This document shows positions 1 through 64,000 of a stretch of 64,000 bases of DNA, piece by piece (position 1 is the first letter of the stretch; each line of letters starts with the position of its first letter). Below the pieces are notes generated by a model. That model was given only the letters and a program-made list of their open reading frames with translations, was not told where the DNA came from and searched no databases. This DNA is from an uncultured Pelagibacteraceae bacterium (GTDB lineage: Bacteria; Pseudomonadota; Alphaproteobacteria; Pelagibacterales; Pelagibacteraceae). Location: the NCBI GenBank assembly GCA_902545635.1, contig CACCGT010000002.1, positions 1 to 64,000 of the forward strand. The letters run 5' to 3'. A program made the position numbers and the translations under genes.

Positions 1-1098
1 AAAAGTGTATCAGTAATATGTGCCAAAAATATAGGATTATTTTCAATAGCTGGAATTATGTTCTGGATGGTTGGATATAATTTAGCATACGGAATTCCAG
101 AAGGTGGATACATTGGAAGCTTTACTCCATGGTCTGATGCAAGTTCAGTAGATACTGGATATGCAGATGGATCTGATTGGTACTTCCAAATGGTTTTCTG
201 TGCAACAACAGTTTCAATTGTATCTGGAACATTAGCTGAAAGAATTAAATTATGGCCGTTCTTTTTATTTGCAGCTATCCTTTCAGGCATTATTTATCCA
301 ATCGTTATGGGTTGGCAGTGGGGAGGTGGCTGGTTAGCAGCTGCTGGTTTCTCAGACTTTGCTGGCTCTACTCTCGTTCACTCAACTGGAGGTGCAGCAG
401 CATTAGCTGGAGCAATTCTATTAGGAGCTAGAACAGGTAGATTTGATAAATCTGGAGCAGCTAAACCTATGAAGCCGTTTGCGGCGTCATCTGTACCATT
501 GGTAACAGTTGGAGTATTTATTTTATGGCTAGGTTGGTTCGGATTTAACGGTGGATCACAATTAGCGATGGGAACATTTGATGATGCAGTTGCTGTATCA
601 AATATTTTCATTAATACAAATTTAGCAGCCTGTGGTGGTGTATTAGCAGCTGGAGCAGTAACTAGATTAATGGCAGGTAAAACTGACGTTATACAAATGC
701 TTAACGGAGCAATTGGTGGTCTAGTAGCAATTACAGCTGAACCATTAATGCCTTCACCGCTAGCAGCAATTCTTATAGGTGCAATTGGTGGACTAATAGT
801 TGTGTTCGGAACTAAATTATTATTCTCACTCAAAATCGATGATGTAGTTGGAGCAATTCCAGCTCACTTATTTGCTGGAGTATGGGGAACATTAGCTGTT
901 CCACTTACAAATGGTGATGCATCATTCGGTGCGCAGCTTCTTGGAGTAATATCAATCAATGCATTTGTTTTTATAGTTTCACTAATAGTTTGGGGAATTA
1001 TGAAAGGTACAATGGGTATAAGATTGAGCAAAGAAGCAGAAAGACTTGGAACTGATGTTTCAGAGTCTGGTGTAATTGCATACGCAATAAGAGACTAA
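1..1098 (+). CDS. amt: Ammonium transporter Amt, 5'-truncated by window edge
   Basis: This is the C-terminal part of an Amt/MEP/Rh channel, which moves ammonium/ammonia across the inner membrane. The frame is open from base 1 with no stop, so the real start lies before the window and the first ATG at 58 is internal. The two pore histidines of the family are visible: one in a STLVHSTGG context (codon at 379-381) and one in IPAHLFAG (codon at 865-867). Several glycine-rich hydrophobic helices are present. A strong hairpin terminator follows directly. Whether a P-II gene (glnK) precedes it cannot be seen here. Identity is very secure. Confidence 0.95.
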   Translation, partial: KSVSVICAKNIGLFSIAGIMFWMVGYNLAYGIPEGGYIGSFTPWSDASSVDTGYADGSDWYFQMVFCATTVSIVSGTLAERIKLWPFFLFAAILSGIIYPIVMGWQWGGGWLAAAGFSDFAGSTLVHSTGGAAALAGAILLGARTGRFDKSGAAKPMKPFAASSVPLVTVGVFILWLGWFGFNGGSQLAMGTFDDAVAVSNIFINTNLAACGGVLAAGAVTRLMAGKTDVIQMLNGAIGGLVAITAEPLMPSPLAAILIGAIGGLIVVFGTKLLFSLKIDDVVGAIPAHLFAGVWGTLAVPLTNGDASFGAQLLGVISINAFVFIVSLIVWGIMKGTMGIRLSKEAERLGTDVSESGVIAYAIRD

Positions 1099-1130
1099 AG
1101 AATAACTATCTCTCTCTCTATAGTTAACTA

Positions 1131-1157
1131 AAGGCCCCTGAAAAGGGGCCTTTTTTT
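1131..1157. terminator. Intrinsic terminator shared by amt and bcp
   Basis: A perfect 9-bp stem (AAGGCCCCT with AGGGGCCTT) closes a GAAA tetraloop and is followed by seven T residues on the plus strand. It sits between the convergent ends of amt and the peroxiredoxin gene and overlaps the last codons of the latter. An A-rich tract precedes it on the other strand, so it could work in both directions. Confidence 0.9.
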
Positions 1158-1599
1158 ACACACTTTTGATAAAATCTAATACTTCTTGAGCATGGCCTGC
1201 CGCTTTAACGTTCTTCCACTCTTTTATAATCTTATTTTTTTCAATAACAAATGTACTTCTAATTGTTCCCATAAACTCTTTACCCATAAATTTCTTTTTA
1301 GCCCAAGCTTTGTAAGCTTTTAAAGAAATTTTATCTTCATCAGCTAGCAATTCAAATTTTAACTTTAGTTTTTTGCTCCACTTATTGTGGCTTTCAATAC
1401 TGTCTTTTGAAATTCCATAAATTGTGCATCCAAGTTTTTCAAATTTACTTAGAAGTTTATTAAAATCATTTGTTTCTATAGTACATCCACTTGTGTTGTC
1501 TTTTGGATAAAAATAGATGATAATATATTTTGATTTTACTTTATTTAATTCAACTGTTTTTCCAGATGTAGATGATAATTTAAAGTTTGGAGCTTTCAT
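1156..1599 (-). CDS. bcp: Peroxiredoxin, Bcp/PrxQ type
   Basis: A 147-residue thiol peroxidase of the AhpC/TSA family that would reduce hydrogen peroxide and organic hydroperoxides in the cytoplasm with thioredoxin. The peroxidatic motif PKDNTSGC is intact, with Cys39 as the likely peroxidatic residue and the PxxxTxxC spacing kept. The second cysteine that many Bcp proteins carry five residues later is Asn44 here. Cys58 is the only other cysteine I see nearby, so this may be a 1-Cys or atypical 2-Cys enzyme. The gene is monocistronic, convergent with amt and divergent from the rhodanese gene. Confidence 0.92.
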   Translation of the reverse strand: MKAPNFKLSSTSGKTVELNKVKSKYIIIYFYPKDNTSGCTIETNDFNKLLSKFEKLGCTIYGISKDSIESHNKWSKKLKLKFELLADEDKISLKAYKAWAKKKFMGKEFMGTIRSTFVIEKNKIIKEWKNVKAAGHAQEVLDFIKSV

Positions 1600-1653
1600 A
1601 TTGTGACCTTTATTTTTTATAGTAATATGTTTTATTTAGTGTAATAAACATTT

Positions 1654-2040
1654 ATGACAATAAAATCAGCATCAACATTAGTCGCAGAAGCGCTAAAAGA
1701 AATAAAAACCATATCACCCAGTGAAGCTCTAGAAAAAGTTAATAATAATACCTGTAATCTTATTGATATAAGAGATGTAAGAGAATTAGAAAGATTAGGT
1801 AGAGTAGAAAACTCTTCTCACATACCAAGAGGAATGTTGGAATTTTGGATGGATCCAGATAGCCAATATTTTAAGGAAGGAAAAATCGATATGAATAAAG
1901 AAATAGTTTTATTCTGTGCAGGAGGACTTAGATCAGCTTTAGCTACCAAAACTTTACAAAGCATGGGTTTTACTAACATTTCTCATATAGATGGTGGATT
2001 TGGCTCTATGCAAAATTCCGGATTTAAGATTGTAAAATAA
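1654..2040 (+). CDS. Rhodanese-like domain protein
   Basis: A 128-residue single rhodanese domain, a fold that carries sulfane sulfur on an active-site cysteine. The active loop CAGGLRS lies at about residues 88-94 with Cys88 as the nucleophile, and the upstream DIRD and HIPRG motifs are typical of the family. There is no signal peptide, so it is probably cytoplasmic. It sits alone between the divergent bcp and the convergent ABA4-like gene. The sulfur donor and acceptor cannot be told from sequence. Confidence 0.88.
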   Translation: MTIKSASTLVAEALKEIKTISPSEALEKVNNNTCNLIDIRDVRELERLGRVENSSHIPRGMLEFWMDPDSQYFKEGKIDMNKEIVLFCAGGLRSALATKTLQSMGFTNISHIDGGFGSMQNSGFKIVK

Positions 2041-2048
2041 TCCTGAAG

Positions 2049-2522
2049 TTAATCTAATAAATTTATTCTCTTTGCGTAAAACATTCTGATAATCCAATAA
2101 ATTACCAAACCAATTGGACCAATAAAGTAAGTTATAATTAATGGAATAAAAACTAAATATTTTGACATAAATAATTTTTGACTATCTTTCATAATCCAGG
2201 CGCCACAAAATAAATTTACAGCCAAAAAGTGTGTCCAAAACATTATTAAAAAAGCCTCTGCATCAAAGAGGTTTCTTAAATCATATAAACCAAGATACAG
2301 TGTAAAATTATAATCAAAATCGTAACCAGAAACAAAAAAGTAGTAACCCAGATAGCAATACACAGCAGACAATATTAAAAAAGGAACAACAGATGTTACT
2401 AGCAAACCACAAACTTTAGATTGTGGAAAAACAATCAAAATCAGCCAAAAAGGTATTACGCCAATATTTAACCATAAATAGATCATTTCTATGGTAAAAA
2501 AAGCTCCTATTTGTTCAATCAT
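2049..2522 (-). CDS. ABA4-like (DUF4281) integral membrane protein
   Basis: A 157-residue protein with four clear hydrophobic segments. It resembles the ABA4-like/DUF4281 family in its N-terminal LNIGVIPFWLILI stretch, a central HFLAVNLFCGAWI segment and a C-terminal YFIGPIGLVIYWI segment. Plant ABA4 is required for neoxanthin formation; the bacterial role is not established. The gene is transcribed alone and convergently with the rhodanese gene. Family assignment comes from remembered motifs, so it is moderately sure; function is unknown. Confidence 0.65.
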   Translation of the reverse strand: MIEQIGAFFTIEMIYLWLNIGVIPFWLILIVFPQSKVCGLLVTSVVPFLILSAVYCYLGYYFFVSGYDFDYNFTLYLGLYDLRNLFDAEAFLIMFWTHFLAVNLFCGAWIMKDSQKLFMSKYLVFIPLIITYFIGPIGLVIYWIIRMFYAKRINLLD

Positions 2523-2551
2523 AATATTTTTATATTATATTAAATAAGCGC

Positions 2552-3115
2552 ATGATTCCTATAAAAAATAAAAAAAAGACATTAGAAGTCACGGTAACTG
2601 AAATGACTAATTTCGCACTTAATTATGTAGAAAAATTTGCTCCATCAAAACAACAATTGAGAACGTATTTGTTAAAAAAATATCTTACGTCAAGAACTCC
2701 AAATATAAAAAAAAATGATGTATCAAATTTAATCGATATTGTTCTTGAAGATCTTGAAAAATCAAAATTTATTAATGACAAATTTTACTCAGAATCTAAA
2801 GCAAAAAGTTTAATACAAAGAGGATCTTCAATAAATAAGATAAGAAATTATTTAATCAACAAAGGTGTAGGTGAAAAATATATAAAAAATACTATCGAAC
2901 AAATCAAAGATAAAAATGAAGACCAAGATTTTTTTTCAGCTATAAAAATTTGTAAAAAAAAAAGAATTGGACCATCAAGACAAGAGGACAATAGACCTTT
3001 ATTTTATAAAAAAGACATCGGAGTATTGGCACGATCAGGTTTTGATTTTGAAGTTTCAAGAAGAGTAATGGATTTAGATAAAGATGAATATTTAAAGATT
3101 ATAAATCTTCTTTAG
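2552..3115 (+). CDS. recX: RecX-family regulatory protein
   Basis: A 187-residue helical basic protein with the RecX repeat pattern: a FALNYVEKFAPSKQQLRTYL start, a central KFINDKFYSESKAKSLIQRG segment and a C-terminal GVLARSGFDFEVSRRVM segment. RecX binds RecA filaments and limits recombination and the SOS response. No recA is nearby. The last 17 bases overlap the end of a small minus-strand gene. The start is the first ATG after the divergent ABA4-like gene. Confidence 0.85.
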   Translation: MIPIKNKKKTLEVTVTEMTNFALNYVEKFAPSKQQLRTYLLKKYLTSRTPNIKKNDVSNLIDIVLEDLEKSKFINDKFYSESKAKSLIQRGSSINKIRNYLINKGVGEKYIKNTIEQIKDKNEDQDFFSAIKICKKKRIGPSRQEDNRPLFYKKDIGVLARSGFDFEVSRRVMDLDKDEYLKIINLL

Positions 3116-3248
3116 TTTTTTTATTTTTTTTTTCTAGATAATATTGAATTTTGTTTTTTATATAATTTTTGACCATTACAAAAACTATTAAGCCAAATAT
3201 TGAAACGGATACAATAATTATTAAAATTATTCTTAATTGCTCGCTCAT
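3099..3248 (-). CDS. 49-residue single-pass membrane protein
   Basis: A small open frame that starts with ATG at 3248 and overlaps the TGA stop of cysQ in an ATGA arrangement, which suggests translational coupling. The product has a short N-terminus (MSEQLR), one hydrophobic helix of about 20 residues rich in Ile and Val, then a strongly basic tail ending in KKNKKTKEDL. This looks like an inner-membrane protein with a cytoplasmic basic tail. I do not recognise a family. The coupling to cysQ and the lack of any other gene in this gap support it being real. Confidence 0.55.
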   Translation of the reverse strand: MSEQLRIILIIIVSVSIFGLIVFVMVKNYIKNKIQYYLEKKNKKTKEDL

Positions 3249-4021
3249 TTTAATTTATCGCTTCTTTTGATAATTAAACTTGGATTTTTAAAATCTTTTT
3301 TGCCATATCTAATTTCATTACCATCAAAATCTCTAATCATACCACCTGCGTTTTCTAATATAGCATGTCCCGCAGCAATATCCCACTCACACGCTCTAGG
3401 TTCAGCAACATAACCATCAAATTCTCCTGTTGCGATAACGCAAAATTTGAGTGAGCTCTTCATTTTAACGTATTCTGTTACGCCGATTTTTTTATGTATT
3501 ATTTCAATTTCAGGTTTTAATATATTTGAGTATGAAACAACTTTTACCGCATTTAATGAAGTTAATTTTTTACAATCTAATTTAGTTTTTTTATTATTAG
3601 ATAATTCAAATGATTTATCTTTTCCATAAGAATAAAACATCCTTTTTTTCGCTGGTGCATTGATTAATCCTGCAACAGCTTTTCCATTTAATATCAAACC
3701 AGCATTTAAAGTAAATTCCTCTTTGTTGTTAATATAATCATATGTTCCATCAATAGGATCGATAAGCCAAAAGTCTTTTAGATCTGTTTTAGATTTGTTG
3801 TGCGAAGTTTCTTCAGAGACAATTGGAATTTCAGGTGTTAATTCTAATATTTTTTTTGTAAGGAGCTTATTTACTTCAATATCACCATTACTAACTGGCG
3901 TATTATCAGATTTAATTTCTTTTATTAAACCTTGATTTCTAAGTTTAATAGAGAGATCTCCTGCAATTAAGAAAGTGTCAATTAAATTTTCGATAATATT
4001 TTTTAATTTAGTTTCATCCAT
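3245..4021 (-). CDS. cysQ: 3'(2'),5'-bisphosphate nucleotidase CysQ-type phosphatase
   Basis: A 258-residue member of the inositol monophosphatase/CysQ family, expected to hydrolyse 3'-phosphoadenosine 5'-phosphate, a by-product of sulfate assimilation. The metal-binding motifs are clear: SEETS, WLIDPIDGT and the C-terminal ACEWDIAAGHAILENAGG. A TTG codon nine bases further upstream (4030) is in frame, but ATG at 4021 gives the more usual start and overlaps the preceding DUF3553 gene by 8 bases. The three-gene set DUF3553-cysQ-small membrane protein is tightly overlapped. An inositol-phosphatase role is the main alternative. Confidence 0.88.
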   Translation of the reverse strand: MDETKLKNIIENLIDTFLIAGDLSIKLRNQGLIKEIKSDNTPVSNGDIEVNKLLTKKILELTPEIPIVSEETSHNKSKTDLKDFWLIDPIDGTYDYINNKEEFTLNAGLILNGKAVAGLINAPAKKRMFYSYGKDKSFELSNNKKTKLDCKKLTSLNAVKVVSYSNILKPEIEIIHKKIGVTEYVKMKSSLKFCVIATGEFDGYVAEPRACEWDIAAGHAILENAGGMIRDFDGNEIRYGKKDFKNPSLIIKRSDKLK

Positions 4022-4190
4022 TACTTTCAATTCTCTCTAGCTCAATATTATTTGCATTTATCACTTTTTTACCAACATTTTCAAAGTTCACAGTTACTTT
4101 GTCTTTAATTATCGACTGAACTTGACCAATACCCCAACTTTTGTTCGCAGGATTAATAACTTTGTCACCTGGCTCAAAATCTAAAATCAT
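4014..4190 (-). CDS. DUF3553-type small protein
   Basis: A 58-residue frame starting with ATG at 4190. It reads as the DUF3553 family of alphaproteobacteria: an [20 protein letters not shown] opening followed by [20 protein letters not shown]. The fold resembles a small beta-barrel found in UvrD/CarD-like proteins, but no function is established. It ends inside the start of cysQ (8-base overlap), so the two are very likely co-translated. Confidence 0.75.
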
Positions 4191-4231
4191 TTAATTTAAC
4201 TTATAATAGAAATAAGTATAAATACCATCAA

Positions 4232-5350
4232 ATGAATTTAGAAACTAACTCTTTAGGATTTAATAAAAAACCATCAGAAACAACAGTTGTTGTTGCAATG
4301 TCTGGAGGTGTAGACTCCTCGACTGTTGCAGGAATGATGAAAAAAGAAGGTTATAAAGTAATTGGTATAACTTTGAAATTATACGATGACGGTAAAGAGG
4401 TCGCTGCTTCAAAACAATGTTGTTCAGGTCAGGATATAATGGATGCTAAGAGGGTAGCACATAAATTAGATATAGAACATAAGATACTATATTACCAAAG
4501 TAAATTTAAACAAGGTGTTGTTGATAATTTTGTTGAGAGTTATTTAAAAGGGGAAACGCCAATACCTTGTGTGCAATGCAATCAAACAGTCAAATTTAAA
4601 GATTTATTTGAATTTTCAAAAGATTTAAATGCAGATGCTTTAATTACAGGTCACTATGTTAAGAGTTTGACGCAAAATAATAAAACAAACATGTATAGAG
4701 CAATAGATGAGAATAGAGATCAAAGCTATTTTTTATTCAATACCACAAGAGAACAATTAAACTATATTAGATTTCCATTAGGAGGATTATTAAAAGATAA
4801 AACAAGAGGAATTGCCAAAGAGTTAAACTTAAATGTTGCAGATAAACCAGATAGCCAAGATATATGCTTTGTTCCTAATGGAGACTATGCTTCAGTAATA
4901 AAAAAATTTAAACCAGAGTCCTATAAAAAGGGAAATATTAAAAATTTAGATGGAAAAATTGTTGGTGTACATGATGGAATAGTCAATTTCACAATTGGTC
5001 AAAGAAAAGGAATTAAAGTTTCCAACGAAGAACCATTTTATGTAATTAAAATTGATGCGGAAAAAAATGAAATATTTATAGGACCTAAAGAAAAATTAGC
5101 AAAGACAGAAATTCATTTAAAAAATTTAAATCTTTTGGCAGACAGTCAAGAATTTAATCAAAAAATATTAGTAAAAGTAAGATCCACTGGTAAACTTTTA
5201 GAGGCAAATGTAGATTTTCAGAACAATAATGATGCAAAAGTTAATCTTTTTAGTCCTGAATATGGAATTTCACCAGGCCAAGCTTGTGTGTTTTACAAGA
5301 AAGACCAATTTGGTCATAAAGTATTAGGTGGTGGTTGGATTAAAGATTAA
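4232..5350 (+). CDS. mnmA: tRNA-specific 2-thiouridylase MnmA
   Basis: A 372-residue enzyme that places sulfur at C2 of the wobble uridine in tRNA-Lys, Glu and Gln. The ATP-binding PP-loop SGGVDSS is at about residues 24-30. The two catalytic cysteines are visible: Cys113 in IPCVQC and Cys212 in DSQDICFV. Length and domain order match the family (N-terminal PP-loop, central linker, C-terminal beta-barrel). The gene is monocistronic here, divergent from the cysQ operon and convergent with a tiny basic gene. Confidence 0.97.
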
Positions 5351-5355
5351 AAATT

Positions 5356-5439
5356 TTATTTCTTTTTATTTTTTTTTCTAGCTCTTCTCTTTTTAGAGCC
5401 CATTTTTCTACGGCCTCTATGTTTTTTAGGGTATCCCAT
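5356..5439 (-). CDS. 27-residue very basic protein, possibly ribosome-associated
   Basis: A minus-strand frame of 27 codons with ATG at 5439, preceded by AAGGAG three bases upstream. It encodes a protein almost half lysine and arginine, beginning MGYPKKHRGRRKMGSKKRR. Its size and composition recall small ribosomal proteins such as bTHX, but I cannot match it to a family. It uses GGC, CGT and CAT codons, so it is not simply an A-rich tract. It fills the gap between convergent mnmA and divergent metC. Confidence 0.5.
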   Translation of the reverse strand: MGYPKKHRGRRKMGSKKRRARKKNKKK

Positions 5440-5514
5440 AATCTCCTTAGTTTTACTATTTTATTGACTTATTTGGTGGATATAGCATTGTCCAATGAAC
5501 ATAGCAATTTTTTT

Positions 5515-6690
5515 ATGAGCAAATCGTTTAAGACTTTTTTAAAACATACTGCCAAAGATTTCCATAATCATTCAGTTAATCCGCCAGTAGTACGCGCATC
5601 TACCATAATATTTAAATCAATGAACGACATAAGACGAACTCAGTCTAAATATAAGAAAGATCCAAGAGGTGGCCATTTTGATTATGGGAGACAAGGAACA
5701 TCAACAACACATATTTTGCAAAAAATTTTAACCAAGCTTGAGGACTCTTATCATGTTTTTTTAACACCCACGGGTTTTGGATCTGTTTTCTTAGCAATTT
5801 TTAGTGTTGTAAGACCTGGAGATGAAATAGTTGTTGCTGACCCTGTCTACAATCCAACAAGAGTTTTAACCCAAGACTTTTTAAAAGAATTTAATATTAA
5901 AACAACTTTTTACAATCCTCATGATTTAAAATCTCTCAATAAAATAATTAACAAAAAAACAAAATTAATTTTCGTAGAAAATCCTGGTAGCAATTCATTT
6001 GAATTTCAAGATCTATCAAAAATAATATCTATTGCTAAAAAAAGGAAAGTATTTACTGCAATTGATAATACTTGGGCAACACCATATTTTTTTAAACCGA
6101 TGAAACTAGGATTTGATATGTCGATAGTTTCAGCGACTAAATATTACTCAGGACACTCGGATGTAATGGGTGGAAGTCTAGCAGTGAATAGAAAAGTTTT
6201 TAAACACGTTGAGAAAGCACAAAAAATTATTGGTTTAAGATTAGGCCCTGATGATGCTTACTTGATAACTCGAGGATTGAGAACATTAGATGTTAGATTA
6301 GATAAACATCAAGAAAATGCTAGAAAGGTTGCAGAATTTTTATCAAAAAATAAAAAAGTTAAACTTCTGTATCCTTATAAAAAAGGATCTCTTAATTACA
6401 GGTTATGGAAAAAATATTATTCAGGAGCATCTGGTTTAATGGGTCTAAAAATAAAAACTAAGGATAGAAAATCTGTAATCAAATTTGTTAACTCTCTTAA
6501 ATTATTTGGTTATGGATATAGTTGGGGAGGTTTTGAAAGTTTAGCACTTCATCAAAGTAAGGCTGAGAGAGGAAATAGAATTCATTCAGACATAAAAGAA
6601 GACGAAAAAATTGTTAGATTACACGTAGGTCTTGAGGATCCAAAAGATTTAATTGAAGATTTGCGAAAATCGCTTAAATTCATTAGATGA
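5515..6690 (+). CDS. metC: Cystathionine beta-lyase (Cys/Met metabolism PLP enzyme)
   Basis: A 391-residue PLP-dependent enzyme of the trans-sulfuration family; as MetC it would split cystathionine to homocysteine, pyruvate and ammonia. The PLP lysine is Lys209 in SATKYYSGHSD, preceded by the IDNTWATPYFFKP loop. The RLGPDDAYLITRGLRTL segment is typical of the alphaproteobacterial MetC group. I place the start at the ATG at 5515 (MSKSFKTFLKHT); a longer frame to 5419 is open but its extra 32 residues are not family-like and overlap the tiny minus-strand gene. It overlaps the MFS gene by ATGA. Other gamma-synthase/lyase activities remain possible. Confidence 0.88.
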   Translation: MSKSFKTFLKHTAKDFHNHSVNPPVVRASTIIFKSMNDIRRTQSKYKKDPRGGHFDYGRQGTSTTHILQKILTKLEDSYHVFLTPTGFGSVFLAIFSVVRPGDEIVVADPVYNPTRVLTQDFLKEFNIKTTFYNPHDLKSLNKIINKKTKLIFVENPGSNSFEFQDLSKIISIAKKRKVFTAIDNTWATPYFFKPMKLGFDMSIVSATKYYSGHSDVMGGSLAVNRKVFKHVEKAQKIIGLRLGPDDAYLITRGLRTLDVRLDKHQENARKVAEFLSKNKKVKLLYPYKKGSLNYRLWKKYYSGASGLMGLKIKTKDRKSVIKFVNSLKLFGYGYSWGGFESLALHQSKAERGNRIHSDIKEDEKIVRLHVGLEDPKDLIEDLRKSLKFIR

Positions 6691-7907
6691 GTTCTGAAAA
6701 ATTTTTTACTACAAAAAAAGCATTAATTACACTAATAGCAGCTTCATTAGTTGTTATTGTATCTCTTGGTATAAGGCAGACATTCGGATTATTTTTTTTT
6801 GATTTTAATGCTGATCTAAATATTTCAATTTCTCATTTTGGTTTTGTTATTGGATTACAATTATTGATGTGGGGAGTCTTCAGTCCAATATTTGGTTTCA
6901 TAACTGATAGGTACGGAGGTGCAACAGCAATATTTATAGGATTTTTATTTTACTTAGCTGGACTTTTCCTGTTTTATTCAGGGCTAAATACAGGTTATCT
7001 TTTTACTTTAACCATAGGACTACTAATTGGAATTGGATTAGGTGGAACTGCTATAAGCATTCCAGTTTCAGTAGTTGCAAAGCATTTTCCATCATCTAAT
7101 AGAACAATTGCTACTGGCATTGTAACTTGTGCAGGATCATTTGGTTTTTTTGTGTCACCTTTACTTGTAAGATATTCACTAATTGAAATTGGATGGGAAA
7201 TAACGATTTTATATTTTTGTTTTCTTTTAGGAATAGGTCTAATAACAGCTTTATTTATTAGTACACCTAAAACTCCAGTTGGAAATAACGACAATAATAA
7301 CCAAACAGCTAAGGAAGCCTTAATAGAAGCATTTAATAATAAAAGCTTTATATTTTTAACCTTAGGATTTTTTGTTTGCGGTTGGCATATAGCTTTAGTT
7401 GCTACACATATACCAACATACATGATGGATAGAGGCATGCCTGACTGGACAGCAGCTATGATTTTAGCATTAGTAGGTGTATTCAATATGATAGGAACTA
7501 TGGGGAGTGGTTATCTTGCAACAAAGTTTAGTAAAAAGAAAGTACTGAGTGCAATATATTTGTTAAGAGGTGTTTCGCTAATATATTTTTTATATTTACC
7601 ACCAAGTATATTTAATTCGGTTGTATTTGGAGTTACTTTTGGACTTCTATGGCTATCAACTGTGCCACCAACAAATGGTTTAGTAGGTCATATATTTGGA
7701 ACTAAACACATTGGTCTTCTTTATGGAATAGTTTTTGTAAGTCACCAGATTGGATCTTTTCTTGGGGCATATTTAGGAGGGGTTTTTTATGAAATGCATG
7801 GAAATTTTGATTATGCATGGTACGTTTCTATCGCATTATCAATCTTTGCAGGTTTGATACACTTACCAATTAAAGAGAAATCAATTGAAAGAGTTCAAAC
7901 AGCATAA
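6687..7907 (+). CDS. Major facilitator superfamily transporter
   Basis: A 406-residue protein with about twelve hydrophobic helices. The MFS loop motif between helices 2 and 3 is present as GFITDRYGG. Overall it resembles the monocarboxylate/OxlT-like branch (opening IRQTFGLFFFDF). It starts within the metC stop codon (ATGA), so it is in the same transcript and may move a substrate linked to sulfur amino acids, but that is inference. The substrate cannot be read from the sequence. Confidence 0.85.
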   Translation: MSSEKFFTTKKALITLIAASLVVIVSLGIRQTFGLFFFDFNADLNISISHFGFVIGLQLLMWGVFSPIFGFITDRYGGATAIFIGFLFYLAGLFLFYSGLNTGYLFTLTIGLLIGIGLGGTAISIPVSVVAKHFPSSNRTIATGIVTCAGSFGFFVSPLLVRYSLIEIGWEITILYFCFLLGIGLITALFISTPKTPVGNNDNNNQTAKEALIEAFNNKSFIFLTLGFFVCGWHIALVATHIPTYMMDRGMPDWTAAMILALVGVFNMIGTMGSGYLATKFSKKKVLSAIYLLRGVSLIYFLYLPPSIFNSVVFGVTFGLLWLSTVPPTNGLVGHIFGTKHIGLLYGIVFVSHQIGSFLGAYLGGVFYEMHGNFDYAWYVSIALSIFAGLIHLPIKEKSIERVQTA

Positions 7908-9099
7908 ACTTAAATTTAATCCATTTTTAGAAAATCTTTATCAGTCTAATAAGCCGTTGATAATATATAAAGTTGAAGGTGGTTACGATTTATTTACTGA
8001 TTTTTCAAAAAAAATAATACTAAACAACAGAAATATAGAAAATTTCTTAAATTCTTTTTCAACAAAAAAATATAGAAAAGAAACAGATATTTTTATTGGT
8101 TTTTTTGGTTATGAAATACTTTGTAACTTACTAAAAATAAAAATTAAAAATCAAAAAAATATCAAATTCTATAAAGGTGTGTTTTATAAACCAGAAACAA
8201 TTATAAAAATTAGAGATAAAATTAAAATATATTCAACAAAAAAAAATCATAATTTTAGTTATCAGTTCCAAAAAACTAATATTTCGACCCCCTTTAAGTT
8301 AAATATTAGCTATAAAAAGTACAAAAAAATATTTGATATTTTTTCAAAGAAAATACGTGAAGGACAAACTTATCAAATCAAAATATGCACTAAATATAAA
8401 AATAAATCTGAGATAAATCCTGTTAATTTCTTTTGGAAACTTATGAAAATCAATTCATCTCCAGAGTCATTTATGATTAGAGATAAAGATTATTCAATAG
8501 TTAGTTGTTCTCCAGAAACATTGATTGATAGAAAAGGTAACACAATCTTCACTAAACCAATAGCCGGAACCCTAAAAAAGAATAAATTTTATAATAAATT
8601 AAAGGCTCTAAAATATTTTAGAAACAATAATAAGGAAACTAAAGAACATAATATGATTGTTGATCTTGAAAGAAATGATTTATCAAGAATTTGCAAACCT
8701 GGAACCGTAGAGATTAAAAAGGAAAAGTATGTTGAAGAATATAAGCATCTTTATCATTATGTAACAAGTATTGCAGGTAGGATAAAAAAAAATATTTCTG
8801 TAAAAGAAATAATAACTTCTATGATGCCTGGTGGATCTGTCATTGGATGTCCAAAAATTAAGACATTACAATTATTAAATTCTCAGGAAAAAGAAGACAG
8901 AAATATTTTTACTGGAAGTTTTGGTTTTATCAAATTTAACGAAGATATGAGGTTTAATATAATAATAAGATCTATTTTAAACTTCAAAAAACAATCAGAG
9001 ATTTCTGCGGCATCAGGTGTAGTTTTAGACAGTGCGGCAAAAAAAGAATTTAATGAGAATTTTATAAAAGCAAAATCATTATTAGAATTATTTAAATGA
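7885..9099 (+). CDS. pabB: Chorismate-binding synthase, aminodeoxychorismate synthase component I-like
   Basis: A 404-residue chorismate-utilising enzyme. C-terminal motifs include SCSPETLIDR, PIAGT, DLERNDLSRIC, PGGSVIGCPK and FTGSFGF. With a glutaminase (next gene) and a PabC-like gene after it, p-aminobenzoate synthesis for folate is the likeliest role. The diagnostic motif is PIAGT (Ala near residue 227) rather than the PIKGT whose lysine marks classical PabB. The frame has no ATG before the middle of the gene, so TTG at 7885 is taken as start, giving a 23-base overlap with the MFS gene. Anthranilate synthase (TrpE-like) activity is the alternative. Confidence 0.78.
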   Translation: MKEFKQHKLKFNPFLENLYQSNKPLIIYKVEGGYDLFTDFSKKIILNNRNIENFLNSFSTKKYRKETDIFIGFFGYEILCNLLKIKIKNQKNIKFYKGVFYKPETIIKIRDKIKIYSTKKNHNFSYQFQKTNISTPFKLNISYKKYKKIFDIFSKKIREGQTYQIKICTKYKNKSEINPVNFFWKLMKINSSPESFMIRDKDYSIVSCSPETLIDRKGNTIFTKPIAGTLKKNKFYNKLKALKYFRNNNKETKEHNMIVDLERNDLSRICKPGTVEIKKEKYVEEYKHLYHYVTSIAGRIKKNISVKEIITSMMPGGSVIGCPKIKTLQLLNSQEKEDRNIFTGSFGFIKFNEDMRFNIIIRSILNFKKQSEISAASGVVLDSAAKKEFNENFIKAKSLLELFK

Positions 9100-9653
9100 T
9101 ATATATAATTGATCATCAAGACTCTTTTACTTGGAACGTTGTTCATCAATTTTCTCAATTTGATGAGGTTATCTGCACAAATTATTTTGAATTAAACAAT
9201 AACTTACTTGAAAAATCTGAAACAATAGTACTATCACCAGGACCAGGATCTCCTAAAGATTACCCAAATACATCAAAGCTCTATAAAAAATTCAAGGGAA
9301 GAAAAAAAATAATAGGAATATGTCTAGGATATCAACAAATTTTATTTTCTGAAAAAGCAAAAATTATTCAACAAAAAAATATTTTCCACGGATACCAGTC
9401 TGAAGTAAAAGTAACAAGTAACAAGTCAATCTTTCAAAAAAATTCAAAATTCAAAGTTGGCAGATACCACTCACTAAAACTAAAAGAGCCATTTTCAGCT
9501 AAAAATTTTGAAATAACAATCAGGTGTTCAAACACTGGTATTGCAATGGGTTTTGAAAACATTAAAGATGATATATATGGATTTCAATTTCACCCAGAAT
9601 CTTTTTTAACAAAAAATGGTAAACTACTTATTAAAAAAATCCTATCAGCGTAA
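9096..9653 (+). CDS. pabA: Glutamine amidotransferase, PabA/TrpG type
   Basis: A 185-residue class I glutamine amidotransferase that supplies ammonia to its chorismate-binding partner. The catalytic triad is visible: Cys76 in GICLGYQ, and His166 and Glu168 in FQFHPES. The LSPGPGSP loop is typical of the PabA/TrpG group. It overlaps the upstream synthase by ATGA, which fits a 1:1 complex. PabA and TrpG cannot be told apart by sequence alone and one protein can serve both. Confidence 0.9.
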   Translation: MIYIIDHQDSFTWNVVHQFSQFDEVICTNYFELNNNLLEKSETIVLSPGPGSPKDYPNTSKLYKKFKGRKKIIGICLGYQQILFSEKAKIIQQKNIFHGYQSEVKVTSNKSIFQKNSKFKVGRYHSLKLKEPFSAKNFEITIRCSNTGIAMGFENIKDDIYGFQFHPESFLTKNGKLLIKKILSA

Positions 9654-10386
9654 CACACTTAAGGAGATTAAATTTAATGATCTTTGGAATAAAAATGGTG
9701 TCTTTACTACAATGTGGATATACAGCAGACCACCTAAAATTCTTTTTTTTAAATCACATATTCAAAATTTAATCAAATCTTTAAAAGCTTATAATATAAG
9801 CGAGGTTAATATTAAAAACATTATTTTAAGTTTAATTAAAAAAAATGTTAATAAAAAAATTTCTTACAATCATTTACTCAGAGTTGCTTTAAATAAAAAA
9901 ATTATATCTGTTTCTATTAGGGAAAGAGTAATACCAAAAAGTAAATTTAGTTTAAAATTAGTAAATTATGAGAGAGTAAAACCTGAGTATAAAAATCTGA
10001 AATATAAAAAAATATTAGAATTTTTGTCAAAAATGAATTCATCAAAACAGGATATCGCTCTATGCGTAAATAATAAAATTCTTGAAACTGGAACTTCTAA
10101 TCTTTTGTTTGTTTATAAAAAAAAGATTTATTCGCCAAAATCAAATTATTATAAAGGAACGAATATTAAGTTTTATGAAAAAAAATTTCGTATTATTAAA
10201 AAGGATATTTACCTAAAGGATATTGAGCATTTCGAAGAAATTATATTAGTTGGATCAGGAAAAGGTGTTGTATCTGTCAATTTTATTGAAGGTTATAATT
10301 GGAAAAGAAAAAGTAAAGAAACGTTTAATAAAATTTTTAAAACCTTCAAAAGTGAGTTCAGCAAAAATATATATAAATATAACTAA
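9616..10386 (+). CDS. pabC: Aminotransferase class IV, PabC-like (4-amino-4-deoxychorismate lyase)
   Basis: A 256-residue PLP protein of fold-type IV. The conserved ETGTSNLLF segment with its Glu, the SPKSNYYKGT segment and the C-terminal SGKGVVSV segment identify the family. As PabC it would release pyruvate from aminodeoxychorismate to give p-aminobenzoate. The ATG at 9616 gives a 38-base overlap with pabA and no better ATG follows before the conserved region. The sequence is diverged and lysine-rich, so branched-chain or D-amino acid aminotransferase activity is possible; the operon argues for PabC. Confidence 0.75.
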   Translation: MVNYLLKKSYQRNTLKEIKFNDLWNKNGVFTTMWIYSRPPKILFFKSHIQNLIKSLKAYNISEVNIKNIILSLIKKNVNKKISYNHLLRVALNKKIISVSIRERVIPKSKFSLKLVNYERVKPEYKNLKYKKILEFLSKMNSSKQDIALCVNNKILETGTSNLLFVYKKKIYSPKSNYYKGTNIKFYEKKFRIIKKDIYLKDIEHFEEIILVGSGKGVVSVNFIEGYNWKRKSKETFNKIFKTFKSEFSKNIYKYN

Positions 10387-10784
10387 TGAGAGATCCAAAT
10401 AATCCATGTCTTTTTTGTAATGTTCCATCAAGTGAGTACGTATTTGAAAATAATTTAGCCTTTTCTACTTTTGACTCTTATCCAGTTTCAAAACATCATG
10501 CGCTAATTATTCCAAAGAGACATGTTGAAAACTATTTTGATTTGTCTGAAGAAGAAGTTTTATCCTGCAATAAACTAATAAAAAAAATGAGAAATAAAAT
10601 CCAAGAGCTTGATCCGAATGTAGATGGTTTTAATATTGGCACAAATTCAGGCAAAGAAGCAGGGCAATCAATAATGCATTGCCATATACATTTAATTCCT
10701 AGAAGAAAAAACGATGTGGATAACCCGCAAGGTGGCGTGAGGGGAGTTATACCTTCAAAACAGCATTATCAGCGTAAAAAATAA
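10386..10784 (+). CDS. HIT-family nucleotide hydrolase
   Basis: A 132-residue histidine-triad protein. The catalytic triad HCHIH is at residues 98-102 inside MHCHIHLIPRR, and the N-terminal half has the CLFC and KHHALIIPKRH segments of Hint/Fhit-like proteins. It probably hydrolyses AMP-linked or dinucleoside substrates in the cytoplasm. Its ATG overlaps the pabC-like stop by one base (TAATG), so it closes that operon. Confidence 0.88.
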   Translation: MRDPNNPCLFCNVPSSEYVFENNLAFSTFDSYPVSKHHALIIPKRHVENYFDLSEEEVLSCNKLIKKMRNKIQELDPNVDGFNIGTNSGKEAGQSIMHCHIHLIPRRKNDVDNPQGGVRGVIPSKQHYQRKK

Positions 10785-10880
10785 ATTTTTAACAATATAC
10801 CAGTGCTAAAATGTCACTTTATCGTAGTTGATCTATTTTAATAAGTATACTAAGAATCCAATTGCGGAAGGAACATCATA

Positions 10881-11681
10881 ATGATTTCAACAAACCCATT
10901 TTTTATTTTATCACAGAGTGTACCAGCAGTTTTAATGCAATCTTTCGTAATACTTATGGGTATTTTAATACTAGTTGGAACTGTTATGGATATTATCCAT
11001 AAAAAAAATGTTAAATACTTTTTCCAAAATGCAAAAAAAGCAAAATTGTCAGCTAAAAAAGAATTAACTACTTCTGAAAGAATATCAGTAATATCAAAAA
11101 CTATCGCAAGCGACATAGCAACTACTTCTGAGCTAGGAGCAGGTAAAAGAAGATTGGCACATGTAATGGGAATGTATGGAACAATTCTGTTTTGGGTTGG
11201 ATCAGTTGTGATGATATTTTTTTATACTTCTCCAAATTCAGTAACACCATCTTTTTGGCCAATTATTTGGCATGTTGGTGCGGCTTTAACAGTTCTTGGT
11301 GGAGGTTGGTTTTGGTTTTTTTTAAGAGTTGATGTCTACTCCGAAGCTCAACCATGGTACAGAATAATCCAAGCAGACTTATTTGTACTTGCATTGATTG
11401 CATCCTCATTGTTCGGATTAATTTGGTCATATCTTCAATCTTTAAATTTAGTAGGCAGATGGGATGATTTTGTATTTTTGGGATTATTTATAATTGCAAA
11501 TTTAGTTTTATTTGGCGGTGTATATTGGTCTAAATTTGCACATATGTTTTATAAACCTGGTGCCGCTTTACAGAAAAATTTAGCAGAAGCTGACGGATCT
11601 AGAGATAATCTTCCTCCAGAAGCTGATGCTCCTGAGCAATTTGGCCTAGGTATAAAAAGAGAAGAGCCAAAACATTATTAA
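10881..11681 (+). CDS. aprM: AprM, membrane anchor of APS reductase
   Basis: A 266-residue protein with a hydrophobic N-terminal helix, a cytoplasmic basic stretch, and four further membrane segments between roughly residues 100 and 230. It directly precedes aprB and aprA; in SAR11 and some sulfur-oxidising bacteria AprM takes the place of the Qmo complex as the proposed quinone-linked anchor. The start ATG is preceded by GGAAGGA. With AprBA it would take electrons released when sulfite is oxidised to APS. Assignment rests on size, membrane pattern and operon position. Confidence 0.82.
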   Translation: MISTNPFFILSQSVPAVLMQSFVILMGILILVGTVMDIIHKKNVKYFFQNAKKAKLSAKKELTTSERISVISKTIASDIATTSELGAGKRRLAHVMGMYGTILFWVGSVVMIFFYTSPNSVTPSFWPIIWHVGAALTVLGGGWFWFFLRVDVYSEAQPWYRIIQADLFVLALIASSLFGLIWSYLQSLNLVGRWDDFVFLGLFIIANLVLFGGVYWSKFAHMFYKPGAALQKNLAEADGSRDNLPPEADAPEQFGLGIKREEPKHY

Positions 11682-11715
11682 TATGATACAGAACTTAAAG
11701 GAGAAAATATAAATT

Positions 11716-12186
11716 ATGTCAACTTTTGTATACATGACTAGATGCGATGGCTGTGGTCATTGTGTAGATATTTGTCCATCAGATATAATGCATATCGATG
11801 AGACGATTAGAAGAGCAAAGAATATTGAACCAAACTTTTGTTGGGAATGTTATTCATGTGTAAAAGCATGCCCTAACCATGCAATCGATGTAAGAGGTTA
11901 TGCAGATTTTGCTCCAATGGGACATAGCGTCAGAGTCAGAAGAGAAGAGGAAAAAGGAACTATTTCTTGGAGAATTAAATTTAGAAATGGAACAGAAAAG
12001 AATTTTGTATCACCAATAACAACTAAACCTTGGGGTAAGTTTATTCCAAAGTTAGCTGAAGGTGACAAACCAAATCAAGGAGAAATTAATTCTCAAATTC
12101 TTTATTCAGAGCCAGAGGGACTAAATACAAATAAGGAGTTACCAAAAGTAGATAAGAGTGCCTTTAAAAAAGGAGTTTATTATTAA
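11716..12186 (+). CDS. aprB: Adenylylsulfate reductase beta subunit AprB
   Basis: A 156-residue ferredoxin-like subunit with two 4Fe-4S motifs: Cys10, 13, 16 and 20, then Cys42, 45, 48 and 52, both followed by Pro. The sequence MTRCDGCGHCVDICPSDIMH is characteristic of AprB. The C-terminal tail would wrap AprA. It carries electrons from the AprA flavin towards AprM. A good ribosome site (AAAGGAG) precedes it, and its stop overlaps the aprA start by one base. Confidence 0.95.
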   Translation: MSTFVYMTRCDGCGHCVDICPSDIMHIDETIRRAKNIEPNFCWECYSCVKACPNHAIDVRGYADFAPMGHSVRVRREEEKGTISWRIKFRNGTEKNFVSPITTKPWGKFIPKLAEGDKPNQGEINSQILYSEPEGLNTNKELPKVDKSAFKKGVYY

Positions 12187-14042
12187 TGGCTAGAAAAACG
12201 ATTGTAGAAAATTGTGATATCTTAGTTGTCGGTGGGGGTATGGCTGGAACTGGAGCAACTTTCGAAGCTAGACATTGGGGAAGAGATTTAAAAATAGTTT
12301 GTGTTGAAAAGGCTAATATAGATAGAAGCGGTGCTGTTGCTCAAGGACTATATGCAATTAACTGTTATATGGGAATGCAATGGGGCGAAAACCAACCAGA
12401 GGACCATGTAAGATATGCAAGAAATGATTTAATGGGATTGGTAAGAGAAGATCTTGGATATGATATGGCTCGTCATGTAGATTCAACTGTGCACATGTTT
12501 GATGAATGGGGTCTGCCTATGATGAAAAATAAAGAGACAGGCCGTTATCAAAGAGAAGGCAAATGGCAAATAATGATACACGGTGAAAGTTACAAACCAA
12601 TTGTTGCAGAAGCAGCAAAAAAATCTGCAGATAAAATTTACAATAGAATAATGATCACTCATCTTTTAATGGATGAGAACAATGAAAATAGAGTTGGTGG
12701 TGCAGTCGGATTTAATATGAGAACTGGTGACTACCACGTATTTAAATCAAAAACAGTTATTGTAGCTGCTGGAGGAGCTTCACATATTTTCAAACCTAGA
12801 GCCGTTGGTGAGGGAATGGGAAGAACTTGGTATGCACCATGGAGTAATGGATCAGCATATGCATTACCTATTGCTGCTGGAGCTAAAATGACCCAAATGG
12901 AGAATAGAATTGTACTCTGTAGATTTAAGGATGGTTATGGTCCAGTTGGAGCATATTTTTTACATTTAAAAACGTATACTCAAAATGCAAATGGTGAAAA
13001 TTATGAGAAAAAATGGTACGAAAAAACAAAAGAATTAGTTGGAGAGTATATTGATCATCATCCTACCCCTACATGTTTACGTAACCATGCTTTCATTCAA
13101 GAAACTATGGCCGGCGGCGGACCAATTCACATGGTTACGAAAGAAGCATTCCAAGATCCACATTTAGAAACAGTTGGTTGGGAAAATTTCTTAGGTATGA
13201 CAGTTGGACAGGCAGTTGTATGGGCTTCTCAAAATATCGATCCAAAATACACAAACCCTGAGCTAACAACATCTGAACCCTATGTAATGGGATCGCATGC
13301 AACTTGTTCAGGAGCGTGGGTAAGCGGGCCAGAGGATTTATCTCCACCAGAATATTTCTGGGGATATAACAGAATGACAACAATTCAGGGTTTATTTGGT
13401 GCTGGAGATACAGTAGGCGGAAGTGCACATAAATTCTCATCTGGATCTTTTACAGAGGGAAGATTAGCTGCAAAAGCTGCAGTAAAATACATAGAGGATC
13501 AAAAGGCAAAGGATATTAAAGTAAGCGATAAGCAATGTGATGATTACAAGGAAGTGATTTATAAACCGTTAGAAAATTATACAGTAGGTAGAAATGAAAT
13601 AACGGGTGGAACAGTATCACCAAGTTATATTTCCCCGATCCAAGGGTTACAAAGACTTCAAAAAATTATGGACGAATATGTAGGTGGAATTAGTTATAAT
13701 TACATGACAAACGAAAATACTCTTAAAAAAGGGCTTGAGCTACTAGCATGGCTTGAAGAGGATTTAGAAAATGTAGGAGCTGAAGATTATCACCAACTTA
13801 TGAGAGCTTGGGAACTTAAACATAGAACTATTACATCTCAATGTGTTACAGAACATACCTTGTTTAGACAAGAAACTCGTTGGCCAGGTTATTATTATAG
13901 AGGTGATTATATGAAATTAGACGATGAAAATTGGCATTGTCTCACCCTATCTAGAAGAGACCCTAAAACAGGTAAGTTTACTATGGAAAAGGCACCTGTT
14001 TATCACATAGTTGATGAAAAAGAGAAAAAAGAAGCTTCTTAA
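12186..14042 (+). CDS. aprA: Adenylylsulfate reductase alpha subunit AprA
   Basis: A 618-residue FAD enzyme of the succinate dehydrogenase/fumarate reductase-like superfamily. The dinucleotide motif GGGMAGTGA is near residue 17, and the active-site region includes MTQMENRIVLCRFKDGYGP and a late GLFGAGDTVGGSAHKFSSG segment. In SAR11 it probably runs in the oxidative direction (sulfite plus AMP to APS). The aprM-aprB-aprA order and one-base coupling to aprB support a functional complex. The small gene that follows is likely co-transcribed. Confidence 0.96.
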   Translation: MARKTIVENCDILVVGGGMAGTGATFEARHWGRDLKIVCVEKANIDRSGAVAQGLYAINCYMGMQWGENQPEDHVRYARNDLMGLVREDLGYDMARHVDSTVHMFDEWGLPMMKNKETGRYQREGKWQIMIHGESYKPIVAEAAKKSADKIYNRIMITHLLMDENNENRVGGAVGFNMRTGDYHVFKSKTVIVAAGGASHIFKPRAVGEGMGRTWYAPWSNGSAYALPIAAGAKMTQMENRIVLCRFKDGYGPVGAYFLHLKTYTQNANGENYEKKWYEKTKELVGEYIDHHPTPTCLRNHAFIQETMAGGGPIHMVTKEAFQDPHLETVGWENFLGMTVGQAVVWASQNIDPKYTNPELTTSEPYVMGSHATCSGAWVSGPEDLSPPEYFWGYNRMTTIQGLFGAGDTVGGSAHKFSSGSFTEGRLAAKAAVKYIEDQKAKDIKVSDKQCDDYKEVIYKPLENYTVGRNEITGGTVSPSYISPIQGLQRLQKIMDEYVGGISYNYMTNENTLKKGLELLAWLEEDLENVGAEDYHQLMRAWELKHRTITSQCVTEHTLFRQETRWPGYYYRGDYMKLDDENWHCLTLSRRDPKTGKFTMEKAPVYHIVDEKEKKEAS

Positions 14043-14059
14043 ATTCAATAGATCATAAA

Positions 14060-14410
14060 ATGGCTTTATTAGATAAATCCGATGAGGAAATTATTAAAAT
14101 AGCCGAACCTATTTGGGCAAACCTAGTTAAATCATCAAACATCAAAGATTATGGTGGATTTACTAGAGATCTGTCTTCACAAATGATGTATGGAGCCAAT
14201 GAAGTTGAGTTAGGTAAACAATGGGCAAGCAATAAACTTATCTCAAGTTTAGCAGAAGGATGTAAAGCTATAGGCTGCTTAAGAAGAGGACTTTATATTA
14301 CAATACTTTATAAACAAACTAGCACTGAAATACCAGGGGACTTTCTTGGTAGACTCGTCCTTGGAGATGAAGGGGACGAGGTTAAGGTTTTTGGAGCAAC
14401 AATCTTTTAA
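14060..14410 (+). CDS. 116-residue protein of unknown function in the apr operon
   Basis: A short soluble protein 17 bases after aprA. I do not recognise its family. Visible features are an acidic N-terminus, two cysteines close together in EGCKAIGCLRRG, and a beta-rich C-terminal end with LGDEGDEVKVFG. It has no signal peptide or membrane helix. Its position suggests a role tied to APS reductase or sulfite handling, for example as an accessory or regulatory subunit; that is inference only. Confidence 0.8.
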   Translation: MALLDKSDEEIIKIAEPIWANLVKSSNIKDYGGFTRDLSSQMMYGANEVELGKQWASNKLISSLAEGCKAIGCLRRGLYITILYKQTSTEIPGDFLGRLVLGDEGDEVKVFGATIF

Positions 14411-14460
14411 AAAATTAAAATATTCTTTGCATTTAACACAACTTGTGATATCCCGCGAGT

Positions 14461-14607
14461 ATGTTTCAAATAATAAATCAAAATTTAAAAAAATTACCTT
14501 TATTCTTTGAAAATCAATTAAGCAAAATAATCAAATCATTTTTATATCTTTTTATATTCTTTGCTTGGGGTATTATAATCTTAAGTACGGCTCAAAACTT
14601 TATATAA
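14461..14607 (+). CDS. Possible 48-residue membrane protein
   Basis: An ATG-started frame in the 246-base gap between the apr operon and the TauE gene. It encodes a polar N-terminal half and a C-terminal hydrophobic helix (FLYLFIFFAWGIIIL) ending STAQNFI. There is no strong Shine-Dalgarno sequence and no family match. In so AT-rich a genome a frame like this can arise by chance, so support is limited. Apart from this frame the gap shows nothing I can name. Confidence 0.35.
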   Translation: MFQIINQNLKKLPLFFENQLSKIIKSFLYLFIFFAWGIIILSTAQNFI

Positions 14608-14656
14608 AATATTCATATTTATTGACTTTGAACTATTAGAAGAATAGTTAGTGTTT

Positions 14657-15742
14657 ATGGAGTATTTTCTTCCAATTGCACAAGTTGAAATTAATATTTT
14701 ATATATTTTTGGTTTAAGTTTAGTTGTAGGAATTTTATCAGGATTATTTGGAGTAGGAGGTGGGTTTTTAATGACGCCATTTTTAATTTTTATGGGTGTA
14801 CCACCAATTTATGCTGTTCCAAATGAAGCAAGTAATATTCTTGGAACCTCTGTTTCAGGTTCTACTACGCATTATCTTAAGGGGACACTTGATTATAAAA
14901 TGGGGTTCATGATTGTAATTGGTGGGATAGTAGGAACTATTCTAGGTATTATAACTTTTTCATATTTTAAAGATATTGGGAAAATAAATGTAGTTATTTC
15001 TCTTGCTTATATGTACATCCTCGCAATTTTAGGAACTTTTATGTTAATTCAAGGTGTTTCAGAAATTGACAAAGCAAGAAAAAAAATTACTGAAAGAAAA
15101 AAATTACATAAACACTATTGGATACATGGACTGCCTTTGAGAATGCGTTTTAAAAAATCTAAACTTTATGAAAGTGCGTTCACACCAATTATAATTGGTT
15201 TAATTGTTGGTTTCATAGCAGCAATTATGGGAATTGGAGGAGCATTTATACTTGTTCCAGCTATGATTTATATTATTGGTATGCCTACAAGGTTAATACC
15301 AGGCACATCTCTATTTGTAACTATCTTTGTTAGTGCAATTGTAACAATTCTCCATGCATTAAACTATGGAACTATAGACTTAATTTTAGTTTTTGTTTTA
15401 ATTTTGGGATCAATAATTGGAGTACAGTTTGGACAAAAAATAGGTGAAAAAATTGACAGCTCAGAATTCAAAACCATTTTAGCTATTCTTTTACTTTTAG
15501 TAGGTATTGCAATTGCTTATGATACTTTTATTAAAGACGAAAATGCAATGAATGCCGTTGTAAATACAAGTGATAATTTAGGAGCCTTAAGTCAATTTAT
15601 ATTAAATTTTTCTGAAGATATGCCAATATTTTATGGTCTTACATCAGTATTACTAGCAGTGGTACTTGGAGTTGGTGCTGCAATGATTAGAAGAATTTAT
15701 TCTAATTGGAATGATGCACGTTTAGTAAAATTAAAAAAATAA
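14657..15742 (+). CDS. TauE/SafE-family sulfite/organosulfonate exporter
   Basis: A 361-residue protein with about eight or nine membrane helices and the family's repeated glycine motif, GLFGVGGGFLMTP near the start and a second copy, AAIMGIGGAFILVPAM, in the middle. Family members export sulfite, sulfoacetate or related anions. A GTG two codons upstream (14651) is possible but the ATG at 14657 is preferred. It lies directly after the apr genes and convergent with the SuyAB-like genes, which fits removal of sulfite made by C-S lyases. Confidence 0.88.
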   Translation: MEYFLPIAQVEINILYIFGLSLVVGILSGLFGVGGGFLMTPFLIFMGVPPIYAVPNEASNILGTSVSGSTTHYLKGTLDYKMGFMIVIGGIVGTILGIITFSYFKDIGKINVVISLAYMYILAILGTFMLIQGVSEIDKARKKITERKKLHKHYWIHGLPLRMRFKKSKLYESAFTPIIIGLIVGFIAAIMGIGGAFILVPAMIYIIGMPTRLIPGTSLFVTIFVSAIVTILHALNYGTIDLILVFVLILGSIIGVQFGQKIGEKIDSSEFKTILAILLLLVGIAIAYDTFIKDENAMNAVVNTSDNLGALSQFILNFSEDMPIFYGLTSVLLAVVLGVGAAMIRRIYSNWNDARLVKLKK

Positions 15743-16909
15743 TTAAGCACTTCTATAAAGTTTAGTCATAACAAATTCTTTATGACCTAAGGCTTCTGCG
15801 CAAGTTAATCTTCCATTTGCAACTCTTAAGGTTGATTTAATTAACTCGTCTCCTGCTTGGCTTAAATTCATCTCTCTAGATAGAATTTTTGATACATCAA
15901 CATCAATATGTTCACTCATAGTTTTGGCTGTGAGTGGATTTGCAGTCAATTTGATTACTGGTTCAATTGGATTTCCGATGATATTTCCTTGCCCAGTTGG
16001 AAATAGGTGTATATTAAAGCCACCTGCAGCTTGTAAAGTAACACATTCAGCAGCAGCTGATGAAGTATCCATAAAGTATAAGCCTGCTCCTTTTGTTGGT
16101 TCTTCTGCAGGTTCTAAAACATCAATAAATTGACATCCACCAATCTTTTGAAAGTTTCCAAAAGCTTTTTCCTCAATAGTTGTTAATCCACCAGCTATAT
16201 TTCCTGCTGTAGGTTGACTTTCTGATAGATCATCAGTTGCCTCTTTAAGGATAAAATCATTGTAATCGTTCCAGGTTTTTTTGAATTTTGCTTGTGCCTC
16301 AGGTGTTTTTCCTCTTTTCTCACAAACTGTTTCAGCACCTGTTAGTTCAGAAGTTTCTCCAAAACATAAATGAACACCTAGCGGCTCTAATTTATCCATA
16401 AGGTTACCAACCGTTGGATTAGAAGCCAATCCAGATGTGGTATCAGATTCACCACATTTAACTGAAATCCATAAATCGCTCATTGGACATTCTTCTCTTT
16501 GTTTCTCAGATGCCCACATTGAAAATTCTTGTGCTTTTTTTGATACTTTTGCAATTGTATCAATATCACCCACACCCTCTATACTAAAACCTTCAACTGG
16601 TTTTCCTGTAGTTGCAATCGCATCAACAATTCTTTTTGTCCACTTAGGCTCAATCCCTATGACTATCACTGCTGCTACATTTGGATTTTTTCCTGTTCCG
16701 ATCATTGTTCTAAAGTGTAGTTCTAGATCAGCACCAAACTGTAATCTGCCATAAGAGTGAGGTAAAGCTATAGTACCTTTAATATTATTTGCTACAGCTT
16801 CAGCACAAGCATTTGAAATATCATCGACAGGTAAAATTATAACATGATTACGTGTCCCAGCTCTTCCGTTTTCTCTTTTATATCCTAAAAAGCTTTTTGG
16901 AATTTCCAT
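15743..16909 (-). CDS. suyB: UxaA-family large subunit, probable (2R)-sulfolactate sulfo-lyase SuyB
   Basis: A 388-residue protein matching the C-terminal catalytic part of altronate dehydratase (UxaA), with segments such as [29 protein letters not shown] and FFQTG-like [12 protein letters not shown]. coli UxaA is one chain of about 495 residues; here the small SAF-domain part is a separate upstream gene, as in SuyA/SuyB. With xsc, aprBA and a TauE exporter around it, sulfolactate cleavage to pyruvate and sulfite is more likely than altronate dehydration; no uronate genes are nearby. The substrate is inference. Confidence 0.75.
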
Positions 16910-16912
16910 AAA

Positions 16913-17200
16913 TTACCACTTTTTCGTTTTTACATTATGAACATGAACATGCTCACCTTTTTTAATATTTTTTACTACTTTCCCAATATCATGTCCGTAT
17001 TTTAAGATCGTATCTCCTTCGTTTAAGTCAACCATAGCAATTTTATGCCCTAAAGGTATTTCGTCTTTTGATTGAATTGATACGGATTTGTCATTCTCCA
17101 TTATCCAACAGTTACAGTCTTGATTTGGTGTTATTTTTTCAATAACCACAACACCTACATTGTCTTTTTCATCATGAATTATTATATCTGTATTAGACAT
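16913..17200 (-). CDS. suyA: SAF-domain small subunit, probable sulfolactate sulfo-lyase SuyA
   Basis: A 95-residue SAF-domain protein (the small N-terminal domain of UxaA) with the IPLGHKIAMVDLNEGDTILKYG stretch conserved in the family. It ends three bases before the large-subunit start, so the two are one operon, small subunit first. Size and split arrangement match SuyA. It starts divergently from xsc, and the roughly 90-base gap between them probably carries promoters for both sides. Altronate or another sugar-acid dehydratase is the alternative. Confidence 0.75.
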   Translation of the reverse strand: MSNTDIIIHDEKDNVGVVVIEKITPNQDCNCWIMENDKSVSIQSKDEIPLGHKIAMVDLNEGDTILKYGHDIGKVVKNIKKGEHVHVHNVKTKKW

Positions 17201-17290
17201 TGTGACGATTTCTTTGTTTGAAATTTGGATAATCTTATATATTAATCGGACACTTTAACAAATAAAAAAGAATTGAGAAAGGCTGCACTT

Positions 17291-19075
17291 ATGACCAAAA
17301 TGACTACAGAAGAAGCTTTTATAAAAGTTCTTCAAATGCACGGAATTGAACACTCGTTTGGAATTATAGGTTCAGCTTTTATGGCTATATCTGATTTGTT
17401 TCCTAAAGCAGGTATTACTTTTTGGGATGTGGCGCATGAAACTAATGGTGGTTTAATCGCAGATGGGTACACAAGAGCCACTGGCAAAATGTCAATGGTA
17501 ATTGCTCAAAATGGGCCAGGTATTACAGGATTGGTCACTCCAATTAAAACTGCTTATTGGAATCATACCCCATTACTTCTAGTCACTCCACAAGCTGCAA
17601 ATAAAACAATGGGTCAAGGTGGTTTTCAGGAAGTTGAGCAAATGAATCTGTTTAAAGATATGGTTTGTTACCAAGAAGAAGTAAGAGACCCATCTAGAAT
17701 GGCAGAAGTGTTGAATAGAGTTATAGAAAAAGCATTCAGAGGATCAGCACCAGCACAAATAAATGTGCCTAGAGACTATTGGACACAAGTTATTGATATA
17801 GAATTACCACCAATTGTAAGATTTGAAAGACAAGGTGGAGGAAAAGAGGCAGTAGATAAAGCTGCAAAACTATTATCAGATGCAAAATTCCCAGTTATTT
17901 TATCTGGAGCAGGAGTTGTTATAGGTGATGCAATAGAGGATTGTAAAAAATTAGCAGAAAAACTAGATGCACCAGTTTGTAATGGATATCAGCATAATGA
18001 TAGTTTTCCTGGTAGTCATCCACTAGCAGTTGGACCATTAGGATATAATGGTTCGAAGGCTGGTATGGAATTAATTTCTAAAGCAGATGTTGTTCTAGCA
18101 TTGGGAACAAGATTAAATCCTTTCTCAACATTACCAGGATATGGAATTGATTATTGGCCTAAAAATGCGAAAATAATTCAAGTAGACATGAATCCAGATA
18201 GAATTGGTTTGACAAAAAAAGTGACAGTTGGAATTTGTGGAGATGCAAAAATGGTGTCGCAACAAATTTTAGAAAAATTATCACCTACCGCTGGAGATAA
18301 TGGAAGACAAGATAGAAAAAATTTAATCCACCAAACAAAATCTGCATGGTTACAAACTTTGACAAGTTTAGATCATGAAGACGATGATCCAGGAACAGTT
18401 TGGAACAAAGAGGCAAGAGAAAGAGACTCTGATAGAATGTCACCAAGACAAGCATGGAGAGCTATTCAAGCAGGGATGCCTGAAGATGTTATTATTTCAA
18501 GCGACATAGGAAATAATTGTGCAATTGGTAATGCTTACCCTACATTTGAAAAACCTAGAAAGTATTTAGCACCAGGTTTATTTGGACCATGTGGGTACGG
18601 ATTTCCATCTATTTTAGGGGCTAAAATTGGATGTCCGGATACTCCAGTCATAGGTTTTGCTGGAGACGGAGCTTTTGGAATTAGTATGAATGAGATGAGT
18701 TCCTGTGCGAGAGAAGAATGGCCAGCAATTACAATGGTAATATTTAGAAATTATCAATGGGGAGCAGAAAAAAGAAATTCAATATTATGGTTTGATGACA
18801 ATTTTGTAGGCACTGAATTAGATCCAGAATTAAGCTATGCAAAAGTTGCAAATGCTTGTGGTTTAAAAGGAGTAACAGTAAAAACTATGGAAGAAACTAC
18901 AAAAGCTATTAAACAATCTTGTGAAGATCAAAAAAAAGGCATCACAACATTTATTGAAGTAATTTTAAATCAAGAATTAGGAGAACCTTTCAGAAGAGAT
19001 GCAATGAAAAAACCTGTTAAAGTAGCTGGTATTGAAAAATCTGATATGAGACCTCAAAAATCATTAGTAAGCTAA
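17291..19075 (+). CDS. xsc: Sulfoacetaldehyde acetyltransferase Xsc
   Basis: A 594-residue thiamine-diphosphate enzyme with the three-domain layout of the acetolactate-synthase family. The cofactor-activating Glu lies in DVAHETNGGLIADGY and the ThDP/Mg motif begins GFAGDGAFGISMNE. The opening MTTEEAFIKVLQMHGIEHSFG is characteristic of Xsc. It converts sulfoacetaldehyde and phosphate to acetyl phosphate and sulfite. I prefer ATG at 17291; a TTG at 17273 is also in frame. It is divergent from suyAB. No pta or ackA is visible in the window to use the acetyl phosphate. Confidence 0.9.
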   Translation: MTKMTTEEAFIKVLQMHGIEHSFGIIGSAFMAISDLFPKAGITFWDVAHETNGGLIADGYTRATGKMSMVIAQNGPGITGLVTPIKTAYWNHTPLLLVTPQAANKTMGQGGFQEVEQMNLFKDMVCYQEEVRDPSRMAEVLNRVIEKAFRGSAPAQINVPRDYWTQVIDIELPPIVRFERQGGGKEAVDKAAKLLSDAKFPVILSGAGVVIGDAIEDCKKLAEKLDAPVCNGYQHNDSFPGSHPLAVGPLGYNGSKAGMELISKADVVLALGTRLNPFSTLPGYGIDYWPKNAKIIQVDMNPDRIGLTKKVTVGICGDAKMVSQQILEKLSPTAGDNGRQDRKNLIHQTKSAWLQTLTSLDHEDDDPGTVWNKEARERDSDRMSPRQAWRAIQAGMPEDVIISSDIGNNCAIGNAYPTFEKPRKYLAPGLFGPCGYGFPSILGAKIGCPDTPVIGFAGDGAFGISMNEMSSCAREEWPAITMVIFRNYQWGAEKRNSILWFDDNFVGTELDPELSYAKVANACGLKGVTVKTMEETTKAIKQSCEDQKKGITTFIEVILNQELGEPFRRDAMKKPVKVAGIEKSDMRPQKSLVS

Positions 19076-19139
19076 AGCAAGCTAATAATTAATATATTTT
19101 AAATATAACTAAACTTATATATTATTAATTCACATACTT

Positions 19140-20141
19140 ATGGATGTAAAATTAGATAAGTGGTTTAGACCGAAAATTGACAAAGAAGTTTTAAAAGAAC
19201 TCACAAAAAAATCTGATCTTAAAGGTTTAATACACGTTAGTATTTATTTTAGCTTTTTATTAATAACCGGATTACTTGCTTATTATACCTGGGGAACATG
19301 GTGGTCAGTATTTTGGTTTTATATTTACGGAAATATTTTTTGCTTTTGTAATCCGATTTGGCATGAAACTGGACATAAGACTGCTTTCCAAACTAAATTT
19401 TTAAATGAATTTTTTTACTATATTTCATGCTATATGGCTTACTTTGAACCAACTAGATGGAGATACACGCACTTTATTCATCATGGGAATACATATTCGA
19501 CAAAAAATCCATACGATCATGAAATTGAATACGACAATAATTTAAAAGATACACCAAAAAAATTGTTAATGAACATTATTCCATTTGGCGAACTATTATT
19601 TTTTAAAAAAAGTATTGCTTATGAAGTTATTAAACATGCTTTAGGAATTAATACTAAAGTTATGATTGATAGCATACCAGAGAACGCAAGACCAAGAGCA
19701 ATTTTGATTTCAAGAATTTACGTTATAATTTGGATATCTATAATTACATGGTCTATATTAATTTCATCTTGGTTACCGGTCTTATATCTTTTATTGCCTC
19801 ACTATTATGGAAAAGGTTTACATAAATTTGTAGCATTTACACAACATGCAGGTTTAGCTAGAGATGTAAAGGATCATAGATTATCAGCAAGGGATATGAA
19901 ATTAAATCCAATTTTAAGTTTCCTGTATTGGAAAATGGAGTATCATTGTGTACATCACATGTTTCCAACCGTTCCAGCTTATAACTTAGAAAAATTACAT
20001 TTTCATTTAAAAGACCAACTACCTGTAATTAAAAATGGATTATTTGAAACTTATAAAGAAATAATTCCTGCACTTCTAAAGCAAAGAGATAGACCTACTT
20101 ATCATTTAAACATTGATTTACCAAAACAACAAACTTCTTAA
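19140..20141 (+). CDS. Membrane fatty-acid-desaturase-family di-iron oxygenase
   Basis: A 333-residue integral membrane protein with the three histidine boxes of the family: HETGH, HFIHH (after RWRYT) and HCVHH (before MFPTVPAYN). A further His in FTQHAG lies between the last two. Two pairs of hydrophobic helices surround them. These enzymes use a di-iron centre and oxygen to desaturate or hydroxylate a substrate. It follows xsc by 64 bases and may be co-transcribed. Whether it acts on lipids or on a sulfonated small molecule cannot be told. Confidence 0.85.
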   Translation: MDVKLDKWFRPKIDKEVLKELTKKSDLKGLIHVSIYFSFLLITGLLAYYTWGTWWSVFWFYIYGNIFCFCNPIWHETGHKTAFQTKFLNEFFYYISCYMAYFEPTRWRYTHFIHHGNTYSTKNPYDHEIEYDNNLKDTPKKLLMNIIPFGELLFFKKSIAYEVIKHALGINTKVMIDSIPENARPRAILISRIYVIIWISIITWSILISSWLPVLYLLLPHYYGKGLHKFVAFTQHAGLARDVKDHRLSARDMKLNPILSFLYWKMEYHCVHHMFPTVPAYNLEKLHFHLKDQLPVIKNGLFETYKEIIPALLKQRDRPTYHLNIDLPKQQTS

Positions 20142-20338
20142 TGTATAAAAATTATAAATTATGGATTTTTCTTGGAGCTGCAGTTATCTTTCTTTATTTA
20201 AGTGTGGGAAAATATGAAGAGTTTAGTGTTCAAAAATCTATTTCAGCCTGCGTATTAGCAAAAAGTAAAATAAAAAAAGATATGAGTCCTCAAGAAGCAA
20301 GAAAAGTTTGCGAAGTGGAAATTAAACAAAACAAGTGA
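20141..20338 (+). CDS. 65-residue membrane-anchored protein
   Basis: A short protein with one N-terminal hydrophobic helix (LWIFLGAAVIFLYLSVG) and a polar C-terminal domain holding two cysteines, ending in EVEIKQNK. The cysteine pair outside the helix suggests an exported domain with a disulfide. It overlaps the desaturase-like gene by one base at its start and the hydrolase gene by GTGA at its end, so it is translationally linked to both. Family unknown. Confidence 0.75.
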   Translation: MYKNYKLWIFLGAAVIFLYLSVGKYEEFSVQKSISACVLAKSKIKKDMSPQEARKVCEVEIKQNK

Positions 20339-21264
20339 GAATTTTTTTTTATTTATTTTTATTTAACTTAATTTTTAATAGTTATTCTCTATCAGATACA
20401 AGATTTGAAAAAGACTTAAAAAAACTCTCCAAATATAATTTTTTTGTTAACAACGAAGGCAATAGTTATGAATTAGATAAAAATATTGATAAAGATAAAA
20501 TAATAATCTTAATTTACAGTCATGGAAGTGGAGGTTCAGAGAGAAATTTGCAAAAATGTAATAAATCCTGGTGGCAAATTCCCCCAACAGTTTATCAATT
20601 GGATGGAGTAAAAATTAAAGATTTCACAATCAAAACTTATCAACTGTGCAAAGGTGCAAGAGGATTTTCACAGAAAGATGGAGACTTGTTTTGGGACACT
20701 TATGATAAAAATAATCAAGATGTCAATAGTGTTCTAGATCTCAAGGATGAAAATGGCGTATTATTAATTCAGAAATGGGAGGGACCAATACAAGAAAAAG
20801 TTATTAAGTTGAAGGTTGATGAATTTAAACAGAGAGGTTTTAATAATATCGTTCTTTCAGGTCACTCAGCTGGTGGATGGGACTCACTAGTTTTAAAATC
20901 AAATTTTTCATCAGAAATTGATGGTGTAATAGCATTCCATCCTGCAAGATCAGGAAAATTTGCTGGTACAAAAAAACCACACAAAGGTTGGATAAATTGG
21001 AGAAATTATAAAATATCAATGATAAAAGTAGATCAACTACAAAATGTTTTAGTTTTTAGCCATAAAAAAGATAAATATGAAAACCCCAAAACATCTAAAT
21101 TTTTATCTAATTCAGAAAATGTAAGATTTGTTGATGTAAGCGATACTAATTGTAAAAAAAAATTAAAAACTGGTGGGTGGCATGGAATAACTCTTACTAA
21201 GTGTTTTGCTAACAAAGATCCCAAAAGAAAAGAAATAATAAAATATTTAGAGGATATTTTCTAA
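20335..21264 (+). CDS. Exported alpha/beta hydrolase, first of a tandem pair
   Basis: A 309-residue protein with a signal peptide (FFYLFLFNLIFNSYSLS) and an alpha/beta hydrolase core. The nucleophile elbow is SGHSAGG and a likely catalytic His lies in GGWHGITL near the C-terminus. The LIYSHGSGG segment would form the oxyanion loop. Start is GTG, coupled to the preceding gene. It is clearly paralogous to the next gene. The substrate is unknown; periplasmic ester or lactone hydrolysis is plausible. Confidence 0.8.
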   Translation: MRIFFYLFLFNLIFNSYSLSDTRFEKDLKKLSKYNFFVNNEGNSYELDKNIDKDKIIILIYSHGSGGSERNLQKCNKSWWQIPPTVYQLDGVKIKDFTIKTYQLCKGARGFSQKDGDLFWDTYDKNNQDVNSVLDLKDENGVLLIQKWEGPIQEKVIKLKVDEFKQRGFNNIVLSGHSAGGWDSLVLKSNFSSEIDGVIAFHPARSGKFAGTKKPHKGWINWRNYKISMIKVDQLQNVLVFSHKKDKYENPKTSKFLSNSENVRFVDVSDTNCKKKLKTGGWHGITLTKCFANKDPKRKEIIKYLEDIF

Positions 21265-22203
21265 ATGAAATTTAAACTTATATTAATTTTTTTACTTTTT
21301 TTTTATAATTTCGCTTTCGCTAAAACTAAATCTGAAATACGTTTTGAAAAAGATTTAATAAAAATTTCCAAGTTAAATTCCTTTGTAGACAATAAAGGAA
21401 ATCCTTATGACTTGGATGAAAATATCGATAAAGGTAAAACTATTATTTTAATTTATACCCATGGTGGGTGGGGTGGACAAAGAAAATTAAACGGTTGTAA
21501 TAGACCATGGAGTAAAATACCACCTGCAATCTATCAATTAGATGGAACTCAAATAAAAGATTTAACTATAAAAACATATCAATTGTGCTCTGGTGTAAAA
21601 GGCTTGACTCAAAACGACCAGGATAAATTTTGGGAAATGTACAATAAAAATAATCAAGATGTAAATAGCGTATTAGATCTTAAAGATAAAAATGGAATTC
21701 TTTTAATTAATAAACTTAAAGACAATCTAAAATATAAAGTAATGAAGTTAAAAATTGATGAGTTTAAAAAAAAGGGTTTCAATAATATTGTATTATCTGG
21801 ACATTCTGCGGGTGCGTATGGTTCTTTTATATTAAAATCAAATTTTCCTGAGAAAATAAATGGAGTAATTTCCTTTCATATAGGATTTGGGGGCAAATTT
21901 GCAAAAGCAAAAAATCCAGACCAAGGTTGGATAAATTGGAGAAACTATAAAAAATCTCTTATTAATTGGTCTCAGTTAGGTGAGGTTATTTTATTTACTC
22001 ATGATAAAGATTGGGCAGACACAAGAAAGACTTTAAGTTTTTTGACAGAGTTTAATAATATTAAATTTTTTGATTTAAGTGATACCCAATGTAAAAAGAA
22101 AAAATTATTAGGTGACTACCATGGAATTGCTTTAACAAAATGTTTTGCAGAAAAGGATCCAAGAAGTAAAGAAGTAATTAGATATTTAGAAAAATTATTT
22201 TAA
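21265..22203 (+). CDS. Exported alpha/beta hydrolase, second of a tandem pair
   Basis: A 312-residue paralogue of the preceding gene and directly adjacent to it. It has a signal peptide (LILIFLLFFYNFAFA), the oxyanion segment YTHGGWGG, the nucleophile motif SGHSAGAYG and a C-terminal DYHGIALTKCF segment. Blocks such as KNNQDVNSVLDLKD and GWINWRNYK are shared with its neighbour, so the pair arose by duplication. The gene ends four bases into the convergent TRAP permease gene. Confidence 0.8.
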   Translation: MKFKLILIFLLFFYNFAFAKTKSEIRFEKDLIKISKLNSFVDNKGNPYDLDENIDKGKTIILIYTHGGWGGQRKLNGCNRPWSKIPPAIYQLDGTQIKDLTIKTYQLCSGVKGLTQNDQDKFWEMYNKNNQDVNSVLDLKDKNGILLINKLKDNLKYKVMKLKIDEFKKKGFNNIVLSGHSAGAYGSFILKSNFPEKINGVISFHIGFGGKFAKAKNPDQGWINWRNYKKSLINWSQLGEVILFTHDKDWADTRKTLSFLTEFNNIKFFDLSDTQCKKKKLLGDYHGIALTKCFAEKDPRSKEVIRYLEKLF

Positions 22204-23465
22204 AGTAGACTTGGTAACCAAGTAGAAAATACAGGAAATAATATCATTAGTATTCCATAAATTATTCCTACTATTGTAAACAATGGAACTTCTTTAAATG
22301 CATTAGCTGGGTTTTCTTTAATTACGCCAGCTGCTGTATATATGCCTACACAAACAGGAGGAGTTATCATGCCTATTCCAGCAAAAGCTACAAAAACCAC
22401 GTATAAATGGAGTAAGCTTTGATCAAAAGATAGTGTTAATGCTGCAAATATTGGAACGGTTAAGTAAAATACTGGAACTATTTCTATAAATGTTCCTAAA
22501 ATTAAACATATTGTTCCTAACATTATCCAAAATAAATTTACACTCACACCCATATCTGTGAAGTAAGTTATAATTTTCTGAGGTGCTTGAGTGTAAGTAA
22601 GAACAACACTTAAAAAAGTTGCTGTGGCAATAATTGAGAATATAACAGCAGTAATTATAGCTGTATCTCTCAAACAACTTAATAAAGATGAAAAAGTTAA
22701 TTCTCTATAAATTAAAAATCCTATTGAAACTGCATAAACTCCTGCAATAGCTGCAGACTCTGATGGAGTTAAAAAACCTGCATATATTCCACCCAATATT
22801 ATAACTGGAGTTATTAATGCTGGAAGAGCTGCAATGAAAGAACGTAATCTTTCTTTGAATGTAGCTTTTTTATCTGCTCTTATATGTCTGCACTTAAATA
22901 AAACTAAAAGAACCATTAAAATTAAAAGTATAATTCCCGGTATAACTCCTGCAGCAAATGTTTTTGAGACAGGAACGTATGTAAGTGCACTAAACAAAAT
23001 AGCTGCATTTGATGGAGGTATTAGAGCTTCAAGAAGTGCAGCAGACGCAGCAAGCACGACCACAAATGGAGTAGGGTAACCTTGTTCAATCATTTTGGGC
23101 ATCATGATAGTTCCAACTGCAGTAATTGCAGCTAATATAGATCCACAAAATGCTGCAAAGAACCCCATCGCAATAACCATTGCAACACCCAAACCCCCAG
23201 GCCAATGTCCAACTAAAGTCGTTGCAAATCTTACAAGTCTTAGTGCTGCTCCACCTTTGAGCATAGCCATACCACTAAAAATAAATAAAGGCACAGCTAT
23301 AAGTACATGTTTTGTTAGAGCCCCAAAAGATACTTGAATTAAAACAGACCAAGGGAGATTAAGTCCACCAATAGCAGCTATAGAACTACCTAACCCAAAT
23401 ACTAAAAAAATTGGAACAGAAATTATAAGAGCTAACAAAGATAATATGGATGCTAATGCAAACAT
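22200..23465 (-). CDS. dctM: TRAP transporter large permease (DctM type)
   Basis: A 421-residue inner-membrane protein with about twelve helices, the ion-coupled permease of a tripartite ATP-independent periplasmic transporter. Typical segments are IAVPLFIFSGMAMLKGG, MGFFAAFCGSILAAITAVGTIMMP and the PPSNAAILF loop. It follows the small permease (start and stop share a base) and the binding protein on the same strand. Because of the surrounding genes it may import a sulfonate, as IseKLM does for isethionate, but the substrate is inference. Confidence 0.93.
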   Translation of the reverse strand: MFALASILSLLALIISVPIFLVFGLGSSIAAIGGLNLPWSVLIQVSFGALTKHVLIAVPLFIFSGMAMLKGGAALRLVRFATTLVGHWPGGLGVAMVIAMGFFAAFCGSILAAITAVGTIMMPKMIEQGYPTPFVVVLAASAALLEALIPPSNAAILFSALTYVPVSKTFAAGVIPGIILLILMVLLVLFKCRHIRADKKATFKERLRSFIAALPALITPVIILGGIYAGFLTPSESAAIAGVYAVSIGFLIYRELTFSSLLSCLRDTAIITAVIFSIIATATFLSVVLTYTQAPQKIITYFTDMGVSVNLFWIMLGTICLILGTFIEIVPVFYLTVPIFAALTLSFDQSLLHLYVVFVAFAGIGMITPPVCVGIYTAAGVIKENPANAFKEVPLFTIVGIIYGILMILFPVFSTWLPSLL

Positions 23466-23956
23466 TAATTTTTTATTAAATTTATAATGTTATCAAATAA
23501 TAATTCTAACGAGGTTAGAGCTAATATCATGAAACCAACAGGGAAAGCTAAAAACATCCACCATATAGGAATGCTTATTTCGATCTCCATTACTTGACCT
23601 AAATTGAAATACATTATTGTTGCCTCAAGACCTGCTATAAAGAAAATGCAAGCTGATATAAGTGCAATTGTATTTACAATTAAAAATAAAATTTCTTTAT
23701 TTGTTTTTGATAACATGGGTGTTAGAAAATCTACTTTAATGTGTTGTCCTTTTTTTAATAAAGGTCCTAGTAATGGAAAAACCAACCAACTTACTAAAAC
23801 AGGTGGTAACTCTATAAACCAAGCAAATCCAGTACCAGTTATGAATCTTGTAGCTGCACTTAAAAATAATGCAGCAACCATAATAAAAATAATTAGCATT
23901 GCGAGAGCTAAAGAGGCTGAAGCCAAATAACTATTAACTGCTCGCAACGCTTTCAT
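23465..23956 (-). CDS. dctQ: TRAP transporter small permease (DctQ type)
   Basis: A 163-residue protein with four membrane helices, matching the DctQ family in size and in the ELPPVLVSWLVFPLLGPLLKKGQHIKVDF-like central region (polar loop after helix 2). It lies between the binding protein and large permease of the same transporter and shares its final base with the dctM start. It is needed for permease assembly. Confidence 0.9.
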   Translation of the reverse strand: MKALRAVNSYLASASLALAMLIIFIMVAALFLSAATRFITGTGFAWFIELPPVLVSWLVFPLLGPLLKKGQHIKVDFLTPMLSKTNKEILFLIVNTIALISACIFFIAGLEATIMYFNLGQVMEIEISIPIWWMFLAFPVGFMILALTSLELLFDNIINLIKN

Positions 23957-23985
23957 TTTAATAGATTAAGCAAAAATAACTTATT

Positions 23986-25002
23986 CTAATTATTTTTTGC
24001 GTATTCTTGTGCTGCTTTTAAAGCATCAGCATCAATCATTTTTGCCATAGCAGGCATAACCTTATCTTTCATTAACTTATCAAATTTTGCTTTCTCAGCT
24101 CCTGAAAGAGTAGTTACAACACCACCTCTGTCTTGGAATTCTTTAAGAACAGTTTCCCCATGATCCATAATTCTATCTGTTGAGAGAGTTCCTACTTCTT
24201 TTCCAACATCCATAATTATTTTTTGTAAGTCCGTAGGTAAACTATTAAACCATGTCGAATTAGCCATAATATATGCATCAGCATAATATTGGTATGGTTT
24301 TTGAGCGTATTTTAAAAATTCCCACCAACTATATGCTTTAATACTTCCTGGAGGACTATTAATAGTATCAATCATTCCAGACTGTAAAGCATTATAAACT
24401 TCTCCAGTTTTTAAAGATACACGATTTGCTCCAAGAGCATCCCACATAGGTTCTTCACTTTTTAGAAGCCTCCTAGCTTTAAGACCTTTCATAGCATCGA
24501 TACCTGTCAATTCTCTAGCACTTGAAATTGACATTACAGGTCCAACTGGATTGTACATTATTAAAGTCGAATTAGTTTTTTTTGTTAACTCACCCCAAAT
24601 TTCTTTTCCTTTAGGTGAATTTTGAAAAAAACCTCTTTGTTGTTCCCACGAGTCGAATAATCCTGGGAATGATGCAACATTAAAGTTTTTATTTATTGGC
24701 GGAAAGCTTACTACACCAACAATACCTCCTAATTCAACAGCTCCAGAAGTTACTGCACCCATAACTTCTCTAATTCCAAATAGCTGTTTAGATGGATAAA
24801 CCTCAATTTTGAGTTTTCCATTTGCTCTTTTATTTACTTCATCTGCAAAAATTTGAGCATGTTTTGCACTGTGATGTTTTGGACTCCAATGAACAGATAA
24901 ACGCCCAACAATCTCAGCAAAAGCTGCAGTTGAAGAAACTACAAATGAAATAACTAAAAAAAAGCTAACTAAACTTTTTGATAAAGTTTTAATTTTATTC
25001 AT
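23986..25002 (-). CDS. dctP: TRAP transporter periplasmic substrate-binding protein (DctP type)
   Basis: A 338-residue exported binding protein. A signal peptide of about 29 residues ends near SSTAAFAE. The family pattern follows: VHWSPKHHSAKHAQIFADEVN, YPSKQLFG, and the ligand-contacting region KGLKARRLL with the conserved Arg pair and ALQSGMIDT. A strong GAGGGA ribosome site precedes the ATG. It is first in the transporter operon and has a 9-bp inverted repeat upstream. The substrate is unknown; context suggests a sulfonate or another organic acid. Confidence 0.92.
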   Translation of the reverse strand: MNKIKTLSKSLVSFFLVISFVVSSTAAFAEIVGRLSVHWSPKHHSAKHAQIFADEVNKRANGKLKIEVYPSKQLFGIREVMGAVTSGAVELGGIVGVVSFPPINKNFNVASFPGLFDSWEQQRGFFQNSPKGKEIWGELTKKTNSTLIMYNPVGPVMSISSARELTGIDAMKGLKARRLLKSEEPMWDALGANRVSLKTGEVYNALQSGMIDTINSPPGSIKAYSWWEFLKYAQKPYQYYADAYIMANSTWFNSLPTDLQKIIMDVGKEVGTLSTDRIMDHGETVLKEFQDRGGVVTTLSGAEKAKFDKLMKDKVMPAMAKMIDADALKAAQEYAKNN

Positions 25003-25036
25003 ATTTTCCCTCTCTTTTTTTTTTATTAATCTTATT

Positions 25037-25064
25037 ATTTTGATTTAATTAAGACAATCAAAAT
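25037..25064. promoter_or_regulatory. 9-bp inverted repeat, candidate operator upstream of the TRAP operon
   Basis: ATTTTGATT at 25037-25045 and its exact complement AATCAAAAT at 25056-25064 are separated by 10 bases, so arm centres are about two helical turns apart. It lies 35-62 bases upstream of dctP and about 50 bases before the divergent exported-protein gene. This is a typical place for a repressor or activator dimer. No regulator gene is adjacent, and AT-rich DNA yields such repeats by chance more often than mixed DNA. Confidence 0.4.
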
Positions 25065-25116
25065 AAAGGTACATAAGTTTGAATAATAAGTTCTAAATGA
25101 TATATTAGGTAAAATC

Positions 25117-25575
25117 ATGATTTATAAATTATCAAAAAGCATATTATTGCTTTTTTTTATACTTCTATTATCAAATTATTCATACGGTGAGACTAAAATA
25201 GATGAAGCTGTTGATAAAACTACTGACTTTTTAAAATCAGTATCAAAAAGAGGGTTAAACAAAAACCAAACAGCTGAATTTTTAAATAATTATGCAATTA
25301 CTCTTAAAGATGAAAGAACCGATGGAGAAGTAACATATATTTTTGATAGTGAGAGCTATAAAAGGTATAAGGATGGAAATATTATATCCGAAGATGGGTG
25401 GAGATTTACAAAATTAGGAGCTTTAAGATTGTTTAATGGTGATGTAAAACTTACATGGAAAATAAAAATTGGAAAAGATAATCTAATTGTTATTAAAACA
25501 AAATTTCAACCAATTGGGAAAGAATATCCATTTAATTATAAATTAAAAAAATTATTTTTTGAGGAGATACAATGA
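25117..25575 (+). CDS. 152-residue exported protein of unknown function
   Basis: A signal peptide (ILLLFFILLLSNYSYG) precedes a soluble domain of about 125 residues. The mature part is rich in beta-strand pattern (VTYIFDSESY, GDVKLTWKIKIG). No motif or family is recognised. It overlaps the next small membrane gene by ATGA and probably shares a transcript with it and the GST gene. Divergent from the TRAP operon. Confidence 0.7.
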   Translation: MIYKLSKSILLLFFILLLSNYSYGETKIDEAVDKTTDFLKSVSKRGLNKNQTAEFLNNYAITLKDERTDGEVTYIFDSESYKRYKDGNIISEDGWRFTKLGALRLFNGDVKLTWKIKIGKDNLIVIKTKFQPIGKEYPFNYKLKKLFFEEIQ

Positions 25576-25754
25576 ATCCAACAGATATCTTGCTAAGTAT
25601 TGCAATCGTTGGAATATACACAATTATTTATGTTTATCTAAAGTCTAAATATGATGATAATAAAACTATCATAAAGTTATTTGTGATTGGTTTTATTTAT
25701 GCAACAATAATTACTGGTGTCCTCTATTACTTAATAAAATTTATAGCTTCTTAA
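25572..25754 (+). CDS. 60-residue membrane protein
   Basis: Two hydrophobic helices (ILLSIAIVGIYTIIYVYL and a C-terminal VIGFIYATIITGVLYYLI) joined by a short charged loop containing KYDDNK. The start overlaps the preceding stop by ATGA. No family is recognised. It is probably an inner-membrane partner of the exported protein before it. Confidence 0.65.
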   Translation: MNPTDILLSIAIVGIYTIIYVYLKSKYDDNKTIIKLFVIGFIYATIITGVLYYLIKFIAS

Positions 25755-25763
25755 AAAATTTAC

Positions 25764-26450
25764 ATGAAACATAAATTGGAATTAATATATTTCAAAATGA
25801 GAGCACTAGCAGAGGCTCCCCGTTTATTATTTCATTATACCGAGATTGATTATGATGATGTTATGTCATGGGATTATTATGACAGGGATTGGTCAGACGT
25901 AAAACCAAATATTCCTTTTAAACAACTTCCAATGTTGATGGTTGATAAAAAACATAAAATTTGTCAAAGCTTGGCAATTATGACATTTATAGAAAATATA
26001 GCTGGTATCAGCATTTCTGACCCAATATTAAATGCAAAAGCAAATGCAATCATGCAAAGTGCACAAGAACTTTTTATGCCACTCAATCCAACAGTAAACT
26101 TTGCAACGGGTGATAAGTTTAAAAAAAAAAGAGAAGATATGATGCCATTTTTAATGTCAAGATTTGAAGATCTTGAAAAAGCCTTGAAGGAGAGCAACAA
26201 AAAATTTTTTATCTTTGATGAACCAAGGGCATGTGATTTTGTAACATTTCATCATTTAGATTTGTCAAAATTATTGGATCCAACTATTATAAAAAAATTT
26301 CCTAGATTAGAAAAATTTCTTGAGGATGTAATGTTAATTAACAGTATTAAATCTTATTTAGATAAACGACCTAGACTGATAGACGTAAGTATTGAGCCAA
26401 AATTAATGATTGATGGTGTGGCACACCCAACTGGTGTTAAAAAAACCTAA
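25764..26450 (+). CDS. Glutathione S-transferase family protein
   Basis: A 228-residue protein with the thioredoxin-like N-terminal GST domain (LELIYFKMRALAEAPRLLFHY, cis-Pro in KQLPMLMVD, and the glutathione-binding CQSLAIMTFIE segment) and a helical C-terminal domain. It resembles sigma/alpha-like cytosolic GSTs. It follows the 60-residue gene by 9 bases. Its substrate is unknown. Confidence 0.85.
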   Translation: MKHKLELIYFKMRALAEAPRLLFHYTEIDYDDVMSWDYYDRDWSDVKPNIPFKQLPMLMVDKKHKICQSLAIMTFIENIAGISISDPILNAKANAIMQSAQELFMPLNPTVNFATGDKFKKKREDMMPFLMSRFEDLEKALKESNKKFFIFDEPRACDFVTFHHLDLSKLLDPTIIKKFPRLEKFLEDVMLINSIKSYLDKRPRLIDVSIEPKLMIDGVAHPTGVKKT

Positions 26451-26479
26451 TTAAGGTTTAATATTAAATTTTTTTTTAT

Positions 26480-26956
26480 TTACCCAGTATAAGGCAGCAC
26501 TCTTATAGTTTTTCCGTATATTATTACTACACGTTCGCCATTATCAATTCTGATATCATTTCCTTGAACGATAGCCACATCTTTATTAGCTCCATCAATA
26601 TTTATTATATATTGGTATCCTTGATGATTACCAAACATTGCTTCTGTGACATAGCCTAGCGCGGCGCCACCAATTGTTGCATAAACAATTGCAATTTCCT
26701 CACATTTTGCACCAGCTATTAACTTTTTTCCATCATCACAAATTTGAGTTCCAAGTAGACCACCAATTATTGCACCTGTTGATGCACCAATTAGACTGCC
26801 TTCACCTTTAACTTTAACAGGTAATGATGAAACTATATTTCCATATTGAATATTTTTAACTTTTTGAGCATCAGACCTTTTAACTGATGTCGGGTTTGTG
26901 GTGTTACATGCAGTTAAAATAAAAAAAAATAAAACAAAAATAGATTTGATTTTCAT
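26480..26956 (-). CDS. Outer-membrane lipoprotein with glycine zipper (17-kDa antigen/SlyB-like)
   Basis: A 158-residue lipoprotein. The lipobox LTAC is at the end of a short signal peptide, giving Cys17 as the lipidated residue. A glycine-zipper region follows (GSLIGASTGAIIGGLLG and a later TIGGAALGYVTEAMFG) and the C-terminal domain is small and beta-rich, as in the rickettsial 17-kDa antigen and SlyB families. It probably helps outer-membrane integrity. It is convergent with the GST gene. Confidence 0.82.
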   Translation of the reverse strand: MKIKSIFVLFFFILTACNTTNPTSVKRSDAQKVKNIQYGNIVSSLPVKVKGEGSLIGASTGAIIGGLLGTQICDDGKKLIAGAKCEEIAIVYATIGGAALGYVTEAMFGNHQGYQYIINIDGANKDVAIVQGNDIRIDNGERVVIIYGKTIRVLPYTG

Positions 26957-27026
26957 ATTGAAAATTTAAATGTAAAATTTGCCATAATTAGGGCATGTTG
27001 AAAAAAGTATTTTAATCAAAACTTGT

Positions 27027-27054
27027 TTGCAACAAAAATTAAAAGTAGTATAAA
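27027..27054 (+). promoter_or_regulatory. Probable sigma-70 promoter for the tRNA gene
   Basis: TTGCAA at 27027-27032, a 16-base spacer and TATAAA at 27049-27054 lie just upstream of the tRNA, which begins at 27070. The implied transcript start is near 27061. An alternative pairing is TTGTTT (27023-27028) with TAGTAT (27046-27051). Both elements are inferred from consensus only. Confidence 0.5.
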
Positions 27055-27069
27055 TCATCAATTATTTAA

Positions 27070-27146
27070 GGCGGGGTAGCTCAGTTGGTTAGAGCGCGGG
27101 ACTCATAAGCCCGAGGTCAGTGGTTCGATCCCACTTCCCGCTACCA
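27070..27146 (+). tRNA. tRNA with CAT anticodon (Met, or Ile2 if lysidine-modified)
   Basis: A 77-base cloverleaf can be folded by eye: acceptor GGCGGGG with TCCCGCT (G-U pairs at both ends), D arm GCTC/GAGC, anticodon loop CTCATAA, T arm AGTGG/CCACT with loop TTCGATC, and an encoded CCA end. The anticodon stem CGGGA/GCCCG has an A-G opposition next to the loop. CAT could read AUG (elongator Met) or AUA after lysidine modification. The acceptor resembles alphaproteobacterial elongator tRNA-Met; it lacks the mismatched first pair expected of an initiator. Confidence 0.93.
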
Positions 27147-27581
27147 TTAATCAAATCTTTTGATAAATTCAGGATCTATGTGTATTACGTAATTTTCTAA
27201 TGCCTCAGCAACCGCAGACTCATTTGTCAAAGATAAAAAAGCGATTTCTCCAAGAAGTTCAAATCCTTTAAGAAAAGCCTCATCTCCTTCGTATTTTAAA
27301 ACATTTTTGGTTTCTTTAAAACATACTGTTCCTAATATATATTGAACATAATCTGCGACAGCAATTTCGTGTTTTGTAAATTTACTTTTAGGAATATTAA
27401 ACTCATCTCTTAAAGCAGAGTGGTGTGCTAATGCAGAAAACGCCCATCTTACTAAAACTATTTTATCTCTATCAGTTGTTTTTTGCATTAGGCAGTTTGC
27501 GAACTTATCAGAGTATTGTCCTGCTAATGAGCTAGTTTGATAAAATGCGCCTAAAATTAATATTAAAAAAAATTTTTTCAT
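27147..27581 (-). CDS. 144-residue exported protein of unknown function
   Basis: A signal peptide (FFLILILGAFYQTSSLAG) precedes a mainly helical domain with two cysteines, in ANCLMQ and TVCFKE, that could form a disulfide. I do not recognise the family. Its stop codon directly abuts the tRNA's CCA end, so the two are convergent with no gap. It follows apt on the same strand by 16 bases and may be co-transcribed with it. Confidence 0.7.
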   Translation of the reverse strand: MKKFFLILILGAFYQTSSLAGQYSDKFANCLMQKTTDRDKIVLVRWAFSALAHHSALRDEFNIPKSKFTKHEIAVADYVQYILGTVCFKETKNVLKYEGDEAFLKGFELLGEIAFLSLTNESAVAEALENYVIHIDPEFIKRFD

Positions 27582-27597
27582 TTAAATATATTATTCA

Positions 27598-28125
27598 TCA
27601 ATGACCTGGGAAGTCCATTAAATTTTCAATTTTATAACCTTTTTTTAGAAGATTATCACAACCTCCTAAATCAAAGAGATTAATAACAAATATAAACGCT
27701 GCAACTTTACCTTTTGAAATTTCAACAAGCTTTGCTGCAGCTTCAGCTGTACCTCCCGTAGCAATTAAGTCATCAATTATTAATACTGAGTCATTTTCAG
27801 AGATAGAGTCTTTATGAACTTCTATTGTTGCTGTTCCATATTCAAGCTCAAAATCTACAGAATGTACATCAGCAGGCAGTTTATTCTTTTTTCTTAACAT
27901 TATAAAAGGTTTTTTTAATATATATGAAACAGCGGATGCAAACACAAAACCTCTAGACTCAATTGCTGCAATTTTATCTACTTTAAACTTTTTAGATCTC
28001 TCTATAATTTGAGTAATTGTTTCTTCAAAAGCAGACTCATCTTTTATTAAAGTAGTAATATCTCTAAATAAAATACCTTTTTTCGGATAATCCTTTATAG
28101 AACGAATATAGTCTTTTAAATCCAT
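27598..28125 (-). CDS. apt: Adenine phosphoribosyltransferase
   Basis: A 175-residue type I phosphoribosyltransferase that turns adenine and PRPP into AMP. The PRPP-binding motif VLIIDDLIATGGTA is clear, as are the FRDITTLIKD and IESRGFVFA segments typical of Apt. It is divergent from mtnP, whose reaction releases adenine; the two together would recycle the adenine of methylthioadenosine. Start at the first ATG gives the usual family length. Confidence 0.95.
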   Translation of the reverse strand: MDLKDYIRSIKDYPKKGILFRDITTLIKDESAFEETITQIIERSKKFKVDKIAAIESRGFVFASAVSYILKKPFIMLRKKNKLPADVHSVDFELEYGTATIEVHKDSISENDSVLIIDDLIATGGTAEAAAKLVEISKGKVAAFIFVINLFDLGGCDNLLKKGYKIENLMDFPGH

Positions 28126-28161
28126 AATAGTTAATTATAAATACAATATAATTAGTTTTAC

Positions 28162-29034
28162 ATGGCAAATAATAAATTAGCAATAATTGGTGGAAGTGGT
28201 CTATACGATGTTGAAGAGTTTAAAGACAGAGAATTAATAGATTTAAATACTCCTTGGGGAAAACCATCAGATAAGATTTTAAAAACTAAATACAATAATA
28301 AAGAGGTATATTTTTTACCAAGGCATGGGAGAGGACACTTTATTTCACCATCAAATATAAATTTTAGAGCAAATATTGCCTCATTAAAACAACTGGGTGT
28401 CACAGATGTTGTCTCCGTCTCTGCAGTTGGCTCGCTAAAAGAAGATTTGCCTCCTGGTAAATTTGTCATTATTGACCAATTTATAGATAGAACCTTTGAA
28501 AGAAATAAAACTTTTTTTGATGACGAAATAGTAGCCCATGTATCAATGGCTCATCCAACCTCTAAAGGTTTAATGAATGCGTGCGAGGATGCAATAAAAA
28601 AAGCGGATATAGATTATCAAAAAGGAGGGACTTATCTAGTAATGGAAGGTCCTCAATTTTCAACTTTGTCTGAATCAAATCTTTACAGATCATGGAAAGC
28701 AGATGTAATTGGAATGACTAATATGCCAGAGGCTAAATTAGCAAGAGAAGCAGAGATTAGATATGCCTCTGTTTCAATGGTGACGGATTATGATTGTTGG
28801 CATCCTGATCATGAAAATGTAGATGTTCAACAAGTAATAAAAGTATTAATTGATAATGCTTCTAAAGCAAAAAGCATGATTAAAAATCTAATTGATAATT
28901 TTGAAAGTCATATTGATCCAGATGATCCAACAAATAATTGTTTAGATGTTGCTATAATTACTGCCCCTGAAAAAAGAACAAAAAAAACAATAGAAAAACT
29001 TAAAATAATAGCAGGAAGAATTTTAAATAAGTGA
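28162..29034 (+). CDS. mtnP: S-methyl-5'-thioadenosine phosphorylase
   Basis: A 290-residue purine nucleoside phosphorylase-family enzyme. Motifs are IIGGSGLYD at the N-terminus, LPRHGRGH for phosphate binding, and VMEGPQFSTLSES and GMTNMPEAKLAREAE in the active site. It splits methylthioadenosine to adenine and methylthioribose-1-phosphate. It is divergent from apt and coupled by GTGA to the PhyH-type gene, with mtnA next, so a salvage operon is clear. Confidence 0.95.
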   Translation: MANNKLAIIGGSGLYDVEEFKDRELIDLNTPWGKPSDKILKTKYNNKEVYFLPRHGRGHFISPSNINFRANIASLKQLGVTDVVSVSAVGSLKEDLPPGKFVIIDQFIDRTFERNKTFFDDEIVAHVSMAHPTSKGLMNACEDAIKKADIDYQKGGTYLVMEGPQFSTLSESNLYRSWKADVIGMTNMPEAKLAREAEIRYASVSMVTDYDCWHPDHENVDVQQVIKVLIDNASKAKSMIKNLIDNFESHIDPDDPTNNCLDVAIITAPEKRTKKTIEKLKIIAGRILNK

Positions 29035-29822
29035 CATTAAAATTATCAGATAAACAAATTTTAAATTATAAAAATGATGGAGTAATCTTAATAGAAAAAG
29101 TTTTTTTACCTTGGATTGGAAAACTTAAAAATGGATTTCAAAAAGTATTGAACAACCCTAGTCCATATGGAAGAGAAAATATTTCAAAAAAAGAAGAAGG
29201 AAGATTTTTTGAGGATTATTGTAATTGGGAAAGAATTGAAGAATTTAAAGATTTTATTTTTAATTCACCAGCAGCAGAAATTGTCGCTCAATCAACTCAA
29301 TCTAATAAAATTCAGGTATTCCATGAGCATATTTTCTTAAAGGAGCCTGGGACAAAAAAAGAAACTCCATGGCATCAAGATCTTCCATATTATTGTGTAG
29401 ATGGTGATGATACTGGAAGTTTCTGGATACCTCTAGATGATGTATCAAAAGATAACTCTCTCAAGGTTTTAAAAGGATCTCATAGGTTACCAATGCTAGT
29501 AAGACCTACTAAATGGTCAAATGATTCTTTTTGGTATAAAAATAATAAGAAATTTATGGACATGCCAAACATAGATAAAAATAATATTTTTAATGTAGAA
29601 ATGAATGTAGGAGACGCTATATTATTTAATTTTAAAGTTTTGCATTCATCTTCAGGAAACAATGATAAAAAAAGTCGTAAAGCTTTCTCTGCAAGGTTTA
29701 TCGGAGACGATGTAAGATATATTGATAGAGAAGGGGAAACCTCTCCGCCTTTTGTAGGAATAGATTTAAATCAAGGAGATAAAATGAGAAAAGATTGGTT
29801 TCCTGTGGTTTGGAATAATTAA
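29031..29822 (+). CDS. Phytanoyl-CoA dioxygenase (PhyH)-family protein
   Basis: A 263-residue Fe(II)/2-oxoglutarate-dependent oxygenase. The iron ligands appear as His and Asp in PWHQDLPYY and a later His in VLHSSSGN, with an Arg in KAFSARFIGD for 2-oxoglutarate. It starts with GTG inside the mtnP stop and ends directly before mtnA, so it belongs to the methylthioadenosine salvage operon. The substrate is unknown; a methylthio-sugar or another small polar compound is possible by context. Confidence 0.83.
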   Translation: MTLKLSDKQILNYKNDGVILIEKVFLPWIGKLKNGFQKVLNNPSPYGRENISKKEEGRFFEDYCNWERIEEFKDFIFNSPAAEIVAQSTQSNKIQVFHEHIFLKEPGTKKETPWHQDLPYYCVDGDDTGSFWIPLDDVSKDNSLKVLKGSHRLPMLVRPTKWSNDSFWYKNNKKFMDMPNIDKNNIFNVEMNVGDAILFNFKVLHSSSGNNDKKSRKAFSARFIGDDVRYIDREGETSPPFVGIDLNQGDKMRKDWFPVVWNN

Positions 29823-30896
29823 ATGAGAGTAAAAGGAAAAAAATATAGAACAATTTGGTATGAAAATAATATAGTTAAAATAATTGATCAAACTAAACTT
29901 CCACATCTGTTTGTTGTTAAAGAATTGAAGTCAATAAAAGATGCGGTAAAAGCAATAAAAACTATGGAAGTAAGGGGAGCACCTCTTATTGGTGGTACTG
30001 CTGCTTATGGAATAGTATTAGCAATCCAAGAAAATAAAGATTTAGATTTTATTAAAAAAAGTTCAGAAGAACTAGTTAATTCAAGACCAACAGCTATAAA
30101 CTTACAATGGGCAATTCATAGAATGAATAACAAATTATCATTTGTGAAGTCTAATGAATTATTAGAAGTAGCGTTAAAAGAAGCAAAATTAATATGTGAT
30201 GAGGATATAAAATTTTGTGAAAATATAGGTCTAAATGGATTAAAAATTATAGAGGAAATCTATAATAAAAATAATAAAACAGTAAATATTCTTACTCATT
30301 GTAATGCAGGATGGTTAGCAACTATAGATTGGGGAACGGCAACCTCACCAATTTATCATGCTCATAAAATAGGAATTCCTGTTCATGTATGGGTTGATGA
30401 AACAAGACCAAGAAATCAAGGTGCAAATTTAACTTCATTTGAACTAAATGAAGAAGGAATACCAAATACAATTATAACAGATAATACAGGTGGTATTTTA
30501 ATGCAAAGAGGTGAGGTTGATATGTGCATTGTAGGAACTGATAGAACTTTATCAACGGGTGATGTTTGTAATAAAATTGGTACTTATTTAAAAGCTTTGG
30601 CTGCATATGATAATAATGTACCTTTCTATGTAGCTCTGCCAAGCTCCACTATTGATTGGGAAACAAAAGATTATAATGAGATACCAATTGAAGAGAGGGA
30701 CGCCGAAGAACTATCTTATATAGAGGGAAAAGATGATAAAAATAACATCAATAAAGTTTTGATTTATCCTGAAAAGAGTAAATCCATGAATCTTGCTTTT
30801 GATATTACACCTGCAAAATATGTGACAGGCTTAATAACAGAAAAAGGTGTGTGTGAAGCATCTACAAATGGTCTAAAAAAAATGTTTAAACAGTAA
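29823..30896 (+). CDS. mtnA: Methylthioribose-1-phosphate isomerase
   Basis: A 357-residue member of the MtnA/eIF2B-alpha family that converts methylthioribose-1-phosphate to methylthioribulose-1-phosphate. Motifs are MEVRGAPLIGGTAAYG, ILTHCNAGWLAT with the catalytic Cys, and VGTDRTLSTGDVCNKIGTY with the catalytic Asp. It follows the PhyH-type gene directly and overlaps the sulfatase start by one base. The later steps of the classical pathway (MtnB, C, D) are not next to it. Confidence 0.95.
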   Translation: MRVKGKKYRTIWYENNIVKIIDQTKLPHLFVVKELKSIKDAVKAIKTMEVRGAPLIGGTAAYGIVLAIQENKDLDFIKKSSEELVNSRPTAINLQWAIHRMNNKLSFVKSNELLEVALKEAKLICDEDIKFCENIGLNGLKIIEEIYNKNNKTVNILTHCNAGWLATIDWGTATSPIYHAHKIGIPVHVWVDETRPRNQGANLTSFELNEEGIPNTIITDNTGGILMQRGEVDMCIVGTDRTLSTGDVCNKIGTYLKALAAYDNNVPFYVALPSSTIDWETKDYNEIPIEERDAEELSYIEGKDDKNNINKVLIYPEKSKSMNLAFDITPAKYVTGLITEKGVCEASTNGLKKMFKQ

Positions 30897-32479
30897 TGAA
30901 TAAAGTTAAAAATATATTATTTATAATGGCTGATCAGCTAAGATTTGATTATCTATCTTGTTATGGTCATCCACATCTAAAAACACCTCATATAGATGGA
31001 TTAGCAAAAAAAGGAGTATTGTTTGAGTCAGCCTATGTTCAAGCACCCGTTTGTGGGCCTTCAAGAGCATCATATTACACTGGAAGAACAGTATTTAGTC
31101 ATGGCTCAACATGGAATCAAATACCCTTGCCAATAGGAGAATTAACTATTGGGGATTATTTAAGACAATCTGGAATAAGAACTGGCGTTGTAGGTAAAAC
31201 TCATATGAGACCTGATTTAGATGGAATGAACAGACTTGGAATATCTAAAGATACAGAAATAGGTCTGACAGTTAGTGAGCCAGGGTTTGAGCCTTATGAG
31301 AGAGATGATGGACTTCATCCAAATAACCATATTAAAAATTCAAACAAAAAATTATCTTACAATGAATGGTTAAATAAACTTGGATACGAAGGAGAAAATC
31401 CATGGGATAGTTGGGCAAATTCATCTGAGGATGAAAATGGAAAAATTTTAAGTGGTTGGAGGTTAAGAAATTCAAATAAACCTGCAAGGGTTAAAGAAGA
31501 ACACTCTGAAACTGCATTTATGACAAACCGTTCAATGGAATTCATTCAAGAAAGCGAAGATAAGCCTTGGTTTTTACATTTATCTTATATTAAACCTCAT
31601 TGGCCATACATTGCTCCTGCACCTTATCATAATATGTATTCAGCAAATCAATTTTATCCAGTTCATCGAAGCAATACTGAAAAAGAAATAGATCATCCTG
31701 TTTACAAAGCATTTATGGAAAACAATATTTCAAAAACTTTTTCAAGAGAAGAGGTGAGAAATACTGTTCTTGCAGGATATATGGGATTGATAAAACAAAT
31801 TGATGACAATCTCGGAAGACTATTTAAATTTCTGGAAGATAAAGATTATATGAAAAATACCATGATAGTCTTTACCTCAGATCATGGTGACTACCAGGGT
31901 GATCATTGGCTAGGTGAAAAAGAATTATTCCATGAACAAATTGTTAAAGTCCCTATGATTATTTATGACCCTAGTAATTTGTCAAACAATAATAGAGGAG
32001 TAAGAGAAAAGAGATTTGTTGAGGCTATTGATTTGCTCCCAACTTTCTTAGACTCTGTTGAAAGTAAAGTAAGCAGACATCGTCTAGAGGGACAGTCTTT
32101 ACTCCCAATTATAAGAGGCAAAAAAGTATTAAATTGGAAGGAAAGTGTATTTAGCGAAATTGATTATTCATTTAATGAGGCAAGAAAAATTTTAAATATT
32201 GGTGCATCTGATGCTAGGGCATATATGATTAGAAATAATAAGTGGAAGTATATTTACTATAAAGGATTTTCACCACAATTATTTGACTTAATAAATGATC
32301 CTGATGAATTTAATGACCTTGGACAGTCTCCTAAATACTCAAAAATAGTTGATGAAATGAAAGATATTCTCCTTGATAGGATTACTAGTCGAAAAAATAG
32401 AGTTGCTGCAACAGATGAATTTGTTTTGAAAGATAGAGATTATACCAAAGATGATGGAATTATGATAGGTGTATGGTAA
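30896..32479 (+). CDS. Sulfatase / phosphonate monoester hydrolase family protein
   Basis: A 527-residue alkaline-phosphatase-superfamily enzyme. The formylglycine motif is CGPSR with Cys53 as the residue to be modified, followed by ASYYTGR. Metal ligands appear in IMADQLR at the N-terminus and in FTSDHGDYQGDHWL. There is no signal peptide, so it is probably cytoplasmic. It is translationally coupled to mtnA. The substrate, sulfate ester or phosphonate/phosphate diester, cannot be told. Confidence 0.88.
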   Translation: MNKVKNILFIMADQLRFDYLSCYGHPHLKTPHIDGLAKKGVLFESAYVQAPVCGPSRASYYTGRTVFSHGSTWNQIPLPIGELTIGDYLRQSGIRTGVVGKTHMRPDLDGMNRLGISKDTEIGLTVSEPGFEPYERDDGLHPNNHIKNSNKKLSYNEWLNKLGYEGENPWDSWANSSEDENGKILSGWRLRNSNKPARVKEEHSETAFMTNRSMEFIQESEDKPWFLHLSYIKPHWPYIAPAPYHNMYSANQFYPVHRSNTEKEIDHPVYKAFMENNISKTFSREEVRNTVLAGYMGLIKQIDDNLGRLFKFLEDKDYMKNTMIVFTSDHGDYQGDHWLGEKELFHEQIVKVPMIIYDPSNLSNNNRGVREKRFVEAIDLLPTFLDSVESKVSRHRLEGQSLLPIIRGKKVLNWKESVFSEIDYSFNEARKILNIGASDARAYMIRNNKWKYIYYKGFSPQLFDLINDPDEFNDLGQSPKYSKIVDEMKDILLDRITSRKNRVAATDEFVLKDRDYTKDDGIMIGVW

Positions 32480-32817
32480 TGAATCCATTAATATTATCTT
32501 TAATTGGTTTAGTATTAGTCGGCGTATCTGCAAACTTATTAAAATTAATTAAAAAAAATAAAATTTTTTTATTAATATCAATGCTACCTTGTATTTATAT
32601 TTTTATTTATGGTTTATATGCAACTTTTGGACCGATTGATTTATACAAAGATGGCACTGAAAATTTTATTGCTCAGAACCCTGGAAAAGATTTACCAGTA
32701 GTATTTGTCCTTTTGAAGTTTTATCAATATATATTGATCTTCGTTGGAGCTATTTTTGGATTAATTTATTTTAATTATTTTCGAAATTTTGATAATTCTA
32801 CGGAGTCATCAGACTAG
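32479..32817 (+). CDS. Small integral membrane protein of unknown function
   Basis: A 112-residue protein with three likely membrane helices (ILSLIGLVLVGVSANLL, IFLLISMLPCIYIFIYGLY and FYQYILIFVGAIFGLIYF). The ATG at 32479 overlaps the sulfatase stop (TAATG); another ATG two codons upstream at 32473 is equally readable. It ends 20 bases into the convergent TRAP permease gene. No family is recognised. Confidence 0.7.
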   Translation: MNPLILSLIGLVLVGVSANLLKLIKKNKIFLLISMLPCIYIFIYGLYATFGPIDLYKDGTENFIAQNPGKDLPVVFVLLKFYQYILIFVGAIFGLIYFNYFRNFDNSTESSD

Positions 32818-34108
32818 GTAAATACAAACATATAGCTGGAAAAGCTATAATTAATGCAAGTCTAATTACATCAGTCATTAAAAAAGGAAGCGTACCAAAC
32901 CAAATAGTTTGTAAGGGTGTTTTCTGCATAACACCTTTAATTACAAATAAATTCATACCAACCGGGGGAGAAATTAATCCAAATTCAACAACAATTACTG
33001 CAAATATTCCAAACCACACAGGATCTATTCCTGCATCAACTATTACTGGATAGAAAACTGGAATAGTTAAAAATAACATTGCTAACGAGTCCATAACAGT
33101 TCCGAGAACTAAATATATTACACAAATAACGAGAATTACTCCTAGCGGAGTAAGCTCAAGATAATTAATAAAATCAACTACTGCAAAAGGCAATTGTGTG
33201 ACAGTTATTAGATAATTAAATATACTTGCTCCTATTACAATTAAATATAATGATCCAACCGTTTTGATAGTTGTCCAAACAGCATCTTTTAAAAGATTTA
33301 ATTTTAATTGACCTCTAAAAAATATAAAAATTAAAACTAATATCACTCCTACAGCTGCACTTTCAGTTGCTGTAAAAAAACCTAAGTAAAGTCCACCCAT
33401 CATGATTACAAAAATTAAAAAAATAGGAAAAACTTTTGAGAGGGCAGAAATTCTCTCTTTTAATGGCATCTTAACTCCGTATCCACCTTGTGACGGATAA
33501 ATTAAAAGATAAACCCTTATTGCAATCATATAAAGTACAACAGCAATTATCCCAGGTATTAATGCAGCAAAAAAAAGTTCCTGAACAGATTGTTCTGTTA
33601 AATATGCATATATGACTAATATTACACTTGGAGGAATAATAATCCCTAGTGTTCCACCTGATGCAATAGAACCACTTATTAGAGCATCACTATATCCATG
33701 TCTTCTCATTTCTGGACCGGCCATTTGAGACATTGTAGCAGCTGTAGCAATTGATGATCCACAAATCATTCCAAAACCAGCACAGGCACCTACAGTTGAC
33801 ATTGCTAGTCCGCCTTTATAATGACCTACAACTGCATAAGCAGCATCATAAAGATTTCTTGATAGATTGGAGCTATTTGCAAGATTTCCCATCAAAACAA
33901 AGAGTGGTAAAACCGATAATGTATATTTAGATACAGCGTCAAATGGGGCGGTTCCTAGTACAAATATCGCTGGATCAAAACCTGATATCATTGCAAAACC
34001 AGTAAAGCCAACTACTAACATTGCAATACCTATTGGAACGTTCAAAACCATTAAAATTAAGACCGCAGCGAAAGCTAAGCCACCGTTAATTACAGCCTCA
34101 ATTCCCAT
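32798..34108 (-). CDS. dctM: TRAP transporter large permease (second system)
   Basis: A 436-residue DctM-type permease with about twelve helices. Typical segments are LPLFVLMGNLANSS, GFGMICGSSIATAATMSQ and the LGIIIPPSVILVIYAYL loop. It shares its first base region with the end of the small permease on the same strand. The matching binding protein is probably the gene at 35564 on the other strand, across a hydrolase-family gene. Confidence 0.93.
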   Translation of the reverse strand: MGIEAVINGGLAFAAVLILMVLNVPIGIAMLVVGFTGFAMISGFDPAIFVLGTAPFDAVSKYTLSVLPLFVLMGNLANSSNLSRNLYDAAYAVVGHYKGGLAMSTVGACAGFGMICGSSIATAATMSQMAGPEMRRHGYSDALISGSIASGGTLGIIIPPSVILVIYAYLTEQSVQELFFAALIPGIIAVVLYMIAIRVYLLIYPSQGGYGVKMPLKERISALSKVFPIFLIFVIMMGGLYLGFFTATESAAVGVILVLIFIFFRGQLKLNLLKDAVWTTIKTVGSLYLIVIGASIFNYLITVTQLPFAVVDFINYLELTPLGVILVICVIYLVLGTVMDSLAMLFLTIPVFYPVIVDAGIDPVWFGIFAVIVVEFGLISPPVGMNLFVIKGVMQKTPLQTIWFGTLPFLMTDVIRLALIIAFPAICLYLPSLMTP

Positions 34109-34596
34109 TAAGCCTGTTTCTCTAAATTATTTACTAAAAGAGTTTTTACAAACCAAACTAGAATAGCAAGTACACTTAACCACATACCAATAGAGCATAT
34201 GAAATAAAATGGATAAAAATAAAGTTCTAGATCGATAGTTACTCTTTGATTGTTCATAAATTTGTAGGAAGTTAAAGTTGTCGAGTATGCCATTAATGAC
34301 ATTATTGAAATCATTAAAATAAACTTTAAAATCACTAAATAAGTTTTAAATATCCCTAAATCTAAATTATTAACAAAGTCTGCTGATACATTTGCATTTA
34401 AAAAAAAAGCTCTTGGCATAGCAAGAAACGCAACTAGAGCCATGCCTATCTCAACTAGTTCAATTGTACCTGTAACTGGAGAGTTTAAAAAACGTCTTCC
34501 AAAAACATCACAAAAAGTTAATACAGCTAATAAAAATAATATAATACCCGAGGCCATAGCTGAATAATCAAAAACTCTACTGACTTTAGAAATCAT
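34108..34596 (-). CDS. dctQ: TRAP transporter small permease (second system)
   Basis: A 162-residue four-helix DctQ-type protein. The FCDVFGRRFLNSPVTGTIELVEIG-type region after the first helix (GRRF and ELVEIGMAL) is characteristic of the family. It is first in a two-gene minus-strand operon with the large permease and is divergent from the FAH-family gene by 67 bases. Confidence 0.9.
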   Translation of the reverse strand: MISKVSRVFDYSAMASGIILFLLAVLTFCDVFGRRFLNSPVTGTIELVEIGMALVAFLAMPRAFFLNANVSADFVNNLDLGIFKTYLVILKFILMISIMSLMAYSTTLTSYKFMNNQRVTIDLELYFYPFYFICSIGMWLSVLAILVWFVKTLLVNNLEKQA

Positions 34597-34663
34597 AAAA
34601 ATGTTGCTTCAAATTCTTCAAACATTACCATATAAACTGTATCAAAAATAGAAAGTATTACTT

Positions 34664-35515
34664 ATGAAATTTATTTCCTTTGCGCATAATGGACAAAAAA
34701 AATTTGGCATTATCAATAATAATAAAATAACAGATTTGACTGGAAAAGTTAATGACTCAATCACATTAAAAGATTTGATTTTAAATAAAGGTATCCATGA
34801 AGCAAAAAATTATGCAAAAAATAATCCAGGAGATTTAAATGTTTCAGATGTTGAGTATTTACCATTAATACCAAATCCAGGAAAAATTATATGTGTTGGT
34901 TTAAATTATAGTGAACACGTAAAAGAAACTAATAGAACAGTAGAGGAAAATCCTGTTATATTTCACAGATTTCCAGAAAGCCAGACTGCACACTTACAAT
35001 CTATTCAAAGACCAGTTGTATCACATAGCTTAGACTTTGAGGGTGAGATGGCGGTAATCATGGGCGAGGGGGGAAAACATATAAAACCAGATGATGCACT
35101 AAAACACATAGTTGGATATTCTTGTTATAATGAAAGTACTATTAGAGAATGGCAAAGACATACAAGACAATTTGGAATGGGAAAAAACTTTGAAAAGACA
35201 GGAAGCTTTGGTCCACATATGGTTTTAGCAGAAGATATAAAAGACTATAAAAATCTAACTATTGAAACTAGATTAAATGGTGAGGTCATGCAAAATGCAA
35301 AATTAAGTCAACTTATTTTTGATATACCCATTTTAATTTCTTATGTATCTAAAGCTATGGCTTGGAGAGCAGGTGATGTTCTTGTAACTGGAACTCCAGG
35401 AGGAGTAGGCTTTAAAAGAAATCCTCCAATATTCATGAAACCTGGTGACAAAGTTGAGATAGAAATTACAGAAATTGGTATTTTATCTAACACAATTAAG
35501 GATGAAATAATCTAG
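34664..35515 (+). CDS. Fumarylacetoacetate hydrolase (FAH)-family protein
   Basis: A 283-residue protein with the FAH catalytic domain: ICVGLNYSEHVKE, the metal-binding LDFEGEMAVIMG with its acidic residues, and the late TGTPGGVGFKR motif. The family includes acylpyruvate hydrolases and the hydratases/decarboxylases of meta-cleavage pathways (MhpD, HpaG types). Lying between TRAP genes and upstream of a ring-cleaving dioxygenase, it probably handles the cleavage product. The exact reaction is inference. Confidence 0.87.
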   Translation: MKFISFAHNGQKKFGIINNNKITDLTGKVNDSITLKDLILNKGIHEAKNYAKNNPGDLNVSDVEYLPLIPNPGKIICVGLNYSEHVKETNRTVEENPVIFHRFPESQTAHLQSIQRPVVSHSLDFEGEMAVIMGEGGKHIKPDDALKHIVGYSCYNESTIREWQRHTRQFGMGKNFEKTGSFGPHMVLAEDIKDYKNLTIETRLNGEVMQNAKLSQLIFDIPILISYVSKAMAWRAGDVLVTGTPGGVGFKRNPPIFMKPGDKVEIEITEIGILSNTIKDEII

Positions 35516-35563
35516 ATTTCACTATAGACTTTATCAAATTATTTTTAACAGAGGGAAATTAAT

Positions 35564-36577
35564 ATGAAAAAAAAATTAATTGGAATTGTTTTAGGAATTT
35601 TTTCCTTAAGCATTATTAGTTCAGCTTCTGCTACTGAATTAAAGTTGGCAACTTTTGAACCACCAAAAGCATTTATAGCAAGTAAGATTTTAGCTGCTTG
35701 GGCAGATAAGGTAAATAAATGCTCAAATGGTGCTTTAAATGTAAAAATGTATGCAGGTGGAGTTTTAGGAAGTCCTCCTAAACAATATGACATTGTAACT
35801 TCAGGTGTTGCAGATATTTCTTGGACAGTTCTAGGATATATTGGGGGTCAATTTCCACTAAGTTCTGTTGTTGAATTACCATTTTTAACAAAAACATCAA
35901 AAGCTGGATCTAGAGCTTTGAACACTCTTTATGAAGAAGGTTACTTAGATAAAGAAATGGCTGGAATTAAACTTATAGGTCTACATTCCAACCCTGGATA
36001 TCAAATCCATATGAAGGATACAAAAGTCGTTAAACCTTCAGATTTCAAAGGTAAAAAAATGAGAGTGCCAAGCAAAATAGCTGGAACTATACTTAAAACT
36101 TTAGGAGCAACAGGTGTAAAAGTACCAGCACCAGGAACTTCTGAGGCTTTAAACAAAGGTGTTATAGATGGAACTCCTTTTCCTTATACAGCTATAGGTT
36201 CATTTAGATTATTCGATGTAACAAAATATCATACAGAGGTTAACATTACTAACGCAACATTTGGATTAATAATGAATGAAGGAAAGTATAATGGTCTTTC
36301 ATCAGCAGCCAAAGGATGTGTTGATAAACATTCAGGTCAGTGGTTTGGAGATTGGGCTTCTAATTTAATTGATACTCAGAATGCTAAAATGAGGGTACAG
36401 GTCGAAAATACACCTGGACATGAAATTACTGTTGCATCTGATTCAGTTTTAGCTGAATACAAAAAAATATTAGCTCCAATCGAAGCAGACTGGTTAGCAG
36501 AAATGAAAGGCAAAGGCCTTGATGGAGATGCTGTTTTAAAAAGAGCAAGAGAAGTGATTTCTAAAATAGACGGCTAA
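35564..36577 (+). CDS. dctP: TRAP transporter periplasmic substrate-binding protein (second system)
   Basis: A 337-residue exported binding protein with a signal peptide ending near SSASATE. Family patterns include LAAWADKVNKCSNG, MYAGGVLGSPPKQYD and the ligand-binding segment KGKKMRVPSKI with its conserved Arg. A GAGGGA ribosome site is eight bases before the ATG. It lies downstream of the FAH-family gene and is followed by a strong terminator, so it ends that transcript. It probably serves the divergent permease pair at 32798-34596. Confidence 0.9.
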   Translation: MKKKLIGIVLGIFSLSIISSASATELKLATFEPPKAFIASKILAAWADKVNKCSNGALNVKMYAGGVLGSPPKQYDIVTSGVADISWTVLGYIGGQFPLSSVVELPFLTKTSKAGSRALNTLYEEGYLDKEMAGIKLIGLHSNPGYQIHMKDTKVVKPSDFKGKKMRVPSKIAGTILKTLGATGVKVPAPGTSEALNKGVIDGTPFPYTAIGSFRLFDVTKYHTEVNITNATFGLIMNEGKYNGLSSAAKGCVDKHSGQWFGDWASNLIDTQNAKMRVQVENTPGHEITVASDSVLAEYKKILAPIEADWLAEMKGKGLDGDAVLKRAREVISKIDG

Positions 36578-36589
36578 CCGATTAATTCC

Positions 36590-36618
36590 GAGCCCGCTAA
36601 TTTCATAGCGGGCTCTTT
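36590..36618 (+). terminator. Hairpin terminator after the TRAP binding-protein gene
   Basis: A perfect 9-bp GC-rich stem (GAGCCCGCT with AGCGGGCTC) around an 8-base loop, followed by TTT. It begins 13 bases after the stop codon. The T run is short, but the stem is unusually GC-rich for this genome. It separates the binding-protein gene from the dioxygenase gene. Confidence 0.75.
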
Positions 36619-36640
36619 CAAAATCTAGTATATTAATAAA

Positions 36641-37615
36641 ATGGCAGTTAAAGCACTTAGTTATATTGGAGTTAATTCTGATAAATTTGATGAATGGTCT
36701 ATTTATTCACAAAAGTACTTAGGAATGCAAAAAATGGATCGTGGAAAAGATATTTTGTCTTTTCGAATGGATGATCAAAAACAAAGACTAACAATTACTG
36801 GTGAAAAGGGAGATAGTCTTGGTTTTTTAGGATGGGAAGTTGAAACTAAAGAAGATCTTCAAATTTTTGCATCAAAACTTGAAAAAAATAAAACAATTGT
36901 TCATCAAGGTAAATCTTCATTGGCAGATAAACGTTTCGTTAAGGATTTAATATATTTTGATGATCCACAAGGGAATCGTATAGAACTTGTTTATAAACCA
37001 ATGTTAGATACTGATCCTTTTAAACCAGGAAGACCTATTTCTGGATTTAAAACAGGAGCTTTAGGAATGGGTCACGCTGTAATTCATGTTAAAAAAATTG
37101 ATGATTTAATACCTTTTTATAGAGATACAATGGGATTTAAAATTAGTGATTATAGCCATACTCCTATATCACTATGCTTTTTTCATGTTAATGGAAGACA
37201 CCATAGTTTAGCTTTGTTTGGTTCTGGACGAACAGGCTTTCATCATTTTATGGTTGAATATAATAATCTCGATGATGTTGGCCAAGGTTATGACCTATTA
37301 CAGTATAAAGATAATGCGATCGCATACACCATGGGAAGACATACAAATGATTACATGACATCTTTTTATTCAATAACTCCATCTGGTTTTTTTATTGAAA
37401 ATGGCTGGGGAGGAAGAATTATTGATCCAGAAACCTGGCAACCAATAGAAACATTTGAGGGACCTAGTTTTTGGGGACATGAAAGACTTTATCTGCCAGA
37501 TGACGAAAGAATGAAATTCAGAAATAAAAGACTTGAAACTGCATCTCAAGGAAAACAAGCGCCATTGTTAATTGACTGTCCTTGGTTATATACAAACTTA
37601 AATAAAAAAAAATAA
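36641..37615 (+). CDS. Type I extradiol (catechol meta-cleavage) dioxygenase
   Basis: A 324-residue two-domain VOC-fold enzyme of the BphC/2,3-dihydroxybiphenyl dioxygenase group. Expected iron ligands are the His in MGHAVIHVK, the His in GFHHFMVEY and the Glu in TPSGFFIENGWGG. It would open a catechol-type ring next to the hydroxyls. It is followed after 11 bases by a flavin hydroxylase gene, the usual partner that makes the dihydroxy substrate. The natural substrate cannot be read. Confidence 0.88.
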   Translation: MAVKALSYIGVNSDKFDEWSIYSQKYLGMQKMDRGKDILSFRMDDQKQRLTITGEKGDSLGFLGWEVETKEDLQIFASKLEKNKTIVHQGKSSLADKRFVKDLIYFDDPQGNRIELVYKPMLDTDPFKPGRPISGFKTGALGMGHAVIHVKKIDDLIPFYRDTMGFKISDYSHTPISLCFFHVNGRHHSLALFGSGRTGFHHFMVEYNNLDDVGQGYDLLQYKDNAIAYTMGRHTNDYMTSFYSITPSGFFIENGWGGRIIDPETWQPIETFEGPSFWGHERLYLPDDERMKFRNKRLETASQGKQAPLLIDCPWLYTNLNKKK

Positions 37616-37626
37616 TAAAAATATCA

Positions 37627-39087
37627 ATGAGGGAATTTGATATAACTATTGTTGGATTAGGTCCTACTGGAGGAACTTTAGCAAATCTTTTGGCTATGCA
37701 TGGTTTTTCAATTTTAATACTTGAAAAAGAAAAAAGTTTTTATCCATTACCTAGAGCTGTTCATTTTGATGATGAAATAATGAGGGTATTTCAAACTATA
37801 GGGATAACAAAAGATTTTTTGAGATATACTATTATAAATAAAGGCACAAAATTTGTTAATTCAAAGCAAAAAGTAATATTAGATTGGCCTAGACCAAAAC
37901 AAATTACAGATAATGGCTGGTATCCGAGTTATAGATTTCATCAACCAGATTTAGAAAAGCAACTCAGAAAAAGATTAAAAAGTTATAAAAAAGTATTAAT
38001 AGAGCAAAATGCAAATGTCTTAAAAATTAAAAATTCAAAAAATAATGTAAATATCAAATACGTAAATTCTAAAAACAAAAAAATTTTTCATATAAAATCA
38101 AAATATTTAGTTGGATGTGATGGAGCCAATTCAATTACGAGAAGACAAATGAAAACAAAGATGAATAACTTAGGTTTTACTCAAAAATGGGCAGTCGTAG
38201 ATTTAATTTTAAAAAAGAATAAAAAAAATTTACCGGATAGAACTATTCAGTATTCAAATCCTAAACAACCCGCAACTTATTGTAGAAATGTTGGCAAAAG
38301 AAGAAGATGGGAATTTGCAATTAAAAAAAACCTTAGCGACAAAAAAGTTTTATCAGAAAATTATGTTTGGAATTTTTTAAAACCTTGGATAAAAAAAAGT
38401 GAAGCTATACTTGAAAGGAAAACTATTTATACTTTTAAATCAGCAATGGCGAGAAAATGGCGTAATGGTAGAATTTTTATTGCCGGAGATGCGGCTCATT
38501 TAATGCCTCCATTTATGGGACAAGGAATGTGTGCTGGAATAAGAGATGCATCAAATCTAGCTTGGAAAATTTCATCATGTTTAAGAGTTAAACATAATGA
38601 AGCTCTTTTAAATTCATATCAATCAGAAAGGGCCCTAAATGCTAAAGAATATATTGAAACAACTATGAGAATGGGTGAGTTTGTAAATGCAGTAGAATCT
38701 ATACAAATCACAGAAAATATAAGTTCTAATGATAAAGGTGTTAAAAGCATGCAATCAATTAAACCAAAATTAGGAAAAGGTATTGGTAACATGAAAGATA
38801 AAAATAGAGGGAAAATTTTTCCTCAATTTAAATTAAAAAAAAATAAAAATTTGGATGATTATTTTTCAAAAAAAGGAATTATAATATTATCATCCTCAAT
38901 TAAAGCCAAAAATATAAAAAATAGTTCTTTACTAAAAGTGAAAAACTTTAAAAGTATATCAGCCTATTTAAAAAGTATTAATTCAAAAGCTATTTTAGTA
39001 AGACCAGATAGATTTATTTTGGGTTCTGCTAATTCAAATCAAGAATTTAATTCAATTATAAAAAAATATTCAAATATTTTAAGATAA
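37627..39087 (+). CDS. FAD-dependent aromatic hydroxylase (MhpA-like)
   Basis: A 486-residue group A flavin monooxygenase. The N-terminal FAD motif is GLGPTGGTLAN, the middle motif GCDGANSITRR and the second FAD motif GDAAHLMPPFMGQGMCAGIRD. It resembles 3-(3-hydroxyphenyl)propionate hydroxylase. With the extradiol dioxygenase upstream and the FAH-family gene further up, it fits a hydroxylation and meta-cleavage route. The C-terminal thioredoxin-like part is short and lysine-rich. It overlaps the convergent BKACE gene by 9 bases. Confidence 0.87.
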   Translation: MREFDITIVGLGPTGGTLANLLAMHGFSILILEKEKSFYPLPRAVHFDDEIMRVFQTIGITKDFLRYTIINKGTKFVNSKQKVILDWPRPKQITDNGWYPSYRFHQPDLEKQLRKRLKSYKKVLIEQNANVLKIKNSKNNVNIKYVNSKNKKIFHIKSKYLVGCDGANSITRRQMKTKMNNLGFTQKWAVVDLILKKNKKNLPDRTIQYSNPKQPATYCRNVGKRRRWEFAIKKNLSDKKVLSENYVWNFLKPWIKKSEAILERKTIYTFKSAMARKWRNGRIFIAGDAAHLMPPFMGQGMCAGIRDASNLAWKISSCLRVKHNEALLNSYQSERALNAKEYIETTMRMGEFVNAVESIQITENISSNDKGVKSMQSIKPKLGKGIGNMKDKNRGKIFPQFKLKKNKNLDDYFSKKGIIILSSSIKAKNIKNSSLLKVKNFKSISAYLKSINSKAILVRPDRFILGSANSNQEFNSIIKKYSNILR

Positions 39088-39864
39088 TTTAAAAAGTTTA
39101 TTTATTGCCTTTATCTTTGAATGATTATTAGGTGCAATTTCTCCGTCTGGCATAAATAATGAATTTTCAAATCCTACTCTTAACTTGCCACCTAGACTAA
39201 CTGCCTTTTCTAGACAACTCATTTCTTCTTTTGCAAATGCACATATAGACCAGTCAAAATTAACACTATTTGTTTTCATTTTTTCTATGAACTCAGGAAT
39301 TTTTTCTGGGTAACTAATTTTGCCAGTATAATGACCAATTACAAATAAACACCACACTCCATCTGCAGGGATTTCTGATTTTTTCAAAAGATCAATCAAT
39401 AAATCTATATCATCTGGACTATACAAAATATGTTGAATTTTAGTCCCTGCTTCAGTTAAATATTTATACAATTTAATATCCTCAATCGTGGGTTTTCTGG
39501 AGGGAATTAATTCAGATGTACCTATGGAGGTTCCTGGTGGGGTCACATCATAAGCTAGTTTCCTCATATCATCTGGGGAATATTTTCCTACTGCTTCAGT
39601 TGTAACTTGTATGTGCATGTTTGGAACTTGAAATTCTAACTCTTTTAAAGCTTCCTTATATAAACCGGCATCAAGAACATGTTCTCCTTTATCATTTCTT
39701 ACATGTAAATGGATTGCTTTTGCACCTGCCTCAAAGCAGTTTTTAGCTACTTCAACAGTCTCTTTTATAGTTAAAGGAACCTCAGGATGATCTTTCTTTA
39801 GCTTTCGGGCTCCATTTGGAGCTACCATTAAACTCGGTAATTTATCTGGTTGAAAAAAAGCCAT
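39079..39864 (-). CDS. BKACE (DUF849) family beta-keto acid cleavage protein
   Basis: A 261-residue TIM-barrel protein of the beta-keto acid cleavage enzyme family, which joins a beta-keto acid with acetyl-CoA. Zinc ligands are His residues in AIHLHVRND and the Glu in VGFENSLF; SIGTSELIPSR and VTTEAVG are also family segments. It is slightly short compared with the usual 270-310 residues. It is divergent from the class II aldolase by 44 bases. The substrate is unknown. Confidence 0.85.
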   Translation of the reverse strand: MAFFQPDKLPSLMVAPNGARKLKKDHPEVPLTIKETVEVAKNCFEAGAKAIHLHVRNDKGEHVLDAGLYKEALKELEFQVPNMHIQVTTEAVGKYSPDDMRKLAYDVTPPGTSIGTSELIPSRKPTIEDIKLYKYLTEAGTKIQHILYSPDDIDLLIDLLKKSEIPADGVWCLFVIGHYTGKISYPEKIPEFIEKMKTNSVNFDWSICAFAKEEMSCLEKAVSLGGKLRVGFENSLFMPDGEIAPNNHSKIKAINKLFKLS

Positions 39865-39908
39865 ATATTGATTCTAATTAATATTTAAAATTATTATATA
39901 TAAATAAA

Positions 39909-40538
39909 ATGAAACTACAAAAAAAAGAAATTATTAAATTTGCTAAAATGCTTAATGATAAAAAATTATCAGCATTAAGATCAGGTAATATTTCAATAAG
40001 ATATAAAAATGGATTTCTAATAACTCCTTCAGGTCAAAAATATTCATCTTTAAAAGTAAAAGATATTGTTTTTGTAAATCTAGAAGGAGAGTTTAATAAA
40101 AAACAAAAACCTTCTTCTGAATGGAGATTTCATCAAGACATATATATTTCAAAGACAAATGCTAAAGCAATAGTTCATTCTCATTCTACAAATGCCACAG
40201 CTCTATCAACGCATAATAAAAAAATACCATCATTTCATTACATGGTGGCTTTAGCAGGTGGATCAGATATCAAATGTGCAAAATATGCAACATATGGAAC
40301 AAGAGAATTATCAAAAAATATTCTTAAAGCTTTGAAAAATAGATTTGCATGTTTAATCGCAAATCATGGACAGATCGCATTTGGATCCAGTCTTGCAGAT
40401 GCATTTGAATTAGCAGAAGAAGTTGACAATCTTGCCAAACAATATATCAAAGCCCTCTTGTTAGGGAGACCAAAACTTTTAAGTTTAAAAGAAATGAAAA
40501 AAGTTTTAAATAAAAGCAAATCATATAAAAAAAGGTAG
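39909..40538 (+). CDS. Class II aldolase/adducin family protein
   Basis: A 209-residue zinc enzyme of the fuculose-phosphate aldolase group. The zinc His pair is in VHSHSTNA and a third His in ANHGQIAFG; the SGNISIRY and TPSG segments bind phosphate. The gene ends one base before the speD-speE fusion, so the two are one transcript. Since SpeE makes methylthioadenosine, this could be MtnB or an Ald2-type methylthioribulose-phosphate aldolase rather than a sugar or aromatic-pathway aldolase; that is inference. Confidence 0.83.
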   Translation: MKLQKKEIIKFAKMLNDKKLSALRSGNISIRYKNGFLITPSGQKYSSLKVKDIVFVNLEGEFNKKQKPSSEWRFHQDIYISKTNAKAIVHSHSTNATALSTHNKKIPSFHYMVALAGGSDIKCAKYATYGTRELSKNILKALKNRFACLIANHGQIAFGSSLADAFELAEEVDNLAKQYIKALLLGRPKLLSLKEMKKVLNKSKSYKKR

Positions 40539-40539
40539 A

Positions 40540-41499
40540 ATGACAACAAAAGTTGGTGAACATATTACACTTGATATTTTGGGAACAAAAAAAGAATACG
40601 ATCCGGCTTTTTATGAAAAATTAGTCTATAAAATTGCTAAAATTGCAAAAGTAACAGTATTAGAAATAACAAAATACAAGTTTGAACCACAAGGGTTTAC
40701 TCTTGTAGCTTTACTAGCAGAGAGCCATATAAGCTTTCATACGTTTCCTGAAAAAGGCATAATAAGTTTTGATTTTTTTACCTGTGCAAAAGTATCCCCT
40801 TCAGTAGCTTTGGATGTTATTAAAGAGGAAATTGATCATACAAATATAATTATTAAAAAATTTAATAGAGATACTATTGACCATTACCATGACAATTATA
40901 GCTCGCCAGGTCTAAAGAAGTCTTACATAGTTAAAAAAGTTTTAGAAAAATTTAAGTCTGAGGTTGGACAGCAAATAGAAATTTTAGAATTAGAACAGTT
41001 TGGTAAAGCACTATTCATAGACAACGAAATTCAGGTTGCTGAAAGTGATGAGCACTTATATAGCTCAACATTTGTTAACTCTGGACTTAATCTAAATTCA
41101 AATAAAGAGAAAGCCGCAATAATTGGTGGAGGTGATGGAGGTGTTGCAAGAGAGTGTATTTCAAAAAATTTTGGTTTTATTGACTGGTTTGAATTAGATC
41201 CAGAGGTTGTAAATGTTTGTGATAAACACTTAGCAAAAATTGGAAACAAAGCTACGGAAAAAAATTCAGTAAATTGTGTGTGGGGTGATGCTTTTGAAAG
41301 CATTAAAACAGTTAACGATAATACTTATGATCAAATATTTGTTGATTTAAATGATGATCAGTACTGCATTGATTTAGCTGCAAAAAATATGAATGCCTTA
41401 GAAAGAATATTAAAACCAAAAGGTGTAATAACAGCTCAAGTAGGTAGTCAAGATAAAAAACCTGACCAAGTAAATTATTGCGCCAGGATTTTCAGATGA
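40540..41499 (+). CDS. SpeD-SpeE fusion: AdoMet decarboxylase plus C-terminally cut spermidine synthase
   Basis: A 319-residue frame. Residues 1 to about 115 are bacterial AdoMet decarboxylase: Ser62 in ESHISFHTFPE is the pyruvoyl-forming residue, with His67 and Cys82 also conserved. Residues from about 120 onward are spermidine synthase: GKALFIDNEIQVAESDEHLY, IIGGGDGGVARE, WFELDPEVV and the catalytic FVDLNDDQ. After AQVGSQDKKPDQV the protein leaves the family and ends with eight foreign residues, so roughly 80 C-terminal residues are missing. The break coincides with the start of homology to murJ. The product may be inactive as a spermidine synthase. Confidence 0.85.
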   Translation: MTTKVGEHITLDILGTKKEYDPAFYEKLVYKIAKIAKVTVLEITKYKFEPQGFTLVALLAESHISFHTFPEKGIISFDFFTCAKVSPSVALDVIKEEIDHTNIIIKKFNRDTIDHYHDNYSSPGLKKSYIVKKVLEKFKSEVGQQIEILELEQFGKALFIDNEIQVAESDEHLYSSTFVNSGLNLNSNKEKAAIIGGGDGGVARECISKNFGFIDWFELDPEVVNVCDKHLAKIGNKATEKNSVNCVWGDAFESIKTVNDNTYDQIFVDLNDDQYCIDLAAKNMNALERILKPKGVITAQVGSQDKKPDQVNYCARIFR

Positions 41500-42673
41500 C
41501 TTAAAAAAATTAGATCTTGTAATTGATCTGACCAGAATTACTTTTCCATTCTTATTTTTTATTTGTCTTGCATCTTTTTTCTCTGCAATTTTAAACTCAC
41601 ATAATAAATTTGCAGCTGCAGCAGCAGCTCCGATAATTTTAAATATATTATTAATTATTTGTCTGCTATATGCCGATAAGTTAAGTGATGATTTAGTCTA
41701 TTACTTGTCTTATTCAGTAACAATTGCAGGAATTCTTCAGTTTATTTTTTTATTAATATTTGTTAAAAAATATTTTCTATTAAAAATAAGTTTTATTTTT
41801 CGTATAAATAGAAAAGTTAAAAATTTTTTTAGCAAACTTTTACCAAGTATTTTTTCATCTGGAGTAACGCAGATAAATATCTTAATCGGAACAATTATTG
41901 CATCTTTTCAGGCAAGTGCAGTTTCATATTTATATTATGCTGATAGAATTTATCAGATTAACTTAGCTATTGCAGGCATTGCTATAGGCACTGTAATACT
42001 TCCAAATCTTAGTAGACATATCAAAAGTAAAAATTCTCTAAAAACAATAGAACTTCAAAATAAAGCTTTAGAGCTTAGTTTATTTTTAAGTTTACCAGCA
42101 TCTCTTGCTTTAATTGTTGGTTCAGAACAAATAACTTCAGCTTTATTTGGATATGGTTCTTTCGACCAGGTAAGTGTTGAAAATTCTGCAAAAGCTTTAT
42201 TTTATTTCTCTTTTGGGCTTCCTGCTTTCTCATTAATCAAAATATTTTCAACTTTTTTATTTGCAAGAAATGATACTAAAACACCTTTTAAATATTCATT
42301 AATTTCTGTAATTTTAAATATAATTATAAGTTTAAGCTTTTTTTCAAAAGTTGGTTTCATAATAATTCCAATATCAACTACAATTTCATCCTGGTTCAAT
42401 GGAATTATTTTATTGATTTTTGTAATTAACAAAAATTACTTCAAATTTAGTTCTAATTTTATAATTCAAATAATTAAAATTATTATCTCAAATATAATTT
42501 CAATTTTTATCTTTTATTTATTAATTAATTTCTTATCGAGTTCATTGGATTATGCAAATAATTATAAATTTTTATTTATTATTTTGATAGTTTTATTTAC
42601 TTTGGTTTCATACATAGGAGTTTCATTTCTTATAAAAGCCTTTAAAATTTCAGATATTAATTTAAAGTATTAA
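41474..42673 (+). pseudogene. murJ: Lipid II flippase MurJ lacking its N-terminal part
   Basis: A frame of 399 residues opening with IIAPGFSDDLKKLDLV and running to the stop at 42673. It reads as MurJ/MviN from about residue 110 of the usual 500 or so: the TRITFPFLFFICLASFFSAILNS segment, AAAAPIILN, and multiple membrane helices. An in-frame TAA (41471-41473) directly precedes it and there is no ATG, GTG or TTG near the start of homology; the first TTG is at 41705. It overlaps the cut end of the speDE frame. MurJ is normally essential, so this is a deletion remnant or an assembly join. Confidence 0.8.
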
Positions 42674-42676
42674 GAA

Positions 42677-43678
42677 ATGTCCAAAAAAATATTTTCTGGT
42701 GTTCAACCTACAGGTAATCTTCATTTAGGAAATTACTTGGGAGCAATAAAAAACTTTGTTGAATTGAATAATGACAAACAAAATGAATGCATATTTTGTG
42801 TTGTAGACCTTCATGCAATTACTGTTAAACAGGATAAAGATCAATTAAAGAATAACATTCGGGAGACAGCTGCAACATTCATTGCCAGTGGCATTGATCC
42901 AAATAAAAGTATTATTTTTAATCAATCAAAAGTTTATGCTCATGCGGAAGGTTCTTGGATGTTAAGTTGTATGACACCAATGGGATGGTTAAATAGAATG
43001 ACACAATTTAAGGAAAAGGCTGGTAAAGACAAAGAAAAAGCATCTGTCGGACTTTATATTTATCCAATTTTAATGGCTAGCGATATATTGCTTTATGATG
43101 CTACCCATGTACCGGTTGGTGAGGATCAAAAACAACATTTAGAATTAACAAGAGACATAGCTCAAAAATTTAATAAAGATTTTAATTGTAAAGATTTTTT
43201 AAAAGTTCCTGAGCCGTTGATAAAAAAAAATTTTTCAAGAATAATGAGCCTTAAAAATGGTTTAAAAAAGATGAGCAAATCAGATCCCTCAGATCTTAGT
43301 AGGATTAATTTAACAGACTCAGAAGATGAAATAATTAATAAAATTAAAAAAGCGAAAACAGACTCTCTCCCAATTCCAAATGAGGAGCAGAAACTTAAAG
43401 ATAGACCTGAAGCTGAAAACCTCCTTGGTATTTATTCTAGTATTTCAAACCAATCATTAGATAAAACTCTAAAAGAATTTGGAGGTAAAAATTTTTCTGA
43501 TTTAAAAAATGAATTAGCTGAAATTTTATCAAGTAAAATAATACCAATCTCCAATGAGATAAAAAGATTAATCAATGATGAGAAATATCTCGATAAGATA
43601 CTATTAGATGGAGCAAATAAAGCTGAACAAATCGCAGGAAAAAAGATTGAGGAAATGAAGGAAATTATAGGTTTTTAA
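42677..43678 (+). CDS. trpS: Tryptophanyl-tRNA synthetase
   Basis: A 333-residue class I aminoacyl-tRNA synthetase. The HIGH-type signature is HLGN at residues 16-19 within VQPTGNLHLGNYLGA, and the KMSKS motif is present as KKMSKSDPSD. The GEDQKQHLELTRDIA segment is specific to TrpS. It follows murJ by three bases, the order (murJ-trpS) common in alphaproteobacteria, so this side of the murJ break looks native. Confidence 0.97.
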   Translation: MSKKIFSGVQPTGNLHLGNYLGAIKNFVELNNDKQNECIFCVVDLHAITVKQDKDQLKNNIRETAATFIASGIDPNKSIIFNQSKVYAHAEGSWMLSCMTPMGWLNRMTQFKEKAGKDKEKASVGLYIYPILMASDILLYDATHVPVGEDQKQHLELTRDIAQKFNKDFNCKDFLKVPEPLIKKNFSRIMSLKNGLKKMSKSDPSDLSRINLTDSEDEIINKIKKAKTDSLPIPNEEQKLKDRPEAENLLGIYSSISNQSLDKTLKEFGGKNFSDLKNELAEILSSKIIPISNEIKRLINDEKYLDKILLDGANKAEQIAGKKIEEMKEIIGF

Positions 43679-43717
43679 AATTCTTTAAATTTTAAAATTA
43701 ATGGCTATATAAATAAA

Positions 43718-44260
43718 ATGTTCATTCAAATACAAGAAACACCAAACCCAAACTCTCTTAAATTCATACCAGGCAAAGGAGTATCTAATGATGGGCCATA
43801 TGAATTTTTAAATGAAAGTCAAACACAGATCCCTTTATTAAAAAATATCTTGTCAATAAATGGTGTTACAGGAATTTTTTTAAGTGAAGATTTTTTGTCA
43901 ATTAATAAATCACAAGATGAAAAATGGGAAAATATTAAACATATTGTTATCTCTTATCTCAACGAATACTACGATGATGGTAATGAGTTCATAATAAATA
44001 AAGCGAGAGATCTAAATAAACAAAAAAATTATGGAGAAATAGAGAGTAAAATAATTAAGATTTTGGAAACTAAGATTAGACCAGCTGTTGCAAGAGATGG
44101 AGGAGATATAACTTTCAAAGAATTTAAAGATGGAAAAGTCACAGTTGTATTAAAAGGTAGTTGTTCAGGGTGTCCATCTTCAACTTTAACTTTAAAACAG
44201 GGGGTACAAAACCTACTTTGTCATTATATTCCTGAGGTAAAAGAAGTTTTAGCTGTATAA
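43718..44260 (+). CDS. nfuA: NfuA/NifU-like iron-sulfur carrier protein
   Basis: A 180-residue protein with an N-terminal Nfu domain (FIQIQETPNPNSLKFIPG) and a C-terminal NifU-like domain carrying the cluster-binding Cys149 and Cys152 in GSCSGCPSS. It would accept or deliver 4Fe-4S clusters. The two-domain layout is that of alphaproteobacterial and mitochondrial NFU1-type proteins. It stands between trpS and a glucosaminidase gene. Confidence 0.93.
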   Translation: MFIQIQETPNPNSLKFIPGKGVSNDGPYEFLNESQTQIPLLKNILSINGVTGIFLSEDFLSINKSQDEKWENIKHIVISYLNEYYDDGNEFIINKARDLNKQKNYGEIESKIIKILETKIRPAVARDGGDITFKEFKDGKVTVVLKGSCSGCPSSTLTLKQGVQNLLCHYIPEVKEVLAV

Positions 44261-44298
44261 TATCCTCAGTATCATTTATAAAGAATTGTTTTCTAAAA

Positions 44299-45381
44299 AT
44301 GTCAAAAAAAAAATTAATTAAAAAACTAGATAATAGTAATATCAATTTTTTTAAAACATTATTAACAAGTTTTATTATCATTTTTATATTCTCAATATTA
44401 CCTAACTCAATTGGTTTTATAAAAAATAATTTAAAATCAAATGAAGTTGTGCTCAATTCATCAAAACAAAATTTTGATGAAATATTAGATAAACAAAAAA
44501 AAAATAATAAAGTTTTAGAAGACTCTATAAAGAATAGGTTTACGTGGAATATTTTTGAAGATATTGATGTTTTTGGAAAAAACGAAGATGAAGAGGATCC
44601 GCAAAGATTAAGTGCATCAACAATTGAGGAGTTATTTAATGATAACGGATATAACTTAGATATAGTTAAAGAAACCAAACTAGTAAATGCTGGAAATCAG
44701 CTTACAAGACTGCCTAAAGAACTAAAAAATATTGAAAGTCCAAAAAAGAGAAAAGAACTTTTTATAAAAATAGTTTTACCTTTAATAATTGAGGAAAACC
44801 TAAAAATCAGATTTGACAGAAAGAAACTTTTCGAAATCTTAAATAAAAGTAATACTACAAAACGTGACAAAGCATGGCTCGATCTAAAATTTAAACAGTA
44901 TGGTATAAAAAATAATGATTTGGCAAAGCTAAAAATTAGGATGGATGAAATTCCGGTTTCATTAGCAATCGCTCAAGCAGCAAAAGAAACTGGATGGGGA
45001 AGCTCAAGATTTGCCCAAGAAGGAAATGCCTTATTTGGGCAGTGGACTTGGTCAGGTGAGGGAATTAGACCATTGGATGTTGAAAAAGATGAGAAACACA
45101 AAGTTGCAAAATTTAAAATACTCAAGGCTTCCGTAAGAGCTTATCAAAGAAATTTAAATACTCATTCCAGTTACAAAGAATTTAGAATTGAACGTGCAAT
45201 TCAAAGAGATAACAATGAAAAATTAGATAGTTTACTACTTGTAAACTTTTTAGAAAAATATGCAGAGACAGGAAAAGAATACACAGAAGTCTTAAAAAAA
45301 ATAATTACACAAAATAATTTAGTAGATTTTGATGATGTTGAAATTTTGCCCACTAGTTTGAAAATGAAAAATTTAATTTAG
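44299..45381 (+). CDS. Bax-like glucosaminidase-domain protein
   Basis: A 360-residue protein with one N-terminal membrane anchor (LLTSFIIIFIFSILPN), a long charged linker, and a C-terminal glucosaminidase domain. The catalytic-type segment is AAKETGWGSSRFAQEGNALFGQWTW, matching E. coli Bax. It probably cleaves peptidoglycan glycan strands in the periplasm. It ends four bases into the convergent deacetylase gene. Confidence 0.83.
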   Translation: MSKKKLIKKLDNSNINFFKTLLTSFIIIFIFSILPNSIGFIKNNLKSNEVVLNSSKQNFDEILDKQKKNNKVLEDSIKNRFTWNIFEDIDVFGKNEDEEDPQRLSASTIEELFNDNGYNLDIVKETKLVNAGNQLTRLPKELKNIESPKKRKELFIKIVLPLIIEENLKIRFDRKKLFEILNKSNTTKRDKAWLDLKFKQYGIKNNDLAKLKIRMDEIPVSLAIAQAAKETGWGSSRFAQEGNALFGQWTWSGEGIRPLDVEKDEKHKVAKFKILKASVRAYQRNLNTHSSYKEFRIERAIQRDNNEKLDSLLLVNFLEKYAETGKEYTEVLKKIITQNNLVDFDDVEILPTSLKMKNLI

Positions 45382-46427
45382 TTCAGTGTAAACTGTGTTC
45401 CAAACCATCTCCAAACATTCCCATCTTTCATCGAACAATTAATTCTTCCTCTTCTTGGTAAAAATTTTTCATTAAGTTCAATCTTAATAAAATTATTTAA
45501 ATAATTTAACTTTGAAGTTTTCCATTCCCCACCTTCATTTGAAAAACAATTGATTAAATTAATATTTGTTTGTTCCTTAAAGAACTCAATTGTCACTGAG
45601 GGAGGGTTATTAGTGTCAATTATGAGTTTATCTTCGGGTGACAATAATTTGTATTGAATCGGTAAAAGGTTTATTAGAAAGTTAAATCTCTCAAAATCTC
45701 CATATTTTTCATTTATAGGAAATCTTGGTAATTCATATTTATCCTTATTTAAATCAATTACCCCTGAATGTTGGCCAAATGCGAAATTAAATTTACTAGA
45801 AATATATTTTTTTTGTTCTAGGCTATATTCACCAAAAGGATAAGAAAAAAAAATTGGATTATAATTAAGTTTGTCTTCAAAAATTTTAATAGATTGATCT
45901 ATATCTTTTTTAAATTTTTGAAATTCGTATTTTGTTAAATATTCATGTGAGTGTGAATGATTTCCAATTACTACAAAATCTTCTTTAGAAATATTAATTA
46001 TTTCATCCCAATTCATATAGCCTTTTTTTCCGACTGTTTCTGTCGATACAAATAAAAGAATTGGAATTTTATTTTCTTTTAAAATCGGCCAAGCATTAAT
46101 ATAAAATGAGGAAAAAGCATCGTCGACAGTAAGTAAAATTTTTTTTTTGTCACTTACTTTTTTAAATTCACTGCCAAAATTTTTAGGATTTAAAAATTCA
46201 AAATTATTATCTTTGATTATATTAAGGTGTTTTTTAAAAGCCCCAATCCTTATATTAGTTGAGGGATATTTGTTTTCATCAAATCTGTGGTACATCAAAG
46301 CTAATATACCTTTTTCATCAGGTTCATATTTTTTGTTTACAGTCTCTGCATTAGCATTTAAAAAAAAAATATAAAAAATGATAAATTTAATTATTGATGC
46401 TGCTAATGAAAAAATTGTTTTTGCCAT
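45378..46427 (-). CDS. Polysaccharide deacetylase family protein
   Basis: A 349-residue exported protein. The NodB-type motifs are LLTVDDAFSSFY (motif 1, with the metal Asp) and NHSHSHEYL (the His pair). It has an N-terminal hydrophobic signal (IIKFIIFYIFFLNANA). The only plausible ATG is at 46427, which makes its first 50 bases antisense to the start of tsaB. It probably deacetylates a cell-wall or surface glycan; family members differ widely in substrate. Confidence 0.82.
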   Translation of the reverse strand: MAKTIFSLAASIIKFIIFYIFFLNANAETVNKKYEPDEKGILALMYHRFDENKYPSTNIRIGAFKKHLNIIKDNNFEFLNPKNFGSEFKKVSDKKKILLTVDDAFSSFYINAWPILKENKIPILLFVSTETVGKKGYMNWDEIINISKEDFVVIGNHSHSHEYLTKYEFQKFKKDIDQSIKIFEDKLNYNPIFFSYPFGEYSLEQKKYISSKFNFAFGQHSGVIDLNKDKYELPRFPINEKYGDFERFNFLINLLPIQYKLLSPEDKLIIDTNNPPSVTIEFFKEQTNINLINCFSNEGGEWKTSKLNYLNNFIKIELNEKFLPRRGRINCSMKDGNVWRWFGTQFTLN

Positions 46428-46755
46428 TATTGCTAAAAATCAATCATATACCACTAGTCATATAAACAGTAGAGAAAATTTTGATAATTTTCTGAAACTA
46501 ATCTCAAATTTTTTAAATAAAAAAAAAATAAAAATATGTAATATTCATAGAGTCTATGTAAATTTAGGACCTGGTAAATTTACTAGTTTAAGAATCTCAC
46601 TATCTATAGCAAAAGCAATATCTATAGCAAATAAAGCTGATTTAATTGGATTTAAATCTGATGATTTAATAAACAAAAATTATGAAAATTTGACTAAATT
46701 AAAAAAAAAAAATTTATCAATTAAAAGTTTGATAAAACCTATATACTCAAGTTAA
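46378..46755 (+). CDS. tsaB: Short TsaB-like protein (tRNA threonylcarbamoyladenosine synthesis)
   Basis: A 125-residue protein matching the N-terminal domain of TsaB: LIIDAANEKIVFAII, then the diagnostic NLGPGKFTSLRISLSIAKAISIA. Usual TsaB proteins are about 220-230 residues, so the C-terminal domain is missing or much reduced. TsaB helps TsaD make the t6A base in ANN-decoding tRNAs. The gene starts head-to-head with, and 50 bases inside, the deacetylase gene and is followed by fur after 8 bases. Confidence 0.75.
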   Translation: MINLIIDAANEKIVFAIIAKNQSYTTSHINSRENFDNFLKLISNFLNKKKIKICNIHRVYVNLGPGKFTSLRISLSIAKAISIANKADLIGFKSDDLINKNYENLTKLKKKNLSIKSLIKPIYSS

Positions 46756-46763
46756 AATAAATT

Positions 46764-47189
46764 ATGTCTGAAACTATAGAGAAAATCTGCCAAAAAAAAG
46801 GTGTTAAGCTTACTGACCAGAGAAAGATAATTGCCAAAGTTTTATCTGAGTCAAAAGAAGTATATGGAGAATCTGATCACCCTGATGTTGATGAATTGTA
46901 TAAAAGGGTTTCAAAATTAGACTCAAAAATAAGCATAGCAACTGTTTACAGGACAGTGAAACTTTTTGAAGAGTCTGGGATACTTACTAAGCACGATTTT
47001 AAAGGTGGAAAAGCCAGGTATGAAACATTAGTGGAAAGTCATCATGATCATCTAATTGATATAAAATCAGGAGAAATAATTGAATTCGTAGATGAAGAAA
47101 TTGAAAAATTGCAAAAAAAAGTTGCCGAAAAGTATGGATATAAATTAGTGGATCATAAATTAGAGCTTTATGGTATCAAAAAAAAATAA
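46764..47189 (+). CDS. fur: Fur-family metal-responsive regulator
   Basis: A 141-residue winged-helix repressor with the DNA-reading helix in SIATVYRTVKLFEESG and the metal motif HHDH at residues 93-96. The N-terminal KLTDQRKIIAKVL and the DHPDVDELYKRV segments match Fur. In alphaproteobacteria such proteins may sense manganese (Mur) as well as iron. It lies between tsaB and miaB in a plus-strand run. A different Fur-family protein (Irr) is at 62898. Confidence 0.9.
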   Translation: MSETIEKICQKKGVKLTDQRKIIAKVLSESKEVYGESDHPDVDELYKRVSKLDSKISIATVYRTVKLFEESGILTKHDFKGGKARYETLVESHHDHLIDIKSGEIIEFVDEEIEKLQKKVAEKYGYKLVDHKLELYGIKKK

Positions 47190-47224
47190 ATGGCTAGCCT
47201 TTTTAAGTTTTACAAAGTTTAAAC

Positions 47225-48559
47225 ATGTTAGAAAAAAAAATATTTATTAAAACATTTGGTTGTCAAATGAACGAGTACGACTCTAATAGAATTTATGATT
47301 CTGTAAGCAAATTAGGTTATATTAAAACTACAAATCAATCAGAAGCAGATTGTTATATTTTAAATACTTGTCATATACGTGATAAAGCTAAAGATAAAGT
47401 TTATCATGAAATTGGAAGAGTAAAAAAATTGTATCGAAATAAACAGAAGCCAGTAATGGTTGTCGCTGGTTGTGTAGCCCAAGCTGAAAATGAGGAAATG
47501 TTGAAGAGAGAGCCATATATAGATATTGTTTTGGGACCTCAATCTTATCATAAAGTTAATGACTTATTAAAAAAACATATATTAAACTTAAAACAAGAGG
47601 AGACAGAATTCGATACTATTTCAAAATTTGGATATTTTGACGAAATTAAAAATAATGATAATAAAATTTCTGCATTTTTAACTATTCAAGAAGGTTGTGA
47701 TAAGTTTTGCCATTTTTGTGTAGTCCCCTACACAAGAGGACCTGAATACTCTCGACCATTTAATAAAGTTATAAATGAAGCTGAACAACTTATCGAAAAT
47801 GGAGCAAGAGAAATTACTTTGCTTGGTCAAAACGTTAATGCATATTCTTATATAAAAAATTCAAAAGAGTACAGACTTTCTCATTTAATAAATCATTTAG
47901 AAAAATATTCAGAATTGAAGAGAATAAGATATACTACCTCACACCCTCGAGATATGACAAAGGATTTAATTCAATGTTACTCCTCAAGTTCTAAATTAAT
48001 GCCATTTGTCCACTTACCTATACAAAGTGGTTCAAACAAAATTTTAGAATTAATGAACCGAAAGCATACCGTAGAAGATTACTTAAAAATATATGAACAA
48101 TTAAAGGAAATAAATAGTGAAATAGAATTTTCAAGTGATTTCATTATTGGTTATCCAGGAGAAACACAAAAAGATTTTGAAGATACATTTAATTTATTAA
48201 AAAAAATAAAATTTATTAACTCTTTTTCATTTATTTTTAGTCCAAGACCAGGAACAAAAGCCTCAAAGTTAGAAATGATTGATAGAAATATAGCTAAAGA
48301 AAGACTGAAATTAGTTCAGGAAAAATTATTTAATAACCAAATAGAAAAAAATAAATCAATGGAAAACGGTACCATCGATGTACTTGTTGAAAATAAATTA
48401 GATAAGCAAAATAAATTTTTTGGAAGAAATAAATATATCACACCTGTAATATTCGATGGTAGTGACTGTCACATTGGTAAAATAGCTAGAGTAAAAATTA
48501 TAAGCAGTAATCAGAATACTTTATTTGGTACTTTAAATAAAAAAATGCGAGCTGCCTAA
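47225..48559 (+). CDS. miaB: tRNA-2-methylthio-N6-dimethylallyladenosine synthase MiaB
   Basis: A 444-residue radical SAM methylthiotransferase. The N-terminal domain holds Cys13, Cys49 and Cys83 for the auxiliary cluster; the radical SAM motif is Cys158, Cys162 and Cys165 (CDKFCHFC); a TRAM domain closes the protein. It methylthiolates position 37 of tRNAs reading UNN codons. The order miaB-phoH-ybeY-lnt-metK is the usual alphaproteobacterial one. Confidence 0.97.
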   Translation: MLEKKIFIKTFGCQMNEYDSNRIYDSVSKLGYIKTTNQSEADCYILNTCHIRDKAKDKVYHEIGRVKKLYRNKQKPVMVVAGCVAQAENEEMLKREPYIDIVLGPQSYHKVNDLLKKHILNLKQEETEFDTISKFGYFDEIKNNDNKISAFLTIQEGCDKFCHFCVVPYTRGPEYSRPFNKVINEAEQLIENGAREITLLGQNVNAYSYIKNSKEYRLSHLINHLEKYSELKRIRYTTSHPRDMTKDLIQCYSSSSKLMPFVHLPIQSGSNKILELMNRKHTVEDYLKIYEQLKEINSEIEFSSDFIIGYPGETQKDFEDTFNLLKKIKFINSFSFIFSPRPGTKASKLEMIDRNIAKERLKLVQEKLFNNQIEKNKSMENGTIDVLVENKLDKQNKFFGRNKYITPVIFDGSDCHIGKIARVKIISSNQNTLFGTLNKKMRAA

Positions 48560-48560
48560 G

Positions 48561-49568
48561 TTGACTAATTTATATAAAAAAACAGTAATTTCAGAACTAA
48601 AATTTGTATATTCAGAAAATAATACTTTAAGTATAATATTCCAAAATAATGACTTATTACTTGGTGTTGCTGGCGAGTTTAATAACAATCTGAAGGAATT
48701 AGAAAAAATTACTCAGACCAGTTTATATTCAAGAGGAAACTCAATCCTTGTAAAAAGTGATTTAGAAAAAAATAATTTAGTTAAAAATGCTATAATATTT
48801 TTGACTGAGCAATTTTTAAATAATGGAACAATTGAAAAAAAAGATATAATTTCTTCCATAAATAAATTTATGATAGATCAAAAAAATAATCCTGAAAAAA
48901 AAATAGAATATATTATTAAAAGTCCTAAGAAATCTGTAATTCCAAGGTCAGAGAATCAGAAGGAATATGTAAGGGCTCTAAAAGAGTCTGATATTATTAT
49001 TTCAGCAGGACCTGCGGGAACTGGTAAAACTTTTTTAGCAGTTGCTGTTGCATTGACAATGTTATTAGATAAAAAAATTGAGAGAATTATTTTATCCAGA
49101 CCAGCTGTAGAAGCTGGTGAAAGACTTGGTTTTTTGCCTGGTGATATGAGAGAAAAAGTAGATCCATATTTAAGACCATTATATGATTCTTTATATGACT
49201 TATTAGATTTTGAAAAGATACAAAAAAAAATAGAAGTTGGTGATATCGAAATAGCTCCTTTAGCTTTTATGAGAGGAAGAACTTTAAAAAATTCATTTGC
49301 AATTCTTGATGAAGCACAAAATGCAACAGATACACAAATCAAAATGTTCCTAACTAGAATAGGAGAAAACTCAAAAATAGTTATTAACGGAGATCCTTCA
49401 CAAATAGACTTACCCAACAAATCACTTTCGGGTTTAAACAGATCGAAAAAACTGCTTGGACATCTAAATGAAATATCAGTGGTAGATTTTGATCATAGAG
49501 ATGTGGTTAGACATCCACTAGTGTCAAAAATTGTTAAAGCATATTCTGATAAGAATTCCGAGGAATGA
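48561..49568 (+). CDS. ybeZ: PhoH-like ATPase (YbeZ)
   Basis: A 335-residue PhoH-family ATPase with Walker A GPAGTGKTFLA and Walker B FAILDEAQNA. It works with YbeY in RNA metabolism in other bacteria. The start is TTG, one base after the miaB stop; no ATG lies near. Its end overlaps ybeY by ATGA, so the pair is co-translated. The N-terminal 100 residues are diverged. Confidence 0.93.
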   Translation: MTNLYKKTVISELKFVYSENNTLSIIFQNNDLLLGVAGEFNNNLKELEKITQTSLYSRGNSILVKSDLEKNNLVKNAIIFLTEQFLNNGTIEKKDIISSINKFMIDQKNNPEKKIEYIIKSPKKSVIPRSENQKEYVRALKESDIIISAGPAGTGKTFLAVAVALTMLLDKKIERIILSRPAVEAGERLGFLPGDMREKVDPYLRPLYDSLYDLLDFEKIQKKIEVGDIEIAPLAFMRGRTLKNSFAILDEAQNATDTQIKMFLTRIGENSKIVINGDPSQIDLPNKSLSGLNRSKKLLGHLNEISVVDFDHRDVVRHPLVSKIVKAYSDKNSEE

Positions 49569-50011
49569 TAAAAGCTAATGTAATATCAGATTATTCAATT
49601 TGGAAAAGAAATATCAAAAGACCAAATGAATATTTAAATAAAAGGCTAAAAATATTATCCAGGACATCCTCGTTTAAACGAAAAAACTATGAGTTTTCAG
49701 TACTTTTGACAAACAACAAGCAAATGAAACATTTTAATTTAAAATTTAGAAAAAAAAACAAAACTACAGATGTGTTATCTTTTCCAATAAAGATTAAAGA
49801 CAATAAAAAAACATATTTAGGTGACATAGCAATCAGTTATGAAATTGTTAAAGAAAGATCAAAAGAAACAAATTTTTTGTTAGAATTTGATAAAATGTGG
49901 ATTCATGGATATCTACATTTAATTGGCTATGATCATAAGGAATTAATTGATTTTAAAAAAATGCACAGAAGAGAAAAACTAATCTTGAATTATTTTCATG
50001 AAGTAAATTGA
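49565..50011 (+). CDS. ybeY: Endoribonuclease YbeY
   Basis: A 148-residue zinc enzyme with the family signature HGYLHLIGYDH near the C-terminus, which supplies three metal-binding His. The FRKKNKTTDVLSFP and LGDIAISYE segments are also typical. It acts in 16S rRNA 3' end maturation and ribosome quality control. It starts in the ybeZ stop and overlaps lnt (TTGA). Confidence 0.95.
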   Translation: MIKANVISDYSIWKRNIKRPNEYLNKRLKILSRTSSFKRKNYEFSVLLTNNKQMKHFNLKFRKKNKTTDVLSFPIKIKDNKKTYLGDIAISYEIVKERSKETNFLLEFDKMWIHGYLHLIGYDHKELIDFKKMHRREKLILNYFHEVN

Positions 50012-51531
50012 CTCTATTATATAAAAATAAATTTTTAGTATACTTATTTGTATTTTCACTAGGCTTAATTTCATCTTTTGCACTTTCGCCTTATAATTTA
50101 TTTTACGTAAATTTTATTTCATACCCTGCATTTTTGTGGATATTGTTGTTTTATTCAAAATCCAAATTTATATCATTTAATATTGGATGGGTATTTGGTT
50201 TTGGTTACTTTATTTCAAATTTATATTGGATAACAAATTCACTTACTTTCGACGATATTTTTAAACCTCTTGTACCATTTGCTTTATTTTTAATACCTTT
50301 TTTTTTAGGATTATTTTATGGACTTTCAACATTGGTTTTTTCTCTTTTAAATCCAAAAAAAAATTTTTTATCAATCATAATATTAACTACATCTTTATCT
50401 ATTTTTGAGTACATTAGAAGTTTTATCTTCGGAGGTTTTCCTTGGAATTTAATTTCCTTTAGTTTTGTTAATTATTTAGAATTTATACAATTACTTTCTA
50501 TAACAGGAACTTATGCTTTTAACTCAATTGTTATTCTTTTATTCTTATTGCCAACTGTTTTTTTCTTTAATTTTAAAAAAAAAACAAAAATAGCAATTTT
50601 TGTTTTTTCCATATCAATTTTTTTTATAAATTATTATTGGGGTAATTCAATTTTAGCAAATCATAAATTGACTCAAAAAAATGACTTGGGATTTACCATT
50701 AAGATAATATCTCCTAAAATAGATATAAATAGATATTTTAAAAGTGAAAATCCTCAAGATTTTATTTCTGAATTGATAAACATTTCTGAACCTAATCCAT
50801 TAAAGGAAACAATATTTATTTTCCCAGAAGGTATTCTTTCAAGTATATATTTTGAGGACCTTTTAAAATTTAAAAACCTTTTTTTAAATAATTTTTCAAA
50901 AAAACATAAAATTATTTTAGGTATGAATATGTATGAAAATCAAAAAATCTATAATTCTTTACTTGTATTTGATAATGAACTTAATGTTTTAGATAAATAT
51001 TATAAGAACAAACTCGTACCATTTGGAGAGTTTTTGCCGTTTGAAAAAATATTATCTCATTTAGGATTAAAAAAAATTACTCAAGGCTATCAGTCTTTTT
51101 CTGCAGACAATCAAAGAGATATATTAACTTTGAATAACTTTAATTTTAATCCACTTATTTGTTATGAAGTTATTTACTCTGGTAAAATAAATAAAAGCTT
51201 AAAAAACTATGATTTTATTTTAAATATTTCTGAGGATGGGTGGTTTGGAAATTCTATTGGCCCTCATCAGCATTATTCTCACTCAATTTTCAGATCAATA
51301 GAGGAGGGCAAAGCTATCATTCGATCAACAAATAATGGTATTTCAGCGTATATAAATTCAAAAGGTCAAGTAAATAATAAAATGGAAACAACTGACAAGG
51401 GATTTATTGAATTTGACTCTTATAAAAAGTCCAATAAAACAATCTTTAGCTCTCAGGGTAATAAGATCTTCTTTTATTTTCTTTTCATTTATATTAGTTT
51501 AATTTTTTTTTTTAAAATACGGGGGAATTAA
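50008..51531 (+). CDS. lnt: Apolipoprotein N-acyltransferase
   Basis: A 507-residue inner-membrane enzyme with about six N-terminal helices and a C-terminal nitrilase-type periplasmic domain. Catalytic residues appear as Glu in IFPEGIL, Lys in [15 protein letters not shown] and Cys in [13 protein letters not shown]. It adds the third acyl chain to lipoproteins. TTG is the start, overlapping the ybeY stop; its own stop shares a base with the metK ATG. Confidence 0.93.
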
Positions 51532-52694
51532 TGAAAAAGAATTTTTTATTTACTAGTGAGTCAGTGTCAGAGGGACATCCAGATAAAGTCTGTGACAGAA
51601 TTTCAGATATGGTTGTAGACAATTTTTTAGCTGCCGAGCCGCAAGCAAGAGTTGCCTGTGAGACTCTAACAACAACAAATAAAGTTGTATTAGCAGGAGA
51701 AGTCAGAGGTCCAGAACTTAAGCAAGAGGAATTAATTTCAAAAGTCAGAGATTGCATAAAAGATATTGGATATGATCAAGATGGCTTTTCTTGGAAAGAA
51801 CAAACCAAAATTGAAACACATTTACACGCACAATCAGCAGATATTGCAATGGGAGTAGACTCTGCCGGAAATAAGGATGAAGGTGCAGGGGACCAAGGTA
51901 TAATGTTTGGTTATGCATGTAATGAAACTGATGTATTAATGCCAGCACCAATTCATTACTCACACAAAATTTTAAGATTGATGGCTGAAGATCGTAAATC
52001 TGGAAAACTAAGCGGAATAGAGCCAGATTCAAAAAGTCAAATTACTATTGAATATAAAGATGGATTGCCCGCTGCTGTAACATCTGTTGTTATTTCTACT
52101 CAACACTCAAAAGATGTAAATTTAAATAAAGTCAAAGAGCTTTGTATGCCTTACATAGAAAGATCTATACCTAAAAATTTATTAGGAAGTCTTGACGAAA
52201 AAGAGATTTATATAAATCCTACAGGAAATTTTGTAATTGGGGGCCCAGATGGGGATAGTGGTTTAACTGGAAGAAAAATTATTGTTGATACTTATGGTGG
52301 AGCCGCACCGCATGGTGGAGGTGCATTTTCGGGCAAAGATCCAACAAAAGTAGATAGATCTGCTGCATACGCTTCTAGATATTTAGCTAAGAATGTAGTT
52401 GCTTCAAAAATCGCAGATAAATGTTTAATTCAATTGGCTTATGCAATCGGAGTGTCTAAACCTTTATCAATTTATGTTGATTTATTTGATAACGATGAAG
52501 AAAAAAATGTTCATGTTGAAAAACTAATTAAAGAAAACTTTGATTTAAGTCCAAGAGGAATTAGAGAAATGTTAAATTTAAATAAACCAATTTATCAAAA
52601 AACTGCAGCCTATGGACACTTTGGGAGAATACCTGAGGAAGATGGATCATTTTCATGGGAAAAAACTGATAAATCTGGGGTTTTTAGTAAGTAA
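51531..52694 (+). CDS. metK: S-adenosylmethionine synthetase
   Basis: A 387-residue enzyme making AdoMet from methionine and ATP. Signatures are [19 protein letters not shown] and [16 protein letters not shown]. It overlaps lnt by one base and has no leader of its own, so no riboswitch sits directly before it. A strong terminator follows. In related bacteria trmB and rimP come next; here nusA follows instead. Confidence 0.97.
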
Positions 52695-52750
52695 ATATTG
52701 TTGAAAACTTACAAAAAATAACTATATTTCTTTCACATTGTTGAAATTTC

Positions 52751-52777
52751 AAAATGGGCTTAGGCCCATTTTTTTTT
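52751..52777 (+). terminator. Intrinsic terminator after metK
   Basis: A 9-bp stem (AAAATGGGC with GCCCATTTT) closes a four-base loop and runs into a T tract to 52777. It lies 57 bases after the metK stop and 14 bases before the nusA ATG, so it must be read through, or act as an attenuator, for any transcript entering nusA from upstream. Confidence 0.8.
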
Positions 52778-52790
52778 AGCTTTAAAAAAA

Positions 52791-54344
52791 ATGTTAAATA
52801 GAAGAGCAGATAAACTTGAATTACTTAGAATTGCTGAAGCAGTTGCCCTAGAGAAATCCATAGACAAAGAACTAATTATTGGATCCATGGAGACAGGTAT
52901 TGCTAAAGCAGCAAAATCAAAATTTGGGTCTGATAATGATATAAAAGTTGAGATAAATAGAGAAAATGGTGATATCGGCATTTTTAGAAAGTTATTAATT
53001 GTCGAAAAACCAGAAAACTCAAATATCGAAATAACGCTAGAGGAGGCAATAAAACTTAGTCAAACAAACGAGGACAAGCAAATCGGTGATGAGGTTTTGC
53101 AGCCGCTACCTTCTTTTGATTTTGGAAGAATCGCAGCACAAACAGCCAAACAGGTTATAAGTTTTAATGTAAGAGAGGCAGAGCGAGAAAGACAATATAA
53201 CGATTTTATAGATAAAAAAGATACAATCTTAAGTGGGATAGTAAAAAGATTAGAATTTGGCAATGTGATAGTTGACCTTGGTAGAACAGAAGCAATAATT
53301 CAAAAAAATGAAATGATACCAAGAGAAAATATTAAAGCAGGTGATAGAGTCAAAGCTTATTGTTTAGACGTTCGAAGAGAGCCTAGAGGTCAACAAATAT
53401 TTTTGTCTAGAGCTCATCCAAAATTTATGGATAAATTGTTCATTCAAGAGGTTCCCGAGATTTATGATGGTTTAATTGAGATAAAATCTTCATCAAGAGA
53501 TCCTGGAAGTAGGGCAAAAATATGTGTTAAAGCAATAGATACTTCTTTAGATCCTGTAGGGGCATGTGTTGGAATGAGAGGAAGTAGAGTACAAGCTGTA
53601 GTTAACGAATTACAAGGCGAGAAAATAGATATAGTTAATTGGTCAGAAGATCCTGCTGTTGTTGTTGCAAATGCCTTATCTCCTGCAGAAGTTCAGAGAG
53701 TAAATGTTGATAATGAAGCTAAAAAACTTGATGTGATACTAACAGAAGAGAATTTAAGCAAAGCAATTGGAAGAAGGGGTCAAAACGTACGATTAGCTAC
53801 AAAATTATTGAATTATGAAATTAATATTATGACTGAGCAAGAAGACTCCGAGAGAAGACAGTTAGAATTCAAAGAAAAAACTGACAATATAGTAAAAAAT
53901 CTTGAGCTTGACGAAACATTAGGTCAATTATTAGTTGCTGAAGGTTTTTCTTCAATAGATGATATAAAAGACAGCTCGGCCGAAGCCCTTCTTAAAATAG
54001 AGGGTATAGAAGAAGAAACAGCAAAAGAATTAATTGAGAGGGCTAAAGAATTTTTTGAAAAAGACCAAGAGGAAATATCACAAAGGATAAAGGATCTTGG
54101 TTTAGAAAATGATTTAATAAATCATGAAGGGCTCACACCTGGAATGTTAGTTACTCTAGGAGAACAAAAGATTTTAACATTAACAGATTTAGCAGATTTA
54201 GCGTCAGATGAATTAACTGGCACCTATGACGTAGTTAAAGGTGAAAGAGTTAAAATAAAGGGATATCTTGAAGATTTCGCATTAACAAAATTAGAAGCAG
54301 ATAATCTAGTTATGTCTGCTCGAGAAAAAGTTTATAAAGATTGA
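52791..54344 (+). CDS. nusA: Transcription termination/antitermination factor NusA
   Basis: A 517-residue RNA polymerase-binding factor: N-terminal domain (LELLRIAEAVALEKSID), S1 domain near residues 135-200 (SGIVKRLEFGNVIVDLG), two KH domains (GACVGMRGSRVQAVVNEL; IGRRGQNVRLATKLL) and C-terminal acidic repeats with helix-hairpin-helix patterns. It heads the nusA-infB-rbfA-rpsO-pnp run. The hairpin just upstream may allow NusA-linked autoregulation, which is inference. Confidence 0.96.
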   Translation: MLNRRADKLELLRIAEAVALEKSIDKELIIGSMETGIAKAAKSKFGSDNDIKVEINRENGDIGIFRKLLIVEKPENSNIEITLEEAIKLSQTNEDKQIGDEVLQPLPSFDFGRIAAQTAKQVISFNVREAERERQYNDFIDKKDTILSGIVKRLEFGNVIVDLGRTEAIIQKNEMIPRENIKAGDRVKAYCLDVRREPRGQQIFLSRAHPKFMDKLFIQEVPEIYDGLIEIKSSSRDPGSRAKICVKAIDTSLDPVGACVGMRGSRVQAVVNELQGEKIDIVNWSEDPAVVVANALSPAEVQRVNVDNEAKKLDVILTEENLSKAIGRRGQNVRLATKLLNYEINIMTEQEDSERRQLEFKEKTDNIVKNLELDETLGQLLVAEGFSSIDDIKDSSAEALLKIEGIEEETAKELIERAKEFFEKDQEEISQRIKDLGLENDLINHEGLTPGMLVTLGEQKILTLTDLADLASDELTGTYDVVKGERVKIKGYLEDFALTKLEADNLVMSAREKVYKD

Positions 54345-54354
54345 GAGATGAAAA

Positions 54355-56571
54355 ATGGAAAAAAAAAAATTAAAGTTATCAATTTCAGGAACTTCAAAAA
54401 AAACCTTTAATAGTATTGAAGAAGCTAAATCAAAATCAAAAAATACTGTAGTAATAGAAAAAAAAAGCTCAAAATTCGGAAATAAACAACAATTTCCTCG
54501 ACAAAATAATGAAAATTATAAATCTAATAAAAGTACTTTATCTAGATCAAATAGTTACCCTAAAACATTTGGAACACCCACATCAGATTTTGAGAAAAGG
54601 AAATTAGCTGAGCAAAGAGCTACAAGAAGATTAAAAGGAGAAACTGTACAAAAAGATAATAAAACATCAAAAATAAGTGGAAGAAGACGTGAGCTAAAAT
54701 TAACTATTTCAAGAGCTTTAAGTGAAGATAATGTTGAGACAAAGTCAAGAAGCTTGGCCTCATTAAAAAGAGCAAAACAAAAAGAAAATCGAAATCTAAA
54801 CCAAAGTGATAATAAAGATCAATTTAAACAAATCAAAAGAGAGATAAATCTTCCTGAGATAATTACTATCAGAGAGCTAGCAAATAGAATGGCTGAACAA
54901 TCTAGTAGCATAATTAAACATTTGCTAGGAATGGGAGTAACGGTAACAATAAATCACACAATAGATGCTGATACTGCTGAGTATTTAGTAAAAGAATTTG
55001 GTCATAAACCTATTAGAGAAAAAAAGGCTGAAGAAATAATTGAAAAGATTAAAGAGGTAAAATCAGAAAATTTAAAAAATCGACCACCAATTGTTACTGT
55101 GATGGGACACGTTGATCATGGTAAAACATCTGTCTTAGACGTTTTAAGACAGGCAAACGTAGTATCTGGAGAGTTTGGAGGAATAACTCAACATATAGGT
55201 GCATATCAAATTAATCATGAAAATAATAAAATCACCTTTATTGATACTCCCGGTCATGCAGCATTTACAGAGATGAGAGCTAGAGGATCTAAATTAACTG
55301 ATATTGTGATTTTAGTTGTGGCAGCGGATGATGGAGTAAAACCACAAACAATTGAGTCAATTAAACATGCAAAAGCAGCTAAAGTTCCAATAGTAGTAGC
55401 GATAAATAAGTGTGATTTACCAGAAGCTGACCCCCAAAAAATAAAAAACCAATTATTAGAACATGAGTTAATAGCTGAGGAACTATCCGGAGATACTTTG
55501 ATGGTAGAAATTTCTACGAAAACAAAACTTAATTTAGATAAATTAGTTGAGTCAATTCTACTTCAAGCTGAACTATTAGATTTAAAAACAGATTTTGAGA
55601 CAAATGCTAAAGGAATAGTTTTAGAATCCAAAATAGATATTGGAAGAGGTCCTGTTGCCAATGTAATAATCACAGCAGGTACTTTAAAAAAAGGTGATTA
55701 TTTTGTAAGTGGACTAAAATGGGGGAAAATAAGAGCGATTATTAACGATCATGGTAAAAATATTGATAGTGCTGAGCCTGCAACACCAATAGAAATTATT
55801 GGAATTAATGGAGCATCTAAATCTGGAGATGACTTTATTGTTTTGCAAAATGAAAAAGAAGCGAAGTCGTTGTGTGAGGCTAGAGTTCAAGAGTCAAAAG
55901 ATGATAAAATACCAATAGCTTTTGCGACTCAAGACTCTGCTTTTCAAAAATCAGTATCAGAGGAATTGAATATAATCATAAAATCAGATGTTCATGGATC
56001 ATCTGAGGCAATTAAAAATGCAATAGATCAAATTAAACATGATGAAGTAAAACCTAAAATACTTCTTTCAGATATAGGTATGGTTACAGAGACAGATGTA
56101 ACTCTAGCAAAGGCGTCAAACGGTGTGATAATTGCATTCAACGTTAAACCAAGCAAAGAAGCTAAAAAAAGAGCTGAACAGGAAAAAGTTTCTATTTCAT
56201 CTTTTAATATAATCTATGAAGTATTAGATTTCATAAAAGGTAAGATGGGTGGGTTATTAACTCCAGATGTAGAGGAAAAAGTAATAGGTAGTGCAGAAAT
56301 CCTAGAGATTTTTAAAGTATCAAAAGTTGGTAAAGTTGCAGGATCTAAAGTTGTTGAAGGAGAGATAACGCAAGATTCCAGTGCTAGAGTAATAAGAGAT
56401 GGAGCAATAATATTTAATGGAAAAATTGGATCTATTTTTAGAGAAAAAAATCAAACTAAACATGTAACTGCTGGGTTAGAATGTGGAATTACACTAAAAG
56501 ATTTCGCAGATTTTCAAAAAAAAGATATTATAGAGGTTTATAATGCAACCGTTACAGAAAGAACAATTTAA
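54355..56571 (+). CDS. infB: Translation initiation factor IF-2
   Basis: A 738-residue GTPase that places initiator tRNA on the 30S subunit. The G domain has GHVDHGKT, IDTPGHAAF and AINKCDLPEAD. A basic, low-complexity N-terminal region of about 160 residues precedes an IF2-N domain (ITIRELANRMAEQSSSIIKHLL). It is shorter than many alphaproteobacterial IF-2 proteins, in line with genome streamlining. It follows nusA by 10 bases; the RNA-binding ylxR often found between them is absent. Confidence 0.97.
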   Translation: MEKKKLKLSISGTSKKTFNSIEEAKSKSKNTVVIEKKSSKFGNKQQFPRQNNENYKSNKSTLSRSNSYPKTFGTPTSDFEKRKLAEQRATRRLKGETVQKDNKTSKISGRRRELKLTISRALSEDNVETKSRSLASLKRAKQKENRNLNQSDNKDQFKQIKREINLPEIITIRELANRMAEQSSSIIKHLLGMGVTVTINHTIDADTAEYLVKEFGHKPIREKKAEEIIEKIKEVKSENLKNRPPIVTVMGHVDHGKTSVLDVLRQANVVSGEFGGITQHIGAYQINHENNKITFIDTPGHAAFTEMRARGSKLTDIVILVVAADDGVKPQTIESIKHAKAAKVPIVVAINKCDLPEADPQKIKNQLLEHELIAEELSGDTLMVEISTKTKLNLDKLVESILLQAELLDLKTDFETNAKGIVLESKIDIGRGPVANVIITAGTLKKGDYFVSGLKWGKIRAIINDHGKNIDSAEPATPIEIIGINGASKSGDDFIVLQNEKEAKSLCEARVQESKDDKIPIAFATQDSAFQKSVSEELNIIIKSDVHGSSEAIKNAIDQIKHDEVKPKILLSDIGMVTETDVTLAKASNGVIIAFNVKPSKEAKKRAEQEKVSISSFNIIYEVLDFIKGKMGGLLTPDVEEKVIGSAEILEIFKVSKVGKVAGSKVVEGEITQDSSARVIRDGAIIFNGKIGSIFREKNQTKHVTAGLECGITLKDFADFQKKDIIEVYNATVTERTI

Positions 56572-56937
56572 ATGAGTAATTTAGGAAAGCCTATAACTCA
56601 AAGACAATTACGAGTTGGTGAAATGATAAAGCAAGCTTTGGGAATGCTTTTTATAAGAGATGAAGTCAAAATACCAAACTTATCGACTAGAGAGATAACA
56701 GTGACTGAAGTTAGAATGTCACCAGACCTTAAAACTGCAAAAATTTTTGTAATGCCGTTAGGGGGAAAAAATACTAATGAAATTATAGAAAAATTGAAAA
56801 TCTCATCATTTATAATTAGAAAGGTATTATCAAAAAAAATTATTGTGAAATTTTTACCAAAACTTTTTTTTGTGAAAGATGACTCTTTTGATTATGCAGA
56901 AAAAATAGAAAATTTAATTAAACAAACAAATAAATAA
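56572..56937 (+). CDS. rbfA: Ribosome-binding factor A
   Basis: A 121-residue KH-like protein that helps mature the 30S subunit. The RQLRVGEMIKQALGMLF opening and TVTEVRMSPDLKTAKIFVMPL segment are typical. It begins directly after the infB stop. A truB gene, usual between rbfA and rpsO, is absent; only 8 bases separate rbfA from rpsO. Confidence 0.93.
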   Translation: MSNLGKPITQRQLRVGEMIKQALGMLFIRDEVKIPNLSTREITVTEVRMSPDLKTAKIFVMPLGGKNTNEIIEKLKISSFIIRKVLSKKIIVKFLPKLFFVKDDSFDYAEKIENLIKQTNK

Positions 56938-56945
56938 GGAAAAAA

Positions 56946-57194
56946 ATGAAAGAAAAAGTAAAAGAACTTCAAGTCCATGATAAAGACACAGGATCTTCAG
57001 AAGTTCAGATTGCTCAATTAACTGGGAAGATTGAGAGTCTGTCAAAACATATAAAACAATTCAAAAAGGATAAACACTCATCTGTTGGTCTTTTGAGAGC
57101 GGTAAATAGAAGAAAAAAACTATTAGAATATTTAAAGAAAAATAACATCGAATCTTATAAATCAGTATTAACTAAATTAAATCTAAGGAAATAA
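56946..57194 (+). CDS. rpsO: Ribosomal protein uS15
   Basis: An 82-residue protein with the S15 core: HDKDTGSSEVQIAQLTGKI, then DKHSSVGLLRAVNRRKKLLEYLK. It is about seven residues shorter at the N-terminus than the usual 89. A GGAAAAA ribosome site precedes the ATG. It ends directly at the pnp start, matching the widespread rpsO-pnp pair. Confidence 0.97.
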   Translation: MKEKVKELQVHDKDTGSSEVQIAQLTGKIESLSKHIKQFKKDKHSSVGLLRAVNRRKKLLEYLKKNNIESYKSVLTKLNLRK

Positions 57195-59267
57195 ATGTTT
57201 AAAGTTGTAAAAAAAGAAATAGAAGTAAGTGGAAAAAAAATAAGTTTAGAGACAGGTAAAATAGCTAGACAGGCAGACGGGGCTATTATAGCTCAATGTG
57301 GAGAAACTGTAGTTCTTGCGACCGTAGTAGGAGCAAAAAAAGTAAATCCAGATATGGATTATTTTCCATTGTCAGTAAATTACCAAGAAAAATATTATGC
57401 AGCTGGAAAGATCCCAGGTGGCTATTTTAAAAGAGAAGCAAGACCGACAGAAAGTGAAACCTTAATATCAAGATTAATTGATAGACCTATCAGACCTTTG
57501 TTTCCTGATGAATTTAAAAACGAAGTACAGTTATTACCAACTGTAATATCTTATGACAAAGAAAATGAACCAGACATTTTATCTATAATAGCATCATCAG
57601 CAGCCTTAGCGATATCTGGAATGCCTTTCATGGGACCTGTAGGAGCCTCAAGAGTTGGCTTTATTAAAGGAAAGTATGTACTCAACCCATCAAAAAAGGA
57701 ATTAGAGGAATCAAAATTAGATTTAGTAGTAGCGGGAACCAAAGATGCTGTTTTAATGGTCGAGTCGGAAGCAAATGGTTTAACAGAAGAAGAAATGTTA
57801 AATGCTGTAAAATTTGGACATGAAGGTTTCGTCCCTGTAATAGAAATGATCGAAGATCTTGCAAAAGAATGCAGAAAACCTGAATGGATAGTCGAGAAAA
57901 AAGATCTTTCTGAGATAAAAAAGAAATTAGAGGAAGAATTTACTGAAGATCTCAAAAAAGCATTCTCTACTAGAGATAAACAGGATAGATCAAATCAAAT
58001 TTCTGAAATAACGGAAAAAGCTAAAAAGCTTTATGAGGAAAATGAGGATTACACAGATCTAGATGTAAATTCTCAACTTAAGAACTTAGAGAAATCAATT
58101 GTAAGAACAGATATTCTAAAAAATAAAAATCGTATTGATGGACGAGGTCTTGCAGATGTAAGACCAATCATGTGCGAAGTGGGTATATTACCTAGAGTTC
58201 ATGGCTCTGCTTTATTTACTAGGGGTGAAACTCAAGCAATCGTTACAACTACTTTGGGTACATCAGATGATGAACAAAGAATTGAGAGTTTAGATGGTCT
58301 TCAAAAAGAAAGATTTATGTTGCACTACAATTTTCCTCCGTTCTCAGTTGGTGAAACTGGAAGAATTGGAACAGGCAGAAGAGAGATTGGTCATGGTAAG
58401 TTAGCATGGAGAGCGATTAATTCATCACTTCCACCAAAAGAAAGTTTCCCATATACGTTTAGAATTGTGTCAGAAATAACCGAGTCTAATGGTTCATCTT
58501 CAATGGCAACTGTTTGTGGAACTTCTCTTGCTCTTATGGATGCAGGAGTTCCTATCAAAGAACCTGTAGCTGGAATTGCAATGGGTTTAATTAAAGAAGG
58601 TGAGGATTTTACGGTCTTATCAGATATTCTTGGCGATGAAGACCATCTAGGAGATATGGATTTCAAAGTTGCTGGAACTAAAGACGGTATTACATCCTTA
58701 CAAATGGATATAAAGATTACTGGAATCACTTTTGAGATAATGGAACAAGCTTTAAATCAAGCCAAAGATGGGAGAATTCATATCTTAGGTGAAATGAATA
58801 AAGCTCTTTCTAAATCAAGAGATAATGTTGGTAAACACACACCAAAAATGGAAAAAATCACAGTTGATAAAAAAGATATCGCAGCAGTAATTGGTAAAGG
58901 TGGAGCAACAATAAGAGAAATTGTTGAAAAATCTGGAGCAAAAGTTGATGTTAACGATGAGGGTGAAGTAACAGTAGCAGCACCAGATGAAGAGTCTAGA
59001 AATGTGGCGATGCAAATGATTAAAGATATTACCGCTAAAGCTGAATTAAATAAGATTTATAACGGTAAAGTTATGAAAATTATGGAATTTGGTGCTTTTG
59101 TAAATTTCTTAGGAAAACAAGACGGATTAGTTCACATTTCAGAGCTTGCAGATAAAAGAGTTGCCAAAGTTACTGACGTAGTCAAAGAAGGTGACGAAGT
59201 TAAAGTAAAAGTTATTGGATTTGACAGAGGAAAAGTTAAATTATCTATAAAGCAGGCTGCTATATAG
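57195..59267 (+). CDS. pnp: Polyribonucleotide nucleotidyltransferase (PNPase)
   Basis: A 690-residue phosphorolytic exoribonuclease with two RNase PH-like domains ([18 protein letters not shown] early; [16 protein letters not shown] in the second), a KH domain ([17 protein letters not shown]) and a C-terminal S1 domain ([17 protein letters not shown]). It degrades mRNA and forms part of the degradosome in other bacteria. It starts right after the rpsO stop. Confidence 0.98.
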
Positions 59268-59271
59268 ATAA

Positions 59272-59652
59272 ATGTCAAAACCATTTATTTTAATTGCTAG
59301 AATACGTGTTAAAGAAGGTAAGGTTGAAGAGTATCTCAAGATTGCAAAAGAAGCTGATGATGCTGTTAATGCATCAGAGCCAGACATGCTTATTCATACT
59401 TTTGATCAAGATCCCACAGATACTTTAGAATTTACTTGGAGTGAGGTTTACAGAAATAGTGAAGCTATGCTGCATCATCTAAATAATCCCCCAGTCCAAG
59501 CTTATGTTGAAAAGCATAACAAAATTGCGGATAGATTCGAAATAGAAGTGTATGGATATATTACAGAAGAGACTATAAAGGCAATAAAAGATACAAATAT
59601 CCCTTTCAAGCATTTTAAAACTACTAATGTTGGTTATTTCAGAAAAATATAA
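59272..59652 (+). CDS. Antibiotic biosynthesis monooxygenase (ABM)-fold protein
   Basis: A 126-residue dimeric alpha+beta barrel-type protein: an N-terminal FILIARIRVKEGKVEEYLKIA strand-helix unit and a EFTWSEVYRNSEAMLHHL segment are typical of the ABM/quinol-monooxygenase-like group. It starts four bases after pnp, so it shares that transcript. Substrate and cofactor are unknown, and many members are not oxygenases. Confidence 0.75.
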   Translation: MSKPFILIARIRVKEGKVEEYLKIAKEADDAVNASEPDMLIHTFDQDPTDTLEFTWSEVYRNSEAMLHHLNNPPVQAYVEKHNKIADRFEIEVYGYITEETIKAIKDTNIPFKHFKTTNVGYFRKI

Positions 59653-59655
59653 TTA

Positions 59656-60147
59656 TTAACTCTCTGGGACGAAAAGCAAGCAAAGACCATTACTACAATA
59701 TCTTTTTCCACCATCTGGGCCATCATTGAATACATGGCCGTGATGAGCACCACAATTTGCACAAGAATACTCTGTTCTTTTCATTCCAAATGAATAGTCA
59801 GTTTTTGTTACAAATGCGCCTGGTATTGCCTCGGTAAATGATGGCCAACCAGTTCCACTATCAAATTTTGCAGTGGACTCAAATAGTTTCACACCACAAT
59901 TCGCGCAATGATATGACCCTTTTCTTTTTTCATAGTTTAATTCACTAGTACCAGCACGCTCAGTACCCTCCTCAAACATTATTATCTTTTGCTCATTAGT
60001 AAGATCTGGATTTATTATATTGTATTCGCTCTCATCTTTTTTTAATTTTTTCTTAAATCCTACTAAATTGCTCGCTAATGATGTTAATGGGTAAAATATG
60101 AAACCTAAAATAGAAGCCCCAGCAATTTTCAAAAACTTTCTTTTCAC
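59656..60147 (-). CDS. msrB: Peptide-methionine (R)-S-oxide reductase, exported
   Basis: A 163-residue MsrB. Zinc-binding CxxC pairs appear as two CANCG motifs, and the catalytic Cys is in KRYCSNGLCLLF, with GTGWPSF also conserved. The N-terminus KRKFLKIAGASILGFIFYPLTSLA is a signal or anchor with a KRKFLK start that only loosely resembles a Tat motif. It would repair oxidised methionine in the cell envelope. Start is GTG. It is the last gene of the minus-strand run headed by fabA. Confidence 0.92.
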   Translation of the reverse strand: MKRKFLKIAGASILGFIFYPLTSLASNLVGFKKKLKKDESEYNIINPDLTNEQKIIMFEEGTERAGTSELNYEKRKGSYHCANCGVKLFESTAKFDSGTGWPSFTEAIPGAFVTKTDYSFGMKRTEYSCANCGAHHGHVFNDGPDGGKRYCSNGLCLLFVPES

Positions 60148-60156
60148 AATAATTAT

Positions 60157-60312
60157 TTATTTCTTATTTGTTTTTTTCCCAAGCTTATTTATTAAAAATA
60201 AAGCTACAGCAGTCAATAGGGCAAAAACTTCTAGTGCATGACCAGAACCCTCAAGAATTAATTGAACAAAGATAAATATTATACAAACTACAAACCAAAC
60301 TAAAATTAGCAT
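60157..60312 (-). CDS. 51-residue two-helix membrane protein
   Basis: An ATG-started frame that exactly fills the gap between fabI and msrB on the same strand: 12 bases after fabI and 9 bases before the msrB GTG. It has two hydrophobic helices (LVWFVVCIIFIFVQLIL; LEVFALLTAVALFLI) joined by an EGSGHA turn, and a basic tail KLGKKTNKK. No family is recognised. The tight spacing and ordinary codon use support a real gene. Confidence 0.6.
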   Translation of the reverse strand: MLILVWFVVCIIFIFVQLILEGSGHALEVFALLTAVALFLINKLGKKTNKK

Positions 60313-60324
60313 ATTAATAAACTC

Positions 60325-61110
60325 TTAAGATATATTTTTTGGATCTGGCATACCTACTTTATTGTAACCAGCATCAACATAGTGAATTTCACCTGTAACT
60401 CCGCCTGCCATATCGCTTAGTAGATATAATGCTGAGTTTCCAACATCCATATTATCTACATTTCTCTTTAAAAAAGAATGATCTGCATTCCATTTATATA
60501 AGAATTTAGCATCCCCAATAGCTGATGCTGCCAAAGTCTTAATCGGACCTGCACTTATTGCGTTAACTCTTATTCCTTTAGCACCTAAATCTCTAGCTAA
60601 ATACTTCACACTAGACTCTAATGCAGCTTTACAAACACCCATTACATTATAATTTGGAATAGCTTTATTAGCCTCATAGCTAAGTGTAATCAAGCTGCCA
60701 CCCTCTTTCATAACTTTTGAAGCTTCTTTTGCAACTTCAGTAAATGAAAAGCATGAAATCAGCATACTTCTTAAAAAATTTTCTCTAGTAGTATTTAGAT
60801 ATTCTCCTGAAAGCTCAGATTTATCTGAAAAAGCAATAGCGTGAACTACGAAGTCTATCTGACCCCATTGAGATTTAACATCCTCAAATAATTTTATTAC
60901 ATCTTCTTTTTTTTCAACATCACAGCTAAAAGTAACATTAGAATTTAGTTTTTCTGCAAGAGGAACTACTCTTTTTTTAAGAGCATCACCTAAATATGTA
61001 AAAGCTAATTCAGCACCTGCTTCTGAAAGTTTTTGGGAAATACCCCAAGCAATAGATCTCTCATTAGCAACACCCATTATCAGTCCTTTTTTACCTTTCA
61101 TTAAAGACAT
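60325..61110 (-). CDS. fabI: Enoyl-[acyl-carrier-protein] reductase FabI
   Basis: A 261-residue short-chain dehydrogenase-type enzyme reducing enoyl-ACP with NADH in fatty acid elongation. The GVANERSIAWGIS cofactor loop and the active site with Tyr in SYEANKAIPNYNVMGVCKAAL and the following Lys match FabI rather than FabG. It follows fabB by three bases in a fabA-fabB-fabI operon, the usual alphaproteobacterial arrangement. Confidence 0.97.
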   Translation of the reverse strand: MSLMKGKKGLIMGVANERSIAWGISQKLSEAGAELAFTYLGDALKKRVVPLAEKLNSNVTFSCDVEKKEDVIKLFEDVKSQWGQIDFVVHAIAFSDKSELSGEYLNTTRENFLRSMLISCFSFTEVAKEASKVMKEGGSLITLSYEANKAIPNYNVMGVCKAALESSVKYLARDLGAKGIRVNAISAGPIKTLAASAIGDAKFLYKWNADHSFLKRNVDNMDVGNSALYLLSDMAGGVTGEIHYVDAGYNKVGMPDPKNIS

Positions 61111-61113
61111 AAC

Positions 61114-62325
61114 TTAGACTTTCTCAAATACTAGAGTTGCATTTGTTCCACCAAAACCAAAACTATTAGACATGACAGTATTTAATGTTGCTTCGGTTTC
61201 TGTTTTAGCGACTATTGGAAATTTTTTAGCCTCTTCATCCATTTCACTTATGTTAGCTGAACCGGTAATGAAGTTATTTTTCATCATAATTAAACAATAT
61301 ATTGCTTCATGCACTGATGCAGCTCCTAACGGATGACCTGATAAAGATTTGGTCGAACTAATCTTAGGAATTTCATCTCCAAAAGCATCTTTAACAGCAT
61401 TTAATTCAGTAATATCTCCCACTGGAGTAGAAGTTCCATGAGTATTTATATAGTCTACTTTATTTTTTGAAGTTGCCATAGCCATTTGCATACATCTTAC
61501 TGCACCCTCACCAGAAGGTGCTACCATATCATATCCATCTGATGTTGCTCCATAACCTGTTAATTCTGCGTATATTTTAGCTCCTCTTGCTTTAGCGTGT
61601 TCATATTCCTCAAGAACTAAAACTCCTGCACCTCCAGCAATTACAAAACCATCTCTAGTTTTATCGTAAGCTCTTGATGCTTTCTCAGGTGTATCATTAT
61701 ATTTTGAGGATAAAGCTGTCATTGCATCAAACATGGCTGTCATAGCCCAGTGTATCTCTTCGCTACCACCTGCAAAAACTACATCCTGTTTACCCATTTG
61801 GATAAGTTCCATAGAGTTTCCTATACAGTGCCCACTTGTTGCGCAGGCTGAACTCATTGTGTAGTTTGTTCCCTTAATTTTAAATGGAACAGCGAGCGTT
61901 GCTGATGCGGTACTCGCCATAGTTCTAGGTACAATAAATGGTCCCATCAATTTTGGAGTTTTAGCTCTAGTTTTATCAGCAGCCAAAATAACATTTTCAA
62001 TAGATGGTCCACCTGAACCCATAACAATTCCTGTTTTGAAATTACTTACTTCACTTTCTTCCAAACCAGAGTCTTCAATAGCCTCTTTCATTGCAATATA
62101 ATTGTAAGCAGATCCTGAACCCATAAACCTAATTGTTTTTCTATCTATATGATCCTCAAGTTTGATATTAGGCTTTCCATGAATATGACTTTTAAGATTG
62201 TGTTCTTTATATTCTTCAGAAAAAGAAATTCCTGATTTAGTATTTAATAAAGATTGATGAACTTCCTCCTGATTATTCCCAAGACATGAAACAATTCCCA
62301 AACCTGTAATTACTACTCTTCGCAT
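61114..62325 (-). CDS. fabB: 3-oxoacyl-[acyl-carrier-protein] synthase I FabB
   Basis: A 403-residue condensing enzyme. The catalytic Cys is in [13 protein letters not shown], with His residues in [11 protein letters not shown] and [17 protein letters not shown]. Together with FabA it makes unsaturated fatty acids. The start codon shares a base with the fabA stop, and fabI follows by three bases. FabF is the alternative family member, but the fabA neighbour supports FabB. Confidence 0.95.
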
Positions 62326-62825
62326 TATTTAAATAATCCTACTTTTAGACTTTCTGCAGAATATATTTTCTTGCCATCAGCAAGAAGAATACCATTCGCT
62401 AGTCCAACTGTTGTTTCACCTTTAATCAATATTCTTTTCATATCAATAATATATGTCGCCATTTTGACATTTTTTAAAACCTCTCCTGTAAACTTTACAG
62501 TGCTTACTCCCAATGCTCTTCCTCTTCCAGGATTTCCAAGCCAACCTAAGTAGAAGCCAACTAGTTGCCACATCGCATCTAAACCTAAACATCCTGGCAT
62601 CACTGGATCTTCTCTAAAGTGACAATCAAAAAACCACAAATCATCTTTTATATCAAGTTCAGCCCTCATCAACCCTTTGTCAAAAGCTCCATTTTTCTCG
62701 CTAATTTCAGTAATTCTATCAAACATTAGCATTGGTGGAGAAGGTAACTTTGCATTTCCAGGGCCAAAAAGCTCCCCATTTGCACAGCTTATTAATTCAT
62801 CATAATTAAAGGAACTTTTTTTCAT
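62325..62825 (-). CDS. fabA: 3-hydroxydecanoyl-ACP dehydratase/isomerase FabA
   Basis: A 166-residue hot-dog-fold enzyme that makes and isomerises the double bond in the C10 intermediate. The active-site His and Asp are in [23 protein letters not shown]. It is first in the fabA-fabB-fabI operon and divergent from irr, a gene order known in alphaproteobacteria. The 72-base gap holds a TATTCT-TT-AGAATA palindrome that could affect both directions. Confidence 0.97.
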
Positions 62826-62875
62826 AGTTTTTTAATCTTATTACTTGATTTACAAACATTATAATATAGATATTC

Positions 62876-62895
62876 TTTAGAATAATTATAATTAG
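62876..62895 (+). promoter_or_regulatory. ICE-like element upstream of irr
   Basis: TTTAGAATAATTATAATTAG lies two bases before the irr ATG and is 17/20 identical to a sequence upstream of rubrerythrin. Its TTTAGAA half, three-base spacer and imperfect TTCTAAA half (5 of 7) resemble the Irr iron-control element. It overlaps a palindrome TATTCT-TT-AGAATA (62871-62884). Irr autoregulation would be expected; the assignment is by pattern only in AT-rich DNA. Confidence 0.45.
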
Positions 62896-62897
62896 TA

Positions 62898-63326
62898 ATG
62901 TCCTACGCTGAGCAATATATAGAAAAATTAAGAAAATCAGGTCTAAGACCAACAAAACAAAGAGTTAAAATTTGTGAAGTGTTGTTTGATGCTGAAAAGA
63001 CTTTTCACTTTACGATTAAAGAACTGGTTAAAATCATTGAAAATCAAGCAAATATCAAGGTTTCACTTGCAACAGTTTACAATACTGTTCACGCGTTTAT
63101 CAAGAGGGGATATTTAAAAGAGATTCCACTAAATGCTTCACAAAGCTATTACGATACAAATGTAACTCATCATCACCATTTCTTTGACGAAGAGGATAAT
63201 AAATTAATTGATATTGACCAAGATGACGTTGATGAGATTAACATTAGAAAAAAAATCCCAGGAAAGAAAATTAGATCAGTCGAAGTAATTGCCAAGATTG
63301 TAAGTGATAATCAATCTCAAAAATAA
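62898..63326 (+). CDS. irr: Iron response regulator Irr (Fur family)
   Basis: A 142-residue Fur-superfamily protein with the recognition helix in VSLATVYNTVHAF and a run of four His at residues 91-94 (the HHH motif used for heme binding in Irr). The N-terminal heme-regulatory Cys-Pro motif of Bradyrhizobium Irr is absent, as in most alphaproteobacteria. Irr reports iron/heme status. It is divergent from fabA and upstream of rubrerythrin, with an ICE-like element before both irr and rubrerythrin. Confidence 0.9.
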   Translation: MSYAEQYIEKLRKSGLRPTKQRVKICEVLFDAEKTFHFTIKELVKIIENQANIKVSLATVYNTVHAFIKRGYLKEIPLNASQSYYDTNVTHHHHFFDEEDNKLIDIDQDDVDEINIRKKIPGKKIRSVEVIAKIVSDNQSQK

Positions 63327-63355
63327 TTCAATAATTTCAATACTTTAAAAATTAT

Positions 63356-63372
63356 ATTAAAATAGTTCTAAA
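63356..63372 (-). promoter_or_regulatory. Upstream ICE-like half-site at the rubrerythrin promoter
   Basis: Read on the minus strand this is TTTAGAACTATTTTAAT: a perfect TTTAGAA half, a three-base spacer, and a second half matching TTCTAAA at five of seven positions. It lies just upstream of the -35 box. Together with the copy at 63412-63431 it brackets the promoter, an arrangement suited to repression by a looped or paired dimer; that is inference. Confidence 0.35.
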
Positions 63373-63375
63373 CTG

Positions 63376-63405
63376 TTGACATATATTTTATAACGACTAT
63401 ATAAA
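63376..63405 (+). promoter_or_regulatory. Sigma-70 promoter for rubrerythrin
   Basis: A perfect -35 box TTGACA (63376-63381) is followed 16-18 bases later by TATATAAA (63398-63405). The implied start is near 63410, giving a leader of about 33 bases with a TAGGAG ribosome site before the ATG at 63443. This is one of the strongest promoter-like sequences in the window. Confidence 0.7.
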
Positions 63406-63411
63406 AACCAT

Positions 63412-63431
63412 TTTAGAATCATTATTAATAG
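63412..63431 (+). promoter_or_regulatory. ICE-like element at the rubrerythrin transcription start
   Basis: TTTAGAATCATTATTAATAG matches the element before irr at 17 of 20 positions. It lies just after the -10 box, covering the expected transcription start, a position typical of repressor sites. Halves compare to TTTAGAA-NNN-TTCTAAA as 7/7 and 5/7. Irr control of rubrerythrin is the simplest reading but is not proven. Confidence 0.45.
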
Positions 63432-63442
63432 TAGGAGTTATT

Positions 63443-63859
63443 ATGTCATTAAAAGGTAGTAAAACAGAGGAAAACTTAAAAGAAGCATTTGCTGGTGAAA
63501 GTCAAGCAAATCGAAGATATCTTTATTTTGCTCAAAAAGCTGATGTTGAAGGTTTTAACGATGTAGCTGCAGTATTCAGATCAACTGCAGAAGGTGAAAC
63601 TGGGCACGCACATGGTCACTTAGAATATCTTGAAGAAGTTGGTGATCCAGCAACTGGCAAGCCAATCGGTGAAACAAAAGCAAATCTTGAGTCTGCAATT
63701 CAAGGTGAAACACATGAGTATACAGATATGTATCCGGGAATGGCTAAAACAGCCAGAGATGAAGGATTTGATGAAATAGCTGACTGGTTTGAGACTTTGG
63801 CAAAAGCTGAAAAATCTCATGCTGGAAAGTTCCAAAAAACTTTAGAAAGTATTTCTTAA
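63443..63859 (+). CDS. Rubrerythrin without rubredoxin domain
   Basis: A 138-residue ferritin-like di-iron protein. Metal-binding Glu/His residues are in [32 protein letters not shown] and [11 protein letters not shown]. The C-terminal rubredoxin domain of classical rubrerythrins is missing, so its electron donor is unclear. Such proteins act as hydrogen peroxide reductases. It has its own strong promoter and follows irr. Confidence 0.92.
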
Positions 63860-63865
63860 ACAAAA

Positions 63866-63894
63866 TTTGTGGACGAACCCCTCTCGTCCACAAA
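63866..63894. other. Stem-loop after rubrerythrin
   Basis: An 11-bp perfect inverted repeat (TTTGTGGACGA with TCGTCCACAAA) around a seven-base loop ACCCCTC, seven bases after the rubrerythrin stop. It lacks a following T run, so it is not a canonical terminator; it may end or stabilise the rubrerythrin message or reduce read-through into the next gene. Confidence 0.65.
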
Positions 63895-63911
63895 CACTAC
63901 AATTAAATTAT

Positions 63912-64000
63912 ATGAGCAAAGAAGGTAGTACACAAGCACCTACAAGACATCCATTAAAATTTAGAGACCCAGATTTTATAAACCCTGAGAAAATTGATCA
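63912..64000 (+). CDS. Start of an unidentified gene, cut by window edge
   Basis: An open frame from ATG at 63912 to the window end (29 complete codons), beginning MSKEGSTQAPTRHPLKF and continuing with RDPDFINPEKID. It has no signal peptide in the visible part. Too little is present to name a family. It is 52 bases after rubrerythrin on the same strand and may share its transcript, separated by the stem-loop. Confidence 0.7.
   Translation, partial: MSKEGSTQAPTRHPLKFRDPDFINPEKID

Follow-up and report, generated by a model that had tools for sequence, protein, structure and literature searches.

In Pelagibacter, fusion of SpeD (AdoMetDC) to the aminopropyltransferase SpeE is normal, and the SpeD-SpeE fusions of HTCC1062 and HTCC7211 are enzymatically active (PMC11107197). 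Artificial joins between genomic segments have been described for multiple displacement amplification (MDA) with phi29, where 85% of the chimeras are inverted joins and 77% carry 2–21 nt of complementarity; most chimeras join sequences <10 kb apart, joins across >10 kb forming a minority (127/475) of which only ~28–35% show complementarity (PMC1855051). A second study of MDA chimeras reported a typical overlap of ~6 nt (PMC4595205).

The DNA analysed here (the window, 64,000 nt) comprises positions 1–64000 of contig C2 of G000, a SAR11 (Pelagibacteraceae) draft assembly of 1.148 Mb in 30 contigs, with 82% completeness and 0.26% reported contamination. The named genomes nearest to G000 are mostly Pelagibacteraceae single-cell genomes. 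We infer that the draft is a single amplified genome (SAG). Within the window a SpeD-SpeE fusion gene (speDE) runs directly into murJ, which encodes the lipid II flippase, and both genes are cut at the joint. We conclude that the contig is very probably chimeric at this point: two regions lying far apart on one SAR11 chromosome would have been falsely joined at a shared 4-nt stretch, with MDA template switching as the most likely mechanism. The features concerned are as follows.

1–41475, plus strand: left arm, one true chromosome locus, whose last gene is the 5′ part of speDE
40540–41499, plus strand: truncated SpeD-SpeE fusion, 319 aa, with Pfam AdoMet_dc and Spermine_synth domains
41472–41475, no strand: junction, very probably chimeric; AAAT, 4 nt, common to both parent loci
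41472–64000, plus strand: right arm, second true chromosome locus, starting within murJ and continuing with trpS and a NifU-like gene
41474–42673, plus strand: truncated murJ without start codon, residues 111–509 of 509; intact orthologue at L032:7671–9200

The breakpoint in speDE and murJ

The original prediction placed the cut in both genes at a single point near 41475, which comparison with relatives confirmed at 41472–41475. In each of the ten relatives compared at first, DNA homology to the right-hand locus began at 41471–41472; homology to the left-hand locus stopped at 41462–41480 in the relatives compared. Aligning proxies of the left parent (CCTGACCAAGTAAATAATTGG) and the right parent (TTTATAAAAATTATTGCGCC) with the window (CCTGACCAAGTAAATTATTGCGCC) indicated that the parents share just the 4 nt AAAT at 41472–41475, an overlap that falls in the 2–21 nt range of MDA-type joins; an overlap of at least 4 nt is expected by chance in ~3% of random joins between these two AT-rich loci. 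A 30-mer spanning the junction, searched with up to 3 mismatches, occurred in 1 of 399 genus genomes, namely G000 itself, and was absent from the remaining 398, none of which need be the same strain.

On the left side, the first 312 residues of the window SpeDE matched the 347-aa G417 orthologue at 308 positions and diverged afterwards, residues 313–319 (YCARIFR) being the translation of foreign DNA. Intact speDE genes in relatives encode 347 aa (for example in G417) or slightly longer open frames, and the G417 locus continues unbroken past the window breakpoint. The window protein therefore misses the 35 residues of its native C terminus relative to SAR11 orthologues, rather than the ~80 residues originally estimated: even when intact, the SAR11 fusions naturally have a shorter C terminus than canonical SpeE. 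Downstream of intact speDE lie genes for a family 3 solute-binding protein, two permeases (amino-acid ABC transporter) and a carbon-nitrogen hydrolase.

On the right side, the open murJ frame begins with IIAPGF at 41474, its first bases overlapping the end of speDE in a different frame. The claim that MurJ lacks about 110 N-terminal residues and any start codon was borne out by the intact 509-aa orthologue of the close relative L032 (AG-898-F23, 96% amino-acid identity), of which residues 111–509 remain in the window. Intact murJ encodes 509–510 aa in relatives; among the 36 relatives that gave a match, 35 had murJ frames of at least 508 aa, the lone exception lying at a contig edge. The MurJ N terminus was carried by 79 of 80 related loci, the match in the remaining locus starting 49 bases from a contig end, and murJ is therefore normally whole in this group.

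Neither a mobile element nor a tRNA was found at the join, the only tRNA in the window being at 27070–27146, with no other Rfam family matched. Long-repeat-mediated misassembly was likewise rejected on the evidence of the window, whose sole self-match is a tandem pair at 20391–22190, and of the parents, which share 4 nt only. The tandem pair belongs to two adjacent paralogous genes at 20335–22203, encoding 309 and 312 aa with DNA 69% identical; their products carry a GHSAGG/GHSAGA motif as in alpha/beta hydrolases, and both align to one stretch in G041 and in G004. Around the tRNA-Met gene at 27070–27146, the strain-variable segment 26463–27600, mostly without DNA match in G041 and G004, looks like a small gene-turnover site.

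The parent loci in relatives and in the same assembly

Both arms are collinear with relatives over tens of kilobases, and the break is thus not due to chance: window positions 1–41471 followed contig C6 of G004, and positions 41472–63291 followed contig C8 of the same genome. Across relatives, collinearity of the left arm extended to 41471–41480, and that of the right arm started at 41471–41472. Compared with G417, identity was 94.6% for the left arm (30603–41480, on contig C1) and 82.6% for the right arm, and G041 matched positions 1–37715 of the left arm on its contig C4 and positions 41472–64000 of the right arm on its contig C2, both at ~94%. The two arms are from the same species. Identity to G041 jumped between ~82% and 99% in 2-kb steps along the window, a mosaic expected from frequent SAR11 recombination. 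Contig C4 of G041, the closest relative, stops at L167 position 19988 (window position 37715), 3.7 kb short of the speDE joint; no speDE match was found in G041, a draft that seems gapped in the same region.

In no relative compared were the speDE and murJ arms adjacent. Among four single-contig genomes of the genus, speDE and trpS-murJ were separated by roughly 0.45–0.5 Mb or more, measured the shorter way round, and lay on opposite strands in three of these genomes but on the same strand in the fourth. A simple deletion between neighbouring loci was rejected on these grounds, the loci being far apart and mostly on opposite strands.

The surroundings of intact murJ were compared in L032, where trpS follows on the right and a divergent maeB-like malic enzyme gene with a PTA domain adjoins on the left, preceded further left by genes for a BON protein, an rsmI-type methylase, a periplasmic-binding protein, a Ham1/RdgB protein and grpE. 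The original prediction had read the absence of glnD beside murJ as a missing neighbour, an argument that fails here: no member of the glnD family was detected in any of 41 SAR11 genomes searched, while the family was recovered from E. coli and Caulobacter as controls, and the usual left neighbour is the divergent malic enzyme gene. Since SAR11 genomes are without glnD, its absence is no clue. A search for an intact murJ elsewhere in the genome, also raised there, was run against the 82% complete draft and found no second copy, the sole match being the cut one. Between its two readings of the joint, a wrong join or a genuine deletion, the wrong join holds up, with one cut murJ, neighbours on other contigs and a unique junction, and the deletion does not, since the loci are widely separated and for the most part differ in strand.

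The sequences expected beyond the breakpoint were sought in G000 itself. Upstream of murJ, positions 1–1548 of L032 matched G000:C3:1–1548 on the minus strand at 98%, ending at the contig end, and positions 1549–7998 of L032 were absent from G000, leaving a 6.45 kb gap. Beyond speDE, the sequence resumed only at G000:C17:12039–12051, close to one end of this 13,053-bp contig and running downwards from there, with a gap of ~3–4.5 kb between the left arm and this continuation. Each parent locus is therefore gapped by several kilobases, as these matches on C3 and C17 indicate, and the join runs from the edge of one gap to the edge of another. The reciprocal ends coincide with contig ends, which fits missing coverage without proving it.

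The terminal segment of C17 (L151 12046–13053) carries a Gfo/Idh-like oxidoreductase frame adjoining a conserved 129-aa gene. The same slot holds a MATE-like transporter in G417 and proteasome-like and ATP-grasp-like genes in G010, and represents a variable position between conserved neighbours; these gene names come from reading the sequence, not from family search.

Origin of the join

The case for a chimera is built on independently collinear arms, a sharp breakpoint, a junction unique to G000 and continuations located on other contigs past gaps. The cause is almost certainly artificial. Either an amplification chimera or an assembler misjoin could produce such a contig, and we infer MDA rather than the assembler alone. 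In the proposed sequence of events, template switching during MDA of a single cell would have joined the two regions through AAAT, and the assembler would then have kept the chimeric join because each arm's true continuation went unrecovered. A benchmarked SAG workflow yielded 1.5 misassemblies per 100 kb (PMC11247762), and ~1 would therefore be expected per 64-kb window if the draft was produced in this way.

A genuine chromosomal rearrangement, in which microhomology-mediated repair joined speDE to murJ and cut both genes, would account for the 4-nt microhomology and for the common species origin of the two sides, but it would leave the assembly without an intact murJ and with a truncated SpeDE. 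We consider it very unlikely, because the only murJ found would be destroyed. Further evidence against it comes from the two reciprocal contig ends, at C3:1 and at the end of C17, which are bare, not joined to each other, and each missing several kilobases, and from the lack of the junction in the 398 other genus genomes, though none of these need share the strain. A real rearrangement that removed murJ residues 1–110 together with the last part of speDE, leaving lipid II to be flipped by another protein or by the truncated MurJ, is scarcely credible. That the draft instead mixes two cells or strains, making the join an inter-strain assembly chimera, might be suggested by the unequal identity of the two arms to G417 and by the 82 to 99% range of identity to G041 along the window. 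However, both arms are ~94% identical to a single genome, G041, and show a similar mosaic on either side; such variation resembles what recombination ordinarily produces in SAR11, and the reported contamination is 0.26%, making such a mixture extremely unlikely.

With a false join of two regions of one chromosome as the preferred explanation, speDE and murJ are presumably both intact in the cell, and the seeming lack of an intact murJ most likely has no biological cause. The speDE-murJ join is ordinary, a matter of quality control only, and uninformative about the organism. The contig should be split at 41471–41475, the gene calls at 40540–41499 and 41474–42673 should be marked as artefactually truncated, and the speDE-murJ neighbourhood is unusable for synteny.

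Comparison with known systems

The window SpeDE has the same two-domain architecture as the SAR11 AdoMetDC-aminopropyltransferase fusion (PMC11107197), which is intact in the window's relatives, but unlike that fusion it breaks off at residue 312, where the join lies. Similarly, the window MurJ matches its family profiles, covering positions 85–435 of Pfam MurJ (PF03023) and starting at position 110 of NCBIfam TIGR01695, whereas the N-terminal 110 residues of this lipid II flippase were lost at the join. The junction itself resembles the phi29 MDA chimeras of Lasken and Stockwell 2007 (PMC1855051), in that segments are joined at short shared bases and sequence past the breakpoints is lost. By contrast with those junctions, the join in the window survives in an assembled contig, and the loci that it connects lie hundreds of kilobases apart in relatives.
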